From Candidatus Endobugula sp. (lineage in GTDB: Bacteria; Pseudomonadota; Gammaproteobacteria; Pseudomonadales; Cellvibrionaceae), in assembly GCA_020628895.1 (NCBI GenBank), contig JAHDEM010000001.1:144761-208760 (forward strand): a DNA stretch of 64,000 nucleotides. Direction: 5' to 3'. Each line of letters opens with the position of its first letter. Within the stretch, counting starts at the first letter, position 1. The position numbers and the translations under genes are program-made. Positions 1 through 64,000 of this stretch are shown here, one piece after another. The notes under the pieces were generated by a model. It saw nothing but the letters and a program-made list of their open reading frames with translations. It had not been told where the DNA came from and did not search any database.

Positions 1-1194
1 TCCGATATGCGCATGCCTAATATGGATGGTGCAGAATTCTTAACGAAAGCTAGAGACAAATGCCCCAATACGGTTAGAATTTTGTTAACCGGTTATGCCG
101 ATATGGAAGCAGTGATTGCTGCGGTGAATCAAGCGAAGATCTATAACTACCTGAACAAACCTTGGGACGACAACATGCTCGAAAGCGTGATAAATAGCGC
201 TTTGGATTTTAAAAACAAAGAGGACGAGCGTTTACGATTAGTTAACGAGGTAGCAGAAAAAAACAAAGAGCTTGCAGAATTAAATGGGTCGCTAGAAGCG
301 AAGGTCAAAGAGCGTACCGAAAAACTACAAGTTGCGATGCAGGAAGTACAAGAGTCCAGTAAGCGTATTAACAAAAGCTTTAGAGAAGCGTTAACGTTGA
401 TTACTTCTGTTATTGAAATGCAAGATGGCAGTAAAAATAACTATAGTGAACTGATCTCAAAAGCCAGTGCCAGTATTGCAAAAGCATTAGAGCTTTCTCC
501 TCGCGAAGTAGAGCAGGTCCGTATAGCGGGTTTGCTGCATAATATTGGCAAGTTTTCTTTGCCTGAATCGATCCGGAAAAAGCCGATGAATAATCTCAGC
601 CAAATGGAGCTAGACGTTTATCGGACACACCCCATACAGGGTGAAGCGGTACTCTCGGGTATGACAGGCTTAAAAACAGTTTCTAAATTGGTTCGTTCTC
701 ACCAAGAATACCTCAATGGTAAAGGGTTTCCTGACCGTTTACACGATAGCCGGATACCGATTGGCTCTAAAATTATATGTGTGACCAGTGATTTTGAAAA
801 ACTAGAAAGTAATCTTCTTTTGAAGGAGGTCTCCGGTCCAGAAGAAGCCGTGGCTTATCTTAAGTCCATGGCTGGCAAGCACTACGATGCTAGGATTGTT
901 GATTTATTTGAAAAATACTATGAAGAAAACCTCAAAAACTACCGCAGCTACTTATCCCAGCTATCCTTAGCGGAGGTTAAAGAGGGCATGGTACTGGCTG
1001 AAAATTTAGTCTCGTCAACAGGTTTGTCTTTATTAACGAAAGAAACCACTATTACTGCCGCGCATATTGAGCGCTTTACGGAATATGAAACTGGCGTTGG
1101 AGCAAAGCTTATCTTCCCAATACTTAACTCATCGATTGATGCGTTAGAAGAGGAGGGGGAGTCACAGGATAAGCAAGAGCCTCAAGGCGACTGA
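1..1194 (+). CDS. Response regulator with degenerate HD-GYP-like domain (5' partial)
   Basis: The reading frame is open from base 1, so the start lies outside the window. The first visible residues, S-D-M-R-M-P-N-M-D-G, are the phospho-acceptor region of a REC domain; the Asp at bases 4-6 is the likely acceptor. The conserved T (LLTGYAD) and K (LNKPW) follow. A coiled-coil linker (about residues 70-125 from the first Met) leads to an HD-GYP-type domain. In classical members this domain hydrolyses cyclic-di-GMP. Here the signature is altered: H-N-I-G-K replaces HDxGK, S-H-Q-E replaces HHE, and G-K-G-F-P replaces DGxGYP. Phosphodiesterase activity is therefore doubtful and a sensory or protein-interaction role is possible. 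The 3' end overlaps the convergent gene by 13 bases. Confidence 0.85.
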   Translation, partial: SDMRMPNMDGAEFLTKARDKCPNTVRILLTGYADMEAVIAAVNQAKIYNYLNKPWDDNMLESVINSALDFKNKEDERLRLVNEVAEKNKELAELNGSLEAKVKERTEKLQVAMQEVQESSKRINKSFREALTLITSVIEMQDGSKNNYSELISKASASIAKALELSPREVEQVRIAGLLHNIGKFSLPESIRKKPMNNLSQMELDVYRTHPIQGEAVLSGMTGLKTVSKLVRSHQEYLNGKGFPDRLHDSRIPIGSKIICVTSDFEKLESNLLLKEVSGPEEAVAYLKSMAGKHYDARIVDLFEKYYEENLKNYRSYLSQLSLAEVKEGMVLAENLVSSTGLSLLTKETTITAAHIERFTEYETGVGAKLIFPILNSSIDALEEEGESQDKQEPQGD

Positions 1195-1655
1195 GGCGTA
1201 TTAATCAGCTCATCTACCTCGGAAGTGTCATCGCTTTCCTCAAGCGGTGGTTGTGTAAGGTGCTCAATAATGCCCTTGGCCACAAAATCGTAAGCAGCTT
1301 TTCTGCTTGGATCTTTATTTTCTGAATGAAACTTCAATGTTAGGCCTAAAAATGTTTCTGTTTGTACATTGGTAATAAACTGTATATTTACTGATTGTTC
1401 AAATTCTTCTACGGTGATACCAGTGGGTTTTAATAGTTCTGCTAACCCTTCTCGATCGACGGTAAGTCCCTCAAGTGCATCACTTAGCTGACTCTCAGTA
1501 CTAATATTCAGCTCTTCAGCCGATACGGTAATCTGGTAAGCGGGAGCTGGGTCAAAATTGATCACATCGAGTATATAAAGTGCATAAGCAATAACAATGA
1601 CTATAAATGCAATATTCATTATTTTATGTATCAAGGGCTTTTCTGAGAATTTCAT
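1182..1655 (-). CDS. Hypothetical single-pass membrane protein
   Basis: 157 residues, family not recognised. An N-terminal hydrophobic helix (about residues 12-30) follows a short Lys/His-bearing segment, so it is probably an inner-membrane anchor with an exported C-terminal domain. The remainder is acidic and soluble-looking and ends in a low-complexity Glu/Asp/Ser tail. It is convergent with the response regulator and overlaps its last codons, so transcription from the two sides collides here. Nothing in the sequence gives a biochemical role. Base composition resembles its neighbours. Confidence 0.6.
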   Translation of the reverse strand: MKFSEKPLIHKIMNIAFIVIVIAYALYILDVINFDPAPAYQITVSAEELNISTESQLSDALEGLTVDREGLAELLKPTGITVEEFEQSVNIQFITNVQTETFLGLTLKFHSENKDPSRKAAYDFVAKGIIEHLTQPPLEESDDTSEVDELINTPQSP

Positions 1656-2001
1656 ACAGTCGATAAACCTTCTAATGGTAATAAACGGGCGCAGTCTACC
1701 ATTATATCCACGATTTCATACCATTAGTTTGGTTTTTAAGAGGGAATATTGCATGGTATTTTTTAAAGAAAAGCCTGTTTTGACTCGTCTTTTTTATGGT
1801 CTGTCATGTATTTTTATGGCAAATCACACTACATTATCTGCTTATTTTCGTGGTTGTATAAAATAAAAATGAAAAACATTTGCTTGTAACGTTATAAGTG
1901 ATACAGCCGTATTTTGGGCTATTGCGCATCAGTTTTCTTATCATGATAATACCGCCAGCAAGTCCTAGACGGCTTGTCTAATCAACTAATTTTCCTCCTT
2001 A
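1656..2001. other. Intergenic region upstream of the GAPDH gene
   Basis: No convincing gene; short frames here have no recognisable product. It must hold the promoter for the GAPDH gene, and TATAAG near 1893 is a possible -10 element, but no good -35 accompanies it. The last eight bases before the GAPDH start codon read CCTCCTTA (1994-2001), which is anti-Shine-Dalgarno-like rather than a ribosome binding site. Confidence 0.4.
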
Positions 2002-3480
2002 ATGAATACACAACAAAGGTACTCAGCGGTGAATCGACCTAAGCCAGATGATTTTTTTAAAGATTGGAAAGAGCGCGAAGCGTTAGCAGAAGCAATGATC
2101 CCCATGATAGGTAAGCTCTATCGTGAGAATAACGTGAAAACCTACATGTACGGTAAACCTCTCATTAACCGCTCGGTTATTGATATATTAAAACATCATC
2201 GTGCTGTACGTCAGGTCGAGGAAAATGAGCTCTCAGAGTTTGATACCTATCCGGTATTAAAAGCGATCGCAGATTTGGGGCTAGGTAGCTGTCATATCGA
2301 TTTGGGCAAATTGGCGGTTAAATATATGTCACTCACTGAGAAAGAAGATGTGACATCCTGGGCAGCTAAAGAGCTTGCCAGCTTTATTGGCTCTCCAGAT
2401 AAGCTGTTAGATACGCCTCAAGACGTAGTGTTATATGGTTTTGGGCGTATCGGTCGGCTACTCACTCGGCTGTTAATTGAAAAAACCGGTAGTGGTGATC
2501 AGTTACGCTTAAAAGCAATTGTCGTGCGTAAAAGCAAATACGATAATGATCTTATCAAGCGTGCCAGCCTGTTACGCAGAGACTCCGTACATGGCAGTTT
2601 TAAAGGAACCATTCGTGTTGATGAAGACACCAGCACTCTGATTTGTAATGGTTCGGAAGTGAAAATCATCTATGCCAATTCCCCGTCAGAAGTTAACTAT
2701 CAAGAGCATGGTATTGATAATGCGATCTTACTTGATAGCACTGGCGTATGGCGTGACGAAGCGGGCCTGTCGCAACATTTAGCAGCGCCAGGTATTAGCA
2801 AAGTGTTATTAACTGCACCGGGGCAGGGTAGTCTTAAGAATATTGTATATGGCATTAACAGTGACACGATCGATGCCGATGATAAAATTATATCGGCCGC
2901 TTCTTGCACAACCAATGCGATTACTCCGGTACTAAAAGCATTAATGGATAAATACGGTATTGAGAAAGGACATGTTGAGACAGTTCATTCTTATACAAAT
3001 GATCAAAATTTAATCGATAATTATCATAAGGGTGAGCGTCGTGGACGTAGTGCGGCTCTTAACATGGTGCTAACAGAAACTGGTGCTGCAAAAGCGGTAC
3101 AAAAAGCCATTCCTGAATTAGCGAATAAGCTAACGGGTAATTCTATACGTGTACCAACGCCTAATGTCTCTATGGCAATACTTAATATACAACTTGAAGC
3201 AAGCACAACAAAAGAAGAGCTCAATCAATATATGCGAACAGTGGCTTTACATTCGCCGCTACAGCAACAAATTGATTACACGAATTCTCCAGAGGTGGTG
3301 TCAACCGATTTTGTTGGTTCCCGCCATGCGTGTATTTTTGATAGCAAAGCAACGATTGTTAATGATAACAGCTGTGTACTTTACTGCTGGTATGACAATG
3401 AGTTTGGTTATAGTTGTCAGGTGATTCGTTGTTTGGAAAAAATGGCAGGCATCAATGGAGAAATTTATCCTGCCTACTAA
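2002..3480 (+). CDS. gap: Glyceraldehyde-3-phosphate dehydrogenase, long form
   Basis: 492 residues, against about 335 for classical GAPDH. The N-terminal extension of roughly 130 residues is typical of the long GAPDH found in Pseudomonas and relatives. The NAD-binding start L-Y-G-F-G-R-I-G-R lies near residue 150. The catalytic site is A-A-S-C-T-T-N-A with Cys at residue 302, followed by the conserved H-S-Y-T segment and the C-terminal W-Y-D-N-E-F-G-Y. It interconverts glyceraldehyde-3-phosphate and 1,3-bisphosphoglycerate in the cytoplasm; the long forms are often linked to gluconeogenesis, which is family knowledge and not shown here. The ATG at 2002 fits homologues by length but has no Shine-Dalgarno. 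It is monocistronic, with a terminator hairpin 30 bases downstream. Confidence 0.93.
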   Translation: MNTQQRYSAVNRPKPDDFFKDWKEREALAEAMIPMIGKLYRENNVKTYMYGKPLINRSVIDILKHHRAVRQVEENELSEFDTYPVLKAIADLGLGSCHIDLGKLAVKYMSLTEKEDVTSWAAKELASFIGSPDKLLDTPQDVVLYGFGRIGRLLTRLLIEKTGSGDQLRLKAIVVRKSKYDNDLIKRASLLRRDSVHGSFKGTIRVDEDTSTLICNGSEVKIIYANSPSEVNYQEHGIDNAILLDSTGVWRDEAGLSQHLAAPGISKVLLTAPGQGSLKNIVYGINSDTIDADDKIISAASCTTNAITPVLKALMDKYGIEKGHVETVHSYTNDQNLIDNYHKGERRGRSAALNMVLTETGAAKAVQKAIPELANKLTGNSIRVPTPNVSMAILNIQLEASTTKEELNQYMRTVALHSPLQQQIDYTNSPEVVSTDFVGSRHACIFDSKATIVNDNSCVLYCWYDNEFGYSCQVIRCLEKMAGINGEIYPAY

Positions 3481-3509
3481 ATAAGCGGTTATTTTATAGC
3501 CACTGCATA

Positions 3510-3548
3510 AAAAATCTGAATATTATTTTCTGTAGTATTCAGATTTTT
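3510..3548 (+). terminator. Rho-independent terminator after the GAPDH gene
   Basis: Inverted repeat with 13-base arms (AAAAATCTGAATA at 3510-3522 and TATTCAGATTTTT at 3536-3548), a 13-base loop and an A-rich left and T-rich right arm. It starts 29 bases after the stop codon. Confidence 0.7.
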
Positions 3549-3901
3549 CAGTTTTAATGTGTGTTGAGCGAAAACTTTCCGATTAATTAATAACCAAAAA
3601 TTAGAATCCAGTTACTTTTTATGCCCAAAGTCCGTATTTTTACTGGAAAGCCCCTGTATCCGCCCTTATAATTGCCGCCGTAGCAGAAACCATGCTTTTT
3701 CTGTGTAATTGTCTACACTACTATAGATTGTGACATTATTTTTATCCGTTCTAATATCGGGTAAAACTCAATCTGAGAATCTATATTAAAGATGTACTGC
3801 TTACTAACCTGTGGTGTACTCCCTATGCGGTTTATCCATAATTTCGTAGCAAAGACAGTTAAATGAACATTCATCCATCAATAAACTTAGGCTAGAGACG
3901 T
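3549..3901 (+). promoter_or_regulatory. nqr operon leader and candidate promoter
   Basis: Non-coding stretch between the GAPDH terminator and nqrA. A plausible sigma-70 promoter is TTGTGA (3728-3733), an 18-base spacer and TAATAT (3752-3757), which would give a leader of about 140 bases. No riboswitch or operator was recognised. The ribosome binding site for nqrA is weak (TAGAGACG just before the ATG). Confidence 0.35.
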
Positions 3902-5245
3902 ATGATTACTATCCGTCGAGGTTTGGACTTACCTATCAACGGTAAACCAGAGCAAGTCGTTTCAGATGCACCAGCAGTCAACTCGGTTGCAGTCATTGGC
4001 GCTGACTATCACGGCATGAAACCCACCATGGCAGTAAAGGAAGGCGATACTGTTAAGCTGGGACAACTACTATTCACTGACAAAAAAACTGAAGGGGTTC
4101 GTTATACTGCACCCGCTTCAGGTACCGTAAGCGCAATTAATCGAGGTGCTCGACGAGTACTTCAATCCGTCGTGATCGATGTTAAAGGCGAAGAGGCCGA
4201 GACATTTGATAAATATGCGGCAGAAGACATTGCCGGCTTAGATCGCGACAAGGTAGTTAACAATCTTGTTGAATCCGGAGCTTGGGTTTCATTCCGTACT
4301 CGCCCTTATAGCAAGGTACCAGAAATCGATAGCACACCTGCATCGATCTTTGTTACCGCCATCGATACCAACCCTCTAGCTGCAGATCCTGCACCGATTA
4401 TCGCTGCTGAAAATGACGCATTTAATACAGGCTTGTTATTGTTAACCAAGCTGACAGAAGGCAATATTTTTGTTTGTCAGGCAGAAAAAGCGGATTTTAA
4501 TGTTCTTAATCAACCTAAGATTAAAGTGGAATCTTTTGGTGGTGTTCATCCAGCAGGTAACGCGGGTACACATATTCACTACTTGGATCCTGTTAGTGCT
4601 AATAAAACTGTGTGGACCATTGGTTATCAGGATGTTATCGCGATAGGCCATCTATTCTTAACCGGCCAATTGTATACCCAGCGTATTGTCTCTGTAGCTG
4701 GACCTCGTGTACAAACCCCAGGGCTCTACAAAACGCGTGTGGGTGCAGATCTCACTCAGTTGTGTGCTGGGAATATTGCCGGAAGCAACAACCGAATTAT
4801 CTCTGGCTCTGTATTTGGCGGCCATATTGCTAATGACGCCATGGCTTATCTAGGACGTTATCATAACCAAGTGTGTGTATTAGAAGAGGGTAACGATCGC
4901 CCAATGATGCATTACTTACGCGCAGGTTTTAATGGGTTTTCTACATTAGGTATTTACGTGTCTAGTCTTATGAAAGGTAAGACCTTCGACTTTACAACAA
5001 CTACCAATGGTAGTGAAAGAGCCATGGTGCCAATTGGCGCGTATGAAAATATTATGCCGTTGGATATCTTGCCAACACAATTATTGCGTTCACTGATCGT
5101 GGGCGATACCGAAGTGGCTCAGCAGTTAGGCTGCCTTGAATTAGATGAAGAGGATTTAGCCTTGTGTACTTATGTATGTCCAGGTAAATATGAATATGGA
5201 CCTATTTTGCGTGATAACTTAACACGTATTGAGAGAGAGGGCTGA
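3902..5245 (+). CDS. nqrA: Na+-translocating NADH:quinone reductase subunit A
   Basis: 447 residues, the usual length for NqrA (446 in Vibrio). It opens with [13 protein letters not shown], diagnostic of this subunit. NqrA is the peripheral cytoplasmic subunit associated with the ubiquinone site of the six-subunit sodium pump. It is the first gene of an uninterrupted co-directional cluster (nqrABCDEF-apbE-nqrM) with gaps of a few bases, which also supports the assignment. The start is ATG at 3902 after a weak purine tract. No damage is visible. Confidence 0.97.
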
Positions 5246-5247
5246 TC

Positions 5248-6447
5248 ATGAGTTTACGTTCTTATTTAGATAGTATTGAACCGCATTTCCATAAAGGCGG
5301 TAAATATGAAAGCTGGTACGCCCTATATGAAGCGATAGATACCGTTTTCTATCGTCCAGGTGATGTGACAAAAACAACCGCTCATGTGCGTGATGGTATC
5401 GATCTTAAGCGTATTATGATCACGGTGTGGATGTGTACATTCCCAGCCATGTTCTATGGTATGTATAACGTGGGTTTTCAAGCGAACACGATTATGGCTG
5501 ATCTTGGTCTTGCCGCAATCGAAGGTTGGCGAGGCGGTATTATCGAATTACTAGCAGGCTATGATGCCAGCAGTGTGTGGGATAATATGATCCACGGTGC
5601 GGCTTACTTCTTGCCGATTTATGCCACCGTATTTGTGGTCGGTGGTTTTTGGGAAGTCCTATTCGCTATGAAGCGCGGTCACGAAGTGAATGAAGGCTTC
5701 TTTGTTACCTCTATTTTATTCGCGCTTATTTGTCCTCCTGATCTACCATTGTGGCAAGCAGCCATCGGTATTTCTTTTGGTGTGGTTATTGGTAAAGAAG
5801 TATTTGGGGGAACCGGTAAAAACTTCCTTAACCCAGCATTAACTGGTCGTGCTTTCCTTTACTTTGCCTACCCAGCTTATATGTCTGGCGACTCTGTTTG
5901 GACAGCGGTTGATGGTTATACGGGCGCAACTGCGTTGTCTCACGCTGCTTCTGGTGGTGTTGACGCACTTAACGCGCAAATCGGTTTAATGAACGCCTTC
6001 TTCGGTAACTTACAAGGTTCTATCGGTGAAGTATCGACATTAATGATCCTTATTGGTGGCGCTGCACTATTAGTGATGCGAATTGCTTCATGGCGCATCA
6101 TGGCTGGTGTCATGATCGGTATGGTGGCAACATCTACCTTATTTAACCTGATTGGTTCTGACACTAACCCAATGTTTAATGTGCCTTGGTACTGGCATAT
6201 GGTTATCGGCGGTTTTGCTTTTGGTATGGTCTTTATGGCAACAGACCCGGTTTCTGCATCAATGACTAATGCAGGAAAATGGTGGTTTGGTGGCCTTGTG
6301 GGATTAATGACAGTATTGATTCGGGTAGTTAACCCAGCCTTCCCAGAAGGAATCATGCTAGCCATTTTATTCGCGAACTTATTTGCACCGCTGATCGACC
6401 ATTTTGTCGTTCAAGCCAATATCAAGAGGAGGTTAGCCCGTGTCTAA
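5248..6447 (+). CDS. nqrB: Na+-NQR subunit B (covalent FMN)
   Basis: 399 residues with about ten membrane helices. NqrB is the main sodium-translocating subunit; it carries riboflavin and a phosphoester-bound FMN. The ApbE flavinylation motif is visible as D-G-Y-T-G-A-T, with the acceptor Thr at residue 228. It starts two bases after the nqrA stop and overlaps nqrC by eight bases, so translational coupling is likely. Its FMN must be attached by ApbE, encoded downstream in the same cluster. Confidence 0.97.
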
Positions 6448-7219
6448 CGATTCTACTCAACGCACACTCACCGTTGCATTTTTGCTATGTTTGGTTTGCT
6501 CTATTATCGTATCGACTGCTGCGGTAATGCTAAAACCTGCTCAGGTAGCGAATAAACAGAAAGATTTTAAAATTAATATTTTAAAAGCCGGTGGTTTATA
6601 CGAACAGGGCATTGCTGATGGTCAAAGTATTAGCGATATGTTTGCCAATGTGACCACTAAAGTGGTTGATCTAAGCTCCGGCAAATATACCGATGCGGTC
6701 GATGCGGATACCTATGATCAGCGTAAAGCAGAAAAAGATCCTCAGTTATCAACCAAGCTTTCAGCAGAAGAAGATCTTGCCAAAATCTTAACGGTAGAAA
6801 AGTATTCAAAAGTCTACTTAATCGAAAATGAGCAAGGGATTCAAAAGGTTATTCTGCCCGTTAAAGGTTATGGCCTATGGTCAACCATGCGTGGATTTAT
6901 TTCCTTAGAAAGTGATTTAAATACGGTAGCAAATATCGTTTTTTATGAGCACGGTGAAACCCCTGGATTAGGTGGTGAAATCGATAATCCGAAGTGGAGA
7001 GGCTTATGGGAAGGCAAGCACGTTTATGCTGATGAAAGCGTTGCCTTAACCGTTATTAAAGGAACGGTAACGCCTAATACCGCCGATGCCAACCACAAAG
7101 TTGATGGTTTATCAGGTGCTACATTAACCTCCAAAGGTGTCGATAACATGGTGAAATTTTGGATGGGCTCTATGGGTTATGCCAAATTTCTTAACAATCT
7201 TAAACAGGGGGAGGCTTAA
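6440..7219 (+). CDS. nqrC: Na+-NQR subunit C (covalent FMN)
   Basis: 259 residues: one N-terminal membrane helix (about 10-32) followed by a periplasmic FMN-binding domain. The flavinylation motif D-G-L-S-G-A-T places the acceptor Thr at residue 228. The G-E-T-P-G-L-G-G-E segment near 172-180 is typical of FMN-binding domains of NqrC and RnfG. The start overlaps the 3' end of nqrB. NqrC relays electrons between NqrD/E iron and NqrB flavin. Confidence 0.97.
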
Positions 7220-7222
7220 GTC

Positions 7223-7882
7223 ATGAAAATTAAAGACTTGCTTTACAAGCCATTATTTGAGAACAACCCAATTGCCTTACAAATCTTAGGCATTTGTTCT
7301 GCGCTTGCAGTAACCAGTAGCTTACAAGTCACGTTTGTCATGTGTATTGCAGTAACGATTGTGACGGCTTTTTCTAACTTTTTTGTTTCACTTGTACGTA
7401 ATCATGCGCCAAGTAGTATTCGTATTATTGTGCAAATGATTATTATTGCTTCTCTAGTAATATTGGTTGATCAAGTATTAAAAGCCGTTGCTTATGATAT
7501 TAGTAAGCAATTATCGGTCTTTGTGGGCTTGATTATTACAAACTGTATTGTAATGGGCCGCGCAGAAGCTTTTGCGATGAAGAATCCACCCATTCCAAGT
7601 TTATTAGACGGTATTGGTAATGGTCTGGGATACAGTGTTATTTTGTTAGGTCTCGCATTTATTCGTGAGCTCTTTGGTTCCGGTAAACTATTCGGTATAG
7701 AAATATTACCATTGGCAACAGACGGTGGTTGGTACGTATCAAATGGTATGTTGTTATTACCACCAAGTGCTTTCTTCTTAATCGGTTTATTTATCTGGGC
7801 TATTCGTGCAGTACATACCGACCAAGTTGAAGAAGATGAATTTAGTATTGCACCCAATACACAAGGTAAGGAGGCTCACTAA
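7223..7882 (+). CDS. nqrD: Na+-NQR subunit D
   Basis: 219 residues, six predicted membrane helices. NqrD and NqrE are related and together hold an intramembrane iron centre through Cys residues. The expected Cys are present: Cys25 in the first helix and Cys108 in the T-N-C-I-V-M-G-R segment. It follows nqrC by three bases, and its stop codon overlaps the nqrE start region. The C-terminal acidic tail is slightly longer than usual but otherwise ordinary. Confidence 0.96.
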
Positions 7883-8490
7883 TGGAAGCGTTACTGAGTT
7901 TATTTGTTCGTTCTATTTTTATAGAAAATATGGCACTTGCCTTCTTCTTAGGCATGTGTACTTTTATCGCTGTTTCCAAAAAGGTTGAGGCTGCTATTGG
8001 CTTAGGTATTGCTGTTGTTGTAGTGCTTATTATTACAACACCTGTAAACAACTTACTTTATACCTATTTATTGGCCGATGGCGCTCTAGCATGGGCGGGT
8101 TTGCCTGATGTCGATTTAAGCTTCCTCGGTTTAATTACCTATATTGGTGTTATTGCAGCACTGATCCAAATTATGGAAATGGTATTAGATAAATACGTTC
8201 CTTCTTTATATAACGCCCTTGGTGTTTTCCTACCATTAATTACAGTGAACTGCGCTATTTTAGGTTCTTCGCTGTTTATGGTTGAACGTAATTATAACTT
8301 CTCAGAAAGTGTTGTATTTGGCGCTGGTGCTGGTGTTGGTTGGGCATTGGCGATTACTGCACTAGCAGGCATCCGTGAAAAGATGAAATACAGCGATGTA
8401 CCAGATGGTTTAAAAGGGTTAGGCATTACATTTATTACTGTAGGTCTAATGTCTCTTGGTTTTATGTCCTTCGGCGGCATCGATTTATAA
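7882..8490 (+). CDS. nqrE: Na+-NQR subunit E
   Basis: 202 residues with six membrane helices, the inverted-topology partner of NqrD. The iron-ligand Cys are visible at residue 26 (G-M-C-T-F) and residue 124 (V-N-C-A-I-L-G-S). The ATG overlaps the last base of nqrD. The sequence is well conserved and intact. Confidence 0.97.
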
Positions 8491-8510
8491 TTACGGGGTA
8501 AAGCAGAAAA

Positions 8511-9734
8511 ATGAATATTGAAATTATTCTAGGCGTTGCCATGTTTACGGTCATTGTTTTGGCCTTAGTGGTCATTATTTTGTCCGCTCGTGCGAAATTG
8601 GTTAACACCGGCGATGTGGTTATCACCGTCAATAACGAGAAAAAAATCACCGTTCCTGCTGGCGGCAAACTATTACAAACGCTAGCAGAATCAGGTTTGT
8701 TTCTACCATCCGCTTGTGGTGGTGGTGGTAGCTGTGCCCAGTGTAAGTGTATTGTTGAATCTGGTGGCGGCGAAATTCTACCGACAGAAGAAGCACACTT
8801 TACGAAAAGAGAAGCGGGCGAGGGTTGGCGTTTATCGTGTCAGGTTGCTGTTAAGCAAGACATGGACGTTGAGGTTGAAGATGATGTATTTGGGGTTAAG
8901 CAGTGGGAATGTACTGTTGAATCAAACCCCAATATGGCGACCTTTATTAAGGAGCTAACATTAAAGCTACCAGAAGGCGAAAACGTTGATTTCCGTGCGG
9001 GTGGTTATGTTCAGCTAGAAGTGCCTCCTCACCACGTTAAATTTAAAGATTTCGAAATCGAAGAAGAATATCGTGGCGACTGGGAACGTTTTGGCTTTTT
9101 TGACCTAGAGTCGAAAGTGGATGAGCCAGTCATTCGTGCTTATTCGATGGCTAATTATCCTGAAGAAAAAGGCTTGGTGAAGTTTAATATTCGTATTGCG
9201 ACTCCACCTCCAGGCGCTCAGGGGATTCCACCGGGTCAAATGTCGTCTTATGTATTTAACTTAAAAGCGGGCGACACAATCACAGTATACGGACCATTCG
9301 GTGAATTCTTTGCTAAAGATACCGATGCAGAGATGGTATTTATTGGTGGTGGTGCAGGTATGGCACCGATGCGTTCACATATTTTTGATCAGCTAAAACG
9401 ATTAAAAAGCGACCGCAAGATGAGCTTCTGGTACGGTGCTCGTTCACTACGCGAAATGTTTTACGAAGATGAATACGACATGCTAGCAAAGGAAAATGAC
9501 AACTTTAAATGGCATGTTGCGCTTTCGGATCCACAGCCTGAAGATAACTGGGAAGGGCTGACTGGCTTTATTCACAATGTTCTATTTGAAGAATACCTCA
9601 AAGAGCATCCAGCTCCAGAGGATTGTGAGTACTATATGTGCGGGCCTCCAATGATGAACCAAGCCGTGATTAAAATGCTCAAAGATTTGGGTGTTGAAGA
9701 CGAAAACATTATGCTCGACGACTTTGGTGGTTAA
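8511..9734 (+). CDS. nqrF: Na+-NQR subunit F (NADH dehydrogenase subunit)
   Basis: 407 residues. One N-terminal membrane helix (about 3-25) is followed by a [2Fe-2S] ferredoxin domain with ligands Cys69, Cys75, Cys78 and Cys110. A ferredoxin-reductase module carries FAD (R-A-Y-S-M-A-N-Y near 210) and NADH ([10 protein letters not shown]). NqrF accepts electrons from NADH and passes them into the pump. It starts 20 bases after nqrE behind a purine-rich tract. A strong terminator hairpin lies 42 bases past its stop, inside the first codons of apbE. Confidence 0.97.
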
Positions 9735-9746
9735 GTTATAGTAATA

Positions 9747-10802
9747 ATGAATATGTTGATTCAATCAGTGATCACGAAAACGAGGCATGCATTACATGCC
9801 TCGTTTTTATTTGTGATAGTGCTAATTTCCCTCTTGTTAACAGGCTGTTTCGAAAAAAAGCAAGAACTTCAGCTTTCTGGAAACACTATGGGAACCACCT
9901 ACCATGTCACCATGGTGGCGGAAAAGTCTCTATCACTTGACTTAACACAATTACAGCAACAAGTGGACGCATCGTTACATCACATTAATCAGTTGATGTC
10001 GACATACGTTGCAGACTCTGAACTTTCTCGCTTTAATCAATCTAATTCTGTAGAGTGGTTTGATGTATCGCCGGAGACTTTGAAGGTTATTGATTACAGT
10101 TTACAGCTGTCACAACAAACCCAAGGTAAATTTGATGTAACCGTATCGCCTTTGATCAATTTGTGGGGGTTTGGTGAGCAAGGGCCTACTGATTTTCCAA
10201 ATGATGAAGAGATCGAAGAAGCTAAAACCACTGTCGGCTGGCAGAAATTAATACTGGATGTTGCTAACCTTCGCATCAAAAAAAGCCATCCTCTGTTAAC
10301 AGTTAATTTGTCAGCTGTTGCAAAAGGCTATGGTGTTGATGTTATTGCTACACTGCTAGAGAATAACGGTGTGCAAAATTACCTTGTTGAAATTGGTGGC
10401 GAGATTCGGGTAAAGGGTAAAAATAAGTCGGATAATTGGTGGAAGATAGGTGTTGAAAAACCATCACTCATGCAATCGACGACACAGGCGATAATCTCGC
10501 TTCAAGACAAGGCCATTGCTACTTCTGGTGATTATAGAAATTTCTTCGAAAAAGACGGTATACGATATTCACATACCATCGATCCTAATACGGGTAAGCC
10601 GGTGCGGCATAATATTGCATCGTTAACTGTCATCGCCGATTCTGCGATGGAAGCTGATGGTTTAGCAACAGCCTTCATGGTATTGGGAGAGGAAAAAGCA
10701 CTCGCTATGGCGTTGGAATATAACATTCCAGTCTATATTTTGTTATATAACGGTGAGGAATTTACATCCGTTCATTCTGATAGTTTTACACCTTACTTAT
10801 AA
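9747..10802 (+). CDS. apbE: FAD:protein FMN transferase, lipoprotein
   Basis: 351 residues. The signal peptide ends in a lipobox, L-L-T-G-C, with the lipidated Cys near residue 34. The mature part has the ApbE hallmarks: G-N-T-M-G-T-T-Y-H near the start, V-N-L-S-A-V-A-K-G-Y in the middle, and T-S-G-D-Y-R-N-F with H-T-I-D-P-N-T-G-K-P later. ApbE attaches FMN to Thr of NqrB and NqrC using FAD and Mg2+. The ATG at 9747 has no clear Shine-Dalgarno. An in-frame GTG at 9813 would remove the basic part of the signal peptide, so 9747 is preferred. The nqrF terminator hairpin overlaps codons 11-21. Confidence 0.93.
   Translation: MNMLIQSVITKTRHALHASFLFVIVLISLLLTGCFEKKQELQLSGNTMGTTYHVTMVAEKSLSLDLTQLQQQVDASLHHINQLMSTYVADSELSRFNQSNSVEWFDVSPETLKVIDYSLQLSQQTQGKFDVTVSPLINLWGFGEQGPTDFPNDEEIEEAKTTVGWQKLILDVANLRIKKSHPLLTVNLSAVAKGYGVDVIATLLENNGVQNYLVEIGGEIRVKGKNKSDNWWKIGVEKPSLMQSTTQAIISLQDKAIATSGDYRNFFEKDGIRYSHTIDPNTGKPVRHNIASLTVIADSAMEADGLATAFMVLGEEKALAMALEYNIPVYILLYNGEEFTSVHSDSFTPYL
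9777..9809 (+). terminator. Terminator/attenuator hairpin inside the apbE signal-peptide codons
   Basis: Perfect 13-base arms (AAAACGAGGCATG at 9777-9789 and CATGCCTCGTTTT at 9795-9807), a 5-base loop and a T-rich tail. It has the form of an intrinsic terminator for the nqrA-F transcript, yet it sits within the coding sequence of apbE. Confidence 0.75.
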
Positions 10803-10845
10803 TGACTCGTTCATTCGTTACGTAAGGCAAATAGATAAAGGTTTT

Positions 10846-11112
10846 ATGGTTATGATGACATTTTTATTAGTTTTTATTCTTCTTGGACTCATTGTTGCCG
10901 GAATGTCAGTGGGTGTTTTAATGGGGCGTAAACCCATCACGGGCTCTTGTGGCGGAGTAGGTGCTGCTCTGGGACAGAAAAATTACACCTGTGATATCTG
11001 TGGCGATGACCCTAATAAATGTGAAGAGCAAAATGGTGTAAATCAAAACTCTTTACTAAAAGAAGCTGCATCAGAGAATGATTTAGGCTACGACGCAACA
11101 ACAAAAAAATAA
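10846..11112 (+). CDS. nqrM: Na+-NQR maturation protein NqrM
   Basis: About 88 residues from the ATG at 10846; ATGs at 10852 and 10855 are also possible. An AAAGG tract lies five to ten bases upstream. A single N-terminal helix (about 3-22) is followed by a Cys-rich stretch: G-S-C-G-G-V-G-A, C-D-I-C-G-D and K-C-E-E. This is the NqrM pattern (formerly DUF539), a small membrane factor needed to deliver iron to NqrD/E. Its place right after apbE in the nqr cluster confirms the call. The C-terminal 25 residues are poorly conserved-looking. Confidence 0.93.
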   Translation: MVMMTFLLVFILLGLIVAGMSVGVLMGRKPITGSCGGVGAALGQKNYTCDICGDDPNKCEEQNGVNQNSLLKEAASENDLGYDATTKK

Positions 11113-11148
11113 TCGAAATACAATTAGGGGCATAGAGTAAGGCATATT

Positions 11149-12552
11149 ATGGCAAAGTTTGATGTAGATCTATTGGTCATTGGAACGGGTCCTGCTGGTG
11201 AAGGCGCAGCTATGGCTGCAATTAAAAATGGTCTGAAAGTGGCTGCAATAGAATGTCGTTCTGATGTCGGCGGAAGTTGTTTGCATAAAGGCACTATCCC
11301 ATCTAAATCATTACGTCACGTGATTCAGCAGATCATTCGTTATAGAAAAAGTGGCATCTTTAGTCAACTCGGTGATACCCGTTCTATTACTTATCCTGAT
11401 GTTCTTAAAGAAGCAATGAAAGTTGTGCCTAAGCAAGTGAGTGTACACAACGCGTTTTATGATAAAAATCGCGTTAAACTGCTTGAAGGAGAGGCTAAAT
11501 TCTTAAGTAAACACAAAGTAGAAGTCACGGACGCCTCCAATAATAAAGAAACAATTACGGCAAAAAATATTGTGATTGCAACAGGCTCTCGTCCTTATCA
11601 ACCCGCGGATATTGATTTTTCGCATCCTCGTGTCTACGACAGCGACTCTATCTTAGAGATGGAACATACCCCTCGTAATATTATTATTTACGGTGCTGGT
11701 GTGATTGGTTGTGAATATGCCTCAGTGTTCGCAGGTTTGGGTATTAAGGTGGATTTGATTAACACACGAGACCGTCTTTTATCCTTCCTGGACGATGAAA
11801 TTTCAGGTGCCTTAAATTATCACTTGCGAGATGTTAGTGTGATGATTCGGCATCAAGAAGAATTTGATTCTCTTGAAGTAACGGATAAGTCCGTTACTGT
11901 TCATCTTAAGTCTGGAAAACGATTATATGCTGACGCGTTGCTTTGGTGTAATGGACGAACAGGAAATACTGATGATTTGAATCTCGAAGCAACCGGTTTA
12001 AAAGCCGATAGCCGTGGTCAGCTAGCAGTAGATCATAGTTATCGTACCGAAGTCGAAAATATTTATGCCGCTGGTGATGTGATTGGTTGGCCAAGTTTAG
12101 CCAGTGCTTCATACGATCAAGGTAGAGCGGCGGCAGGGGCGTTGTTAGGAAGAGATATTAAATATGTCGATGATGTTCCTACTGGCATTTATACCATCCC
12201 CGAGATTAGTTCTATCGGTAAAACCGAGCGTGAGCTAACCGATGAAAAGGTGCCTTATGAAGTGGGCCGCGCTTTCTTTAAAAGTATTGCTAGAGCACAA
12301 ATTAGTGGTGAGGAAGTAGGGATGCTTAAGATACTTTTTCATATTGATACCTTTGAGATATTAGGTATTCATTGCTTTGGGGCAGAGGCCTCGGAAATTA
12401 TTCATATTGGTCAAGCGATTATGAAACAGCCCGATAAGCAAAATAATATAAAGTATTTTCTAAACACGACATTTAATTATCCAACAATGGCAGAAGCCTA
12501 TCGCATTGCCGCATTGGCTGGCTTAAATAGAGCACAGCGCTTTTCCTATTAG
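11149..12552 (+). CDS. sthA: Soluble pyridine nucleotide transhydrogenase
   Basis: 467 residues, a flavoprotein disulfide-reductase fold. The FAD-binding [10 protein letters not shown] is at the N-terminus. The segment [13 protein letters not shown] retains only one of the two Cys of the redox pair, as is normal in SthA. The NAD(P)-binding G-A-G-V-I-G-C-E-Y and the C-terminal [10 protein letters not shown] match E. coli SthA closely. It transfers electrons between NADPH and NAD+ in the cytoplasm and balances the two pools. It follows nqrM by 36 bases and ends at a strong bidirectional terminator. Confidence 0.96.
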
Positions 12553-12577
12553 CTTGCCTTGTAACATTAAAAGACAC

Positions 12578-12612
12578 AAAAAAGCCCGCATGGTTTGCAT
12601 GCGGGCTTTTTT
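12578..12612. terminator. Bidirectional terminator between sthA and nhaB
   Basis: Perfect 15-base arms with GC-rich core (AGCCCGCATG / CATGCGGGCT), a 5-base loop, an A run before and a T run after. It serves both convergent genes. Confidence 0.92.
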
Positions 12613-12636
12613 ATTGGTACCTCTCAATCTGATTAA

Positions 12637-14121
12637 TTAGGTGAAGTATATAAGGCTGGCAAGACCTACACCGCCCAATACAAATGTATAAGGCAGTGCC
12701 ATTATGACCATGCGTCCGTAGGACAGGCGAATTAACGGTGCAAGAGCCGATGTTAATAAGAATAAGAAAGCCGCTTGACCATTAGGTGTCGCCACACTAG
12801 GTAGATTCGTCCCCGTATTAATCGCAACAGCCAAGTCTTCAAAGTGTTCACGTGAAATACTGCCGGACTCAAAGGCAGCTTTAACTTCACCGATATATAC
12901 TGTTGCAACAAACACATTGTCACTAATCATGGAGAGAATACCATTAGCCACAAACAACATAGGCGCTTGCTGGCTAACATCCATACTCAATACAAGATTA
13001 GTAATCGGGCTAAATAGGTGTTGATCGTGAATAACGGCAACAATTCCAAAAAATACAACCAATAAGGCAGTAAATGGTAATGCTTCTTCAAAGGCATGAC
13101 CTATTTGATGTTCTTCGATAACACCATTAAATGCTGTTAACAAGACAATAATCATTAAACCAATAATACCTACTTCGGCAACATGGAAAGCTAAGGCAAA
13201 TACGAGGATTATTGCGACAATCCCTTGAATAATTAACTCAGCAGTCTCTTTGTGTCCTCTATGTTTATCTTGTTCCTCCGAGAACTCAATCAAAATATTA
13301 CGTACGTTTTCGGGGATTTTCATGCCATAACCAAACATTCCTTTACTTTGGCTCTCTAGTAATGCACAAGTAATCAAACCACAAATTAGAACTGGGAAAG
13401 TAATCGGTGCCATAACTTCGACAAACTCGATGAAATTCCATCCCATTGTTTCGGCAATCAATAAATTTTGTGGTTCACCGACAGTTGTACAAACACCACC
13501 CAGAGCCGTACCAACTACACCATGCATGACTAGGCTACGTAAGAAAGCTCTGAATTTTGATAAGTCCTCAGTGTGAGCATCCGCGAGTTCTTTGGGAACA
13601 TGGCCTTTAGAAAACACTTTGTGATAAACATCATAAAAACCAACAGCTACGGTGATTAGTACTGCCGTTACCGTCAAGGCATCAAGAAAGGCAGATAAGA
13701 TCGCTGAAACAAAGCAGAATAGCAGTGACAAAAGAACTTTAGAGCGGACTTTTACTAGCAGTTTAGTAAAGACATATAGCAGCAAGTTCTGCATAAAATA
13801 AATGCCAGCAACCATAAAGACTAATAAAAGGATAACTTTTATGTTTGCTTCAATCTCATGGTAAACGGACTCGGGGCTTGTCATACCAAGAACCACGGCT
13901 TCAATGGCCAGCAACCCCCCAGGTTGTAGTGGATAACATTTTAATGCCATTCCTAAGGTGAAAATAAATTCCGCAATGAGCACCCATCCAGTAACAAAAG
14001 GGGTGGTTACTAGAAAAAGGATCGGGTTGAGTATTAAAAAGCCAATAATAGCTTGTTTATACCATAGCGGCGCGTTGCCCAAAAAGTTACGAGCAAAACC
14101 TTCTGCAAGATTATGAGTCAT
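12637..14121 (-). CDS. nhaB: Na+/H+ antiporter NhaB
   Basis: 494 residues with about twelve hydrophobic helices; the length is typical of NhaB. Recognisable features are the N-terminal [11 protein letters not shown], the [10 protein letters not shown] segment and the C-terminal [18 protein letters not shown]. It exchanges internal Na+ for external protons at the inner membrane and complements the sodium pump encoded just upstream. Convergent with sthA and divergent from the fimL homologue across 272 bases. Confidence 0.95.
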
Positions 14122-14393
14122 TTGCTTTTCCTAGATAATCTCAAGTGAATAGGGTGGGTATAAACTACCCATATTATAACGTTGTGTTATAACCAAATTA
14201 GTACACATGCTAAGTAACGACATATACATTTAAGTTTAGTCAAAGAATAGGTTGTGTGCTATTTTCTGATACGAGTCGCAAAAATGGTGTAATTATTTAT
14301 TTTCAAATACAATAGGTCCTATCACATGCCCCTATTTCCAAATGAAAATGGTATAGTAAGCCCTATTATTTATTTAACGGTTGAGATTATTCA

Positions 14394-16100
14394 TTGAGTA
14401 ACAAACAAGCGATCAATTTAACATCCCTTAGCCTCATACAAATGGAGTTAATGTCGACGATTGATGAAGCATCCACACATCTTGAAACGTTTATTAGCGA
14501 AAGGGATAACCTGAAAGTCCTAGAAGATTGTATTCATTCTCTTCAGCAAATTCGCGGAAGCTTAGAATTAATACAGTTACATGGTGCCTGCGAGCTTGCA
14601 GGAGAAATTCTACTGACGGCCACAAAAATTGATCCTCAAAACCCACATAAACTGGATCAGAAACTGGCTGCACTGACTAAGGGTTTCTTTGTACTTAGTT
14701 GTTACTTTGAATATACACAGCAGCATGAAATAGGGATGCCGGTTTTATTAATTCCTTATATTAATGATATCCGTATAGCCAACAACGAAGCGTTGATGCC
14801 TGAGTCATATTTTGAGCCAACAGTAACCTCTTATCGGCGGCCCATAACGTCCCAAACAGTAGATATCCCTGTTGATAAAAGTAAAGCCATGTTGCGTCGA
14901 TTCAGGCACATGTTTCAACTGGGTTTATTAGGCTTAATGAAAGATCAACATACCAGTCAGTCGATTAAGCTTATCCATCACGCAACAACCAAACTGTATA
15001 AGCTTTCTAAAGGGTATCAAAGTGAAACCCTATGGTGGTTAGCTGCTCACTCACTGACAGCATTTGTAGAAGCAGGCTTAACTCCTACAATCACCCGCAA
15101 GCGTTTATTTGCCCAGCTGGAAAAACTATTAAAGCATGTAGAAAAAAATGGCCTTATTGGTTTTGACGTAACACCACCAGATGACTTACTAAAAGAATTA
15201 GCATTTTATATTGCTATTTCTGGCGCCAAAAATCCTATCTACAGCAAAATTATCCAATTATTTGGTCTAGATAATATTGGTTATACCGAATCTATTCTTT
15301 TGCAGGAATCCGTCGCCCTAACAGGGCCTAGTGCAAACACAGTGCAGTCCGTTGCCGATGTACTTCGTGTTGAGTTGAATATTTCAAAAGAAAATATAGA
15401 GCGTGTACAAACTTCAGATACGGATGTAGAAGCCGAGTATGAAGACACTATATCGCGCCTACAAAAAGTGAAAGATATTTTAAATGTGGTTGGCTTAACT
15501 TCAGCGTCTGGTGTTTTAACGGAGCCATTAGAGCATTTGCAAGAGGCGTACAACAAACAAGAACGTATGCAAGAGATTGAGAACTCATCTATGGTAGATG
15601 CTTTTTTATATGTAGAAAGTGTCTTAAATAGTTTAGAAAAGCGTAATTTTTCTGGCGATAAACTCGAAGAGCTTAATAAGCTAACGCAAAATGAAATGAT
15701 TTCGAATAATCATCTGCAAAGTGCACAACTTGTTGTTATCGAAGAAACAGAACTCGGTTTATCAGAAATCAAGCAAGCATTAACGGGCTTTGCTGATTCG
15801 AATTATGATAAAGCGCATTTGCAGGACATTGCGACACGTCTGGACGAAGTAAGAGGGGGAATGATAGTACTTTCCCAGCCACGGGCTGCAGCAATTATAT
15901 CTGGGTGCTCAGAATTTATTAACCAGACCCTTATGGCAACCGAAGAGCCTGCAGCACTTGAGCATATGTTAGAAACTTTTGCCGATGCATTAATTTGTTT
16001 GGAATATTATTTAGATTGCATGAAAATCGACAAGAATATTTCAGACAATACACTCTCTATTGCTGAAGAAAGCCTAGCGGCTCTTGGATATACCATATAG
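14394..16100 (+). CDS. fimL: FimL-like Hpt-domain scaffold protein
   Basis: 568 residues, close to FimL of Pseudomonas (about 560), which resembles the N-terminal part of ChpA. In that organism FimL lacks phosphorylatable residues and supports cAMP signalling and type IV pilus function through FimV and PilG. The sequence is largely helical with repeated Hpt-like bundles (for example about residues 20-100 and 390-560) and no obvious phospho-acceptor His motif. Proximity to nhaB recalls the Pseudomonas arrangement, from memory. The start is TTG at 14394; the Shine-Dalgarno is poor, so a nearby internal start such as Met17 cannot be excluded. Confidence 0.75.
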   Translation: MSNKQAINLTSLSLIQMELMSTIDEASTHLETFISERDNLKVLEDCIHSLQQIRGSLELIQLHGACELAGEILLTATKIDPQNPHKLDQKLAALTKGFFVLSCYFEYTQQHEIGMPVLLIPYINDIRIANNEALMPESYFEPTVTSYRRPITSQTVDIPVDKSKAMLRRFRHMFQLGLLGLMKDQHTSQSIKLIHHATTKLYKLSKGYQSETLWWLAAHSLTAFVEAGLTPTITRKRLFAQLEKLLKHVEKNGLIGFDVTPPDDLLKELAFYIAISGAKNPIYSKIIQLFGLDNIGYTESILLQESVALTGPSANTVQSVADVLRVELNISKENIERVQTSDTDVEAEYEDTISRLQKVKDILNVVGLTSASGVLTEPLEHLQEAYNKQERMQEIENSSMVDAFLYVESVLNSLEKRNFSGDKLEELNKLTQNEMISNNHLQSAQLVVIEETELGLSEIKQALTGFADSNYDKAHLQDIATRLDEVRGGMIVLSQPRAAAIISGCSEFINQTLMATEEPAALEHMLETFADALICLEYYLDCMKIDKNISDNTLSIAEESLAALGYTI

Positions 16101-16116
16101 TGGTTAGTCGGCTACT

Positions 16117-16770
16117 ATGACCTATATCTTATTTTCCGCCTTTCTCCTACTGATATCGCTTTATATTGTTTATAAGGTATGTCGTTTATTTTTTAAGACG
16201 CCGTGGTTTTTAGCTTGGTTAAAAGGAACCTGCGGTTTTGGCTTAATTTTCCTAGTACTAATATTAGCTGTGATTGCTATAGACATTGCTAGTTATAATG
16301 AGCTCGTTGCGGAAAAAGACATTGCCACTATACGTTTTGAGAAAAACAAAGAGCAGCATTACACCGCTACCTTGATTACCAATTCTGGAGATATGGATAG
16401 ATATGAGCTCTATGGCGATCAATGGCAGCTTGATAGCCGTATCCTAAAGTGGTCAAGCCAAGCTGCTCGACTAGGTATTAAAACCGGTTATCGCCTAGAA
16501 CGCTTGGCGGGTCGATATATCTCCTTAAATGATGAACGCGATAAGCCCAGACGCTTATATGCGTTAAACGAAAGCCCTTGGAGCGTAGATATATGGATGT
16601 GGCTAAATAACATTGATGACAAAATTGGGATGGTTGATGCCCGCTACGGTAATAGTGTTTTTTTGCCAATGAGTGATGGTGCTTTTTTTCAAATTGCTTT
16701 AAGTAACACAGGACTTGTTGCTCGCCCATTAAATCGCTCTGCAAAAGACGCAGTAAAACAGTGGCAGTAA
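16117..16770 (+). CDS. Conserved hypothetical membrane protein
   Basis: 217 residues. Two N-terminal membrane helices (about 3-20 and 40-58) are followed by a soluble domain with the motif G-D-Q-W-Q-L-D-S-R-I-L-K-W and G-Y-R-L-E-R-L-A-G-R-Y. Similar proteins in Pseudomonas are sometimes labelled multidrug or cation efflux protein, but no transporter fold is visible and that label should not be trusted. It lies 16 bases after the fimL homologue and 91 bases before sohB, so it is probably co-transcribed with the former. Function unknown. Confidence 0.7.
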   Translation: MTYILFSAFLLLISLYIVYKVCRLFFKTPWFLAWLKGTCGFGLIFLVLILAVIAIDIASYNELVAEKDIATIRFEKNKEQHYTATLITNSGDMDRYELYGDQWQLDSRILKWSSQAARLGIKTGYRLERLAGRYISLNDERDKPRRLYALNESPWSVDIWMWLNNIDDKIGMVDARYGNSVFLPMSDGAFFQIALSNTGLVARPLNRSAKDAVKQWQ

Positions 16771-16861
16771 TGGTTAGACGCCCAACGAGAGACACAAGGC
16801 GCTTTTACATACAATACTTAGAATATTAAAAAACTAACTAATAATACAAAAAGGAGTTAAC

Positions 16862-17920
16862 TTGGAATTTTTATATGAATATGGTCTTTTTCTTGCCAAA
16901 ACGATAACGTTCGTTGTCGCTATTGCAATTGTTTTGGCGCTTGTAGTGAGTGCAGGTTTAAAAAATAAACCAGCCGCTCAGGGAAATATTAAAATCACTA
17001 AATTGAATGAACGCTTTGATGAAATTCAAGACGAGTTAAAGTCAGTGATTACCGATGATGAGGTTTTAAAAGCGCAGCGGAAACAGAAGAAACAAGAAGA
17101 AAAAGCAGAAAAAAAACGTAAAAAGAAAAAAGCTTCAACGGACACTGACGATCAAGAGCCACCTAAAAGATTGTACCTATTAAACTTTGATGGCGATATC
17201 AAAGCCTCTGCCGTCGATCACTTGCGTGAAGAAATTACCGCTTTACTGTCGATTGCTACAGAAAAAGACGAGGTTGTTGTTAGACTGGAAAGTGGTGGTG
17301 GTATGGTTCACAGTTATGGCCTAGCTTCTAGCCAACTTGCGCGCATACGTGATAAGTCCATCCCTTTAACAGTATGCGTCGATAAAGTTGCCGCCAGCGG
17401 GGGGTATATGATGGCCTGTGTTGCACAAAAAATCTGTGCAGCACCCTTTGCAGTTATAGGCTCTATTGGTGTGGTGGCGCAATTACCTAATTTCCATCGT
17501 TTACTAAAGAAAAATGATGTCGATTTTGAAATGTTTACCGCTGGCGAGTATAAGCGCACATTAACGATGTTTGGCGAAAATACGGATAAGGGGCGTGAAA
17601 AATTCACCGAAGACTTAGAAACAACCCATACATTATTTAAGACCTTTGTCAGTACCCAGCGTCCAGTTGTGGATATAGACAAAGTGGCTACGGGAGAAGT
17701 GTGGTTTGGGTCTCAAGCCAAAGAGCAACAATTAGTTGATGAACTGATCACCAGTGATGACTATATTACTGCTCAATTGGGTGAAGCCGAGATTTACGAG
17801 CTTGAATATGAGCTTAAGAAAAGCTTACCTGAGCGCTTAGGGCTCGATGTACAGCACGCTATCGAAAATAGCATCACAAGGCTATTTAGCCGTTTAAATA
17901 GTTCAAGGTTTATGCAATAA
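16862..17920 (+). CDS. sohB: Inner-membrane serine protease SohB
   Basis: 352 residues, the usual SohB length. An N-terminal membrane helix (about 10-32) and a Lys-rich cytoplasm-like linker (73-90) precede a peptidase family S49 domain. Ser179 in A-A-S-G-G-Y is the expected nucleophile and Lys231 in G-E-Y-K-R-T the likely general base, as in SppA. SohB is thought to degrade signal peptides or membrane fragments in the periplasm. The start is TTG at 16862, supported by the strong Shine-Dalgarno AAAGGAG nine bases upstream. Confidence 0.93.
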   Translation: MEFLYEYGLFLAKTITFVVAIAIVLALVVSAGLKNKPAAQGNIKITKLNERFDEIQDELKSVITDDEVLKAQRKQKKQEEKAEKKRKKKKASTDTDDQEPPKRLYLLNFDGDIKASAVDHLREEITALLSIATEKDEVVVRLESGGGMVHSYGLASSQLARIRDKSIPLTVCVDKVAASGGYMMACVAQKICAAPFAVIGSIGVVAQLPNFHRLLKKNDVDFEMFTAGEYKRTLTMFGENTDKGREKFTEDLETTHTLFKTFVSTQRPVVDIDKVATGEVWFGSQAKEQQLVDELITSDDYITAQLGEAEIYELEYELKKSLPERLGLDVQHAIENSITRLFSRLNSSRFMQ

Positions 17921-18552
17921 GTCATATCTTTGACTTATTGTCCTCCCGACTTTAGCTTTATCAGCCTTTAATAGTGGAATTGGTTACCTTTCTACACAGC
18001 TATAAAGCTAAACGTCCTCATTATCCATCGATTAAATGGAAAAATGCGAACTACCCAGTTTGTGGCTACTAACGCAATGTTATGCACATATGTAAGAAAA
18101 ACGTCACAGAATCAAGATAAAAAATCTATTTTTTTAACAATGACGTGTTGACATTCCTAACCTATTGAAAAATAAAGATATTTTTAGCTTGGTCAAATTT
18201 TAAACAATTTGTCTTTAAGCCTATAATTACGGTGTTTGAGGCCCTTAATCAAACTTTGCTCACAAAGTTATCCACAGGTATTGTGGAAAAACCGATTTCC
18301 CAATATCGATCTATTTTGTCATCAAACAGAGCATATTGAGTGTAAAGAAATAAGTGGATGACGATGATTCTATATTTATGGGCTGATGACGTGTATTTCT
18401 TAGCAAACTAGTAGCACTGGTTGATCAAGGTGTGTACATCGCACTGACAACCCTTTATTCACCGTTACTACTAAAAAGAATTTACTTATTCAAAAAAGAT
18501 TTGAAGAAAACCAGCGTCCAAACTGGAAAAAGCAAAAATATATACCATACTA
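17921..18552. other. Long intergenic region with DnaA-box-like sites and an AT-rich tract
   Basis: No gene was found. Three 9-mers match the relaxed DnaA box TTWTNCACA: TTATGCACA (18080-18088), TTATCCACA (18268-18276, the perfect E. coli form) and TTTTCCACA on the minus strand (18282-18290). Between them lies an AT-rich stretch (about 18118-18227) containing TTGACA (18148-18153) and a perfect TATAAT (18222-18227). A 10-base inverted repeat (TTTAGCTTTA at 17951-17960, TAAAGCTAAA at 18003-18012) follows sohB. It could be a DnaA-regulated or titrating region; origin function is unproven. Confidence 0.35.
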
Positions 18553-18643
18553 AAAGTATAGTTAGCTTCCCCCTAAGCTAGCTCATTAAGTTTACTCCTA
18601 ATGGTCTTGTCCAGGTGATCTCCCCAGACACCTGGTTTTTTTT
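18553..18643 (+). ncRNA. Candidate small RNA with C-rich loops
   Basis: A roughly 90-base segment without coding potential ends in a clear intrinsic terminator. The first hairpin has arms GTTAGCTT (18561-18568) and AAGCTAGC (18575-18582) with one G-U pair and a CCCCCT loop. The second is the terminator stem CCAGGTG/CACCTGG, whose loop contains CTCCCC. Exposed C-runs opposite Shine-Dalgarno sequences are common in base-pairing small RNAs. A weak -10 (TATACC, 18541-18546) would start transcription near 18553. No known family was recognised, so the 5' end is a guess. Confidence 0.4.
18611..18643 (+). terminator. Intrinsic terminator of the candidate small RNA
   Basis: Seven-base stem CCAGGTG (18611-18617) and CACCTGG (18629-18635), an 11-base loop and eight T (18636-18643). 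No protein gene on this strand lies within 690 bases upstream, so it implies an independent transcript. Confidence 0.8.
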
Positions 18644-18712
18644 GTCTGTCGTTTCCTATATCAACCAAAAACTATTTCTATTTGGATGCCATAATTTTTT
18701 ACTGTCTACTTT

Positions 18713-20614
18713 TTATTCTCTATTTTTATAGAACTCGGTTTCCATACCATTAGCTTGAACTAAAGTCGCCTCTACGGATTCACAATTTTGCGTGATGTAG
18801 ACTTTGCCGATACCAGAGGTATTGGCTAAAGTAGCAAATGCATGGCCTTGAGGCTGGCGATGTTTAATACTCATAGTACGCCGTTTAGTGAGCCAATTAA
18901 GAGGCGAGTATGTGTGATAAAGAATACGGTTTAGGTAGTCAAAACATCGCAACAAGGTATTGGGAAACTCATTTTTTAAGCCGCTGCTGGTAATCTGTGT
19001 AATAGAAGGGGTGTTACGACGGAATCGTAAACTCACATCATAAACAAAAGAATAATGTACATCGCCAGAGAGAATAACAAAATTAGGTGGTGTTTTAACG
19101 TGTCTAAAAATGTTTAATATGACACTGGCAGCGCCCTTATGGGCCATCCAGTTTTCTGCATCAACCATTAGCGGTTGACCAAAGAAGGTAAATATTCGCT
19201 GAACGGCTTCGATTAATTTAACCCCAAAAATAGGGGAGGGAGAGACCATGATCACCGATGGTTGATCAATCAACTCATCTTGTAATTCGCACAAGGCTTC
19301 CCAATCCATTAACCCTGAAGGTTTATTGGCATTAGATTCTGAGCGCCAGCGTCGCGTGCGGGTATCCAGCACCACAATTTTAGGGTGTGTGTCTATTGTG
19401 TAGTGCCAGTTTTCCCATTGAAACAGTGTATCGATCAACACATCATGTTGTTGTAACCCTGCGTCTTTGAAGTGCGGTAATAATTTTTCGGCTAGAGGTG
19501 CCATTTTGGTCAGATTATTTCCCCAACCTTGACAGAGCCAATAGCCAATTAGCGCATTACCAACTATACGTTTAGCAAATTCGTTGCTGTATACCGCTTC
19601 TTCCCATCCTCGTGTCAGATTCCAGTCATCGGTAACATCGTGATCATCAAAAATCATATACACGGGTATATGTGCCAGTGCTCGTCTCACACGGCCAAGC
19701 CCACTCACAAATTCCTTGATAATAACGAGTTCATCATCGTACAAAGATCGAAATTCTTCGGGAAGATCGGTTTTTTCCAAATCAACACAATTCCACATCT
19801 CTGGCGACCAAACCAAGATATACATGGCAATCACTTCGGCAAAAGTGATTAGATGATTATTGGCATTCACCGAGGTAAAAATAGGTTTTCTTTTCCCTGA
19901 TATAAATTGCTCTATCAGCGTTTCGTTGGCTTCGGTATCGGGGAGCAAATTTTCGCGTTGGTAAAAAAGATGCTGATGCTTATTAAGGTATTCACTGCTT
20001 TTTAAGCCGTTCACTTCTTGCTGGGGAAGAGTGGTATCGAATAATTGCAATTTATTCATCACCTGATGAATAGCATGTAACATTGGGCCAGATACATCGT
20101 CGATATAAACCTGATCACCTGACATCATCAAAAGGTCGGGTTGTTGCTGTGGATTGTTAAAGGCTTGAGCCAGTTGGGTGTCAACCGCAAGTAAACCATC
20201 GTCGCTCTTATGATGAGGTTTGCGGCAAGAGCCGTGCAGTAGATGACTCACTTCATTTTTAAAGACAAAGCTGGGTTTTGATTGGTTCTCGTACAAGAAC
20301 TGCTCAAGGTGCTGTCCTAAACCTGTGTCTTTATGCTCGTTAAAATATAAATCATAATAATAACGAGCTCCATGATGCAATGTTGATTGGCATTGCAACG
20401 TCACTATGTTGATAAAAGCAAATTCGCCCACTTTAACTGGTGTATGATCCACCAATATGTCGATTAATTGACCTTGCTCATCGTTTATTTCAGCAAAAAT
20501 AGGTGAGTCATGGCTTGTTATTAGCCATAGAGTCACTCTTTGGTCAGTGACTTCTCTTAGGATAGGACCTGCGATAATGTCAGGTAAAGGTGTTGTTATC
20601 TGTTCGGTAGCCAT
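18713..20614 (-). CDS. PhoD-like metallophosphatase family protein
   Basis: 633 residues. Metallophosphatase motifs appear in order: L-L-H-G-S-C-R-K-P near residue 127, M-S-G-D-Q-V-Y-I-D near 165, F-D-D-H-D-V-T-D-D-W-N near 325 and L-S-G-D-V-H-Y-S near 525. This is the arrangement of PhoD-like alkaline phosphatases and phosphodiesterases that bind Fe3+/Ca2+ or similar ions. Unlike classical PhoD there is no Tat or Sec signal peptide, so it probably acts in the cytoplasm. The substrate is unknown. It is transcribed alone; no Shine-Dalgarno is obvious before the ATG. Confidence 0.8.
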   Translation of the reverse strand: MATEQITTPLPDIIAGPILREVTDQRVTLWLITSHDSPIFAEINDEQGQLIDILVDHTPVKVGEFAFINIVTLQCQSTLHHGARYYYDLYFNEHKDTGLGQHLEQFLYENQSKPSFVFKNEVSHLLHGSCRKPHHKSDDGLLAVDTQLAQAFNNPQQQPDLLMMSGDQVYIDDVSGPMLHAIHQVMNKLQLFDTTLPQQEVNGLKSSEYLNKHQHLFYQRENLLPDTEANETLIEQFISGKRKPIFTSVNANNHLITFAEVIAMYILVWSPEMWNCVDLEKTDLPEEFRSLYDDELVIIKEFVSGLGRVRRALAHIPVYMIFDDHDVTDDWNLTRGWEEAVYSNEFAKRIVGNALIGYWLCQGWGNNLTKMAPLAEKLLPHFKDAGLQQHDVLIDTLFQWENWHYTIDTHPKIVVLDTRTRRWRSESNANKPSGLMDWEALCELQDELIDQPSVIMVSPSPIFGVKLIEAVQRIFTFFGQPLMVDAENWMAHKGAASVILNIFRHVKTPPNFVILSGDVHYSFVYDVSLRFRRNTPSITQITSSGLKNEFPNTLLRCFDYLNRILYHTYSPLNWLTKRRTMSIKHRQPQGHAFATLANTSGIGKVYITQNCESVEATLVQANGMETEFYKNRE

Positions 20615-20785
20615 TGATGAGCGTTTTCAAACCTTATGGCAGTTATATTAACGATGGAGTATGTTCTTGCTCATCAAGTCTGCATTAGCTGTATGGACTA
20701 GTCAATGGGAAAATAGGTGCAGTTGTATACAATGTTGACAACTTTGTTATACAAAGTTATACAAATAGCCAGTTTGACGAATTAT

Positions 20786-20836
20786 CTATTATCTTTATAG
20801 CGCTGCACTTTATTCTGTAGGCTATAAAGATAATAG
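20786..20836. repeat. 16-base perfect inverted repeat
   Basis: CTATTATCTTTATAGC (20786-20801) and its exact complement (20821-20836) flank a 19-base loop. It lies just beyond the 3' end of the minus-strand lipoprotein gene. It lacks a T run on either side, so it may stabilise mRNA or be a weak terminator. Confidence 0.6.
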
Positions 20837-20851
20837 AAGCGGGTAGTGGGT

Positions 20852-21217
20852 TTAATATTTATCTTTAAATGCTTTTAATTGATCCTGAAGGTTTTCTTTA
20901 ACATCTTCTCCCATTTTGTCCTGAGCGCTTTCTTTAATATCTTCTATTTTTTCCATGCTTTGCTCTTTGACTTCTTCTATTTTTTGAGCACTTTGCTCTT
21001 TTACTTCTTCGACTTTTTCAGCTACCGCTTGTTTTGCCTCTTGCACTTTTTCTGCGGCTTGTTCTTTTAGTGTATCTACCGTACTTGTTTCAGACTCGCT
21101 AACTTCTGCAGGAGCTGGGGCTGTCTTGGCACTTGGCGATGGTTTTTCTTCTTCAGGTTTGGAGCATCCCACTGTAATGAGAGCTAGTAGCATTGTCATC
21201 AAAAAAATATTTTTCAT
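20852..21217 (-). CDS. Small lipoprotein with Lys/Glu helical repeats
   Basis: 121 residues. The signal peptide ends at a lipobox (I-T-V-G-C, Cys18), followed by a Pro/Ala/Glu-rich linker. From about residue 48 on it consists of 11-residue-like repeats of the type V-K-E-Q-S-A-Q-K-I-E-E, an amphipathic apolipoprotein/LEA-like helix. A good AGGGGA Shine-Dalgarno precedes the ATG. Such proteins are membrane-attached and rapidly diverging; no specific function can be given. The downstream inverted repeat probably marks the transcript end. Confidence 0.75.
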   Translation of the reverse strand: MKNIFLMTMLLALITVGCSKPEEEKPSPSAKTAPAPAEVSESETSTVDTLKEQAAEKVQEAKQAVAEKVEEVKEQSAQKIEEVKEQSMEKIEDIKESAQDKMGEDVKENLQDQLKAFKDKY

Positions 21218-21414
21218 CGTATTCCCCTAGTGATTTGTTATATGTATATTTTCAAGCTGTCTATAACGACTAAAAGCTTAATTTATCATCGTGTGATCAA
21301 ACAACTTAGATAATCACATTTATAAATTAACACATAACCGTTATTTAATTAAGTGGTAGGAGTTATGACAGGGAAGCACTATAATAAGAGGAGAGATCAG
21401 TACTGGAAAACCCT

Positions 21415-21615
21415 ATGACTATTGAACAATTCGAAAGCTATGCACTGATGTTATGTGTTGGAGGTTTAATCCTCTTTATGACATTCATTATGTGGGATTT
21501 AGCTAAAAAATCTAACGCGGGTAAATTTGGTACGATAATATTATTTGGCGCACTGGGCGTAGGGTTGCTGGGATTTATTATTAAAACGATTATGGTAGAA
21601 GTCATCACAAAGTGA
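21415..21615 (+). CDS. DUF2788 family small membrane protein
   Basis: 66 residues, two membrane helices (about 9-29 and 40-60) joined by a short loop W-D-L-A-K-K-S-N-A-G-K-F-G-T. This is the DUF2788 pattern seen in Pseudomonas and relatives, where function is unknown. It is convergent with xthA, with 19 bases between the stop codons. Confidence 0.75.
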   Translation: MTIEQFESYALMLCVGGLILFMTFIMWDLAKKSNAGKFGTIILFGALGVGLLGFIIKTIMVEVITK

Positions 21616-21634
21616 TAACTTCTAAGCGGAATGG

Positions 21635-22453
21635 TTATTCACCAAAATAACTCCAAATAGGGCAGTGATCCGAAGGCTTTTCCATCCCTCTCACATCATA
21701 ATCAATGCCTGCGGAATAACATTTTTCATTCACGATGTTTGTGGCCAAAATTAAGTCAATACGTAAACCTCTTTTAGGCTCTCGATCAAAACCTTTACTG
21801 CGATAGTCAAACCAGCTGAACTTATCATTGGTATCTGGGTGAATAGTACGATACGTATCGTGTAATCCCCACCCATATAATCGATCTAGCCACTCACGCT
21901 CTACGGGTAAAAAACTACATTTCCCCGTTTTCAGCCAGCGTTTACGATTATCTTCACCAATACCTATATCGTCATCGGTTGGGGAGATATTCATATCTCC
22001 CATGACGATTAGCTGGTCGTCTGGAGTATGGTGTTTATTGAGATAATCTTGTAAATCTTCGTAAAACTTCTTTTTATTAGCAAATTTTGTAGGGTGATCT
22101 TGATTTTCACCTTGGGGGAAATAACCATTAATCACTGTTATTTCACCGCCATAAGGGGATGTAAAAGTGCCTGCAATAAAACGGCGCTGAGATTCGTCGG
22201 TATCCGTTTCATAACCCTTATTCACCGACAAAAAAGGCGTTTTAGATAAAAGGGCCACGCCATAGTGAGTTTTTTGCCCGTGAAAGTGAACGTGGTAGCC
22301 CAGCTCTGTAATTGTATCGATCGGAAATTCTTCGTCGGTGACTTTGGTTTCCTGGATGCCAATAAAATCCGGTTGGTGGGTTTCTATTAAGGCTTCGATT
22401 TGATGGATACGCTGCCGAATACTATTTGTATTAAAAGAAATCGCTTTTATCAT
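21635..22453 (-). CDS. xthA: Exodeoxyribonuclease III
   Basis: 272 residues, very close to E. coli XthA in length and sequence. Catalytic motifs visible are G-I-Q-E-T-K-V (Mg2+-binding Glu), [24 protein letters not shown] and the C-terminal S-D-H-C-P (catalytic His). It is the main AP endonuclease and 3'-5' exonuclease of base-excision repair in the cytoplasm. It lies 36 bases after prc on the same strand and may share its transcript. Confidence 0.96.
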
Positions 22454-22489
22454 AGTGAAAAGTGTCTTATTACTCCGAAAGGTTCTTAT

Positions 22490-24628
22490 TTATTTTTTTG
22501 GATTATTCGCTAGCTTACCAACACCTTCGTCCAATAGGTGAATATAGTCCTTAAGAATATATCCAGCCTCTTTTAGAATGGCATCGTCCTGCGTATCGAT
22601 AGTGGTTGTACCAGCATTGGCTGCTCGTTCCTCATTATCTTTTTCTAATTGTGTTTCATAGGCATCGAAATCTTTATATTCGTTTTGTCCTTTTGCTTTG
22701 CGACGTTTATTTTCGATGGTTAGAGAGCGCTGTTCCAGTTCTGCCTTTTCTTTTAAACGAGTGCTTTCTTTAAGAGAAATAGTTTGTCGTGCCTCTTGTT
22801 CTTCTTGTAGTGCTTTACGCTCATTTAAATAGATAAAATCAGGGTTCGTACGAATACGCTGATCGTGCAATGACGTTAGTTCTCCCAACAAAGGATCTAA
22901 GGAGCGATAAACCCCATGTCTCACTGGTTCTGTTTGACTCCAGGGGAGGGCTGTATCATAGCTACTTTCACCTACCTCGGAGTTATCGATCAACTCAGGC
23001 ATTAAAATATCAGGAATAACTCCTCGGTGCTGAGTACTATCACCCGAGACGCGATAAAATTTCGATTCTGTGACTTTCAATTCCCCTTGGCTTTGTAAAG
23101 GGGTTAAGGTTTGAACGGTACCTTTACCAAATGATTGGGAGCCAACCACTAGGCCTCGATGATAGTCTTGAATAGCCCCTGCAAAAATTTCTGATGCCGA
23201 AGCACTTAGGCGATTAATCAATACCACTAAAGGGCCATTGTAAGCGGCATTCTCATGAGAAAACTGACTTTGTTTTCTACCACCGTCTTTGCCAATTTGC
23301 ACCACTGGGCCCCGGTTAATAAATAGATCAGTCACGGCTGTAGCTTCCAATAAGGAACCACCGCCATTGTTGCGTAGATCAACAACAATACCATCCACAT
23401 TTTCGGCATTCAGTTCTTGTAATAAACGATAAACGTCTTTTGATGTACTGCGGAAGTTAGGATCACGCTTACGGTAAGCTTCAAAATCGAGGTAAAAGGT
23501 AGGAATATTAATAATGCCTAATTTAAGTTTTTTACCGTTATCATCAACCGTAATGACGGCTTTTTGTGCCGCTTGGTCTTCTAATTTAACCTTATCGCGT
23601 TTGATGCGAATAATCTTAGTGGTTTCAGCACCACTGGCATCGCTGGAAGCCACTTCTAGGCGCACGATGGAATCTTTAGGCCCACGGATTAAATCAACTA
23701 CCTCATCTAAACGCCAGCCAACCACATTCACAATCTCGCCATCATCACCTTGTGCAACACCAGAAATTTTATCGGAAGGCTTAAGCTGGCCTTGTTTATC
23801 GGCAGGGCCTGCAGCCACAATACGAATGACTTTGGTGTAACCATCTTCACTTTGTAAGACGGCACCAATGCCTTCTAAAGAAAGCGACATTCTGATAGAA
23901 AAACTTTCAGAACTGCGAGGGGAAAAATAATTGGTATGAGGGTCGTACAATTCAGTAAATGAATTAATGTATATTTCATACACATCTTCCGATGTGCTTT
24001 TTTGTAAACGATCGCGTTGATCGGTGTAACGTTTAATTAAGCTCTCACGGGTTTTTTCTACCGAATCACCCGCTAATTTTTGTGCTAAGAAGGATGATTT
24101 AATGCGCTTGCGCCATAATTCATCGGCCGCTTTCATATCGCTAGGCCAAGCTCGATTATCATCATCGATGGTCATTTGTTCATCAATGGTAAAGTTGATA
24201 GGGGAGTTGTCACTTAAATCATTAATAACTTTACTTAAACGATCATTCATTCGTTCCTGCAATCGTCTATATATGGCAAAACCAATTTTGTTTTCGCCTT
24301 TCTTTAATTGGTCATCTAATAAAAAGCGCTGTTGATTAAACTCATCAATATCTGACTGTAAAAAATAAGACTTAGTGGGGTCTAGGCGATCTAAATAGCT
24401 GTTCATAAAACGAGCAGAAAGATCGTCATTAATAATTAAATCCACAAAATGCTTACGGTCTAGTGTTTTTAAAATCTCGACAGTTGCTTGCTGCTGTAAT
24501 TGGCTACTGGTTAGATTTGGTAGCGATGTGTCTTGCGATGCTGCAAAACTTAGCGGGCTAGTGAGTAAAAAGGAAACCGAAGAACCAAGAAGAAAATGCT
24601 TTATAAACCTTGTAATCGTAGAGGGCAT
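22490..24628 (-). CDS. prc: Tail-specific (C-terminal processing) protease
   Basis: 712 residues from the ATG at 24628. An upstream in-frame TTG at 24664 would add a non-signal extension and is not favoured. A signal peptide ends near S-F-A-A-S. A PDZ domain is at about 230-320, then the S41 peptidase domain. The catalytic dyad is Ser477 in L-S-A-S-A-S-E-I-F-A-G and Lys502 in S-F-G-K-G-T-V-Q-T-L. A long charged coiled-coil C-terminal domain follows, as in Prc/Tsp. It degrades periplasmic proteins with non-polar C-termini and processes penicillin-binding protein 3 in E. coli. Confidence 0.95.
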   Translation of the reverse strand: MPSTITRFIKHFLLGSSVSFLLTSPLSFAASQDTSLPNLTSSQLQQQATVEILKTLDRKHFVDLIINDDLSARFMNSYLDRLDPTKSYFLQSDIDEFNQQRFLLDDQLKKGENKIGFAIYRRLQERMNDRLSKVINDLSDNSPINFTIDEQMTIDDDNRAWPSDMKAADELWRKRIKSSFLAQKLAGDSVEKTRESLIKRYTDQRDRLQKSTSEDVYEIYINSFTELYDPHTNYFSPRSSESFSIRMSLSLEGIGAVLQSEDGYTKVIRIVAAGPADKQGQLKPSDKISGVAQGDDGEIVNVVGWRLDEVVDLIRGPKDSIVRLEVASSDASGAETTKIIRIKRDKVKLEDQAAQKAVITVDDNGKKLKLGIINIPTFYLDFEAYRKRDPNFRSTSKDVYRLLQELNAENVDGIVVDLRNNGGGSLLEATAVTDLFINRGPVVQIGKDGGRKQSQFSHENAAYNGPLVVLINRLSASASEIFAGAIQDYHRGLVVGSQSFGKGTVQTLTPLQSQGELKVTESKFYRVSGDSTQHRGVIPDILMPELIDNSEVGESSYDTALPWSQTEPVRHGVYRSLDPLLGELTSLHDQRIRTNPDFIYLNERKALQEEQEARQTISLKESTRLKEKAELEQRSLTIENKRRKAKGQNEYKDFDAYETQLEKDNEERAANAGTTTIDTQDDAILKEAGYILKDYIHLLDEGVGKLANNPKK

Positions 24629-24881
24629 AAGTAACGTCGCAATAATCAAATAAGTGATAATCAATATACTATATCAGAGTTTAGGTGTTAACTTTGATAT
24701 GTTCCTGTTTTTGGATAATTAATTTGTTAAGCCTGTCCGTGTTGTTTTGTATCCATTAGTACTCTGTCATGGTTTTTATCTAAAGGTTCATTGTATTCGA
24801 CTTTATATCGGTAATTTAATGTTTTCTTTATTCTATAATTTACTTTATTTTTTAATTATAAAGTTTTGATAAAATTGGATT

Positions 24882-25940
24882 TTATTGGTCTTCTGGCTTT
24901 GTTTCATACTGCACTTTTTCTTTTCGTAAGCGCTCTCGGAATAACTTTTTGGCCAGTGCTTGCATATCTTCCACTACGTCGCGTTCATCAACAATTTCTC
25001 GACCTAGTAGGGTTTCTATAGCGTCTTCTAAGGTAACAATCCCCGAGAATTGACCAAACTCATCCTCCACCAAAAACAAATGGGCTTTCTGCTTAATAAA
25101 CGTATCTAGCAGCTTCTGTACCGATAGTTTTTCTGAAACACGAAAAATAGAATCCTTTATCTCGCTAATAGGGTGATCACTTTTCCCTTTGTGTGATGCC
25201 TCTAGTAAATCAATAAGAAAGACTTTACCGGTTACCATATCCGTATTGCCCGCATAGATAGGAATACGACTAAATTGCCTCGTTTGAGGGTGCTCTAATG
25301 CCTGCGCAACGGTCATGGACTCGTCGAGCATATGTACCACGGTACGAGGGGTAAGGATTTTTTCGGTTTTAATATCTCGTAAACTCAGCAAATTGGATAC
25401 GTAAGCATTTTCTTGAGGAAATAGGGCGCCTTCCTTATGGGCTAATGATGCTAGAGCAATAATCTCTTCTCGGGTGATATCGTTCTCTTTACGGCTAAAT
25501 AAGCGGGTTAAACGGGTAGATATCCACACCAGTGGATAGACCAACTTCACTAGCAGGCTAATAGTCCACGCAGCAGGTATCGCCAATTGTTGCCAAAACG
25601 TAGCGCCTAATGTTTTAGGAATGATTTCTGAGCAATACAGAATCACTAAAGTGAGCAGAATCGCAATTAAGGTTTCCCATTCTGGCCCAAATACCTGCAA
25701 TGCCTGAGAGCCAACACCCGCAGCGCCCATGGTGTGAGCAAAGGTGTTAAGAATTAAAATACTGGATAGTGATTCATCTAAACGTTGCCGAACCTTGACT
25801 AAGTGCACCGCAGCACGAGGCTTTTCTCTTTGTAGCTTTTCCACATAACTGGGCGTAACGCACAGTAATACTGCCTCGAGAACAGAGCAAAGAAATGAAA
25901 TACCAATGGCAATGGCAAGATAAATCAGTAAAAGGGTCAT
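24882..25940 (-). CDS. CNNM/CorC-type transporter-associated protein with CBS pair
   Basis: 352 residues. The N-terminal DUF21 (CNNM) domain has three to four membrane helices (about 1-25, 55-80, 88-108, 120-145). A pair of CBS domains (about 195-320) follows, with T-P-R-T-V-V-H-M and T-L-E-D-A-I-E-T-L-L-G-R-E-I-V-D-E as recognisable segments. The C-terminal CorC_HlyC domain of larger family members is absent. Relatives take part in Mg2+/Co2+ resistance, but substrate cannot be read from sequence. It stands immediately upstream of island A, divergently. Confidence 0.85.
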   Translation of the reverse strand: MTLLLIYLAIAIGISFLCSVLEAVLLCVTPSYVEKLQREKPRAAVHLVKVRQRLDESLSSILILNTFAHTMGAAGVGSQALQVFGPEWETLIAILLTLVILYCSEIIPKTLGATFWQQLAIPAAWTISLLVKLVYPLVWISTRLTRLFSRKENDITREEIIALASLAHKEGALFPQENAYVSNLLSLRDIKTEKILTPRTVVHMLDESMTVAQALEHPQTRQFSRIPIYAGNTDMVTGKVFLIDLLEASHKGKSDHPISEIKDSIFRVSEKLSVQKLLDTFIKQKAHLFLVEDEFGQFSGIVTLEDAIETLLGREIVDERDVVEDMQALAKKLFRERLRKEKVQYETKPEDQ

Positions 25941-26163
25941 TAGGGAATCCCGTAAATGATAAAGTAGTCATACTATTATGTGATGTCATGGGGTTAAATG
26001 CCACAACAGAAGGTGCGTATTTATATCATGGCCATAAATGGATATTTTTAAAGCCTAATATGCAAAAAATACAGATAAGATGGTTGAAAAAGGGCGTTCA
26101 GTATCCTTAATGCTTTTCTTTATGTTGATAACAGTATACTAAGCCGCCGGCTTATGGTGATTT

Positions 26164-26556
26164 ATGAACAATAAAATTGGCGATGTAGCAACCGAGCTTG
26201 GCATATCGGTAGATACACTGCGTTACTACGAAAAAATGAATTTGCTAGGGCAAGTCCCACGTAATCACAACGGTGTGCGCCATTACGATGATCATTTATT
26301 AACCCGTATTCGCTTTATCCTTCACGCCAAACGTATGGGCTTTAGCCTCTATGCCATCAAGGAATTACTCGTATTTCGCGACCAACCCAATAATGTAAAG
26401 CCACAAGTTCGCCAGATGATACAAAGCAAACTGGTCGAGCTCGACCAACAAATAGAGGATCTTTCCCAATTAAGGGATCAGTTGCGTTCACTCACCATGG
26501 CTTGCGAGGGTAGCACAGAGCAAGACTGTCCCATTTTAAAAGAATTTGAAAAATAA
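26164..26556 (+). CDS. MerR-family metal regulator (island A)
   Basis: 130 residues. The winged helix opens with I-G-D-V-A-T-E-L-G-I-S-V-D-T-L-R-Y-Y-E-K. A dimerisation helix and a C-terminal metal loop C-E-G-S-T-E-Q-D-C-P-I follow. The C-x7-C-P-I spacing is that of the Cu+ sensor CueR. The residue aligned with CueR Ser77 (Cys in Zn/Hg/Pb sensors) is Lys here. It is 130 residues long like its paralogue at 42736, with which it shares the K-P-Q-V-R motif and the C-terminal E-F-E-K. The likely target is the promoter just downstream. Monovalent metal (Cu/Ag) is the best guess. Confidence 0.88.
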   Translation: MNNKIGDVATELGISVDTLRYYEKMNLLGQVPRNHNGVRHYDDHLLTRIRFILHAKRMGFSLYAIKELLVFRDQPNNVKPQVRQMIQSKLVELDQQIEDLSQLRDQLRSLTMACEGSTEQDCPILKEFEK

Positions 26557-26567
26557 TCATGATTCGC

Positions 26568-26598
26568 TTGACTCTGGAGTCAACTCTAGGTGTTTACT
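26568..26598 (+). promoter_or_regulatory. MerR-type promoter of island A
   Basis: TTGACT (-35, 26568-26573), a 19-base spacer CTGGAGTCAACTCTAGGTG and TTTACT (-10, 26593-26598). The elongated spacer with dyad symmetry, including the perfect TTGACTC-TG-GAGTCAA, is the hallmark of promoters activated by MerR-family proteins. An almost identical copy is at 43141. Confidence 0.88.
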
Positions 26599-26627
26599 AG
26601 TTGGTAAGCAACACTTAGGTATTAATA

Positions 26628-27080
26628 ATGACTCAAACCAACACGTCTTCCGTTTTATCTATTCACTGGGGCTGTAAGCATACTTGGAGGCGTTCTGCCT
26701 ACAATACCTCTTGGTGCTTATTGGGTTGTGCCATAGGGGACTTGGGGACTATTTTTGCTTTCCAAATATATGCGCCTAACACCAACCCGTTCCTAGTGAT
26801 GGGATTAGCGATTATCAATGGCCTATTAACAAGTATTGCGTTAGAAACAATCCTGCTAAGTCGTCAAATGTCACTGAAATTAGCCCTTAAAACAGCACTA
26901 GGAATGAGCTTGGTCAGTATGATTGCCATGGAAGTTGCTATGAATGCAACAGACTATTTACTGGTTGGAGAGGCGCGTATTACTTGGTGGTCGTTATTCC
27001 CTATGCTACTAGCTGGCTTTCTAGCGCCTTGGCCCTATAATTACTGGCGTCTTAAACACTTGGGGAAGGCTTGCCACTAA
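26628..27080 (+). CDS. DUF4396 family membrane protein
   Basis: 150 residues with about four membrane helices. N-terminal W-R-R-S-A-Y-N-T-S-W-C-L-L-G-C-A-I-G-D-L-G-T is typical of DUF4396 proteins, which recur in heavy-metal loci but have no known activity. It is the first gene under the MerR-type promoter, and its stop TAA overlaps the ATG of the next gene, so translation is probably coupled. A fragment of a paralogue survives at 44028. Confidence 0.8.
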   Translation: MTQTNTSSVLSIHWGCKHTWRRSAYNTSWCLLGCAIGDLGTIFAFQIYAPNTNPFLVMGLAIINGLLTSIALETILLSRQMSLKLALKTALGMSLVSMIAMEVAMNATDYLLVGEARITWWSLFPMLLAGFLAPWPYNYWRLKHLGKACH

Positions 27081-27436
27081 TGTCGCTAACAATCAATATG
27101 CAGCGCTCATTATGGGTTATATTAATACTGCTCTTTACCGTGCAGAGCGTCTCCGCGTCTTATTCTCACTGGCCGGAGGATCGACATCAGTCGTCCATAG
27201 AACATCCTTGTTCTGAGTCTGATAAAAGTGCTAACTCCGTGCATAAAGCGGATCATAAACACTATACACATACCATAGATTGTGAAAATTGTATTTATCA
27301 TTTTCAATTATCGTTGTTGATCGCACTTGATTTTGGGTTTCAAAATCACTCCCATTTGACACAAGCCTTAAGTGAAAATACTTTTATCCCTTCAGCGCCT
27401 TTTTATCACCTTTATCGGCCTCCGATTTTTATTTAA
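27080..27436 (+). CDS. Small secreted His/Cys-rich protein, CopL-like
   Basis: 118 residues from the ATG at 27080, which overlaps the previous stop. A TTG nine bases upstream is less likely. A signal peptide (about residues 5-28) precedes a His-rich segment with H-Y-T-H-T-I-D-C-E-N-C, probably metal binding in the periplasm. The C-terminus ends L-Y-R-P-P-I-F-I, a motif shared with the paralogue at 44097 (L-Y-R-P-P-I-T-A). It resembles CopL/DUF2946-type proteins of copper loci, but identity is low and the call is tentative. Confidence 0.65.
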   Translation: MSLTINMQRSLWVILILLFTVQSVSASYSHWPEDRHQSSIEHPCSESDKSANSVHKADHKHYTHTIDCENCIYHFQLSLLIALDFGFQNHSHLTQALSENTFIPSAPFYHLYRPPIFI

Positions 27437-27525
27437 CACCTGATCACTTTATATAAATATTCTTAGCTGGTGATAGGTTAACAATCGCCAGCGTGTTAAA
27501 TAATTTCCCTAATTGGAGGCATCTA

Positions 27526-28041
27526 ATGCCATATATTACCAAGGCCCACTTACCATTAATCATCAGCCTGCTGCTATTAGTGCTCAGTGCTTGTGATAAA
27601 AAAGATGAACGTTCTTCATCTATAGTGAACATCGATAACAACAAGCTTGCTTTTAGTGAAGTCACATTAACACCAAAGCAGGGTACTCAAAGATGGTACT
27701 TTGCTGAGCAAGCCGAGCGCGGCAAAGCCGTTTTTGCGGCTAATTGTAGCTTGTGCCATGGAGCCAATGCACAAGCCACACCTAATTGGAAAACACCTAA
27801 TGATAATGGCCATTATCCGCCGCCACCACTAAATGGAAGCGCTCACGCATGGCATCATCCCTTAGCTATTCTGGGGCGTACTATTTATTTCGGCGGAGAA
27901 CCTGTTGGTGGACAAATGCCCGCGTTTAAAGATCAATTAAGTGAAACAGATATTATCGATGTTATTGCGCATTTTCAGACATATTGGTCAGACGATATTT
28001 ATGAGCGCTGGTTACAAATTGAAAATAGCTCACGAAACTAA
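27526..28041 (+). CDS. c-type cytochrome lipoprotein (island A)
   Basis: 171 residues from the ATG at 27526, which follows a good GGAGG. The lipobox is L-S-A-C (Cys23). The single haem motif is C-S-L-C-H at residues 74-78, and the axial Met is probably in G-G-Q-M-P-A-F. A distinctive segment G-H-Y-P-P-P-P-L-N-G-S-A-H-A-W-H-H is almost unchanged in the paralogue at 52285. It is thus a membrane-tethered periplasmic mono-haem cytochrome c. Partner and reaction are unknown; the metal-island context suggests redox handling of Cu or protection of it. Confidence 0.85.
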   Translation: MPYITKAHLPLIISLLLLVLSACDKKDERSSSIVNIDNNKLAFSEVTLTPKQGTQRWYFAEQAERGKAVFAANCSLCHGANAQATPNWKTPNDNGHYPPPPLNGSAHAWHHPLAILGRTIYFGGEPVGGQMPAFKDQLSETDIIDVIAHFQTYWSDDIYERWLQIENSSRN

Positions 28042-28076
28042 TCCCTATTTTGGCTTATACCTTGGAGAATCTAATC

Positions 28077-28634
28077 ATGTTAACTCAAACATTTATACGT
28101 GCTTGTGTAACGATGATCATTACATTTTTTGCACTATCAACAACCGTTCAGGCGGTAGAGACAAGCCAATATGCTGGGCAACAAAATCGATCCATTAAAA
28201 GCCTTAGCGACGAAGATATTCATTCATTAAAAACGGGGCAGGGCTGGGGGCTTGCAAAGCCTGCCGAACTTAATGGCGTTCCTGGACCAGCTCATATAAT
28301 AGAATTAAAAGAAGAGCTACAACTCTCTGATAAGCAACTCGCTTCTATTCAGGCACTCTGGGAAACGATGAACCGTTCTGCTAAACACTATGGCGAACTT
28401 TACTTACAAAGCGAAAAAAACATCGAGCATTTTTTTCAATCAACGACTACCATCGAAGAACAACAACTATCTTCGTTGCTGGCTGAATCAGCCAATCATC
28501 TTGCCAAACTACGATATGTTCACCTACAAGCACATCTAAAAGCCAAACCATTATTAACCAAACATCAATTAATGATGTATCAGCGTTTGCGTGGTTACAG
28601 GGTTGTTGGGAATCATGGGGAGCATAAGCATTAA
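28077..28634 (+). CDS. Spy/CpxP-like periplasmic protein (island A)
   Basis: 185 residues from the ATG at 28077, with GGAG 13 bases upstream. A signal peptide ends near V-Q-A. The mature protein is helical, with H-S-L-K-T-G-Q-G-W-G-L-A-K-P-A-E-L-N-G and a heptad-like segment E-L-K-E-E-L-Q-L-S-D-K-Q resembling Spy/CpxP and other LTxxQ-type periplasmic metal or stress proteins. The C-terminus is His-rich. It follows the cytochrome c gene and has a close paralogue at 52824 in the same order. The role is probably chaperone or metal sensor; neither is shown. Confidence 0.7.
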   Translation: MLTQTFIRACVTMIITFFALSTTVQAVETSQYAGQQNRSIKSLSDEDIHSLKTGQGWGLAKPAELNGVPGPAHIIELKEELQLSDKQLASIQALWETMNRSAKHYGELYLQSEKNIEHFFQSTTTIEEQQLSSLLAESANHLAKLRYVHLQAHLKAKPLLTKHQLMMYQRLRGYRVVGNHGEHKH

Positions 28635-28640
28635 CAATTT

Positions 28641-28675
28641 GTTAGTGCGCTTTATTAAAAGCGTACTAACCTTTT
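28641..28675 (+). terminator. Terminator of island A operon
   Basis: Stem GTTAGTGCGCTTT (28641-28653) with AAAGCGTACTAAC (28658-28670), one G-U pair, a 4-base loop and a short T run. It begins just after the Spy-like gene. Confidence 0.75.
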
Positions 28676-29006
28676 ACTCAAAAATTTTTTGTCTCAATAA
28701 AACATTTCTTTGTATATAGAAAACCTTACTAATTGATTCTTTTATACAGGTTCGAATTACGGACAAACCCTCGGTTACAACAAGGATAATATTCTATTCA
28801 TTTTTTATATTTCACTCCGTTTTAGTATCATTTGATTGTCAATTGTTCTTAAAACCATCGATGAAATGTCTATTGAGCACTGCTTACCAGTAAATGATTG
28901 GTCCGATAATCTTCGTACGTATTAATGACCTACTATTGTCTGGTAATCTAGTTAGAGGGTGACGGGTACAGCCTCTTCATCATTCAATTCGAGTAATAAA
29001 ATCTCT
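28676..29006. other. Intergenic region before the mechanosensitive channel genes
   Basis: No gene or repeat was recognised. It presumably holds the promoter for the downstream MscS operon; no clear consensus is visible. Confidence 0.3.
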
Positions 29007-29102
29007 ATGCTTGATGAAGCAACATTTGGTACTATCAAAGGTAGCAAAAAGCCTATCAAACGAACGTCAATAAAGCGTAACAACAAACTCAAGGTAGACT
29101 GA
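29007..29102 (+). CDS. Possible 31-residue leader ORF coupled to the MscS gene
   Basis: A basic 31-residue frame (M-L-D-E-A-T-F-G-T-I-K then many Lys/Arg) whose TGA overlaps the next ATG as ATGA. The overlap suggests translational coupling or a regulatory leader. It lacks a clear Shine-Dalgarno and could be chance. The K-P-I-K-R-T-S-I-K-R segment also resembles the basic start of some phage proteins, so a gene remnant is possible. Confidence 0.3.
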   Translation: MLDEATFGTIKGSKKPIKRTSIKRNNKLKVD

Positions 29103-29941
29103 TGGATAATCTTAGTACACTTCTTACTCAATTAATCAGTAGCCATAAACTCGCTTTCTCCTTTTTGCTGATTATCCTGTTGCTTATTTTTCGATGGGCT
29201 TTAATCAGGGTGATCAGGCAACGTAATATTCTGGATTCTGAGTCCCCACGTCGCTGGGTGAACAGCATCACTAACCTGACAACACTCTTAATTGCTGCAG
29301 GTTTAGTGGTTACTTGGTTACCCGAGATCCGCTTATTTGCCTTGTCCATTACTGCTTTTGCAGTTGCGATTGTTCTGGCCACTCGTGAGTTTATTCAATG
29401 TCTAGTAGGGTCATTGTATTTAGCGAGCTCTCGTGCATTTTCAATAGGTGATTGGGTCTGTATTAACGATAATTATGGAGAGGTTGTGACAAGCGATTGG
29501 TTAAGTACAACACTACTAGAAATCGACATGATATCAAATAAGTATGAATATACTGGAAAAACGCTCATTATTCCCAATAATCTTTTTGTTAGCGGCACCG
29601 TACATAATTTAAACTTTATTCGACGTTATGTATTGCATACGTTCTCTATTACTATGGAACCTGAAAAAACCGATTTTAGCTCACTAAAACTGAAATTATT
29701 GAATAATGCTAAAGAATACTGCAAGGATTTCCAAGAAGTGGCTGGACGATATGGCAATTTAATCGAAAAAAGATTAGGGATTCAATTAAATAATTCAGAA
29801 CCGAGCATTAAAATTGGTACGACGGACTTAGGAAAAAATATATTGACTATCTCGATATTTTGCCCAACTCATGAAGCGACGAATATTGAGCAAAAGTTAA
29901 CAGAAGATTTTATGAGAATATACTATGAAAGAGCCGAATAG
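29102..29941 (+). CDS. MscS-family mechanosensitive channel domain protein, short
   Basis: 279 residues. Three N-terminal helices (about 15-32, 60-78, 85-105) lead into an MscS beta domain with F-S-I-G-D-W-V-C-I and the L-I-I-P-N-N-L-F-V-S-G-T segment. MscS proteins open under membrane tension to release osmolytes. This member is short and its pore helix lacks the usual Gly/Ala repeat, so gating may differ. The 3' end overlaps the next MscS gene by 17 bases, implying a co-translated pair. Confidence 0.78.
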   Translation: MDNLSTLLTQLISSHKLAFSFLLIILLLIFRWALIRVIRQRNILDSESPRRWVNSITNLTTLLIAAGLVVTWLPEIRLFALSITAFAVAIVLATREFIQCLVGSLYLASSRAFSIGDWVCINDNYGEVVTSDWLSTTLLEIDMISNKYEYTGKTLIIPNNLFVSGTVHNLNFIRRYVLHTFSITMEPEKTDFSSLKLKLLNNAKEYCKDFQEVAGRYGNLIEKRLGIQLNNSEPSIKIGTTDLGKNILTISIFCPTHEATNIEQKLTEDFMRIYYERAE

Positions 29942-31223
29942 TTTTTTGGAAAGACTAGATTCATACATATCATCCGTATGGTCCAGTGAATACCTGTACG
30001 CCGAAATGGTTATCATATGCTGCTGTCTTTTGGGTGCTTATATTTTTTCTTTAATTTCAATAAAGTATATACATCAAGTATCTAATCGGGTTACTGGTTT
30101 TTTAAAGGTGATTAGTAATATTTTCTTATCTTTTGAAAAAGTAATTTTTCCACTCACATTGGTTTTCTCTCTTAATCTCTTAAAAGCCATATACTTTGAA
30201 GCCAATATACAGCTATTACTGATAAACACTACTATATCCATAGTGACGCTGTGGCTATTTTACACATTGATTGACTCATTTTTCTCTAATTCAACTATTC
30301 GAAAAATTATTCTTTGTGTAGGATTGCCAATCCTAATATTTCATTTAACTGGTGCGCTTGGAGATATTATTGATGTATTAGATGCAACAGCGATAGCGAT
30401 AGGGGATATTCGTGTTTCTTTATACAGCATTTCTAAAATTATTATTTTTGGTACGCTACTTTTTTGGTTGGGTCGATTATCAAATTCTACCGGTAAAAAA
30501 TTTATTAAAAAGCAGGTAGGGCTAGATCTAAGAACACAAGAGATATTATCAAAGCTATTCGAAATTGCTGTATTTTGCCTCTTTTTCATTCTTTTACTTC
30601 AGGTAATGGGAATCAATTTAACAGCTTTGGCAGTGTTTGGTGGCGCTATTGCTGTAGGTTTGGGCTTTGGTCTGCAATCAATCGCATCAAACTTTATTTC
30701 TGGCATTATTATTCTGCTAGATCGCTCTGTTTCTTTAAATGATTACATAGAAATGGAGGATGGGAAATCAGGGCGTGTGACCGAAATGACGTTAAGGGCA
30801 ACCACATTAGAAACCTATGATGGTAAAGATATTGTAGTCCCCAATGAAAAGTTTATTAGTAGTGCTTTTGTTAACTGGACGCACAAAGACCCTAAACAAC
30901 GCTATAGAATTGATTTTTCTGTTGCTTATTCAACCGACGTTCGTCAATTAGTTGAACTGCTTAAGAGTGTCGTGTCTGATCACCCGCAAGTCTTGAGTGG
31001 GGATACATTTACTGAGGAAGAGCAACCTGATTGTGAAATTGATAGCTTTGGAGACTCTGGTATTAACATGTTTGTTGAGTTTTGGATAGAAGGTATTGAT
31101 GATGGAAAAAATAGGGTAGGCGGAGATCTACTATTATCTATTTTGGAAACCATTCGAGAAAATGGGTTTGAAATTCCTTTCCCGCAAAGAGAAGTACGTA
31201 TTATTAAACCAACTAAAAAATAG
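29925..31223 (+). CDS. MscS-family mechanosensitive channel
   Basis: 432 residues with about six helices. The pore helix G-G-A-I-A-V-G-L-G-F-G-L-Q-S-I-A-S-N-F-I-S-G is canonical for MscS. The beta domain has L-N-D-Y-I-E-M-E-D-G-K-S-G-R-V and V-V-P-N-E-K-F-I-S. It acts as a tension-gated channel in the inner membrane. It overlaps the preceding short MscS gene, so hetero-oligomer formation is possible but only inferred. A broken small membrane gene follows after nine bases. Confidence 0.88.
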   Translation: MKEPNSFLERLDSYISSVWSSEYLYAEMVIICCCLLGAYIFSLISIKYIHQVSNRVTGFLKVISNIFLSFEKVIFPLTLVFSLNLLKAIYFEANIQLLLINTTISIVTLWLFYTLIDSFFSNSTIRKIILCVGLPILIFHLTGALGDIIDVLDATAIAIGDIRVSLYSISKIIIFGTLLFWLGRLSNSTGKKFIKKQVGLDLRTQEILSKLFEIAVFCLFFILLLQVMGINLTALAVFGGAIAVGLGFGLQSIASNFISGIIILLDRSVSLNDYIEMEDGKSGRVTEMTLRATTLETYDGKDIVVPNEKFISSAFVNWTHKDPKQRYRIDFSVAYSTDVRQLVELLKSVVSDHPQVLSGDTFTEEEQPDCEIDSFGDSGINMFVEFWIEGIDDGKNRVGGDLLLSILETIRENGFEIPFPQREVRIIKPTKK

Positions 31224-31232
31224 AGGCTTGGC

Positions 31233-31528
31233 ATGATGACTCATCGCATTAAAAAGGTTTTTGATTTAATCGTAGGAGCTGTATTTTCTATTATTTTGAT
31301 ACTCAACCCACAAGGCTAACATTTATTATCGGTCTTGCCATTATTTTTATTATTAGAGAAATATTGATCGGCTTATTTAAGCATAATCTGATAGTAAGCA
31401 TGATTTATGCACTAATGGCATTAATTTTTGTACTAGGAATACTTCGAGTGCATCCATTATTTTGTATCGACAAAAAAATTATATTAAAGCATCGTCAGAT
31501 ATGTGTAACTAAAACTCAGAGTCGATAG
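31233..31528 (+). pseudogene. Frameshifted small membrane protein gene
   Basis: From the ATG at 31233 the frame reads M-M-T-H-R-I-K-K-V-F-D-L-I-V-G-A and stops at 31317-31319. Another frame takes over around 31303-31316 (P-T-R-L-T-F-I-I-G-L-A-I) and runs through two further hydrophobic helices to a TAG at 31526-31528. Together they would give about a 98-residue, three-helix membrane protein, so one frameshift (natural or a sequencing error) has split the gene. It is probably the third gene of the MscS operon. Its end overlaps the 3' end of hdfR on the other strand. Family not recognised. Confidence 0.6.
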
Positions 31529-32396
31529 GCGCTAGTGTTGTTTCAGGCTTAATGTCTCTTGCTTTTAAGAAATTGATAATAGGGCCTAATGAAAGACTGG
31601 TTTCTGCCCCACTGAGATAAACAACGTAAACTTCTTGTTTAATTTCTAATGAATCTGCAACTTGAAATAGTAGTTCATCATCCAGATAGGTTTGTACCAG
31701 GGCTCTGGGTAAATAGGCAGCACCTCTGTGACTTAAAATAAACTCTAATGCTATCCGGCTTTGTGCTGTATGCAATATGGGGGCTGCTGGCTCAGTAAAT
31801 AACTTTGCCTGCTGGATGTTAAAAGCGGTTCCCCAATCAACAAATACATGTCCAAGCGACGGTATGTCATCTACTTGTTGCTTATCTACGTTGCAAACCA
31901 TTATCAACTCCAAGTCGCCAATTATCTCTGCTTTAAAGTCATTATTGGCTGGTGGATCAAGGGTTGCGAATAGATCAACACGTCCTCCCAGTAGAGAACG
32001 TACTAAATGTTGAGAAGTGTTGATTTCGGTGCGCATATACAGATTAGGGAATTTAATGGATAACCTCGGTAGCAATGACTGTAAAAAGGTATCCCAGAGA
32101 TTCGAAGTGCCGCCTAATGACATTTGTGTATTTTTCTTCGATGGGACACCGACTTCTTGAATGGCGAGCTGCCATGACGCCAATAGGCTCTCAGCATGCG
32201 GTATTAAGCGCTCTCCAGCCGTAGTCAGCAATATATTATTACGTTGTCGGGTAAAAACAGGCATTCCCAGAACAGTCTCAATCTGCTTTATTCGGGAACT
32301 GACCGCTGATTGAGTCAAAAAGAGGTTTTCAGCTGCGTGCCCAAAGTGACGAGTTTTGGCCACTTCAAGAAATGTTCTTAACAGATCGGTATTCAT
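31509..32396 (-). CDS. hdfR: LysR-family regulator, HdfR-like
   Basis: 295 residues from the ATG at 32396; a start four codons upstream is possible. The N-terminal helix-turn-helix M-N-T-D-L-L-R-T-F-L-E-V-A-K-T-R-H-F-G closely matches E. coli HdfR, followed by the substrate-binding domain of LysR proteins. In E. coli HdfR represses flhDC and activates gltBD. Here it is divergent from a maoP homologue, the same arrangement as in E. coli. The C-terminal end overlaps the broken membrane gene. Confidence 0.85.
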   Translation of the reverse strand: MNTDLLRTFLEVAKTRHFGHAAENLFLTQSAVSSRIKQIETVLGMPVFTRQRNNILLTTAGERLIPHAESLLASWQLAIQEVGVPSKKNTQMSLGGTSNLWDTFLQSLLPRLSIKFPNLYMRTEINTSQHLVRSLLGGRVDLFATLDPPANNDFKAEIIGDLELIMVCNVDKQQVDDIPSLGHVFVDWGTAFNIQQAKLFTEPAAPILHTAQSRIALEFILSHRGAAYLPRALVQTYLDDELLFQVADSLEIKQEVYVVYLSGAETSLSLGPIINFLKARDIKPETTLAPIDSEF

Positions 32397-32516
32397 TATA
32401 ACCCTCATCGATCGATTTTTTTTATCGATAACTAGAAAAAAACATCATTTTACTAAGTTCTCATTCAATACCACAATAAATATCTATAGATAATCTGATA
32501 AGAGAATTTTATTGAT
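32397..32516. promoter_or_regulatory. hdfR-maoP divergent promoter region
   Basis: A 120-base AT-rich region with two palindromes: ATCGATCGAT (32407-32416) and TATCTATAGATA (32481-32492). Either could be an HdfR operator, since LysR proteins commonly bind such dyads next to their own gene. This is inference from position. Confidence 0.4.
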
Positions 32517-32867
32517 ATGTCTGTTTTGAGTTCATTTAGTAGCAATAAGAAATTTCATGAGGAAAAACACTTTCCTTACGGTATCGCACGAAGCGGCGAG
32601 TTCAATAAGAGCCAAGCGACATTGCTGGAGACTTATGGAGTGGCTTACCAAGAGCTACACTCAGGGGTACGTAAACCAGTAAACAAGGAAGAGATAGACT
32701 TTGTATCCGTCTGTCTAGGTAACAAAAAGGCTAACACACAACATGAAATCGCTTGGATGCGCTATTGCCAAAAAATAGAGGAACGGAAGACGCTTCCTAC
32801 TTTAAGAAATACAAGAATGAAAGATGAAATGAGTGATAGCACCTCAATAATTCAGGATTTTCGGTGA
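32517..32867 (+). CDS. maoP: MaoP-like (DUF413) protein
   Basis: 116 residues. F-P-Y-G-I-A-R-S-G-E-F-N-K-S-Q-A-T-L-L-E-T-Y-G and E-I-D-F-V-S-V-C-L-G match the DUF413/YifE family. In E. coli MaoP, with the maoS site, organises the Ori macrodomain of the chromosome. The neighbouring divergent hdfR repeats the E. coli context. It lies seven bases upstream of the ATP-grasp gene and may be co-transcribed with it. Confidence 0.85.
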   Translation: MSVLSSFSSNKKFHEEKHFPYGIARSGEFNKSQATLLETYGVAYQELHSGVRKPVNKEEIDFVSVCLGNKKANTQHEIAWMRYCQKIEERKTLPTLRNTRMKDEMSDSTSIIQDFR

Positions 32868-32874
32868 AATACGT

Positions 32875-33909
32875 ATGAAAATTTGTTTCGTAATGTACCC
32901 GTGGGATCGTATAGAACCAGAAACGGATAGCACTTTAAGATTAATCCACGAAGCAGCTTCACGCGGTATAACCGTAGCTGTAACAACCCCTAATAATCTC
33001 ACAATTCGAGAAAGTGTTGCCTTTGCATTTTGTAACGTTCTCAAAAAATCTATCAAGGTTAGCAATAACATTCCGTCATTCTATAAAACTGCCGAATTTA
33101 AACGTTGCAAGCTTCCGCTTGGCGGGTTTGATGCGATCGTAATGCGAGCTAACCCGCCATTGGATACAACCGCGTTAAACTTTCTGGATTCTGTACGCAA
33201 CGATGTCTTTATCATGAACGACATTGATGGCTTGCGTATAGCCAACAACAAACTGTATCCAGCCTCTTTTAGTGGTGAGGCGGCCCAATTTATTCCTGGC
33301 ACTTATGTCTCTAAAAGCCAAGATTATTTAGAGCAGGTTTTGGAAGAATCGAAAACAGAAAAAATGATCATGAAGCCTCTCAATGGTTTTGGTGGGCAAG
33401 GCGTTATTGTCGTCGAAAAAAATGCACAGCAAAATTTTAGATCACTGTTGGAGTTCTATATAGGCCGAGAGCAGGGTAACTACGTGATTTTGCAGGAATA
33501 TGTTGAGGGAGCAGACCAAGGCGATGTTCGTATCTTATTGCTTAACGGTGAACCTATTGGCGCAATGCGAAGAGTGCCTTCCGGAAGCGATATTCGTTCC
33601 AATATTCATGCCGGAGGCAAGGAAGTTAAACATACATTAACAAAAGAAGAAAAATTATTATGTAAGGCATTAGGGCCACAGCTAGTGCGTGATGGCTTGT
33701 ATCTAGTTGGGCTTGATGTAATCAATGGAAAGTTAATCGAAATTAATGTCCTTAGTCCGGGTGGTATTTCACGGATTAACAAGTTAAACCGAACCAAACT
33801 GCAAAAACTGGTTATAGATTTCCTTGAAAATGTAGTCTCTACGCGAGAGTTAGTGATTGAACGAAAGAACTCATTCCGTAAGGTGATTGAAGATGCAGAA
33901 GCTATCTGA
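32875..33909 (+). CDS. ATP-grasp ligase, glutathione-synthetase-like
   Basis: 344 residues. The fold order is that of GshB: an N-terminal Rossmann-like domain (M-K-I-C-F-V-M-Y-P-W-D), the substrate loop M-R-A-N-P-P-L-D, and the ATP-grasp motifs M-K-P-L-N-G-F-G-G-Q-G-V, L-Q-E-Y-V-E-G-A-D-Q-G-D-V-R and E-I-N-V-L-S-P-G-G-I. It should ligate an amino acid or peptide carboxylate to an amine using ATP. The coding end overlaps the next gene, which carries amidohydrolase and peptidase domains. True glutathione synthase is unlikely given this partner. Confidence 0.85.
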   Translation: MKICFVMYPWDRIEPETDSTLRLIHEAASRGITVAVTTPNNLTIRESVAFAFCNVLKKSIKVSNNIPSFYKTAEFKRCKLPLGGFDAIVMRANPPLDTTALNFLDSVRNDVFIMNDIDGLRIANNKLYPASFSGEAAQFIPGTYVSKSQDYLEQVLEESKTEKMIMKPLNGFGGQGVIVVEKNAQQNFRSLLEFYIGREQGNYVILQEYVEGADQGDVRILLLNGEPIGAMRRVPSGSDIRSNIHAGGKEVKHTLTKEEKLLCKALGPQLVRDGLYLVGLDVINGKLIEINVLSPGGISRINKLNRTKLQKLVIDFLENVVSTRELVIERKNSFRKVIEDAEAI

Positions 33910-35938
33910 GCAAGAAATCATTCGACGTATTGATTCAAGCGAACAGTTTGAATGTGAATTGTTTGATGGTAGCTTCGTTATAAAGATTGAGTCTTATACA
34001 CCCATTATTTGTACTGCCATTCATGCAGGCAATCAATTTAGGTCAAATATTACAGACAGAATCGATCTATCTGAACAAGAAAGATTTTATGAAGAGGATC
34101 CATACACTGATCAATTAATTCAGTCGATGCCAATTACCTTAATTGCGCAAGATTCTCGTTATGAATATGATCTCAATCGACCCATATCAAATTGTATTTA
34201 TACCAAAGCTTGGGGAAAAACCGTTTGGAAGACCAAACTTTCACCCAAAGAAAGAGCAGAGAGTACCCGTAAGCATCAAGCATTTTATCGTGTGCTTGAT
34301 GCATTGGTGACTAAACTTGAAAATCAATTTGGTGCAACGCTTGTTTTCGATATCCATTCATACAACCATATACGCCGAGAAGAGGGGACACCTACGTTTA
34401 ATATTGGAACGGAACAAATTGATATGGATCGCTGGCATAGCGTCATCAGCTTGTCGCTGTCAAAACTCTCAGCAATTGACTTACCCAATATGCCTGTGAA
34501 TGCTGCTGAAAATAATGTTTTCTATGGCCGTGGTTATATGATTTCTCATATTAATAGCCGTTTTCAGAATTGTCTTGTATTACCTATCGAAGTAAAAAAA
34601 GTATTTATGGATGAGCTAACAGGGGAGCTTTATCCGCTTGTGATGCAATCTTTGTGCCAGCAATTTAAAGACTGTCTTGTTGATATAGCGGCTTTTTTCT
34701 CACGTCGTTTTACCTCTAAGAAAAAAATTAAAAAATTCGATATGCTGGCTGAAACAATGGATCCTGCCGTTACCAAAGTAGATCGAGCACTGTTTCAACT
34801 TGCTAAAGGCTTGGAGACATTACTTTATATCAACCCCATCAATATACCTGCTGAAAAAAAACAGTTTTTTAAATCTAACGGCAACTACCATCCAAATTTC
34901 AGATATCGTCAACTTGATATCGATCCTTACTGGTTTCGAGAAAAACTATATCGTTTGCCGATCAGTTCAATAAGAGATGCCAGCATTCAGTCTCTCTATC
35001 GAGACGTTGTCGATGGGCTAAGTGAAAAAATTGCCATGCTTGTAAAAGCAGGGCAGCCTGATTTTTTATATGAATCGCTTAAGTATTATGGAGAGCCTAG
35101 CTCAGTAGACGAACAAAATGCCCGTTTTTTGCTACACGCAAATCCCCTTGAGCATATGGACGACAGCCATGTTACAACAGATGCTTTGCTGAAAAAAATG
35201 AAAAATGCGGCTGCTCAATGGAATATGCCTTGTAAAGTTGAAACTAGCACAAAACTCGTTGCTGCTGCTATGGTTTCAAATAGCCGAAAAACAGTAATGA
35301 TTGCCAAAAATCTCAGCATTTCTAATACCGAAGCTGAAGCGCTTGTTCATCATGAGCTTGGGGTCCATATGGCGACCACCCTCAATGCATCGTCACAAAA
35401 ATTAAAAGTATTTTCATTGGGTTTACCAAGTAACACTCTTACTCAGGAAGGACTTGCCATCTTAAATGAATATCATTCTGGCAATATGACATTAGAGCGT
35501 TTACAAGGTCTAGCTTTGCGAGTACTCGCAGTGCGTGAAATGCTTAATCATAATGATTTTCGCCACACCTATAGTTTTTTAGTCGAGGATCATCACCTTT
35601 CTCAAGAAGCAGCCTTTAAATTGGCCGTGAGAGTACATAGAGGAGGAGGGTTCACCAAAGACTACCTCTACCTTAATGGAGTAAGTATGGCGTTGACGTT
35701 ATACAAAACTCAAAATATTAAGAACCTCTATGTTGGAAAAACAGGATTTGGCTACCTTCCCATCATTAATGAAATGATCGATAGACAGCTAGTACAGGAA
35801 CCTAAATATTATCCGTCTTTTCTTGATAGCCCTAAGGAAGTTTCTCCAATATTGGAGTATCTGATGAACTGTATTCGTCCGTCTGATCGCTACAGTACCA
35901 TTGGTTATAAACAAAATGGCGGTGTAATTGCTGCGTGA
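33893..35938 (+). CDS. N-formylglutamate amidohydrolase / QEGLA (DUF1704) fusion
   Basis: 681 residues from the ATG at 33893; a TTG six bases upstream is less likely. The first ~290 residues resemble N-formylglutamate amidohydrolase (T-A-I-H-A-G near the start and V-F-D-I-H-S-Y). The rest is a DUF1704 domain with the zinc motif H-H-E-L-G-V-H (about 483-489) and T-Q-E-G-L-A (about 517), the QEGLA signature. The DUF1704 fold is shared with eukaryotic tubulin tyrosine carboxypeptidases of the MATCAP type. Some relatives are annotated as modulating flavohaemoglobin expression. The start overlaps the ATP-grasp gene by 17 bases, so the pair very likely acts in one pathway. Confidence 0.85.
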   Translation: MQKLSEQEIIRRIDSSEQFECELFDGSFVIKIESYTPIICTAIHAGNQFRSNITDRIDLSEQERFYEEDPYTDQLIQSMPITLIAQDSRYEYDLNRPISNCIYTKAWGKTVWKTKLSPKERAESTRKHQAFYRVLDALVTKLENQFGATLVFDIHSYNHIRREEGTPTFNIGTEQIDMDRWHSVISLSLSKLSAIDLPNMPVNAAENNVFYGRGYMISHINSRFQNCLVLPIEVKKVFMDELTGELYPLVMQSLCQQFKDCLVDIAAFFSRRFTSKKKIKKFDMLAETMDPAVTKVDRALFQLAKGLETLLYINPINIPAEKKQFFKSNGNYHPNFRYRQLDIDPYWFREKLYRLPISSIRDASIQSLYRDVVDGLSEKIAMLVKAGQPDFLYESLKYYGEPSSVDEQNARFLLHANPLEHMDDSHVTTDALLKKMKNAAAQWNMPCKVETSTKLVAAAMVSNSRKTVMIAKNLSISNTEAEALVHHELGVHMATTLNASSQKLKVFSLGLPSNTLTQEGLAILNEYHSGNMTLERLQGLALRVLAVREMLNHNDFRHTYSFLVEDHHLSQEAAFKLAVRVHRGGGFTKDYLYLNGVSMALTLYKTQNIKNLYVGKTGFGYLPIINEMIDRQLVQEPKYYPSFLDSPKEVSPILEYLMNCIRPSDRYSTIGYKQNGGVIAA

Positions 35939-36251
35939 TACATAGTCGATCTCTGGGTGATTCTCTATAAAGAGGGGTAAAGTTCCACAACTCCTATCTA
36001 ACCTATTGAATTAAAAGAACTTTATAGTATATTTTATTCTATACTTCCTCTTGTTAATCAACATTAAAAATACGCCTTTAATGCTCTAAATATTCAACAC
36101 TTTAGTTTTAAAAGTCGCATATTCATGTTAAAAAGGATTTTAAAATAATTTCTTATATATTAGGCACTTAATTCAACGTAAGCAATAAATATTGCACGAA
36201 AATACAGCAATTACGGGTCAATTTTTGGCAACACCCAAAAGGAATTTAATC
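35939..36251. other. Intergenic region before the NdpA-like pair
   Basis: AT-rich, no gene. An AAAAGGAATTT tract (36237-36247) provides the Shine-Dalgarno for the ATG at 36252. No terminator was found after the QEGLA gene and no clear operator is visible. Confidence 0.35.
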
Positions 36252-37286
36252 ATGCAACTTACAAATCTAATATTTCATGAGCTTATTACTCAGCAGCACA
36301 GCTCAACCGTTGAAGTTATTCCACGAGAAGATGTTCTTCCACTTCCTAATGACAAAGCCGATCGCTTAGTTATTCAAGCTCGGCAAAGCTATAATAAAGA
36401 TTCAGGTGTTGCTTATGCTGATTTTGGACATGGTTGGTTTCCTGATTGTTTAAGTCAGTTAATTAACGATGAAATTGACTTTGTGTCTTTTTCCGAAAGC
36501 GGTTTGTCAGACTTAGAAGGGCGTATATCTAGAGAGCCGCTAACAACCGGTGGACATCTATTCTTTATACAATATGAGGAAGACAACACCCGGTACATGA
36601 TGACCCTCTTACTTAAGGATATTGACGGATTTGTCATTGATGATCAAAACATATCCGAGGGGCATATTTTAAACCTAGAAAAGCTACACTTTGCAGCCAG
36701 AATCAATATTGATAGATGGTTAAACCAAGAAACAGGCTATATTTCTTTTCTTAAAGGCAGTAAAAGGAAGGAGGTAAGTGATTATTTTAAAGGCTTCTTA
36801 TGTATAAACGAAGATAGTTTTAACGACCCTAAGCGTAATACAGATCTCCTAGTTGAGGCTATAAAAGAATACTGTAATGAGAATATTCAGAATGATACTG
36901 AAAAGTCCGAAATTAGAAATCGAATTACTGATGAAATCAGACGAAGAGTTGAAAATCAAGAAAGCGTGACAGTAACAGCTGTTGCAGCACTAATCAGCCC
37001 TGAAGAACCTGAACGGTTTACATCATTTGTTAATGCATCAGCCTATGATATTCAAGCCGAATTTCGGGCTGACCTGAATGCAATAAGAAAACTCACTCGC
37101 TACGCAGGTCGCACAAAAGATATCAATATAAGCTTTGAGGCTGAAGCAATGGAAGAGGGAAGAGTGAAATTTACAGAAACTACGAAAGATGGCGTTGTTA
37201 CCTCTACATTAACTATTTTTGATATTCCTGATAAGCTATTAGAAGAATTACGCAATAACACTGGCAGTAGTAATAATGTCAACTGA
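36252..37286 (+). CDS. Nucleoid-associated protein, NdpA/YejK-like
   Basis: 344 residues from the ATG at 36252, preceded by a good Shine-Dalgarno; a TTG 60 bases upstream is unlikely. The organisation matches the 37-kDa nucleoid-associated protein YejK/NdpA: L-T-N-L-I-F-H-E-L at the start, the middle T-G-Y-I-S-F-L-K-G followed by D-Y-F-K-G-F-L, and a C-terminal N-I-S-F-E-A-E segment. Such proteins bind DNA. Here it is not in the housekeeping yejK context but overlaps an unusual membrane-protein gene, suggesting a specialised accessory copy, possibly in phage or plasmid defence. This last point is inference. Confidence 0.78.
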   Translation: MQLTNLIFHELITQQHSSTVEVIPREDVLPLPNDKADRLVIQARQSYNKDSGVAYADFGHGWFPDCLSQLINDEIDFVSFSESGLSDLEGRISREPLTTGGHLFFIQYEEDNTRYMMTLLLKDIDGFVIDDQNISEGHILNLEKLHFAARINIDRWLNQETGYISFLKGSKRKEVSDYFKGFLCINEDSFNDPKRNTDLLVEAIKEYCNENIQNDTEKSEIRNRITDEIRRRVENQESVTVTAVAALISPEEPERFTSFVNASAYDIQAEFRADLNAIRKLTRYAGRTKDINISFEAEAMEEGRVKFTETTKDGVVTSTLTIFDIPDKLLEELRNNTGSSNNVN

Positions 37287-38499
37287 CCTATTAGAGAAGT
37301 TAATCTCACTTTATAAGAGCCTGTCCCTTTCCTTTTTGAAAAACCAGCTGATTGGTGAAGATATTTTCCTTAATGAGGAAGATGTTGAATCAATTAAGTT
37401 ATTAGATACACAAGGGAGTGATTTTGTAGAGGTTAATGTGGTCAGAGAAGGCCCTAATGTAGTTGATTCGATAATTGCTGGGGAAAAACTCAGTATTAAT
37501 ATCAAAATACATCGATCCGGAGGTTTTTTCTTTGGTGAGAATTTATCTGACTTATTACAATCAAGTGGTTCAAAGTACTGCCATGAAAAACCAGCACTCT
37601 GTTATCTAGTTAAGGAAGATTGGAAAAGTTGGGAAGACGTTGAGCAAAAACAATCGATACATGCTTATCTTGGGGTTTTAAACTTTATCATGCTACTAAA
37701 AGACTCAGTGGCAGATCATCAAGAAGAAACGGAACTGCACTTTTTTGGTAGCCAAGAGAAATTATCCTTACCTTTAATCTATGATGCTAATAGCATCGAA
37801 AGTGCACCAGGAAAAATACTCGATGCCTTAGCAGTTATCACCAAGCTTATGGAAGGAGAGAAGTATAAAAAGGATAAAGGTGTACAATTAAAAGCCATAA
37901 TCATTGATATCCTGATAAACTCAAACAAAAAAGAGAGATTTAATAACCTTATAAGATGTATTGATCAATTATCCACACGTTTTAGTCATAATCATGATTT
38001 ATTTGTTAGTGGCTTTTCTTTTGAAGACAACAAAGAAAAGCTAAAAGGTGAAAATAGGAAATATGCGGCTGAAATGAATGCCGCTATAAACTCGATACAT
38101 ACTAGAGTAATAGGTATACCCATTGGTACTTTGGGGGCTGCGTTGCTAATGAAAACAAAAGAAGCCTCCGACCATGGGTTAGGTTTTGTTCTTCTATTTT
38201 CATCGGTATTTATTATTATCGTCATTTTTATGAGCTTAATGAGTCAATTTTTTTTATTGATGAAAATCAGAGCTGAATACCAAGAAAAATGGAATCGAAT
38301 GGAAACTAAAATTCCCAATCTCTTAGAGGATTTAAAGAGCGAGTTTACGAACCTAGAGAGACACTACTATCTAAATGCTGGTTTAATTATATTCTTTTTT
38401 CTTGCGCTAGCCTTCTTTTCATATTATCCGTTATCGGTATATTTTGAATTTAATATCACTGATGCTATTCGTGAGTATTTAGAATCCAAGGAAAATTAG
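37276..38499 (+). CDS. Unrecognised C-terminal-membrane protein paired with NdpA-like gene
   Basis: 407 residues, family not recognised. The ATG overlaps the end of the NdpA-like gene by 11 bases, so translation is coupled. The first ~260 residues look soluble. Three hydrophobic helices occupy about 275-292, 297-322 and 363-385, with a charged coiled-coil loop between the second and third. A soluble sensor or recognition part joined to a membrane module is the design seen in several abortive-infection effectors, but no homology supports that here. The stop codon lies about ten bases from the candidate transposon end. Confidence 0.7.
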   Translation: MSTDLLEKLISLYKSLSLSFLKNQLIGEDIFLNEEDVESIKLLDTQGSDFVEVNVVREGPNVVDSIIAGEKLSINIKIHRSGGFFFGENLSDLLQSSGSKYCHEKPALCYLVKEDWKSWEDVEQKQSIHAYLGVLNFIMLLKDSVADHQEETELHFFGSQEKLSLPLIYDANSIESAPGKILDALAVITKLMEGEKYKKDKGVQLKAIIIDILINSNKKERFNNLIRCIDQLSTRFSHNHDLFVSGFSFEDNKEKLKGENRKYAAEMNAAINSIHTRVIGIPIGTLGAALLMKTKEASDHGLGFVLLFSSVFIIIVIFMSLMSQFFLLMKIRAEYQEKWNRMETKIPNLLEDLKSEFTNLERHYYLNAGLIIFFFLALAFFSYYPLSVYFEFNITDAIREYLESKEN

Positions 38500-38508
38500 A
38501 TATTCATA

Positions 38509-38546
38509 TGTGGTCTGCCATATCAAGGCGTACTATTTTATGAAAA
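38509..38546. repeat. Candidate left terminal inverted repeat
   Basis: Sequence starting near TGTGGTCTGCCATATCAAGG lies between the membrane-protein gene and the 3' end of tnpA, where a Tn3-family terminus is expected. Its TGCC...AAGGC layout resembles what I remember of Tn4651/Tn5041 ends, but it lacks the usual GGGG start. No confident partner was found in the window. Confidence 0.35.
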
Positions 38547-38586
38547 TTGTGTATTCCTATTTTAAATAGATATGATCGAATTTTAT

Positions 38587-41500
38587 TTATTGCTTAGCCC
38601 TTCTATTTTTCTTGAAATTAAGCTTCTTAAGCTTTTCATAGTTAAATTGCCCAATCTTACTGCTAGTTTTAGTAAAGTCATAACTCCCTGTAAAATTGAC
38701 ATGTCTCCATGATAATACGCTGCCTTTTTTAATGGAGTCCAGCATATCTTCTTCATCTTGTTTATTTTTAGTTGAGGATAAATGCTTAGTTAAAAATAGG
38801 TAATTCCATAGGATAATGGCGTTTTGCATCAGTGATTTACACAGGATTTGTATTTCTTGCTCCTCTTTTGTGCCCACATAGAACTGTTTGCCTCTATCCC
38901 AAAATACCGCATCAGAGAACTTGTTCGACAATTCAACAACATTGAGTTGTTTCTGGATGCGTTGTCTAAATTCTAAGTCATCATAATAATTTAAAATATG
39001 TTGGCTTTTCGGTATTCGTCCTAGTTCTTTTAAAGCCTGGTAGAGTGGATGATCTTTTGCATAGGAATTAAGCCGTTTAAATATCTGCGATGCGCTACAA
39101 TGACCTAAGATAACACTCGCCATTAAGCGTAAAATATCGTCCCAACTGTCTTCTATAATTTCTGTTTTTATTTTTCGAGTCGGTAATACTCTATAGTCCT
39201 TATTTTTGTATTTTTCTTTCGTATGAAAACTATAAATATATTGATCTTCGATAGATTTAAAGCGTGGCGCAAAAGAAATCCCTAATAAGTGTGTGGCAGC
39301 AAAGATAGTTTCTGTATAACCATGTGTATCTGTTGTATGGATATGTCTCGTATCTGTTGTGTTATTCAGTAGACCATCAATAAGATACATAGCTTCACGA
39401 TCAGAAGAAGCAAATACCGTAGAATGAAAGAGTGACTGTTTTTCATTAATAAAGGTATACATCGCAACACCTTGCTCCTTACCATAGTATTTATAAGAAC
39501 GGGATGCTATCAATGAATCTACAGCAACAGTAATTTTCTTACCATCACTGCTAGTCAATAAGTGATTTTCATCAATTTTAAAGATATTTGGTAAGTCTAT
39601 TGATTCAATTTTATCAACAATCTTTTTATTGGCTGCTTGTAGGTTTTGTTTAGAAAAACGCCAATTGACAGTATCCAATAATATCTTATTTTGTATTCCA
39701 TGAGATTTTTTAGCCATTTTATGCGTGCCGATATTACAGCCAAGGCCCATAATGCCTGCAACGATCACTTTTTCTTTAGCCTCCTTGATGACCTTGCTGT
39801 TAGAGTGATGTTTAAAGCTACTTGTATAGTCACAAATACGATCCATCTCCATCAATATATGGATAATGGATATTTCATCATCACTAGACAGTAGGGTGCT
39901 GATATATTTAGATTGCTCGTGGTTGATAGCAGGAGTTTTTACATGAAATTTACCACTGGGACGCATGAATAAATAACCATTATGGCCAGCAGAAAATCTT
40001 TCATTAACTTTAATGTAAGTATCTTCTAATTTTTCTTTAAGATAATCTAAATGTTGTTGGCAATTTTTATATTTAAGCAAGTTGGTCGTGCGTAATATCG
40101 ACCCTTTTTCTTGCTCAAATTGTGCAACACTTATCATATAATCATTAATGTCACGATATTCAAAACTATAATTAAGCGATAATTTTCCTGATTTTATGCA
40201 TTCTGCAATGTGTATATACAAAAAGACTTTATACAACTTCTTATTGATGTGGCCTTCAGAAAACACCGCTTTCTTTTCTTTAGCGGTTAAAAATTGAGTG
40301 GGAGCATTTTCTCCCACTTTTCCTTTCTTTGATTGATAGTAACTAATAGCTTCCATGATATATGCTGATGAATTCACCTTATCAAATACTAATAATTGTA
40401 ATGTCTGGCTCAGCGAACGAATTAGACTTGTGGATTCTTCAATTAAGCCTTCGAGTAACATAAAATCTTGGCGCTCTTTTTCACGATAATCATCAAGAAA
40501 CTCAGATTTTTTAATAAATCCGTCATCTTGAGCATCAATAGCCTCAATGGCTTGATTACGAATAATTTCAATTTTTCTTTGGTCTGTTAATAAAGAGTCT
40601 TCGGTAATTCGTATGATTTCACTGACTAAACGTGTTAAAGCCTTTTGCGACTCGGATACTGCATCGATAGCTTTATTCTTTTTCGATTTTTGTTTTTCTT
40701 CATAATTCTTTGCTTTATTGAGTGCACGCTTTAAAGATTTACTGACCTTATCTAAGAAACCTTTAACAGCAGCATCCTGACGCTTAAAAAACTGACACTG
40801 AATAAACGCTATAAGATACAAATAGGCTTTATATGGATCTTTATATTGTTTGACTTGAAAGGTCGGAGCTTTAAGTACCCAGCTAGAATAATAGTTAATT
40901 GCTGAGTCAGTGAGCTGTAGTTCTTTAATGACTGTTTGGTTGTCCAAAAAGAACTGTTTAAGGTTTGACAGTATGACGGCATTTCGGTTGAGAGATTGTT
41001 GGCGACTAGATTGATTGATCCGCTTAATTTTCGTCAACACAGAAATAGAGCCGTCATGTGTTGTTAATAGTGTATTAAGAGAGTTAATATTGCTCGAAGG
41101 TAATAACTGTTTAAGATTGTCTATCGTGTTTGTTTCAAATGTCTGAGCACTCTTACCGACAATTTGGCTAAATACGTGATAGCTAGGGACAACCCACTGC
41201 ATATCGATACACTTGCTATGCAACGCCCAGAGTACATCCGATGGATTTGTTTGTTTAGCTGTATGCCATTTTGCTGTCTCGTGTAAGGTGTCCATCCCAG
41301 ACTCATTAATATGACTCCAGCCTCTAAATTCGAGTATTTTTTCTCGATGCCTCAATGATGAAGCACCACCATAAAGCGCTTCATAATTTTTAACGTCATT
41401 ATATTTATCCGACCAGGGGAGGTTATACATTTTATGGATATATTTGATATCAGCACACCGATATTGCCTAGCCTCAAAAAAACGGCCTTTAGCGATAAAA

Positions 41501-41676
41501 TAGCCATACTGCAGAAGAAAGCTGGTTTTATTATCAGTAGTGCGTAATCGCCGAAAATAACGGTACGCATCGGCATTCATCTCAAAGAATGCTTGACGCT
41601 CTTCATTGTTAAATTTAGGTATGGAATCAAAGGTCTTCTGTTGTTTCGCAGAGAGAATCTGGAGGGTTGTCGCCAT
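38587..41676 (-). CDS. tnpA: Tn3-family transposase
   Basis: 1029 residues, the usual size. The C-terminal half carries the Tn3 DDE domain (about 650-960), with G-C-N-I-G-T-H-K-M-A, H-T-T-D-T-H-G-Y-T-E and the late segments L-M-A-S-V-I-L-G-H and A-I-I-L-W-N-Y as recognisable landmarks. It catalyses replicative transposition by nicking at the terminal inverted repeats. The frame is intact from an ATG at 41676, so it may be active. A 58-base perfect palindrome lies 65 bases upstream of the start and probably insulates or regulates it. Confidence 0.95.
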   Translation of the reverse strand: MATTLQILSAKQQKTFDSIPKFNNEERQAFFEMNADAYRYFRRLRTTDNKTSFLLQYGYFIAKGRFFEARQYRCADIKYIHKMYNLPWSDKYNDVKNYEALYGGASSLRHREKILEFRGWSHINESGMDTLHETAKWHTAKQTNPSDVLWALHSKCIDMQWVVPSYHVFSQIVGKSAQTFETNTIDNLKQLLPSSNINSLNTLLTTHDGSISVLTKIKRINQSSRQQSLNRNAVILSNLKQFFLDNQTVIKELQLTDSAINYYSSWVLKAPTFQVKQYKDPYKAYLYLIAFIQCQFFKRQDAAVKGFLDKVSKSLKRALNKAKNYEEKQKSKKNKAIDAVSESQKALTRLVSEIIRITEDSLLTDQRKIEIIRNQAIEAIDAQDDGFIKKSEFLDDYREKERQDFMLLEGLIEESTSLIRSLSQTLQLLVFDKVNSSAYIMEAISYYQSKKGKVGENAPTQFLTAKEKKAVFSEGHINKKLYKVFLYIHIAECIKSGKLSLNYSFEYRDINDYMISVAQFEQEKGSILRTTNLLKYKNCQQHLDYLKEKLEDTYIKVNERFSAGHNGYLFMRPSGKFHVKTPAINHEQSKYISTLLSSDDEISIIHILMEMDRICDYTSSFKHHSNSKVIKEAKEKVIVAGIMGLGCNIGTHKMAKKSHGIQNKILLDTVNWRFSKQNLQAANKKIVDKIESIDLPNIFKIDENHLLTSSDGKKITVAVDSLIASRSYKYYGKEQGVAMYTFINEKQSLFHSTVFASSDREAMYLIDGLLNNTTDTRHIHTTDTHGYTETIFAATHLLGISFAPRFKSIEDQYIYSFHTKEKYKNKDYRVLPTRKIKTEIIEDSWDDILRLMASVILGHCSASQIFKRLNSYAKDHPLYQALKELGRIPKSQHILNYYDDLEFRQRIQKQLNVVELSNKFSDAVFWDRGKQFYVGTKEEQEIQILCKSLMQNAIILWNYLFLTKHLSSTKNKQDEEDMLDSIKKGSVLSWRHVNFTGSYDFTKTSSKIGQFNYEKLKKLNFKKNRRAKQ

Positions 41677-41740
41677 AATAAGGTTGTCCTATTAGTGTTT
41701 TTATTTTATTGTTCATGTACATTCTCACTCGATACCTTAT

Positions 41741-41798
41741 TGATCAAAAAACACCCATTTCTGTATAGTACTATACAGAAATGGGTGTTTTTTGATCA
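41741..41798. repeat. 58-base perfect palindrome upstream of tnpA
   Basis: Two 29-base arms meet without a loop; the left arm starts TGATCAAAAAACACCC and the centre is TATAGTACTATA. The A run before and T run after a GGGTG/CACCC core give it terminator character on both strands. A partial copy of the central part, AGTACTATACATAAAT, recurs at 41884-41899 upstream of the SprT-like gene. It may be a bidirectional terminator, an operator, or both. Confidence 0.85.
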
Positions 41799-41920
41799 GC
41801 ATACTTCCTTATTCTGCTTGTCACCTTCCTTCTTTATGAACTCATCCTACCAAATTCTCAACTGGTATACATTTGCGCTTTTAAGTACTATACATAAATC
41901 GTACTTCTTGGCTAATTCTT

Positions 41921-42736
41921 ATGAATCCTACTGATGAGCTCTATCAATCTTTACAAGTAGCTTACGTTCATTTCAATCAAAGCTTATTTAAAGGCGAATT
42001 ACCTGACGTTATCTTTACCGTACAACGACAGAAGGGTGTTTTAGGATATTTCGCACCAGAGCGTTGGACCTCCCTTGAAGGTCAAAAAAGACATGAGATA
42101 GCTATCAATCCTTCACATATAGGTCAATCAACACTCATTGATGTCATGCAGACATTAGTCCATGAAATGGTCCATTGTTGGCAACATTGCTTTGGTACAC
42201 CCAGTCGCAATCACTACCATAATCGTGAATGGGCGCATAAAATGAAACAGGTTGGTTTGCAACCAACTTCAACGGGATTACCGGGTGGGGCAACAGTAGG
42301 GCAGCAAATGAGTGATTACCCTATTGAAGGAGGACTCTTTTTACAGTCTTGCTACGAATTAATTGAACAGGCAGCCTTTAATATCCCTTGGATTGATCGC
42401 TTACCTACGCCTAAATCAACTCTTCAACAAAATAGTGAATCAACGTTTCAAACACAGCAACTTGTTAAATCACAAGACTCTGATGTTGCTACTCTGAATC
42501 ACCAGCTACATAACTTAGATAGCAGTTCAGTAGTTAATAGCCCATCGATTACCGATATACTACAAACAACGTATTCAGATTTACTACCTGTGAATAGTAT
42601 TTTGCCACCTTCTACTAAAAAGCCTTATAAGTATAAATATCAGTGCCCTAGTTGTGAGAGTAGAGTGTGGGGTAGACCTAAAATGAACATTGTATGTGGT
42701 GATTGTAATGCCAAGTTTGAGTGGATTAGAGACTGA
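41921..42736 (+). CDS. SprT-like zinc metalloprotease domain protein
   Basis: 271 residues. The zinc motif V-H-E-M-V-H-C-W-Q-H (about residues 78-87) with H-N-R-E-W-A-H after it matches the SprT/Spartan-like fold. The C-terminus is a zinc ribbon: C-P-S-C-E-S-R-V-W-G and C-G-D-C. Eukaryotic Spartan cuts DNA-protein crosslinks; bacterial SprT-like proteins are common on mobile elements but undefined. The middle (about 165-225) is low-complexity Ser/Gln linker. The stop overlaps the start of the MerR gene. Confidence 0.82.
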   Translation: MNPTDELYQSLQVAYVHFNQSLFKGELPDVIFTVQRQKGVLGYFAPERWTSLEGQKRHEIAINPSHIGQSTLIDVMQTLVHEMVHCWQHCFGTPSRNHYHNREWAHKMKQVGLQPTSTGLPGGATVGQQMSDYPIEGGLFLQSCYELIEQAAFNIPWIDRLPTPKSTLQQNSESTFQTQQLVKSQDSDVATLNHQLHNLDSSSVVNSPSITDILQTTYSDLLPVNSILPPSTKKPYKYKYQCPSCESRVWGRPKMNIVCGDCNAKFEWIRD

Positions 42737-43128
42737 TGACTAAAAAAATCGGCGAAGTTGCTGTAATACTCGATGTATCTGTCGATACTCTGCGTTATTA
42801 CGAAAAAATTAGTTTGCTAGGGCAGGTACCACGGAATAATAGCGGCGTACGTCATTACGATGATGCTCTTATTGCACGAATTCGCTTTATTCGGCATGCT
42901 CAGCGAATGGGCTTTAGTCTTGAGTCTATTGGTGAAATGCTGACCTTTCGAGAAAGCCCTACACAGGCCAAGCCTCAAGTACGCGCTATGGTTCAGGAGA
43001 AAATTGTAGAACTGAATCAGCGAATTCATGATCTATCCCAACTAAAAAATGAGCTCGTCGTGTTAACAGAGTCTTGTAAAACCAATACAGAGTCTCATTG
43101 TCCCATTCTGCAAGAATTCGAAAAATAG
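42736..43128 (+). CDS. MerR-family metal regulator (island B)
   Basis: 130 residues and a close paralogue of the regulator at 26164. The metal loop is C-K-T-N-T-E-S-H-C-P-I, again C-x7-C-P-I as in Cu+ sensors, and the CueR Ser77 position is Lys. The ATG overlaps the SprT-like stop (ATGA). The same operator as in island A lies just downstream, so it should activate the large cus operon in response to a monovalent metal. It is probably the functional regulator for the transposon cargo. Confidence 0.88.
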   Translation: MTKKIGEVAVILDVSVDTLRYYEKISLLGQVPRNNSGVRHYDDALIARIRFIRHAQRMGFSLESIGEMLTFRESPTQAKPQVRAMVQEKIVELNQRIHDLSQLKNELVVLTESCKTNTESHCPILQEFEK

Positions 43129-43140
43129 TATATTAGCCCC

Positions 43141-43171
43141 TTGACTCTGGAGTCGACTCTAGGTGTTTAAT
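43141..43171 (+). promoter_or_regulatory. MerR-type promoter of island B
   Basis: TTGACT (43141-43146), a 19-base spacer CTGGAGTCGACTCTAGGTG and TTTAAT (43166-43171). It differs from the island A promoter by one base in the spacer and by a better -10. It would drive the glutaredoxin-MauE gene and the cus genes behind it. Confidence 0.9.
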
Positions 43172-43279
43172 CCATTTCATGTTGTCGCTATAGCGTGTTA
43201 AATCCGTCAATCGTAACGGTTACCGTCACACTATAGGTTTATGAAACTGCTCGTCAATCAAACGAACTTAGGAGGCACT

Positions 43280-44014
43280 GTGTCAGCAAAACAAGCAACA
43301 CTTTATCGGATGGTGACTGATAAGCACGTCTGTCCTTTTGGCATTAAGGCAAAAGATTTGCTGACCCGAAAAGGGTATCAAGTCGATGATCATCACTTAA
43401 CATCGCGTGAACAGATAGACGCTTTTAAGGCCGCCCATGATGTCAAAACCACACCTCAGATAGTCATCGGTGGTGAACGTATTGGAGGATACGAGGCGCT
43501 AAGAGCTTACTTGGGTTTATCGGTAATTGATAAAAACCAAGTCACATACAAACCTATCATAGCCATTTTTGCGATGGCATTATTGATGGCGTCTGCACTG
43601 CATTGGGCTGTGTTTGCCGCTGTGATGCATATCAGGGTCATTGAGTGGTTTATTGCAATAAGCATGTGTGTCTTAGCTATACAAAAGTTGAGGGATTTAA
43701 ATGCATTTAGCAATCAATTTATCACTTATGATTTATTGGCCATGCGCTATGTGCCTTATGCTTACATTTATCCCTTTGCAGAAGCTTTTGCTGGTATTGG
43801 TATGTTATCCGGTGCATTCAGTGGCTTAGTCGCTGCAGTTGCATTGTTAATAGGGACTATTGGTGCCGTTTCTGTTGTTAAAGCGGTATATCTCGATAAG
43901 CGTGAGATAAAATGTGCCTGTGTTGGCGGTAACAGTAACGTACCTTTGGGTTTTATCTCGTTAACAGAAAACCTCTTTATGATGGGTATGGGGATCTGGA
44001 TGATAATCAGTTAA
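43280..44014 (+). CDS. Glutaredoxin-MauE/DoxX-type membrane fusion protein
   Basis: About 244 residues from a GTG at 43280, chosen because GGAGG lies just upstream. An ATG at 43241 without a Shine-Dalgarno would add 13 residues. The first ~80 residues are a glutaredoxin fold with C-P-F-G, T-T-P-Q-I-V-I-G-G and G-G-Y-E-A-L. Four membrane helices of the MauE type follow (about 95-240), with a conserved C-A-C-V-G-G loop. Such proteins are thought to move reducing equivalents across the membrane. In island A this position is held by DUF4396, of which only a scar remains here. Confidence 0.8.
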   Translation: MSAKQATLYRMVTDKHVCPFGIKAKDLLTRKGYQVDDHHLTSREQIDAFKAAHDVKTTPQIVIGGERIGGYEALRAYLGLSVIDKNQVTYKPIIAIFAMALLMASALHWAVFAAVMHIRVIEWFIAISMCVLAIQKLRDLNAFSNQFITYDLLAMRYVPYAYIYPFAEAFAGIGMLSGAFSGLVAAVALLIGTIGAVSVVKAVYLDKREIKCACVGGNSNVPLGFISLTENLFMMGMGIWMIIS

Positions 44015-44027
44015 GGATTTTTTATTT

Positions 44028-44095
44028 TGCCCTTTTTAACTCCATGGCCTTATAATCACCAACGTCTGAAACACTTAGGTAGAGCTTATTACTGA
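44028..44095 (+). pseudogene. 3' remnant of a DUF4396 gene
   Basis: Translates to L-P-F-L-T-P-W-P-Y-N-H-Q-R-L-K-H-L-G-R-A and stops at 44093-44095. It matches the C-terminus of the intact DUF4396 protein of island A (F-L-A-P-W-P-Y-N-Y-W-R-L-K-H-L-G-K-A). No start or upstream part is left. It shows that island B once had the gene order of island A. Confidence 0.85.
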
Positions 44096-44096
44096 T

Positions 44097-44492
44097 ATGC
44101 ACCGTCAACAAATAACATGGTTAGTCGTGTTAATGCTGTTAACTCAACAGGCGTTGTCGAGCTCCTTAATGGGTTGGGGGCAGGCTGACTCGCCAATGAT
44201 GTCTGGTGCTCACGCACATATGTCGTGTTTAGATGCAGCTGACGGATCACATAGTGACCATGCCGATCATTCCGATCAACATTGCCAGCAATCCTCAGTC
44301 CATACACAGCACGGTGATCATGATCATCACGCCTCTTGTGATAATTGTGTGAGTAATTGTCAGTCTTTTTTCTTCACCACTATTCACGTTCAACCGTTAG
44401 AGCCTTCCAGTAGTTCATTAATGGGGGCTTATTATTCTCGAGTACCGTTTCCGCCACTCAACAACCTCTATAGACCTCCCATTACTGCCTAA
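44097..44492 (+). CDS. Small secreted His/Cys-rich protein, CopL-like (island B)
   Basis: 131 residues with a signal peptide (about 6-22). The mature part is very rich in His, Asp and Ser (for example H-S-D-H-A-D-H-S-D-Q-H), followed by H-H-A-S-C-D-N-C-V-S-N-C. The C-terminus L-Y-R-P-P-I-T-A links it to the paralogue at 27080. A periplasmic metal buffer or CopL-type protein is likely. The start is two bases after the DUF4396 remnant stop. Confidence 0.68.
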   Translation: MHRQQITWLVVLMLLTQQALSSSLMGWGQADSPMMSGAHAHMSCLDAADGSHSDHADHSDQHCQQSSVHTQHGDHDHHASCDNCVSNCQSFFFTTIHVQPLEPSSSSLMGAYYSRVPFPPLNNLYRPPITA

Positions 44493-44585
44493 CGCAGGAT
44501 AAATCCGTCTACGTAATACTCGCTTGAGGTGTTTACCTCAGCTAAACCTATTTATTTTTCGATCCCAATGCATTGGAGGTTTCTT

Positions 44586-45089
44586 ATGCAAGCCGTAATA
44601 TGTCGTTTTGTAAAAACGCAGATGCCCTTTTTATTGTTTACTGTTTTTACAATGACCAGTTTTAACCTTGTCCATGCGGACACGATAGCAAAGTCTGACA
44701 CACTGACTGTTTATAAAAGCCCTAGTTGTGGTTGCTGTTCTGCCTGGGTTGAACATATGCAAAACGCAGGGTTTCATACTGCCGTAGAACACCCAAATAA
44801 CTTACAAGCCATCAAAAGAAAACTCGGTATTAAGCCGCAATATCAATCCTGTCATACGGCAGTACACAATGACTTTATTTTTGAAGGGCATATCCCAGTC
44901 AAATTCATTCAACAGTTTTTAGATAACCCACCAAAAGGCGCAATAGGCCTATCGGTACCGGCGATGCCTGCGGGTAGCCCCGGTATGGAAATGGGCAATC
45001 GTTTTACACCTTATACCATCTATCAATTACAACAAGATGGAACCCAACAAGTTTTCGCCACCGTTTCTCAAGCAAAGGAGCAATTTTAA
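44586..45089 (+). CDS. DUF411 copper-locus protein
   Basis: 167 residues from the ATG at 44586, behind GGAGG. A signal peptide ends near V-H-A-D. The core has S-P-S-C-G-C-C-S-A-W (Cys48, 50, 51) and S-C-H-T-A, with G-H-I-P-V and P-A-M-P-A-G-S-P-G-M-E later, the DUF411 pattern. These proteins (CopG-like) are periplasmic, have a thioredoxin-related fold and bind Cu. The stop overlaps the cusC start (TAATG). Confidence 0.85.
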   Translation: MQAVICRFVKTQMPFLLFTVFTMTSFNLVHADTIAKSDTLTVYKSPSCGCCSAWVEHMQNAGFHTAVEHPNNLQAIKRKLGIKPQYQSCHTAVHNDFIFEGHIPVKFIQQFLDNPPKGAIGLSVPAMPAGSPGMEMGNRFTPYTIYQLQQDGTQQVFATVSQAKEQF

Positions 45090-46405
45090 TGTTTAGGATA
45101 AACACATTATGTATCGGAGCTGCTGGTCTATTGTTAAGTACTACCAGTTTCGCAAACAACTTATCACTGGAAGAGGCCATTGGCCAGGCAATCGCCAACG
45201 ATCCATGGTTAACAGCCAGTGAATATCAACAGGAAGCATTAGATAACCAATCGATTGCCGCAGGACAATTACCTGACCCCAAAGTATCGGTAGGACTAGC
45301 TAATTTGCCAACAGATACCTTTGATTTTGATCAAGAAGCTATGACGCAGCTAAAGTTTGGTGTCAGCCAACAGTTCCCCCGCGGTAAAACACGGCGACTG
45401 AAACAACAACAGCTAGCGCAACAAAGTGAGCAAACGGTTTTTCAGCGTGAAAATCGTAAAGCCATGGTGACGTTAACGATTACGCAGCTATGGCTGGATT
45501 GGTTAAAACAAGAAAAAATAATCGAACTGATCGAAAACGATCGCAGTTTATTCGAAGACTTGGCTGACATTGTCAACGCCAATTATGCCAGTGCCCTTGG
45601 GAAAACGCAGCAGCACGATATCATTCAAGCGCAAGTAGAACTGACACGTTTAGAAGATCGTTTATTCCGTCTTGCTGAGGCAGCCGACATTCATCAAGCC
45701 AAACTGAACGAGTGGCTGCCTGAGCCGCTTGATACACTGACAAATCTTGCATTACCGCCTCTACCTTTGAATGCTTCGAACGTTCTTAACAAGCTCGGTA
45801 ACAATATCCTCAAAAATAATGACACATTAAGTCAACACTTTTTACAACATCCCAAAATCTTACTGCTAGACCAACAAATTACGGTAAGTGATACCGCCAC
45901 ACAATTGGCCAAGCAACAATATAAACCTCAGTGGGGTATTAGCAGCAGTTATGCCTGGCGTGATGATGACCTGATGGGTAATGACCGTGCCGATTTATTA
46001 TCGGTAGGTGTCACATTTGATGCGCCTTTCTTTACAGCGAATCGTCAAGATAAACAGGTCAGTGCCACTATTGCACAAACCGAGGCAATTAAAACTCAAA
46101 AGTATCAAGTATTACGCCAATTCATTGCTGAAACCAATCAAGCGACAGCAAAACTTCAACGTTTAGATCAACGACAAGCGCTTTACCAAACGCGTTTGTT
46201 GGAAGAAATCCATGAGCAAGTTGAAGCCTCCTTGACAGCTTATACCAACGACAATGCGGATTTTAACCAAGTCGTACGTGCCCGTATCACCGAGTTAAAT
46301 AGTCGTATCGATGCACTAACGATTGATATTGATCGTTTAAAAACCATTGCACAATTAAATTATTTATTTACAACAACGACAGACTCAACAGGGGCCAAGC
46401 GATGA
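45089..46405 (+). CDS. cusC: Outer-membrane factor of heavy-metal RND efflux, CusC-like
   Basis: 438 residues, TolC superfamily. A signal peptide (1-22) precedes two outer-membrane-efflux-protein repeats rich in coiled coil (about 40-230 and 250-430). It forms the outer-membrane channel of the tripartite pump with the products of the next two genes. The start overlaps the DUF411 stop and the end overlaps cusB by four bases, indicating one operon. Confidence 0.88.
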   Translation: MFRINTLCIGAAGLLLSTTSFANNLSLEEAIGQAIANDPWLTASEYQQEALDNQSIAAGQLPDPKVSVGLANLPTDTFDFDQEAMTQLKFGVSQQFPRGKTRRLKQQQLAQQSEQTVFQRENRKAMVTLTITQLWLDWLKQEKIIELIENDRSLFEDLADIVNANYASALGKTQQHDIIQAQVELTRLEDRLFRLAEAADIHQAKLNEWLPEPLDTLTNLALPPLPLNASNVLNKLGNNILKNNDTLSQHFLQHPKILLLDQQITVSDTATQLAKQQYKPQWGISSSYAWRDDDLMGNDRADLLSVGVTFDAPFFTANRQDKQVSATIAQTEAIKTQKYQVLRQFIAETNQATAKLQRLDQRQALYQTRLLEEIHEQVEASLTAYTNDNADFNQVVRARITELNSRIDALTIDIDRLKTIAQLNYLFTTTTDSTGAKR

Positions 46406-48243
46406 AGACATTAATCATTATTTTAATCAGCATGGCGATCGGTGGTGGGGCTGTTTTTTTTACACTTCCGCATATCAACACTGAAGCATTATCCTCAACG
46501 AATATGGGTAGCGATGAAAAAAAACCACTCTATTGGGTGGCACCTATGGATGCCAATTACCGTCGAGATGGACCGGGTAAATCACCGATGGGCATGGATC
46601 TAGTCCCTGTTTATGAAGAGGACAGTGGCGGTGCAGACGCAGGCCCAGGTACGATTAGCATTCACCCCAGCGTTGTTAATAACTTAGGGGTTCGTACTGC
46701 AACAACAGAGATGCGTACGTTGGATCGAATGATCAATACCGTCGGTTATGTGCAATATGATGAAGAATCACTCATTCATATTCACCCACGCGTCGAAGGC
46801 TGGGTAGAGAATTTATACGTTAAAGCAGAAGGCGATCCCGTTAAAAAAGGTCAGGCACTTTACGCTTTATATTCTCCGCAGCTAGTCACTGCACAAGAGG
46901 AATTGTTAATTGCCTTAAACCGTAAAAACCAGACCTTAATTGCTGCAGCAAAAGATCGGTTACGTGCGCTTCAATTGTCTAGCACATTTATTAATACACT
47001 GACTAAAACCCGCAAAGTCAAACAAACCGTGACCTTTTATGCACCGCAATCTGGTGTACTGGATCGGTTGAATATTCGCGAAGGTTTCTTTGTTAAGCCC
47101 GGCACCTCCATGATGTCGATCGGTTCTCTTGATGAGGTATGGGTTGAAGCAGAAGTCTTTGAACGACAAGCAGGGTTAATCGACGTGGGCTTACCCGTGA
47201 CCATGACACTGGATTACAAACCCAGTCAGCGTTGGCAGGGCAAGGTGGACTATATCTATCCCACATTAGATGCCAAAACGCGTACCCTGCGTATTCGGTT
47301 ACGCTTTGCCAACGATGACAAACAACTCAAGCCCAATATGTTCGCCCAGATTCAAATTAATGCTGAATCCGATGATAGTGTTTTAGTGGTACCTAACGAA
47401 GCAATTATTCGTACGGGTTCTCAAAACCGTGTGGTATTGGCTTTAGAGGAAGGGCAGTTTAAATCCATAGCAGTCACACTGGGGCAGAGCGGTGACCAAT
47501 GGACAGAAATCACCGAAGGCCTGTCAGAGGGTGACCGCGTTGTCACATCCGCACAATTCTTATTGGATTCAGAATCCAGCAAAACATCGGACTTTGTGCG
47601 TATGGAAGCCGCTGCACAACCTACTAGTGTCTGGGCAGCAGCACGCGTCATTGATGTGATGACCGATAGTGCAATGGTGAAGTTAGATCACGATCCTATC
47701 CCCGAGTGGGAATGGCCGCAAATGACGATGAATTTTGCGGTTTCAGATGAAGTCGATCTAAGTACTTTGAAGGAAGGGCAGTCACTGCATGTCGAAATCA
47801 ACAAAGTAGGCGATAGTGGTTTTTCCGTTACCCAAATTCATATTATGGAAAGAATGCAAGGCGAGCATGATGACCACGAGTCCATAGATCATTCTTCAAT
47901 GGATCACTCCACTATGGGGCATGCTGACGATTCGTCGATGGATCATAGCCAAGACGCAACCATGAACCATGACAAGCATGATATGGAAAATACCGATCAC
48001 GCTTCAATGGATCATGGCGAACACTCATCTATGTCTCATGATCAGCACGATATGAAAGACGTTGTTGATCATTCAAGTATGGATCATAGTCAACACACGG
48101 CGGAATCAGACTCGATGAATAATCATCACGATCATTCATCGATGGACCATACCGATCACTCCAACATGGATCACAGCCAGCATACGATGCCTGATCAAGC
48201 CGATTCAGATAAGGTTGATCACAGCAAGATGAATCATCATTAA
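46402..48243 (+). CDS. cusB: RND periplasmic adaptor CusB with fused CusF domain and His/Met tail
   Basis: 613 residues, far longer than CusB (about 407). In order: a membrane anchor (1-24); a heavy-metal-binding domain (Y-W-V-A-P-M-D ... S-P-M-G-M-D-L-V-P); the adaptor with lipoyl and barrel domains (about 90-400); a CusF-like domain (about 410-480, with W-E-W-P-Q-M-T-M-N-F); and a tail of about 125 residues made of D-H-S-S-M-D-H-S-type repeats. CusF normally is a separate periplasmic Cu/Ag chaperone, so fusion puts the chaperone on the pump itself. The tail should bind several metal ions. Confidence 0.92.
   Translation: MKTLIIILISMAIGGGAVFFTLPHINTEALSSTNMGSDEKKPLYWVAPMDANYRRDGPGKSPMGMDLVPVYEEDSGGADAGPGTISIHPSVVNNLGVRTATTEMRTLDRMINTVGYVQYDEESLIHIHPRVEGWVENLYVKAEGDPVKKGQALYALYSPQLVTAQEELLIALNRKNQTLIAAAKDRLRALQLSSTFINTLTKTRKVKQTVTFYAPQSGVLDRLNIREGFFVKPGTSMMSIGSLDEVWVEAEVFERQAGLIDVGLPVTMTLDYKPSQRWQGKVDYIYPTLDAKTRTLRIRLRFANDDKQLKPNMFAQIQINAESDDSVLVVPNEAIIRTGSQNRVVLALEEGQFKSIAVTLGQSGDQWTEITEGLSEGDRVVTSAQFLLDSESSKTSDFVRMEAAAQPTSVWAAARVIDVMTDSAMVKLDHDPIPEWEWPQMTMNFAVSDEVDLSTLKEGQSLHVEINKVGDSGFSVTQIHIMERMQGEHDDHESIDHSSMDHSTMGHADDSSMDHSQDATMNHDKHDMENTDHASMDHGEHSSMSHDQHDMKDVVDHSSMDHSQHTAESDSMNNHHDHSSMDHTDHSNMDHSQHTMPDQADSDKVDHSKMNHH
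47862..48240 (+). repeat. His/Met/Asp/Ser-rich tandem repeat region of cusB
   Basis: Imperfect repeats encoding units such as S-S-M-D-H-S, N-H-D-K-H-D-M and S-M-S-H-D-Q-H-D-M. The DNA repeats TCNATGGATCA-like words many times. It is a likely site of length variation by slippage. Confidence 0.8.
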
Positions 48244-48256
48244 ATAGGAGTCAATC

Positions 48257-51200
48257 ATGATAGAAGCGATTATTCGTTGGTCGATTGGCAACCGTTTTTT
48301 GGTGTTGCTGGCGACCTTTATTATTACTGGCTGGGGATTGTATTCATTAAAAAACACCCCGCTGGATGCCATTCCTGACTTGTCTGATGTGCAGGTCATT
48401 ATTAAAACCTCGTACCCGGGGCAAGCACCGCAAGTGGTAGAGGATCAGGTAACATACCCACTGACGACGGCTATGTTATCCGTGCCTGGTGCCGAGACTG
48501 TTCGAGGCTATTCCTTTTTCGGTGATTCTTATGTGTACATTATTTTTAATGAAAATACGGATCTCTATTGGGCACGTAGTCGTGTATTGGAATATTTAAG
48601 CCAGGTTGCGCCATCACTCCCCAGCAATGCCAAACCACAACTGGGACCTGATGCAACGGGTGTGGGCTGGGTTTATGCCTATGCGCTGGTGGATCGTAGT
48701 GGGCAGCGAGATATTAGCCAATTGCGTAGTTTACAAGACTGGTTTTTAAAGTACGAATTACAAACCGTACCTGGGGTAGCTGAAGTGGCGACTATGGGCG
48801 GTATGGTCAAGCAATACCAAGTGGTAGTTGACCCAGACAAACTGCGTGCTTTTGATATTCCCTTATCCCATGTGCAAATGGCTATTCGCCGAGCCAATCA
48901 GGAAGTCGGGGCGTCGGTGATTGAAATGGCCGAAGCGGAATATATGGTACGTGCAACCGGCTATTTGGCCTCTATTGAGGATATTAATACCATTCCATTG
49001 GGACTCAATGTTAACGGGACACCTTTGTTGTTAAAGGATATTGCCCAAGTACAACTTGGCCCGCAAATGCGTCGAGGTGTCACCGAATTAAACGGTGAAG
49101 GTGAAGCCGTGGGTGGTGTCATCGTCATGCGCTTTGGTGAAAATGCACAAACCACTATTGAAGGTGTTAAAACTAAAATCGCTGAGCTGGAACAGGGCTT
49201 ACCTGAAGGCGTTGAGGTAGTCACCGTTTACGACCGTTCAGGATTAATTGAGCGTGCCGTTGATAATCTTTGGCATAAACTCTTGGAAGAGTTTCTCGTC
49301 GTTGCGTTGGTTTGTGTACTCTTTCTGTTCCATGTTCGTTCATCGCTGGTGGCGATTGTTAGCTTACCTGTGGGCATACTCGCTGCGTTTATTGTGATGC
49401 ACTGGCAGGGTATTAACGCCAACATCATGTCGTTGGGAGGAATCGCCATTGCTATTGGCGCTATGATCGATGGTGCCATAGTGATGATTGAAAATATGCA
49501 CAAGCATATGGAGAAAACACCACTGACCAAAGATAACCGCTGGGAAATCGTGACTCGCTCTGCCACAGAAGTAGGGCCAGCCTTATTTTTTAGTTTACTG
49601 ATTATCACCGTCAGTTTTGTTCCCGTGTTTACCTTAGAAGCGCAAGAAGGACGATTGTTTTCTCCATTGGCGTTTACGAAAACCTATGCCATGGCTGCCT
49701 CAGCAGCATTAGCCGTGACCTTGGTGCCCGTATTAATGGGCTACTTTATTCGTGGGCGCGTCATTGCCGAGCATAAAAATCCCGTTAATCGTTTGCTGAT
49801 TTTTTTGTACTTGCCGGTGCTGAAAAAAGTCTTGGCATTTCCTAAAACTACACTACTGATAGCACTAGTCATACTTGCTAGCACCTTGTGGCCTTTGGAG
49901 AAAATCGGCAGTGAGTTTATTCCACCGTTAGATGAAGGCGATTTAATGTACATGCCCACAACTTACCCCGGTATTTCTATTGGTAAAGCTCGTGAGCTGT
50001 TACAGCAAACGAATAAACTGATCAAAACCGTACCTGAGGTAGAGAGTGTCTTCGGTAAAGTGGGACGTGCAGATACCGCAACCGATCCAGCACCTTTGAC
50101 GATGATAGAGACGTTTATTCAGCTCAAAGATCGCAGTGAATGGCGACCGGGTATGACGACCGAAGGCCTTAAACAAGAGCTGGATAGTCTGGTTAAAATT
50201 CCCGGATTAACCAATGCGTGGGTCATGCCCATTAAAACGCGTATCGATATGTTAGCTACAGGTATCAAAACGCCTGTGGGCATTAAAGTCGCGGGCCCAG
50301 ACTTAGCGGTAATTCAGGATATTGGTCAACAACTGGAGGTGATTATGCAAGAGGTTCCGGGAACACTGTCTGTCTACTCTGAGCGTGTTGCCGGTGGTCG
50401 TTATATAAAAGTGGATATCGATCGTGTTAAAGCGGCACGATTTGGTTTAAACATTGCTGATGTTCAACAAGTGGTGTCTTCCGCGATTGGTGGCATGAAT
50501 GTGACTCAAACCATCGAAGGTTTGGAGCGTTACCCGGTGAATATTCGCTATCCACAAACTTATCGCAATTCACCTGAACAATTACGTCAACTGCCTATTG
50601 TGACACCCAGCGGCCAGCGTATCGGTTTAGGGGATGTCGCCACTATCGCTATTGAAGATGGCCCACCGGGGATTAAAAGTGAAAACGCGCGCTTAAATGG
50701 TTGGACGTTTGTTGATATTGAAGGCGTTGATATTGGCACTTATGTTGAGCAAGCTCAGCAAACTGTCAAAGAGCAATTGTCACTACCTGCGGGCTATTCC
50801 GTGATTTGGTCTGGCCAGTATGAATATATGCTGCGAGCCAAAGAGCGATTAACTTTCGTGATACCCCTTACCATTGCCATTATTGCTCTGCTGTTGTACC
50901 TGAACTTCAGAAGTGTTATCGAAGTCGCAATATTGCTAACAACATTGCCTTTTTCTGTCATAGGTAGTGTATGGCTGATGTACTGGCAGGACTTTAATTT
51001 TTCTATCGCGGTCGGCGTTGGATTTATTGCCTTAGCAGGAGTCGCTGTAGAAATTGGCGTGATTATGCTGGTCTATTTAAATCAAGCCTGGCAACGATAT
51101 CAGGAAAATAACACGCCAGACCTTCATGGTTTAAAAAATGCGATTCAAGAGGGTGCGGGTATGCGTATCCGTCCGGTGATGATGACCGCGGCTGCCATTA

Positions 51201-51403
51201 TTGTTGGCCTGCTGCCGATTCTGTATGGCACAGGAACCGGATCAGAAGTCATGAGCCGTATCGCAGCACCGATGGTGGGTGGCATGGTGAGTTCAGTTTT
51301 ATTAACGTTAATCGTATTACCTGCCATTTATTTTCTATGGAAAAAAAATGATTGTAAAAAATATATTCTTAGTGAGAAAAAACGTGAGGAAAAAAATGAC
51401 TAA
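48257..51403 (+). CDS. cusA: Heavy-metal RND efflux pump CusA-like
   Basis: 1048 residues, the length of CusA. N-terminal W-S-I-G-N-R-F-L-V-L and P-L-D-A-I-P-D-L-S-D-V-Q-V are HME-RND hallmarks. The proton relay acidic residue lies in A-I-G-A-M-I-D-G-A-I-V-M-I-E-N. The periplasmic segment Y-M-P-T-T-Y-P-G-I-S and the R-A-D-T-A-T-D-P-A-P motif are typical of the monovalent (Cu/Ag) branch. It exports metal by proton antiport. Twelve membrane helices are expected. It is preceded 14 bases upstream by cusB, and its end overlaps the next small gene. Confidence 0.96.
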   Translation: MIEAIIRWSIGNRFLVLLATFIITGWGLYSLKNTPLDAIPDLSDVQVIIKTSYPGQAPQVVEDQVTYPLTTAMLSVPGAETVRGYSFFGDSYVYIIFNENTDLYWARSRVLEYLSQVAPSLPSNAKPQLGPDATGVGWVYAYALVDRSGQRDISQLRSLQDWFLKYELQTVPGVAEVATMGGMVKQYQVVVDPDKLRAFDIPLSHVQMAIRRANQEVGASVIEMAEAEYMVRATGYLASIEDINTIPLGLNVNGTPLLLKDIAQVQLGPQMRRGVTELNGEGEAVGGVIVMRFGENAQTTIEGVKTKIAELEQGLPEGVEVVTVYDRSGLIERAVDNLWHKLLEEFLVVALVCVLFLFHVRSSLVAIVSLPVGILAAFIVMHWQGINANIMSLGGIAIAIGAMIDGAIVMIENMHKHMEKTPLTKDNRWEIVTRSATEVGPALFFSLLIITVSFVPVFTLEAQEGRLFSPLAFTKTYAMAASAALAVTLVPVLMGYFIRGRVIAEHKNPVNRLLIFLYLPVLKKVLAFPKTTLLIALVILASTLWPLEKIGSEFIPPLDEGDLMYMPTTYPGISIGKARELLQQTNKLIKTVPEVESVFGKVGRADTATDPAPLTMIETFIQLKDRSEWRPGMTTEGLKQELDSLVKIPGLTNAWVMPIKTRIDMLATGIKTPVGIKVAGPDLAVIQDIGQQLEVIMQEVPGTLSVYSERVAGGRYIKVDIDRVKAARFGLNIADVQQVVSSAIGGMNVTQTIEGLERYPVNIRYPQTYRNSPEQLRQLPIVTPSGQRIGLGDVATIAIEDGPPGIKSENARLNGWTFVDIEGVDIGTYVEQAQQTVKEQLSLPAGYSVIWSGQYEYMLRAKERLTFVIPLTIAIIALLLYLNFRSVIEVAILLTTLPFSVIGSVWLMYWQDFNFSIAVGVGFIALAGVAVEIGVIMLVYLNQAWQRYQENNTPDLHGLKNAIQEGAGMRIRPVMMTAAAIIVGLLPILYGTGTGSEVMSRIAAPMVGGMVSSVLLTLIVLPAIYFLWKKNDCKKYILSEKKREEKND

Positions 51404-51677
51404 ATCAGTATTGTTATTATGTGGTATCACCGTGGCTTTATTGACACTGGCACTCAAGACTTATGCGCATGCGCCTGAGTTACATAAAAAAGAGAGTGCA
51501 GACAAACCGCAATGTGAAGCGATGCAAAAAATGGATCACTCTGATATGGATAAGGATATGGAGGATCCTATCATGCAAGCGATGATGGAGCAGTGTAAAG
51601 ACTGGCTCCATGATGAGCATGAACAAGATGTCAAAGAGCATCCCTCTGATGGCCATGATAAACACAATCAAGGTTAA
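51396..51677 (+). CDS. Small periplasmic Met/His/Asp-rich protein
   Basis: 93 residues from the ATG at 51396, with GAGGA six bases upstream and overlapping the cusA end by eight bases. A signal peptide ends near T-Y-A-H-A. The mature part is acidic with M-D-H-S-D-M-D-K-D-M, two Cys separated by about 30 residues and a His-rich C-terminus. It is probably a periplasmic metal buffer. No family is recognised. Confidence 0.7.
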   Translation: MTKSVLLLCGITVALLTLALKTYAHAPELHKKESADKPQCEAMQKMDHSDMDKDMEDPIMQAMMEQCKDWLHDEHEQDVKEHPSDGHDKHNQG

Positions 51678-51736
51678 CGATTCATGACGGTGAAGGTAAT
51701 AGACCTTCACCCACTCATTATGATTAGGAGAATACG

Positions 51737-52282
51737 ATGACTATTATAAAAACGCTAGTCGCTGTCATAATCTTCACTCTTGTTGTCGGTTTAGGTGTTA
51801 TCTATTCCGGTATTTACCCCATCGGTGCAGACCAGCGGCACTCTGCTGTGACTTTTTGGTTACTGGATACATTACGTAAACGCTCCGTTGCTCGTGCATC
51901 AGAAGATATCGAAGTCCCATCACTGGGAAGCCCGCAACAATTACTCAGTGGCGGGGCAGACTATAACGATATGTGTGCAGGCTGCCACCTTAAGCCCGGT
52001 GTCACAGAAACGGATATGACGATTGGTTTATATCCAACGCCACCTGATCTGACGGTACCACCAGAAAAACACGACCATGATCATGGCTCCGGTGGTCATG
52101 ATGACCCAGTGGTTATTGCTAAGCAGCAATACTGGGTCATTAAGCATGGCATTATGGCATCAGGCATGGCGGCTTTTGGGCCGACACACAGTGATGAACG
52201 CATTTGGGCGATGGTGGCTTTTTTACAGAAGTTGCCAGAAATGACCCCAGAGCAATATCAAATTATTACAACGAGGCGATAA
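51737..52282 (+). CDS. Membrane-anchored c-type cytochrome
   Basis: 181 residues. One N-terminal anchor helix (about 5-27), then a mono-haem motif C-A-G-C-H (80-84). A His/Gly/Asp insert (H-D-H-D-H-G-S-G-G-H-D-D) follows, then the probable axial Met in A-S-G-M-A-A-F-G. The insert suggests metal binding. It has no counterpart in island A. It starts behind TAGGAG and ends two bases before the next cytochrome gene, implying coupling. Confidence 0.85.
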   Translation: MTIIKTLVAVIIFTLVVGLGVIYSGIYPIGADQRHSAVTFWLLDTLRKRSVARASEDIEVPSLGSPQQLLSGGADYNDMCAGCHLKPGVTETDMTIGLYPTPPDLTVPPEKHDHDHGSGGHDDPVVIAKQQYWVIKHGIMASGMAAFGPTHSDERIWAMVAFLQKLPEMTPEQYQIITTRR

Positions 52283-52284
52283 CT

Positions 52285-52797
52285 ATGAAGATGCGAACAA
52301 TAACACTGGTTATCTGTCTGTTTCTGGTATTGATGGTGACGGCTTGTGATAAAAAAGAAAAGGAGACACCTGCTGTGTCAATAAATACAAGCAGTAACTC
52401 AGCTTCTTTTGCCGAGCTCACATTAACACCAAAATCAGGAACGGATCGTTGGTATTTTGCGGAGCAAGCAGAGCGTGGGCAGGCTGTTTTTGCGGCTAAC
52501 TGTGCTGTTTGCCATGGCAACAATGCAGAGGCTACACCGCACTGGAAAACCCCTAACGATAGTGGCCATTATCCGCCGCCACCTCTAAACGGTTCTGCTC
52601 ATGCTTGGCATCATCCTTTATCCATTCTTGGGCGCACTATTTATTTTGGTGGTGCACCAGTGGGAGGGCAAATGCCAGCCTTTAAAGATAAATTAACAGA
52701 ATCCGACATCATTGATGTCATTGCACACTTTCAAAGTTATTGGTCAGACGACATCTATGATCGCTGGTTACAAATTGAAAATAGTTCACGAAATTAA
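52285..52797 (+). CDS. c-type cytochrome lipoprotein (island B)
   Basis: 170 residues from the ATG at 52285. The lipobox V-T-A-C places the lipidated Cys at 21. The haem motif is C-A-V-C-H (73-77), and the Met ligand is probably in G-G-Q-M-P-A-F. It is a close paralogue of the cytochrome at 27526, with the G-H-Y-P-P-P-P-L-N-G-S-A-H-A-W-H-H core and the C-terminus identical or nearly so. The first ~45 residues diverge, as expected for a lipoprotein leader and linker. Confidence 0.87.
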   Translation: MKMRTITLVICLFLVLMVTACDKKEKETPAVSINTSSNSASFAELTLTPKSGTDRWYFAEQAERGQAVFAANCAVCHGNNAEATPHWKTPNDSGHYPPPPLNGSAHAWHHPLSILGRTIYFGGAPVGGQMPAFKDKLTESDIIDVIAHFQSYWSDDIYDRWLQIENSSRN

Positions 52798-52823
52798 TAT
52801 TCCTATAACAGGAGAAAACCAAT

Positions 52824-53375
52824 ATGTTTACTCAACTTTTTTTACGCTTATTAGTCATCATGGTAGTTATCGTACCCATTTATTCTCAGGCGATAGAAAC
52901 AAAACCTTATGCCGGACAGCATACCCGATCCATTAAAAGTCTGAGTGATGATGATATTCATTCATTAAAAACAGGGCAGGGTTGGGGGCTGGCAAAGCCT
53001 GCAGAACTTAATGGTGTGCCAGGACCAGCACATATTTTGGAATTAAAAGATGAACTGAAACTATCCGAAGAACAACTGGTAGCCATTCAAGCACTGTGGG
53101 AAGAAATGAATCAGTCTGCACGACAATACGGTGAATTGTATCTGCAGAGCGAAGCTAAGATTGAAGCGTTTTTTAATACACCTGATGCAGACGAAGCGTT
53201 ATTACTGAAGTTACTTTCGGAGTCAGCGAATAATTTGGCACAGTTGCGCCATGTTCATCTACAGACACATTTAAAGGCTAAACCATTATTAACAGTGCAT
53301 CAAAATATGCTTTACCAAAAATTACGCGGATATGCTGATGGTACTCATCCAAAGGGGCATCAACATAAACATTAA
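52824..53375 (+). CDS. Spy/CpxP-like periplasmic protein (island B)
   Basis: 183 residues with a signal peptide ending near S-Q-A. The body is highly similar to the island A protein at 28077 (H-S-L-K-T-G-Q-G-W-G-L-A-K-P-A-E). Helical LTxxQ-like segments and a His-rich end (H-P-K-G-H-Q-H-K-H) suggest a periplasmic chaperone or metal-binding role. It is the last gene of the cus operon. AGGAG precedes the ATG. Confidence 0.72.
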   Translation: MFTQLFLRLLVIMVVIVPIYSQAIETKPYAGQHTRSIKSLSDDDIHSLKTGQGWGLAKPAELNGVPGPAHILELKDELKLSEEQLVAIQALWEEMNQSARQYGELYLQSEAKIEAFFNTPDADEALLLKLLSESANNLAQLRHVHLQTHLKAKPLLTVHQNMLYQKLRGYADGTHPKGHQHKH

Positions 53376-53382
53376 CGGCTTA

Positions 53383-54813
53383 TCAGCACGCTTTATGAAA
53401 AGCGTGCTGTAACATAATCAATTCCTCATAAAACTGTCCAGACAGCGATAAATTTTTCTGATCAGCAACATAGACGCCTTCTTCTGTCATTGACTGAACA
53501 TTAATGTCTACATCCGAGTGTAAACTCTCTTCAGTGACCGGTGTAACAGGAGACCCTAAAGAAAGATTATTTTGCTGTTGATCACTTAGAATCATATCGA
53601 AGTTATCTCGTTCAATATGAGTTTCCTCTTGCATGTTATTGAGTTCAACTGTAGCTAAATGTTCGGGTAAATCATCACCAATAGATTTGGCATAAGTTAA
53701 CAGAGTGTCTTCCGCTAATATGTACATATAAGCAAAAGGGAGCTTTTCTTGTTGGGAACGCACAATACGTCCAAGCACTTGCCGAAAGTATAATTCTGTT
53801 TTAATACGGCTTAGATAGCAGCAAAGCTGCAAACGGGGAATATTGGTGCCTTCACTGATCATACCGATGGCGATAATCCATTGAGAGTCAGAGTGTTCAA
53901 ATTCTTCAATAATACGATGGGCATGATTATCTTCATGGGAGACAACAATCGACGATTGATCTAATTCACTCTTGAGTAATGCTTTAATCCAATAGGCATG
54001 ATGAACGGATGAGGCCACAATTAAACCAGCTGCCTGTGGATTTTGTTGGCGAATAGACTGTAGCTTTTCAACGGATTGTTGCAGCATAAAGGTCACAATC
54101 GACGAGTGGTGTAGTAAGTCACTATAACGAACATCAGTATTCTCGAGTAACTCACCGATACTACCATATTCCTCGGGTTCATCGGCTCTATTAGTATGAC
54201 GAATTTGGTCATTATCAATGGCTACTACTTTAGGGATCCGGCACACGCCATCATGAATAGCTTGCGCGAGGGAATAGATATAATCACATTCGAGTTTACT
54301 GGGATCACCACTATAACGTGCGAGCGCAATCGGTAATTTATCGGAGCGCCATGGCGTACCTGATAACGCTAATGTATAGGCTGCACGTGAACGAATATTC
54401 CGTAGTATTTTCTCTCCCCATACATTTGCCAAATTGATATCGTGACCGCCACAGTGATGAATTTCATCAAAGATAACAAACACACGATATTCTCGAAAAA
54501 CATCCCAAAAACTACCGGATAAAAAGCTTAAACTGTGATAGGTAAGCACTTGCCCTGACGATCCCATCCGACCATTCATACGCTTTTCTGTGATCGCTTC
54601 GAGGTTGTGCTGAAAACTGTTGGTGACACTAATGGATGGCGTGAAGCAAATCACTAAATCAATTTTATCAAGATCAAACAAGCGACTGGCTAGATGTGCG
54701 GCCATCCGTGTTTTGCCAGCACCTGGTGTTGCCATCGCTAGAAAATCGGTCTGACCGAGTTGGTATTTCAGTAGCGCAGTGGTAATGCATTCATCTTGCC
54801 ACAATCTTAACAT
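53383..54813 (-). CDS. SF2 DEAD/DEAH-type helicase
   Basis: 476 residues. Motifs in order: the Q-like start L-R-L-W-Q-D-E-C-I, Walker A A-T-P-G-A-G-K-T (about 28-35), Walker B F-D-E-I-H-H, L-S-G-T-P-W-R, then the second RecA domain with I-G-M-I-S-E-G-T-N-I-P and Q-V-L-G-R-I-V-R-S. No nuclease domain is visible; the last ~90 residues are acidic and unassigned. The domain set resembles helicases of phage-defence or restriction systems. It follows the wHTH gene by 17 bases on the same strand. Confidence 0.85.
   Translation of the reverse strand: MLRLWQDECITTALLKYQLGQTDFLAMATPGAGKTRMAAHLASRLFDLDKIDLVICFTPSISVTNSFQHNLEAITEKRMNGRMGSSGQVLTYHSLSFLSGSFWDVFREYRVFVIFDEIHHCGGHDINLANVWGEKILRNIRSRAAYTLALSGTPWRSDKLPIALARYSGDPSKLECDYIYSLAQAIHDGVCRIPKVVAIDNDQIRHTNRADEPEEYGSIGELLENTDVRYSDLLHHSSIVTFMLQQSVEKLQSIRQQNPQAAGLIVASSVHHAYWIKALLKSELDQSSIVVSHEDNHAHRIIEEFEHSDSQWIIAIGMISEGTNIPRLQLCCYLSRIKTELYFRQVLGRIVRSQQEKLPFAYMYILAEDTLLTYAKSIGDDLPEHLATVELNNMQEETHIERDNFDMILSDQQQNNLSLGSPVTPVTEESLHSDVDINVQSMTEEGVYVADQKNLSLSGQFYEELIMLQHAFHKAC
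53384..53409. repeat. Inverted repeat between cus operon and helicase gene
   Basis: Perfect 11-base arms CAGCACGCTTT (53384-53394) and AAAGCGTGCTG (53399-53409) with a 4-base loop. It is a terminator-like hairpin without a T run and overlaps the 3' codons of the convergent helicase gene. The terminator of island A has a similar GCGCTTT/AAAGCG core. Confidence 0.65.
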
Positions 54814-54830
54814 AGTGTTTCCTTCATTAA

Positions 54831-55361
54831 TTAGCAGGCTACGGTCTCGATCAACTTCTCAATCGCACGAATACGACCTAGCATGCGATAGTTTTCATCA
54901 ACAACCTGCTTAAACTGGGTTGTTGCAACGACCTCTAGCTCTGGATATTGGTCACGAATACGTCGATATTCTTCAATCTCACCCAATTGGCTCAACATGG
55001 TTTGTCGATAAGACTTTAATTCTTCGTGAAGTACACTGTTCTCTGCAGAAGCTGCTACGGGCGTTTTGGGTGTATCATCTAGCATTTTCTGCTGCGGCAT
55101 TGATTGTTGTGCGTAGTACTCAGCAAAATAGGGGCTTTTTTCAAAATAGTGCTTTTTACTTCCGGGTACTGATTTGCGGATTAAAACGCCTCTATTGACA
55201 AGTGTTGTAAATTTTCCATTGATCCAACGGCGTACTGCCGCGGCGTCAAGTTTGCCATCGGTACACTGCTCAATAAATTGGTCCCTAATCTCGGTGACAC
55301 GAATACGTGCTGATTGGGATTGATGCAATACCGTTAAAAGGATTCGATCTTTATTTTTCAT
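54831..55361 (-). CDS. Hypothetical winged-helix/coiled-coil protein
   Basis: 176 residues, family not recognised. The first ~70 residues look like a winged-helix DNA-binding fold (R-W-I-N-G-K-F-T-T-L-V-N-R-G-V-L-I-R-K). Residues 110-170 form a coiled coil. It is upstream of the helicase in the same operon and divergent from an XRE regulator. It is probably the DNA-recognition or adaptor part of a helicase complex (inference). Confidence 0.6.
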   Translation of the reverse strand: MKNKDRILLTVLHQSQSARIRVTEIRDQFIEQCTDGKLDAAAVRRWINGKFTTLVNRGVLIRKSVPGSKKHYFEKSPYFAEYYAQQSMPQQKMLDDTPKTPVAASAENSVLHEELKSYRQTMLSQLGEIEEYRRIRDQYPELEVVATTQFKQVVDENYRMLGRIRAIEKLIETVAC

Positions 55362-55417
55362 GAGTTGATTCTTGCGCCAAAAAAAGAGGATTATAGTCCG
55401 TGGTCTTTAAATCCTCA

Positions 55418-55456
55418 ATCCCGACAATGAAAGGATTGTCATTAATCGGTTGGGAT
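55418..55456. promoter_or_regulatory. Palindromic operator between helicase operon and XRE gene
   Basis: Nested dyads GACAAT (55423-55428) / ATTGTC (55435-55440) and ATCCC (55418-55422) / GGGAT (55452-55456), the last just before the XRE start at 55459. The layout resembles C-boxes of restriction-modification controller proteins and suggests autoregulation. Confidence 0.5.
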
Positions 55457-55458
55457 AA

Positions 55459-55686
55459 ATGGAAAACCTTGAGGTATGTTTCGGTCAAAATGTGCGTAAG
55501 GCTCGGAGAAAACAGCGTATTTCTCAAGAGAACCTTGCATTAATTGCCGGCATCGATCGCAGTTATATGAGTAGGATAGAGCGAGGGATTGTCAGTATTA
55601 CCTTGCAGAAAGCCTATGTGATCGCCCAAGCCTTAGAATGCGATATAAAAGACTTGTTGCCGACAATGGCACAACTGAAGGGCTAG
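55459..55686 (+). CDS. XRE-family HTH regulator, controller-protein-like
   Basis: 75 residues consisting almost only of a Cro/C1 helix-turn-helix: I-S-Q-E-N-L-A-L-I-A-G-I-D-R-S-Y-M-S-R-I-E-R-G. Size and sequence resemble C proteins of restriction-modification systems. It is divergent from the wHTH-helicase operon over a palindromic region, so it probably times or represses that operon. Convergent with the GDCCVxC gene, two bases apart. Confidence 0.82.
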   Translation: MENLEVCFGQNVRKARRKQRISQENLALIAGIDRSYMSRIERGIVSITLQKAYVIAQALECDIKDLLPTMAQLKG

Positions 55687-55688
55687 TA

Positions 55689-55913
55689 TCAACAACAGCT
55701 ATTTTTATTGTCTGGTGCTAACTGAATAGGAGGACAGGGAACAGTGCCATAGGAGCAATAAACACAGCAATCACCCGCTTTAGGGCTAATAACTTCGCTA
55801 CATTCTGTGCACTCATAAAACCATTGGCATGCATCCGTCGGCATCGTTTCCTGTTTCGAGAACCCACAATTAGGGCAAGTAATGGTAGATTCTAACTGAT
55901 ATTCTGCATTCAT
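55689..55913 (-). CDS. GDCCVxC-domain protein of mer locus
   Basis: 74 residues with nine Cys. The segment A-G-D-C-C-V-Y-C-S-Y-G-T-V-P-C-P-P identifies the GDCCVxC family found with mercury genes. An N-terminal zinc-ribbon-like C-P-N-C and C-T-E-C are also present. It probably binds Hg2+ or Zn2+ in the cytoplasm. It follows merP by two bases as the last gene of this operon. Confidence 0.85.
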   Translation of the reverse strand: MNAEYQLESTITCPNCGFSKQETMPTDACQWFYECTECSEVISPKAGDCCVYCSYGTVPCPPIQLAPDNKNSCC

Positions 55914-55915
55914 GA

Positions 55916-56200
55916 TTATTGGTCTTTTCGAGTTGAAGGATAGCCCGTATTTTTTGTCGCTAGTGTTAAGTTTTCTAGCGTAACCTTCTCATCATCATAA
56001 GTGACTACAGCCTCCTTATTTTCTAAGCTAGTTTCTACAGTTTTAACGCCATTCACCGCTTCTAATGATTTCTGAACAGTGATAGGGCAAACAGGGCAAT
56101 TCATGTCAGGAACAGAGAGGGTAACGCGCTGTATGTCTGCCCACGATGGAGATGTGAAACTGATAGTAGATAAAATAAATACGGAAAAAATACGTTTCAT
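55916..56200 (-). CDS. merP: Periplasmic mercury-binding protein MerP
   Basis: 94 residues from the ATG at 56200 (AGAGG Shine-Dalgarno); a longer frame reaching 56275 only overlaps merT. A signal peptide ends near W-A-D. The HMA domain has the ligand pair D-M-N-C-P-V-C (Cys35, Cys38). It passes Hg2+ to MerT. The gene lies eight bases after merT. Confidence 0.92.
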   Translation of the reverse strand: MKRIFSVFILSTISFTSPSWADIQRVTLSVPDMNCPVCPITVQKSLEAVNGVKTVETSLENKEAVVTYDDEKVTLENLTLATKNTGYPSTRKDQ

Positions 56201-56208
56201 AATGACCT

Positions 56209-56562
56209 CTAGAAAAACCATAGTACCCAATAGGGGCTCAAAATTAATATGATAGATATGACCAACAACCCCCAAAATATGAGGCGATAATAGCGGCGGG
56301 TTTCAGGAATGGCACAAACACTTCCTTCTTTACACTGTGAGATCGGGCGATAAAGCTGCCAGCCGATATAGAGGTATAAGATAGCAAAAACACCAATAAA
56401 GTAGGGACGTACTGCATCAAATGCAGTTAACGTGCTAATCCAGGACCCAGTAACACCAAGAACCAATAATAGTAATGGTCCGATACAGCAGACACTTGCA
56501 CCAATTGCAGCAAATATACCGCCACCTAAAAGCCAGTTAGGCGAGCTTCTTTTCATAATCAT
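56209..56562 (-). CDS. merT: Mercuric transport protein MerT
   Basis: 117 residues, three membrane helices. The Cys pair V-C-C-I-G-P (Cys25, Cys26) in helix 1 and a second pair in the C-K-E-G-S-V-C loop are as expected. It imports Hg2+ from MerP into the cytoplasm, normally for reduction by MerA, which is absent from this window. It is the first gene after the mer promoter. Confidence 0.94.
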   Translation of the reverse strand: MIMKRSSPNWLLGGGIFAAIGASVCCIGPLLLLVLGVTGSWISTLTAFDAVRPYFIGVFAILYLYIGWQLYRPISQCKEGSVCAIPETRRYYRLIFWGLLVISIILILSPYWVLWFF

Positions 56563-56577
56563 GACCTCTGCTTATGA

Positions 56578-56608
56578 GTATAAGTGCCGTACCCAAGTAC
56601 GGAGTCAA
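56578..56608 (-). promoter_or_regulatory. mer operon promoter/operator
   Basis: On the minus strand: TTGACT (56608-56603), a 19-base spacer CCGTACTTGGGTACGGCAC and TTATAC (56583-56578). The dyad CCGTAC-N4-GTACGG is the classical MerR binding site of Tn21/Tn501-type mer operons. It lies between merR and merT, both of which read leftward. Confidence 0.93.
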
Positions 56609-56620
56609 CTAACACGGCAT

Positions 56621-57007
56621 TTAATTCGTAATTAATGACTCAATTAAAGGGCAGTGGTTTCCATCAATATTCGAGTGGCATGCTTGAAGTAACTGTTTTA
56701 AGCTGTGTTCCAGTTGTTTTAGGTCGCTAATTTTTGTTTGAATGCTTTGCAGCTTATTTTCTGCTAATTGCTGGATATCTTGACAACTGTCAGTATTGAG
56801 CTGGATAAGAGTATTAATTTCGTTCAGTGTGAATCCTAGTGTTTGTGCACGTTTGATAAATAATAGTGCCGTGAGTGTTGACTCTGGGTATTGACGGTAG
56901 CCTTGGGTCGGTTTCTGCGGCTGAGTAATAAGTTGTTGCCGCTCATAGTAACGTACCGTTTCTACGGTTACATCTGCTGCTTTAGCGAGTTGGCTAATAG
57001 TGTACAT
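56621..57007 (-). CDS. merR: Mercury-responsive regulator MerR
   Basis: 128 residues. The helix-turn-helix begins Y-T-I-S-Q-L-A-K-A-A-D-V-T-V-E-T-V-R-Y-Y-E-R. All three Hg2+ ligands are present: the Cys in D-S-C-Q-D, and A-C-H-S-N-I-D-G-N-H-C-P-L-I with C-x8-C spacing, 35 residues after the first. It should repress and, with Hg2+, activate the promoter at 56578. It is transcribed in the same direction as merTP instead of divergently. Confidence 0.93.
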   Translation of the reverse strand: MYTISQLAKAADVTVETVRYYERQQLITQPQKPTQGYRQYPESTLTALLFIKRAQTLGFTLNEINTLIQLNTDSCQDIQQLAENKLQSIQTKISDLKQLEHSLKQLLQACHSNIDGNHCPLIESLITN

Positions 57008-57021
57008 ATATCATGATTCCA

Positions 57022-57999
57022 TTAAATATCGTCGTTATGGTCAAAAAATTGTTCCATCTTTTCAAATAATACTAGTGCTGCGTTGTCAGTAAATTGCTGG
57101 CCTTCTTCAATGTATTCATGGACGGTAGCATCATTTTTCCAGCCGCCTTGTTTTTTGATAAGTCCAAAATCAACTTTTTCTCGAGCGGCAGACGTGGATA
57201 ATCCTCGGCGAAAGCTATGGCTACTCAACAGAGGAATAAAATCAAACCCACTTTCACTGCCTAATAGTTTAAGTATTTGATTAATAGAGCCTGGATTAAG
57301 CGGCTTTTCACCCAACTGATCCCAGCGATTAATCGATCGAAAAATGGGCCCTTTGGTGATAGCAGAAAGTTCCAACCAGTTTATAAGAGCTCTTACTGGG
57401 CAAATAGTTTCTCGTTCTGTTGACGGAATGGCACGTATGATACCTTCGCCTTCTTGGTCTGTTTTTGAGCGTGCTAATGTGATCACAACACCATCAGAGT
57501 GCCATTCAATGTCCTCGTATTGAATAGCAGCCAACTCGCTACGCCTAAAAGCCCCAAAAAAGGCGATTAGGATTAAGGCAACATCACGTGCTTTCTTTTG
57601 TGAATCCGGCTTTGCCTGTAATGTTTTAATGAGTGTCGCAATATGCTCTAAACGTAGGGCTTTCGCTTTTTGCTTGGGCTTACCGTGCTGACGTTGAATA
57701 CCTTTCATGGTCTTTTTGACCAATAAGCTCTGAGTGGGGTCGTTGAATCCTTGCGAGGCATGCCACTGACTGAGCGCTGATAAATGCAGTGATAGGCTCC
57801 TAGGGTTTAGTGTTTGTGCATTTTTAGTGAGATAAGTCAGGATGTGCTCTTCAGAGCAGGGGAGTTTTAACCCCCACTGCTGTACACGACGTACCGCCGA
57901 TTGATAAGTTTTACGAGTATTTTCCGAGGTTGCTGCCGTAATGTAGTGTTGCGGCGTAGCTCGTTTTATTTCATTCGCGGTGGTGCGTATTTCTCTCAT
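57022..57999 (-). CDS. tnpS: Tyrosine recombinase, TnpS-like cointegrate resolvase
   Basis: 325 residues, the size of TnpS of Tn4651. The catalytic residues appear in A-F-R-R-S-E-L (Arg I), H-S-F-R-R-G (His-x-x-Arg), G-G-W-K and V-H-E-Y-I-E-E-G (Tyr nucleophile). It is divergent from a coiled-coil KfrA-type gene across a palindrome-rich region, the diagnostic tnpS-res-tnpT layout. Its task would be resolving cointegrates formed by TnpA. The start is ATG at 57999. Confidence 0.82.
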   Translation of the reverse strand: MREIRTTANEIKRATPQHYITAATSENTRKTYQSAVRRVQQWGLKLPCSEEHILTYLTKNAQTLNPRSLSLHLSALSQWHASQGFNDPTQSLLVKKTMKGIQRQHGKPKQKAKALRLEHIATLIKTLQAKPDSQKKARDVALILIAFFGAFRRSELAAIQYEDIEWHSDGVVITLARSKTDQEGEGIIRAIPSTERETICPVRALINWLELSAITKGPIFRSINRWDQLGEKPLNPGSINQILKLLGSESGFDFIPLLSSHSFRRGLSTSAAREKVDFGLIKKQGGWKNDATVHEYIEEGQQFTDNAALVLFEKMEQFFDHNDDI

Positions 58000-58184
58000 T
58001 ATTGCTTGTCAGCCTATTTCCAGTGTTTTGTATCGTCTTACATTTGCCTAATCGTTTTTCCATTATATAACATACGATAATATTGATTATAGTAAGTTAT
58101 ATAGACTAATTAATAAACAAATAAATATTGACAATATTATGTAATATTACATAATACGTATTACATTATGAAATATAACGAGTA
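58000..58184. other. res-like recombination site between tnpS and tnpT
   Basis: AT-rich, with ordered repeats. A 12-base inverted pair TATATAACATAC (58064-58075) and GTAAGTTATATA (58092-58103), one mismatch, spaced by 16 bases, looks like a recombinase core site. Right of it is a 22-base perfect palindrome centred on TGTAATATTACA (58135-58156), then TAATACGTATTA (58152-58163) and a further TATTACATTATG. The repeated ATTACATWAT half-site is a likely TnpT binding element. Promoters for both genes should also lie here. Confidence 0.7.
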
Positions 58185-59216
58185 ATGATTATGGCCAGAG
58201 CAGGCGTTACTTATACTGAAGTTGCTAAAGCAGCGGAAACATTAAAGCAGCAGGGCCAAGACCCAACGATTGAGCGTGTGCGCGGACTTTTAGGAACGGG
58301 TAGTAACAGCACGCTAAATAAGCATTTAAAGCAATGGAAAAACACACATCTTGAAGAAGGAAGCATCTCTGGCTTACCGGATGATTTGCTAAGAACGGTG
58401 AAGTCGCTTCATGAAAGCATTCAAGGTAATGCCGAGCTAAAGATTGAAGAAGTTACAAGAGAACTTAACGCTGTTATTGATGACCTTAGAGCTAAGCTTA
58501 CAGCGGCTCAAGAACAGAATAATAGACTTACCCATAACAATGAGCAGTTAACTCAACAAAGCGAAGAGTTAAGCAATCAATTAGAAATTGCCAATAAAGA
58601 CAACCTTACTTATCAGCTAAAACAAGAACAGCTAGAGCAAAATGTTACTCGTTTAACATCGGAATTAGCTGAGGAAAAAGGGAGCGCCAAACAACTACAG
58701 GCACATATTGAGCACTATCAAGAAAAAACAGCTGAGGATCGCCAGCAAGAAAGAAATCAACATCAATTAGCACAGCAACAGTCGCAGAATTATATTAATC
58801 AATTAACAGTTCAAGTCAACGAATTAACTAAGCAAATCTCAGTATTGCGCTCGCAAGAGGAAGAGAGTAGCACTGCTATCTCTAATTTAGAAAAAGAAAA
58901 AGTTGTATTGGCACAAAGACTTAATGAAGAAACCAATAAAAATGAAAATTTAAATGCCAATTTGACACTTAAAACTTCAGAAATTGAAAAACTGATAGAA
59001 ACAAAACAAAAATTGCAGGATGATTATAGATCAGCGTTTGCTGAAAAATCAGTCGCTGAAAAAGCAGTTGAACATCTATCAGTTACTCTTCAAAAAACTG
59101 AGTCTGACCTTGATGATGCGAAAGAACGCTTGCTGTTAGTAAGTGAAGAAAACAAACTCGTCATACAACAAAAAGCAGAAATGCAAGGTCAATTAAACCA
59201 GTTACAGAATTCGTGA
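58185..59216 (+). CDS. tnpT: KfrA-type DNA-binding coiled-coil protein, TnpT-like
   Basis: 343 residues. The first ~75 are a KfrA_N DNA-binding domain (V-A-K-A-A-E-T-L-K-Q-Q-G with T-I-E-R-V-R-G-L-L-G-T-G-S-N-S-T), the remainder a continuous coiled coil rich in Gln, Glu and Lys. TnpT of Tn4651 has this architecture and assists TnpS by binding the res site. The divergent tnpS-like gene makes this reading the best. A plasmid-type KfrA is the alternative. Confidence 0.78.
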   Translation: MIMARAGVTYTEVAKAAETLKQQGQDPTIERVRGLLGTGSNSTLNKHLKQWKNTHLEEGSISGLPDDLLRTVKSLHESIQGNAELKIEEVTRELNAVIDDLRAKLTAAQEQNNRLTHNNEQLTQQSEELSNQLEIANKDNLTYQLKQEQLEQNVTRLTSELAEEKGSAKQLQAHIEHYQEKTAEDRQQERNQHQLAQQQSQNYINQLTVQVNELTKQISVLRSQEEESSTAISNLEKEKVVLAQRLNEETNKNENLNANLTLKTSEIEKLIETKQKLQDDYRSAFAEKSVAEKAVEHLSVTLQKTESDLDDAKERLLLVSEENKLVIQQKAEMQGQLNQLQNS

Positions 59217-59240
59217 TAATGATTATTAGAGGGTAGTGAT

Positions 59241-59984
59241 ATGGCAACTAATAGTAAGATTGAATGGACAGAACAAACATGGAATCCTGTAACCGGTTGT
59301 ACAAAAGTATCGCCTGGTTGTAAGTATTGTTATGCTGAAGTTATGGCAAAACGTTTACAAGCAATGGAGGCGCCTGGATATGAGAATGGTTTTAGTCAAA
59401 TTAGCTTAATGTACGATCGATTAGATCAGCCTAAGCGACGTAAAAAACCAACAATATACTTTGTAAACTCCATGAGTGATTTGTTTCATGAAAGCGTGCC
59501 TGATGATTTTATTGACTTAGTCTTTGATACGATTTGGCAAACACCACGACACTCGTATCAGATACTCACAAAACGCTCTAAGCGCATGAGAGATTACTTT
59601 AAAAAGCGTTTGGTACCAGATAATGCATGGCTAGGGGTTTCGGTAGAAGATAAAGAGTATGGGGTACCAAGAATTGCAGACCTGCAAAACATTAATGCAA
59701 AAACTCGCTTCTTATCAGTCGAGCCACTTTTAGAAAAACTAGGGCGTATTCCATTAAAAGGCATTCATTGGGTGATTGTTGGTGGTGAGTCTGGTGTAAA
59801 AGCACGCCCAATGCGGGAAGAGTGGGTATTATCATTACGTGACCAATGTCGTCGCTATGAAATTGATTTCTTCTTTAAACAGTGGGGCAGCTGGGGTAAA
59901 GATGGAATCAAAAGAAATAAGTCTGCGAATGGTCGACAACTAGAGGGGCAAACATGGGATATGATACCAGCGATTGCCGTTTAA
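59241..59984 (+). CDS. DUF5131 (phage Gp37/Gp68) three-Cys-motif protein
   Basis: 247 residues. The Cys motif C-x6-C-x2-C (Cys20, 27, 30) within C-T-K-V-S-P-G-C-K-Y-C-Y-A-E resembles radical-SAM-like metal sites. Y-F-V-N-S-M-S-D-L-F-H, I-L-T-K-R-S-K-R and G-G-E-S-G are family segments of phage Gp37/Gp68 (DUF5131). The biochemical activity is unknown. It is followed after 20 bases by its usual partner, TcmP. Confidence 0.85.
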   Translation: MATNSKIEWTEQTWNPVTGCTKVSPGCKYCYAEVMAKRLQAMEAPGYENGFSQISLMYDRLDQPKRRKKPTIYFVNSMSDLFHESVPDDFIDLVFDTIWQTPRHSYQILTKRSKRMRDYFKKRLVPDNAWLGVSVEDKEYGVPRIADLQNINAKTRFLSVEPLLEKLGRIPLKGIHWVIVGGESGVKARPMREEWVLSLRDQCRRYEIDFFFKQWGSWGKDGIKRNKSANGRQLEGQTWDMIPAIAV

Positions 59985-60004
59985 AATAACGAGAGGGATT
60001 ATCA

Positions 60005-61180
60005 TTGGCAATTCCAGAACATTATATTGGTAGAGAGCAAGCACTTGTAAAGCATACGATATTAAAAGATTATATACTACGTTTATTTATGATTATTGGG
60101 CAATCAGGTGAAGCTACAATCAATTTTGTTGATTGTTTTGCTGGCCCGTGGTGCGAAGGAGATGCCGATCTAAAAGATACCTCTATCGGTATTTCTATCA
60201 ACGAAATCAACAAGGCTATCAATACTCTCAAAAAGAATAATAAAAGTGTTAAATTTAGGGCACTTTATATAGAAAAAGATGATGAAGCTTTCAAAAAACT
60301 GAATGCTTTCATTTCTAAATCATCACATCAGCAACTTGACGCTTCTTGTGTACAAGGCGATTACACCCAAAAAATAGATGAAATTGTTAGCTGGGCCGGA
60401 GATTATTTTACATTTTTCTTCATTGACCCCAAGGGATGGAAAGATGTTGTTAGCCCTGAGGTTTTACGCCCGCTATTACAAATCAAAAAATCCGAATTTT
60501 TAATCAATCTTATGTATGACTTCGCCAATCGAGCTGCCAGTATGAGTAAGCATATAGAAGATATTGAATCTCTAGTCGGTGAGAGAATTCATCTAACAGG
60601 TGAAGAGACATCTGATGTTCGTCAAAATATTTTTCTTAGTACATATTGTAAAAATATTAAATCAATCTATCAAACGGATAAGGCCAACAAAGTTCGTGCC
60701 TCTTATTTACCAATATATAGGCCTGGAAGTGAAAAAGTCCTTTATTTTTTAGTGTATTTTACTTCGCACCCAACAGGAATTAAAACGTTTAAAGAAACAT
60801 CTGAAAAAATGCTCTATGTTCAGCGAGTAACACAACAAGAAGTGAGACTAAAGAAGCAAGAAGAACAAAGAGGAACTGGAGATTTGTTTGGTTGCGATGA
60901 ATCACTAGAATTAACATCTGAAAAAAATAATAAGTACCAAGCTAAATATTATTTAGAAGATAAGCTTTCAGATGCTGAAGATATACTCATAGATATTGAC
61001 TGCTGGGCAGACTTTTTAGAGGAAAGTGGCTTATACCCAACTGATTTTCAACTTGCAATAAAAGAGTTATATCAGCAGGGCAGTGTTGTTAATATAGACT
61101 CTGATGTTAGCAGACGCAGAACACAATTTATTCAACCCAAATGGAAAAGCAAAAGTGAGCGTTGGAAAAAAATAAAATAG
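60005..61180 (+). CDS. tcmP: Three-Cys-motif partner protein TcmP
   Basis: 391 residues. N-terminal segment I-N-F-V-D-C-F-A-G-P-W and the F-F-F-I-D-P-K-G-W motif are typical of TcmP, which has a methyltransferase-like look; activity is undefined. It pairs with the DUF5131 gene, a conserved two-gene unit spread on mobile elements. The start is TTG at 60005 with GAGAGGG upstream. A fragment of the 3' end of a second tcmP is at 62557. Confidence 0.87.
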   Translation: MAIPEHYIGREQALVKHTILKDYILRLFMIIGQSGEATINFVDCFAGPWCEGDADLKDTSIGISINEINKAINTLKKNNKSVKFRALYIEKDDEAFKKLNAFISKSSHQQLDASCVQGDYTQKIDEIVSWAGDYFTFFFIDPKGWKDVVSPEVLRPLLQIKKSEFLINLMYDFANRAASMSKHIEDIESLVGERIHLTGEETSDVRQNIFLSTYCKNIKSIYQTDKANKVRASYLPIYRPGSEKVLYFLVYFTSHPTGIKTFKETSEKMLYVQRVTQQEVRLKKQEEQRGTGDLFGCDESLELTSEKNNKYQAKYYLEDKLSDAEDILIDIDCWADFLEESGLYPTDFQLAIKELYQQGSVVNIDSDVSRRRTQFIQPKWKSKSERWKKIK

Positions 61181-61215
61181 CTTTTCCAAAGACAATGTCT
61201 TATCACCAGAAACAC

Positions 61216-61839
61216 CTATTTTACACCAATATCTTCCCTACGTTCCTTCAGTGCTTGGCGCACTATTTGAATAGCGGATGATAAAAATAATCCTGACATA
61301 ATAGCTGCAACAATGAGGTCAGGCCATCGACTTGCTGTACTCCAAACACTCAATGCGGCAATCATAACGGCAACATTACCTATTGCATCATTACGCGAAC
61401 AAAGCCAAACGGAGCGGACATTTGCGTCTCCATCTTTGTATCGTACAAGAATCAACACACTGGCTAGGTTCGTCATAAGAGCTAAAAAACCAATGGCTCC
61501 CATGATCTCTGCTTGCGGTATATCCGCATAGAAAACACGGTAAAGAGTGGAGCCCAATACCCAGAACCCCATCAAGAAAAGACTAGCGCCTTTAAAAAGA
61601 GCCGCATTCGTGCGCACCTGGATTGACGCCCCGATCACTGCTAGTGAGATACCGTAAGTCAATGCATCCCCCAGAAAATCAAGCGCATCCGCTTGGAGCG
61701 CTTGTGATTTTGCCAGCTGTCCCGCTGTTATCTCAACGATAAACATGATCGCATTCAATGCGATAACAACCCACAAACGCCGCTTGTAATCCTCTGAAAT
61801 GCCATCAAACTTTGTATTATTTTCGCAACATTTAGCCAT
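61216..61839 (-). CDS. Cation diffusion facilitator-type efflux protein
   Basis: 207 residues from the ATG at 61839; a start four codons upstream is possible. The N-terminus M-A-K-C-C-E-N-N and about six membrane helices are visible. The helix with A-L-Q-A-D-A-L-D-F-L-G-D-A and the later S-R-N-D-A-I-G-N provide Asp/Asn metal-site residues of the CDF family. It lacks the long cytoplasmic C-terminal domain. It should export divalent metal (Zn, Cd, Co or Pb). It is divergent from the MerR gene at 61915. Confidence 0.85.
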   Translation of the reverse strand: MAKCCENNTKFDGISEDYKRRLWVVIALNAIMFIVEITAGQLAKSQALQADALDFLGDALTYGISLAVIGASIQVRTNAALFKGASLFLMGFWVLGSTLYRVFYADIPQAEIMGAIGFLALMTNLASVLILVRYKDGDANVRSVWLCSRNDAIGNVAVMIAALSVWSTASRWPDLIVAAIMSGLFLSSAIQIVRQALKERREDIGVK

Positions 61840-61873
61840 TGAAAGCTCCATCAGTTGTAATCAATTTGATGGC

Positions 61874-61904
61874 AGTATAATATCTCTAGCGACTAGAGGT
61901 TCAA
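61874..61904 (-). promoter_or_regulatory. MerR-type promoter of the CDF gene
   Basis: On the minus strand: TTGAAC (61904-61899), a 19-base spacer containing the perfect dyad CTCTAG-TCG-CTAGAG (61884-61898) and TATACT (61879-61874). This is a CadR/PbrR/ZntR-like operator. Confidence 0.9.
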
Positions 61905-61914
61905 GGTATTTTTT

Positions 61915-62331
61915 ATGTTTTCTATTGGAGAGCTTTCAAAACAAGCCAAGGTTAAGATTCCTACGATTCGTTATTATGAGAGTATTGGCTTATTAGCGCC
62001 TGCTGAACGTACAGAAGGAAATCAACGCCGTTACACAGCAGAAGGCCTAGAGCGCTTAGGCTTTATTAAACACGCAAGAGAGCTCGGTTTCTCAGTTGAG
62101 TCAATCTCATCGTTGATTGAGTTGCAAGAACACCCTGATAGATCTTGTTATGAGGCTACAGAACTCGCCGAAACCCAACTCCGTGCAGTCCGAGCAAAGA
62201 TTAGACAATTACGCTCATTGGAACAGGAGTTAGCACGCATATCGACAGGTTGTAGCGGGGATGATGTCTCTGAAAATTGTTATGTTTTATCTGCTTTAGC
62301 TAACCATAATTTATGTAACAAAGACCATTGA
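61915..62331 (+). CDS. MerR-family divalent-metal regulator
   Basis: 138 residues, starting I-G-E-L-S-K-Q-A-K-V-K-I-P-T-I-R-Y-Y-E. A Cys at the dimer helix (R-S-C-Y-E-A) and the loop C-S-G-D-D-V-S-E-N-C give the Cys set of divalent-metal sensors (Zn/Cd/Pb type). The C-terminal H-N-L-C-N-K-D-H adds more possible ligands. It is divergent from the CDF gene with the operator between. Confidence 0.9.
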   Translation: MFSIGELSKQAKVKIPTIRYYESIGLLAPAERTEGNQRRYTAEGLERLGFIKHARELGFSVESISSLIELQEHPDRSCYEATELAETQLRAVRAKIRQLRSLEQELARISTGCSGDDVSENCYVLSALANHNLCNKDH

Positions 62332-62362
62332 GCGATAATCCGAGAAACTTGGCCATTCAAGT

Positions 62363-62512
62363 ATGGCCACAACAGATACCACCTACGTACAAAGTGAGAA
62401 TAAGAAGCGCAAAAGATCGATTAGTCGATTAAAACCTGAAAAATCTAACAAAATTAACGTTTTAGAAGAACCTTTTAAACAAGCAACAATTGCTAAGAAA
62501 TTACTGAAATAG
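62363..62512 (+). CDS. Possible small basic protein
   Basis: 49-residue open frame (M-A-T-T-D-T-T-Y then Lys/Arg-rich). No Shine-Dalgarno is clear and no family is known. It sits between the MerR gene and the tcmP fragment and may be a remnant. Confidence 0.25.
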   Translation: MATTDTTYVQSENKKRKRSISRLKPEKSNKINVLEEPFKQATIAKKLLK

Positions 62513-62556
62513 CGACTACCATTTCGTCAAATCAATTAGTTACAGAGGTTTTTTAA

Positions 62557-62649
62557 CTACAAGAGGGCGGTGAACTGATTTACCCTAAAACCCAGTTTAT
62601 TAAACTGAAATGGTCAAGCAAAAGTGAGCGCTGGAGAAAGATAAAATAA
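62557..62649 (+). pseudogene. 3' remnant of a second tcmP gene
   Basis: The frame reads L-Q-E-G-G-E-L-I-Y-P-K-T-Q-F-I-K-L-K-W, then S-S-K-S-E-R-W-R-K-I-K and stop. It matches the last residues of TcmP at 60005 (T-Q-F-I-Q-P-K-W, then K-S-K-S-E-R-W-K-K-I-K). Everything upstream is lost; a stop codon lies directly before the fragment. Confidence 0.85.
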
Positions 62650-62656
62650 TAAATAC

Positions 62657-63439
62657 TTATATATTTGCCAATGCATCTTCTACGACTTCTTCTGGCGGCT
62701 CTTCATAAATAATAGTGGTTGATGGATTAACATGACCAGCAATTTTTTGTGCGATTTTCAATGACTTTTTCTGTTTATGAATAATATTAGTGATTAATGC
62801 TCGTCGCCCAGAATGAGAACTTGCTTTTTCAATACCCGCCCAAGAGCGCAACATCAGAGCCATGTGTTCTTGCAAAGTGTTAGGAGAGTAGGGACCACCT
62901 TTTTGTGTTAAGAAAAGGGGGGCAGTAGGTTTTAAATGTGAATCTTTTTCTAACCGTATTTGCAGATAATTAGCCAGCGCTTTACGAAGCTCATCATCAA
63001 CCATTGGTAAATCACGTGACTTACCTTTATGTTTTTTAACAGGAGGATAAAAGTCTTCCGGGTTAATTTCAGCCCCAGCTTTTGCTAAAGCTTCTACTTG
63101 GCTAATCATCGCATCAAAGGCTTCGATTTTAAAACTAACCGATTGGCGCTTATACGTAGATTTAGAACGTTTCATCGCATCTGCGCCTTTGGTGTAAGCT
63201 GCAGGCAAACTCATCACTTCATGCAACACAAAGGATCGATCAGTGCTTTTGGTGTAATTATCGAGACTAGCAATTTCTTTGACTTGGAGTAGAGCAATTT
63301 CTTGAGCTCGCAGGCCAAGCTTGAAGCTGATCTGCATAATTGCCGTATTCTTTTCTGGATGACGTTTGGATTTAATAGCATCGAATAATTGTGCTTGTTG
63401 CTGCTTGCTAGGAACACGTGCTTGACCAGATTTCGCCAT
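62657..63439 (-). CDS. Tyrosine recombinase/integrase, catalytic domain only
   Basis: 260 residues. Catalytic elements: K-L-G-L-R-A-Q-E-I (Arg), S-S-H-S-G-R-R (His-x-x-Arg), G-H-V-N-P and I-I-Y-E-E-P-P (Tyr). The N-terminal core-binding (SAM-like) domain of phage integrases is missing, so it may be a shortened or specialised family. It is not similar to the TnpS-like protein beyond the family motifs. It begins next to the tcmP fragment, suggesting that it took part in a deletion or insertion. Intact frame. Confidence 0.8.
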   Translation of the reverse strand: MAKSGQARVPSKQQQAQLFDAIKSKRHPEKNTAIMQISFKLGLRAQEIALLQVKEIASLDNYTKSTDRSFVLHEVMSLPAAYTKGADAMKRSKSTYKRQSVSFKIEAFDAMISQVEALAKAGAEINPEDFYPPVKKHKGKSRDLPMVDDELRKALANYLQIRLEKDSHLKPTAPLFLTQKGGPYSPNTLQEHMALMLRSWAGIEKASSHSGRRALITNIIHKQKKSLKIAQKIAGHVNPSTTIIYEEPPEEVVEDALANI

Positions 63440-64000
63440 AAAATCACCGTAAGAAGGGAGTCAAAATAAATCCGTAATAATCCTATTTTAACGGATTATT
63501 TGAATTTAACAATAAAACAGGGCGCTTATTCGCTAATTTTTTGTGGCCTTTAATAGCTAAATAACAAGTGGTCCTGGGCCATTCATTTAAATATTCCTCT
63601 CTAATGGATAGTTTAACAAAGGCTCCATCAAGGGAGCCTTCACCAAGAAAAATCTTGGGGTCAGAAAGTCATTACCGGACACAGCCGCGACCTCAGAGAG
63701 GTTACTTGATGTTATGCCAGAGCTGGCATATCTGTTACATCGATGGCTATTATATCGAAGTAACATGATGTTGTGTGCCTGATATTGCCAGTAACTTTCA
63801 AAATAACAGGCCTAGAGATTATCAGACTTAATTAAACACGATCAAAACTCCTAAAACTGTTGTACAGCTTTAATTACATCAAAAATAATATGAAAGACGG
63901 CATTACTGAGTAGCTTTAAAAATAGCTATATAATTATATATAAATCAGTAGCTTATGATAGCTTTGTGGAAGATTGTCCCTCTATATGGTAAAACACCCA
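63440..64000. other. Non-coding end region
   Basis: No gene is supported. A hairpin AAGGCTCC (63619-63626) / GGAGCCTT (63633-63640), an 8-base dyad TATGCCAG/CTGGCATA (63713-63730) and an imperfect AATCCGT/ACGGATT pair near 63466-63500 upstream of the recombinase gene are visible. TTGGGGTCAG at 63655 resembles sequences seen near REP-associated transposase genes, only from memory. Confidence 0.3.

Follow-up and report, generated by a model that had tools for sequence, protein, structure and literature searches.

The analysed stretch of DNA (the window, 64,000 nucleotides) contains a trio of genes encoding an SF2 helicase or translocase, a small partner protein and a controller-type XRE regulator (Table 1). 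The partner and helicase genes lie on the reverse strand with a gap of 17 bp between them, and the XRE gene diverges from the partner gene across an intergenic region of 97 bp. The original prediction, made from the sequence alone, had located the three open reading frames as the ORF list does, and its identities hold: the helicase matches the Pfam profiles ResIII and Helicase_C, the partner is modelled as a winged-helix and coiled-coil protein, and the regulator matches PADLOC and C.AhdI. It had also placed the trio on a mobile element, in accordance with the nearby genes for a Tn3 TnpA, a TnpS-like and a TnpT-like protein. As it had remarked, there is no nuclease or methylase in the trio or its immediate neighbours; neither a restriction endonuclease nor a methyltransferase is found there in the ORF list or with Pfam, NCBIfam and PADLOC profiles, and the locus is thus not a type II restriction–modification (R-M) system. 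An Rfam search of 52000–59300 returned nothing.

Table 1 Positions of the trio, its control sites and genes of the carrying element in the window.
Feature	Position	Strand	Basis or remark
Tn3-family transposase, probable mover of the region	38587..41676	-	NF033527, 1.2e-183
SF2 helicase/translocase, 476 aa	53383..54813	-	two RecA domains, no nuclease domain
Partner protein, 176 aa, winged helix (residues 2–87) and helical hairpin (residues 104–175)	54831..55361	-	
Palindrome GAGGATT...AATCCTC	55386-55416		
Predicted operator CCACGGACTATAATCC, core GGACTATAATCC	55388..55403	-	conserved in relatives
Promoter of the partner–helicase operon, TTGAGG-17-TATAAT, overlapped by the operator	55390..55418	-	sequence; same spacing in relatives
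Palindrome GACAAT-N6-ATTGTC, between the operator and the XRE start	55423..55440	.	
Controller-type XRE regulator, 75 aa	55459..55686	+	
TnpS-like tyrosine recombinase of the carrying element	57022..57999	-	profile match; at 16 further loci a homologue lies close to the trio
TnpT-like KfrA_N protein of the carrying element	58185..59216	+	

Among NCBIfam models, RadD, EcoAI-type HsdR and Dnd match the helicase at the sub-family level only, and its RadD equivalog score (37.3 bits against a cut-off of 720) leaves it outside RadD. The SF2 motifs GAGKT, DEIHH, GTPWRSD and QxxGRxxR are invariant in 43 homologues, so the helicase is very probably an active ATPase. The structural model (pLDDT 83) consists of two RecA domains, a disordered linker (residues ~411–462) and a conserved C-terminal helix (residues 457–475), with no nuclease domain. 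In structure comparison, the nearest solved fold is RadD (E 1e-14), followed by type ISP, SauUSI, XPB and HsdR. Distant viral cousins of the helicase, at 26–33% identity, have no partner and mostly lack the C-terminal tail; the profile extends over the tail in the majority of trio helicases and stops short of it in 27 of the 30 partner-less viral homologues. This distribution makes the tail a candidate partner-binding element. A phage origin of the module was rejected, as the partner is absent from 30 viral contigs with a distant helicase. Annotated phage genomes hold no copy beyond one helicase at 32%.

The model of the partner (pLDDT 91) is composed of an N-terminal winged helix, a linker and a C-terminal two-helix coiled coil. 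Its closest folds in structure comparison are PadR/VanR-type regulators (best E 1.7e-3), and it has no family match in Pfam, NCBIfam, PADLOC or PHROG. A nuclease role was rejected, given an all-helical hairpin and a winged helix with no conserved catalytic set. Across the whole class, its profile finds a single match, a weak one, in 368 other evenly drawn genomes. The partner of pMAO6 (L003, 7483–8007) is annotated ‘transcriptional regulator VspR’. In V. parahaemolyticus pHLA (L109, 7340–11992), the XRE and partner occur without the helicase and are followed by IetA/IetS (PADLOC 3.2e-98 and 1.8e-277), which suggests that the regulatory half can be placed before other operons. In V. alfacsensis pSEA1 (L110, 7657–8531), an integrative element has the XRE–partner pair by itself next to its integrase genes. 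These two elements, which lack the helicase, raise the possibility that the partner also acts as a regulator independently.

The XRE matches the PADLOC ‘Control_protein’ profile (1.6e-15) and the known C proteins C.AhdI (3.9e-9) and C.BclI (6.5e-8). It qualifies as C-protein type, being a short XRE-HTH protein whose palindromic operator core, GGACTATAATCC, overlies the −10 of the operon that diverges from it. The whole predicted operator, CCACGGACTATAATCC, covers the −10 box of the promoter reading into the partner–helicase operon. With up to three mismatches, an operator is positioned on the −10 in 37 of the 54 loci of the main XRE family, compared with 0.2% of shuffles. Of 39 non-redundant loci, 28 have a TATAAT promoter ahead of the partner. 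The nested palindromes of the original prediction are present in the intergenic region, but the site that relatives keep is the operator. In particular, the GACAAT palindrome was rejected as the key site, as it is partial in the nearest relative (L027) and not seen in more distant ones. We also rejected control of the transposon itself by the XRE: the exact operator is present as a single copy in the window and in the whole genome, and no second site with up to three mismatches is found in the window.

The divergent XREs fall in three sequence clusters. The two other XRE families have unrelated operators at the same intergenic place and keep the same layout; one of them has CTAAG-N5-CTTAG boxes of the C.Csp231I type (PMC4321490), beside a TATACT −10. 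Since three unrelated sites share one layout, they argue for selection on repression of the partner–helicase operon. No consensus promoter for the XRE was found in the intergenic region, which fits a promoter needing activation.

In R-M systems, the C protein delays a dangerous enzyme. The original prediction had likewise read the layout of the trio as timing that delays something dangerous on entry into a new cell. In the window, however, the operator overlaps the −10 from which the helicase operon is read. In V. parahaemolyticus, the homologous XRE, VpxR (VPA1391), acts in the native host as an activator of its own promoter and a repressor of VPA1392 (PMC12150760). From these two observations, expression of the operon is expected at entry, with repression to follow. 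The helicase operon is thus predicted to be placed where an early, later-repressed gene would be, the reverse of a delayed dangerous effector, and the claim of a delay is not supported.

In 144 genomes of the host’s family, we count 37 intact partners and, independently, 37 intact helicases, all in the same genomes; with such co-occurrence, the association is not chance, and the recurrence that the original prediction proposed to check is real. Of 106 helicase loci drawn from plasmids and genomes, 100 have the partner immediately upstream of the helicase. In the other six it is still recognisable: fused in two records, intact in another reading in two and reduced to remnants in two. A divergent XRE is found at about 90 of the 106 loci, and beyond the trio the next most frequent neighbour cluster reaches at most 17. 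The helicase, partner and divergent XRE are a real, recurrent module of the VPA1391–1393 type, with a constant gene order and a common operator. Its homologues did not turn out to be part of a replication or conjugation module. Searches of the open literature found only partial descriptions of the recurrent trio, and the primary paper on the Xre regulators of CRISPR-associated transposons (CASTs) may mention the module. The natural partner–helicase fusion (668 aa; L014 898–2904 and L029 4666–6672) has the same sequence in both records, which probably represent one MAG lineage.

The neighbours of the trio in the window are the Tn3 TnpA, TnpS, TnpT and metal genes. No convincing terminal repeats were found as transposon ends. 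A perfect 58-bp palindrome (41741–41798) lies just upstream of the Tn3-family tnpA; no further copy of its 29-bp arm is present in the window. An imperfect palindrome (58137–58178) between the divergent tnpS- and tnpT-like genes is a plausible resolution site. On the right side, a second tyrosine recombinase (62657–63439) is best matched in its C-terminal half only, and is possibly truncated or part of another element. The same element type as in the window is found at L027, where the trio abuts tnpS. Identities between the two are 67% for TnpS, 58% for TnpT, 90% for DUF5131 and 96% for TcmP. The DUF5131 and TcmP pair (59241–61180, same element; the DUF5131 protein matches the PADLOC candidate PDC-M30/M41 at 7.5e-108) is 90–96% identical against 58% for the flanking TnpT, which suggests that it may have been exchanged recently and separately. 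At six further loci (L014, L016, L017, L019, L029 and L036), the gene immediately downstream of the helicase encodes a TnpS-like tyrosine recombinase, unlike the arrangement in the window. Some relatives adjoin four-gene recombinase operons, identified by gene order and annotation, as are typical of GInt/SE islands (PMC5385486, PMC10214605). By clustering, no window ORF near the trio groups with the large GInt-type proteins of L003–L006.

Neighbours were compared with control loci at fixed distances, 150–300 kb away on the same contigs. The 122 neighbouring proteins at 20 loci of the host’s family include 10 integrases, 5 Tn3 transposases and 4 KfrA_N proteins, as well as copper, iron and mercury genes; integrases, Tn3 transposases and KfrA_N are absent from the top families of the control loci. 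Defence proteins, counted as PADLOC matches at E≤1e-20, amount to at most about 6 of 122, compared with about 4 of 117 in the controls. The recurrence in defence islands that the original prediction raised is therefore not supported in the host’s family, and as a defence-island marker the trio gives a mixed picture: outside the family, in a sample without control loci of its own, type I R-M genes are frequent near it, often beside it in Colwellia, Shewanella and Pseudoalteromonas. Single loci have CBASS, SIR2 with TrlF, or short Argonaute (L039) nearby, and IetAS adjoins the helicase-less pair of L109. Carriage by mobile elements is constant, whereas the company of defence genes depends on the lineage.

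At three loci (L031, L059 and L100), the trio adjoins cas6 with arrays, and tnsCBA lies on its other side in L059 and L100. The order in L059, tniQ-cas8-cas7-cas6-XRE-partner-helicase-tnsC-tnsB-tnsA, is that of VPA1387–VPA1396 in V. parahaemolyticus VpaI-7, a type I-F3a CAST (PMC12150760). VPA1393 is annotated as an SSL2 SF2 helicase (PMC11961994). Judged by annotation, gene order and these papers, the trio of the window is homologous to VPA1391–1393. In the CAST loci the core operator GGACTATAATCC has two copies, one ahead of the partner gene and the other ahead of the atypical CRISPR unit, with one mismatch in L100. Zygotic induction has been shown by I-F3 CASTs (PMC11406308). In VpaI-7, the atypical array, unlike VPA1392, is repressed only on VpxR overexpression, and whether VPA1392 belongs to the CAST was left unsettled (PMC12150760). 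None of TnsABC, TniQ, Cas8/5-7-6 or an array is recognised among the profiled window ORFs near the trio.

Other CASTs carry the module in whole or in part. The I-F3b-like CAST of THAF190c has all three genes; in that of V. penaeicida, the XRE and partner genes are followed by helicase sequence for which the plasmid table lists no gene. Tn6900 and the P. toruni CAST have the XRE only, without partner and helicase, and their XREs group with trio XREs with support of 100/99, in a tree of few columns without an R-M outgroup. It is possible, though we hold it doubtful, that the crRNA switches of CASTs (RtaC in I-F3a, RtbC in I-F3b) were recruited at least twice, from different XRE families, out of one ancestral stand-alone module. 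In that module the XRE would time a winged-helix/helicase machine that helps any mobile element to establish, a general zygotic-induction cassette of Tn3 transposons, GInt/SE islands and CASTs. The direction of recruitment, from module to CAST, is presumed.

For a module with this pairing, layout, operator, recurrence and mobile carriage, we infer an early burst at entry, cooperation of two proteins on DNA and a role in establishment. The reading that we favour, tentatively and at a little under an even chance, is that the trio serves mobile elements as a self-contained accessory module, a one-shot switch whose burst of DNA translocase acts just after entry, during establishment. The winged-helix protein and the SF2 motor would cooperate on DNA, the small protein binding DNA or an adaptor and loading or directing an ATP-driven duplex translocase. 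In a newly entered cell that lacks the regulator, the near-consensus operon promoter would be active. The XRE, as a C-protein-like dimer, would then activate its own promoter, accumulate, bind the operator over the −10 and shut the operon off; this step has been shown in the literature for the V. parahaemolyticus homologue and would hold likewise in the window. In the last and least certain step, the burst would act in the establishment phase, most likely bringing incoming DNA past host defences or giving other help in establishment, for example by translocating along DNA and stripping or remodelling proteins, forks or R-loops.

The establishment reading is favoured by the 37:37 pairing, the C-terminal tail, the conserved operator on the −10, the VPA homologue, zygotic induction in CASTs and the mobile-element neighbours. 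Against it, an early burst alone does not tell its purpose; the helicase-less pairs of pHLA and pSEA1 and the array that yields only to overexpressed VpxR fit it poorly; and the type I R-M company in Colwellia, Shewanella and Pseudoalteromonas is as expected of a defence cassette. Such a cassette is the main rival. In an uncharacterised two-protein anti-phage or anti-plasmid system, the winged-helix protein would recognise invading DNA or a replication intermediate, the helicase would attack or block it and the XRE would limit self-harm. A helicase with a small DNA-binding partner is a common defence architecture, the motor’s fold neighbours include the restriction motors HsdR and SauUSI, and relatives lie beside type I R-M, CBASS and short Argonaute, or, as the XRE–partner pair alone, beside IetAS. 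However, no PADLOC 2.0.0 system is matched beyond generic XRE and helicase domains (none for the partner, partial matches to generic motor domains for the helicase), defence neighbours are few in the host’s family, and annotated phage genomes are nearly devoid of copies. Steady-state repression with an early burst would also be an odd plan for standing immunity; the timing cuts against the argument from delay and leaves defence at about one third.

Two further rivals rank lower. The trio could be a helper of the element that carries it: in a new host it would act on forks, cointegrates or recombination intermediates and so assist that element’s transposition or recombination. It does adjoin TnpS/TnpT-like genes, lies between tnsABC and tniQ-cas in CASTs, where its XRE box is common to the targeting crRNA, and stands beside GInt/SE-like recombinase operons. 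We nevertheless regard this as unlikely, since the elements that bear the trio use unrelated chemistries to move, partner and helicase are missing from Tn6900 and the P. toruni CAST, and GInts are described as needing only ginABCD (PMC5385486). More improbable still is an addiction cassette, in which loss of the element would dilute the XRE, de-repress a toxic partner–helicase pair and kill the cured cell. Such a cassette would be expected to have one closely positioned repressor site and to be widespread on mobile elements, as holds for the trio, but no toxin-like domain is present, elements with XRE and partner and no helicase are tolerated, and firing also at entry would penalise the element.

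An unstudied helicase pair is thereby linked to the switch that times RNA-guided transposition. As its operon should fire at entry, the place to look for its role is the recipient just after transfer rather than the established cell. Should the pair act against host defences, it would be a factor for establishment that several element types have in common. Should it instead be a defence system, it would be one that current catalogues miss, with copper/mercury transposons and large Pseudomonas and enterobacterial plasmids as its carriers. The module also offers a possible origin for CAST regulators that have been described as independently co-opted.

Among known systems, RadD, XPB and the type I restriction motors resemble the helicase in fold and sequence family, although the helicase has neither the RadD-specific C-terminus nor any nuclease domain. 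The likeness to VspR of V. cholerae VSP-1, a CBASS repressor, consists in the annotation of the pMAO6 partner alone and is a lead only. The C proteins of type II R-M systems (C.AhdI, C.Csp231I, C.Esp1396I) are like the XRE in size, fold family, operator type and autoregulatory logic; those systems pair them with a restriction enzyme and methyltransferase that the trio lacks, and the operon controlled here is a helicase pair. The Xre regulators RtaC and RtbC belong to I-F3a and I-F3b CASTs, and CAST XREs of both types fall among or group with trio XREs, whereas Tn6900 and the P. toruni CAST retain the XRE only and the window element is Tn3-like. In VpxR, VPA1392 and VPA1393, the XRE also controls an atypical CRISPR array, in contrast to the window, with its one exact operator and no recognised CAST; the likeness lies in gene order and orientation, as in the CAST loci L031, L059 and L100, in the helicase annotation and in an operator positioned over TATAAT.
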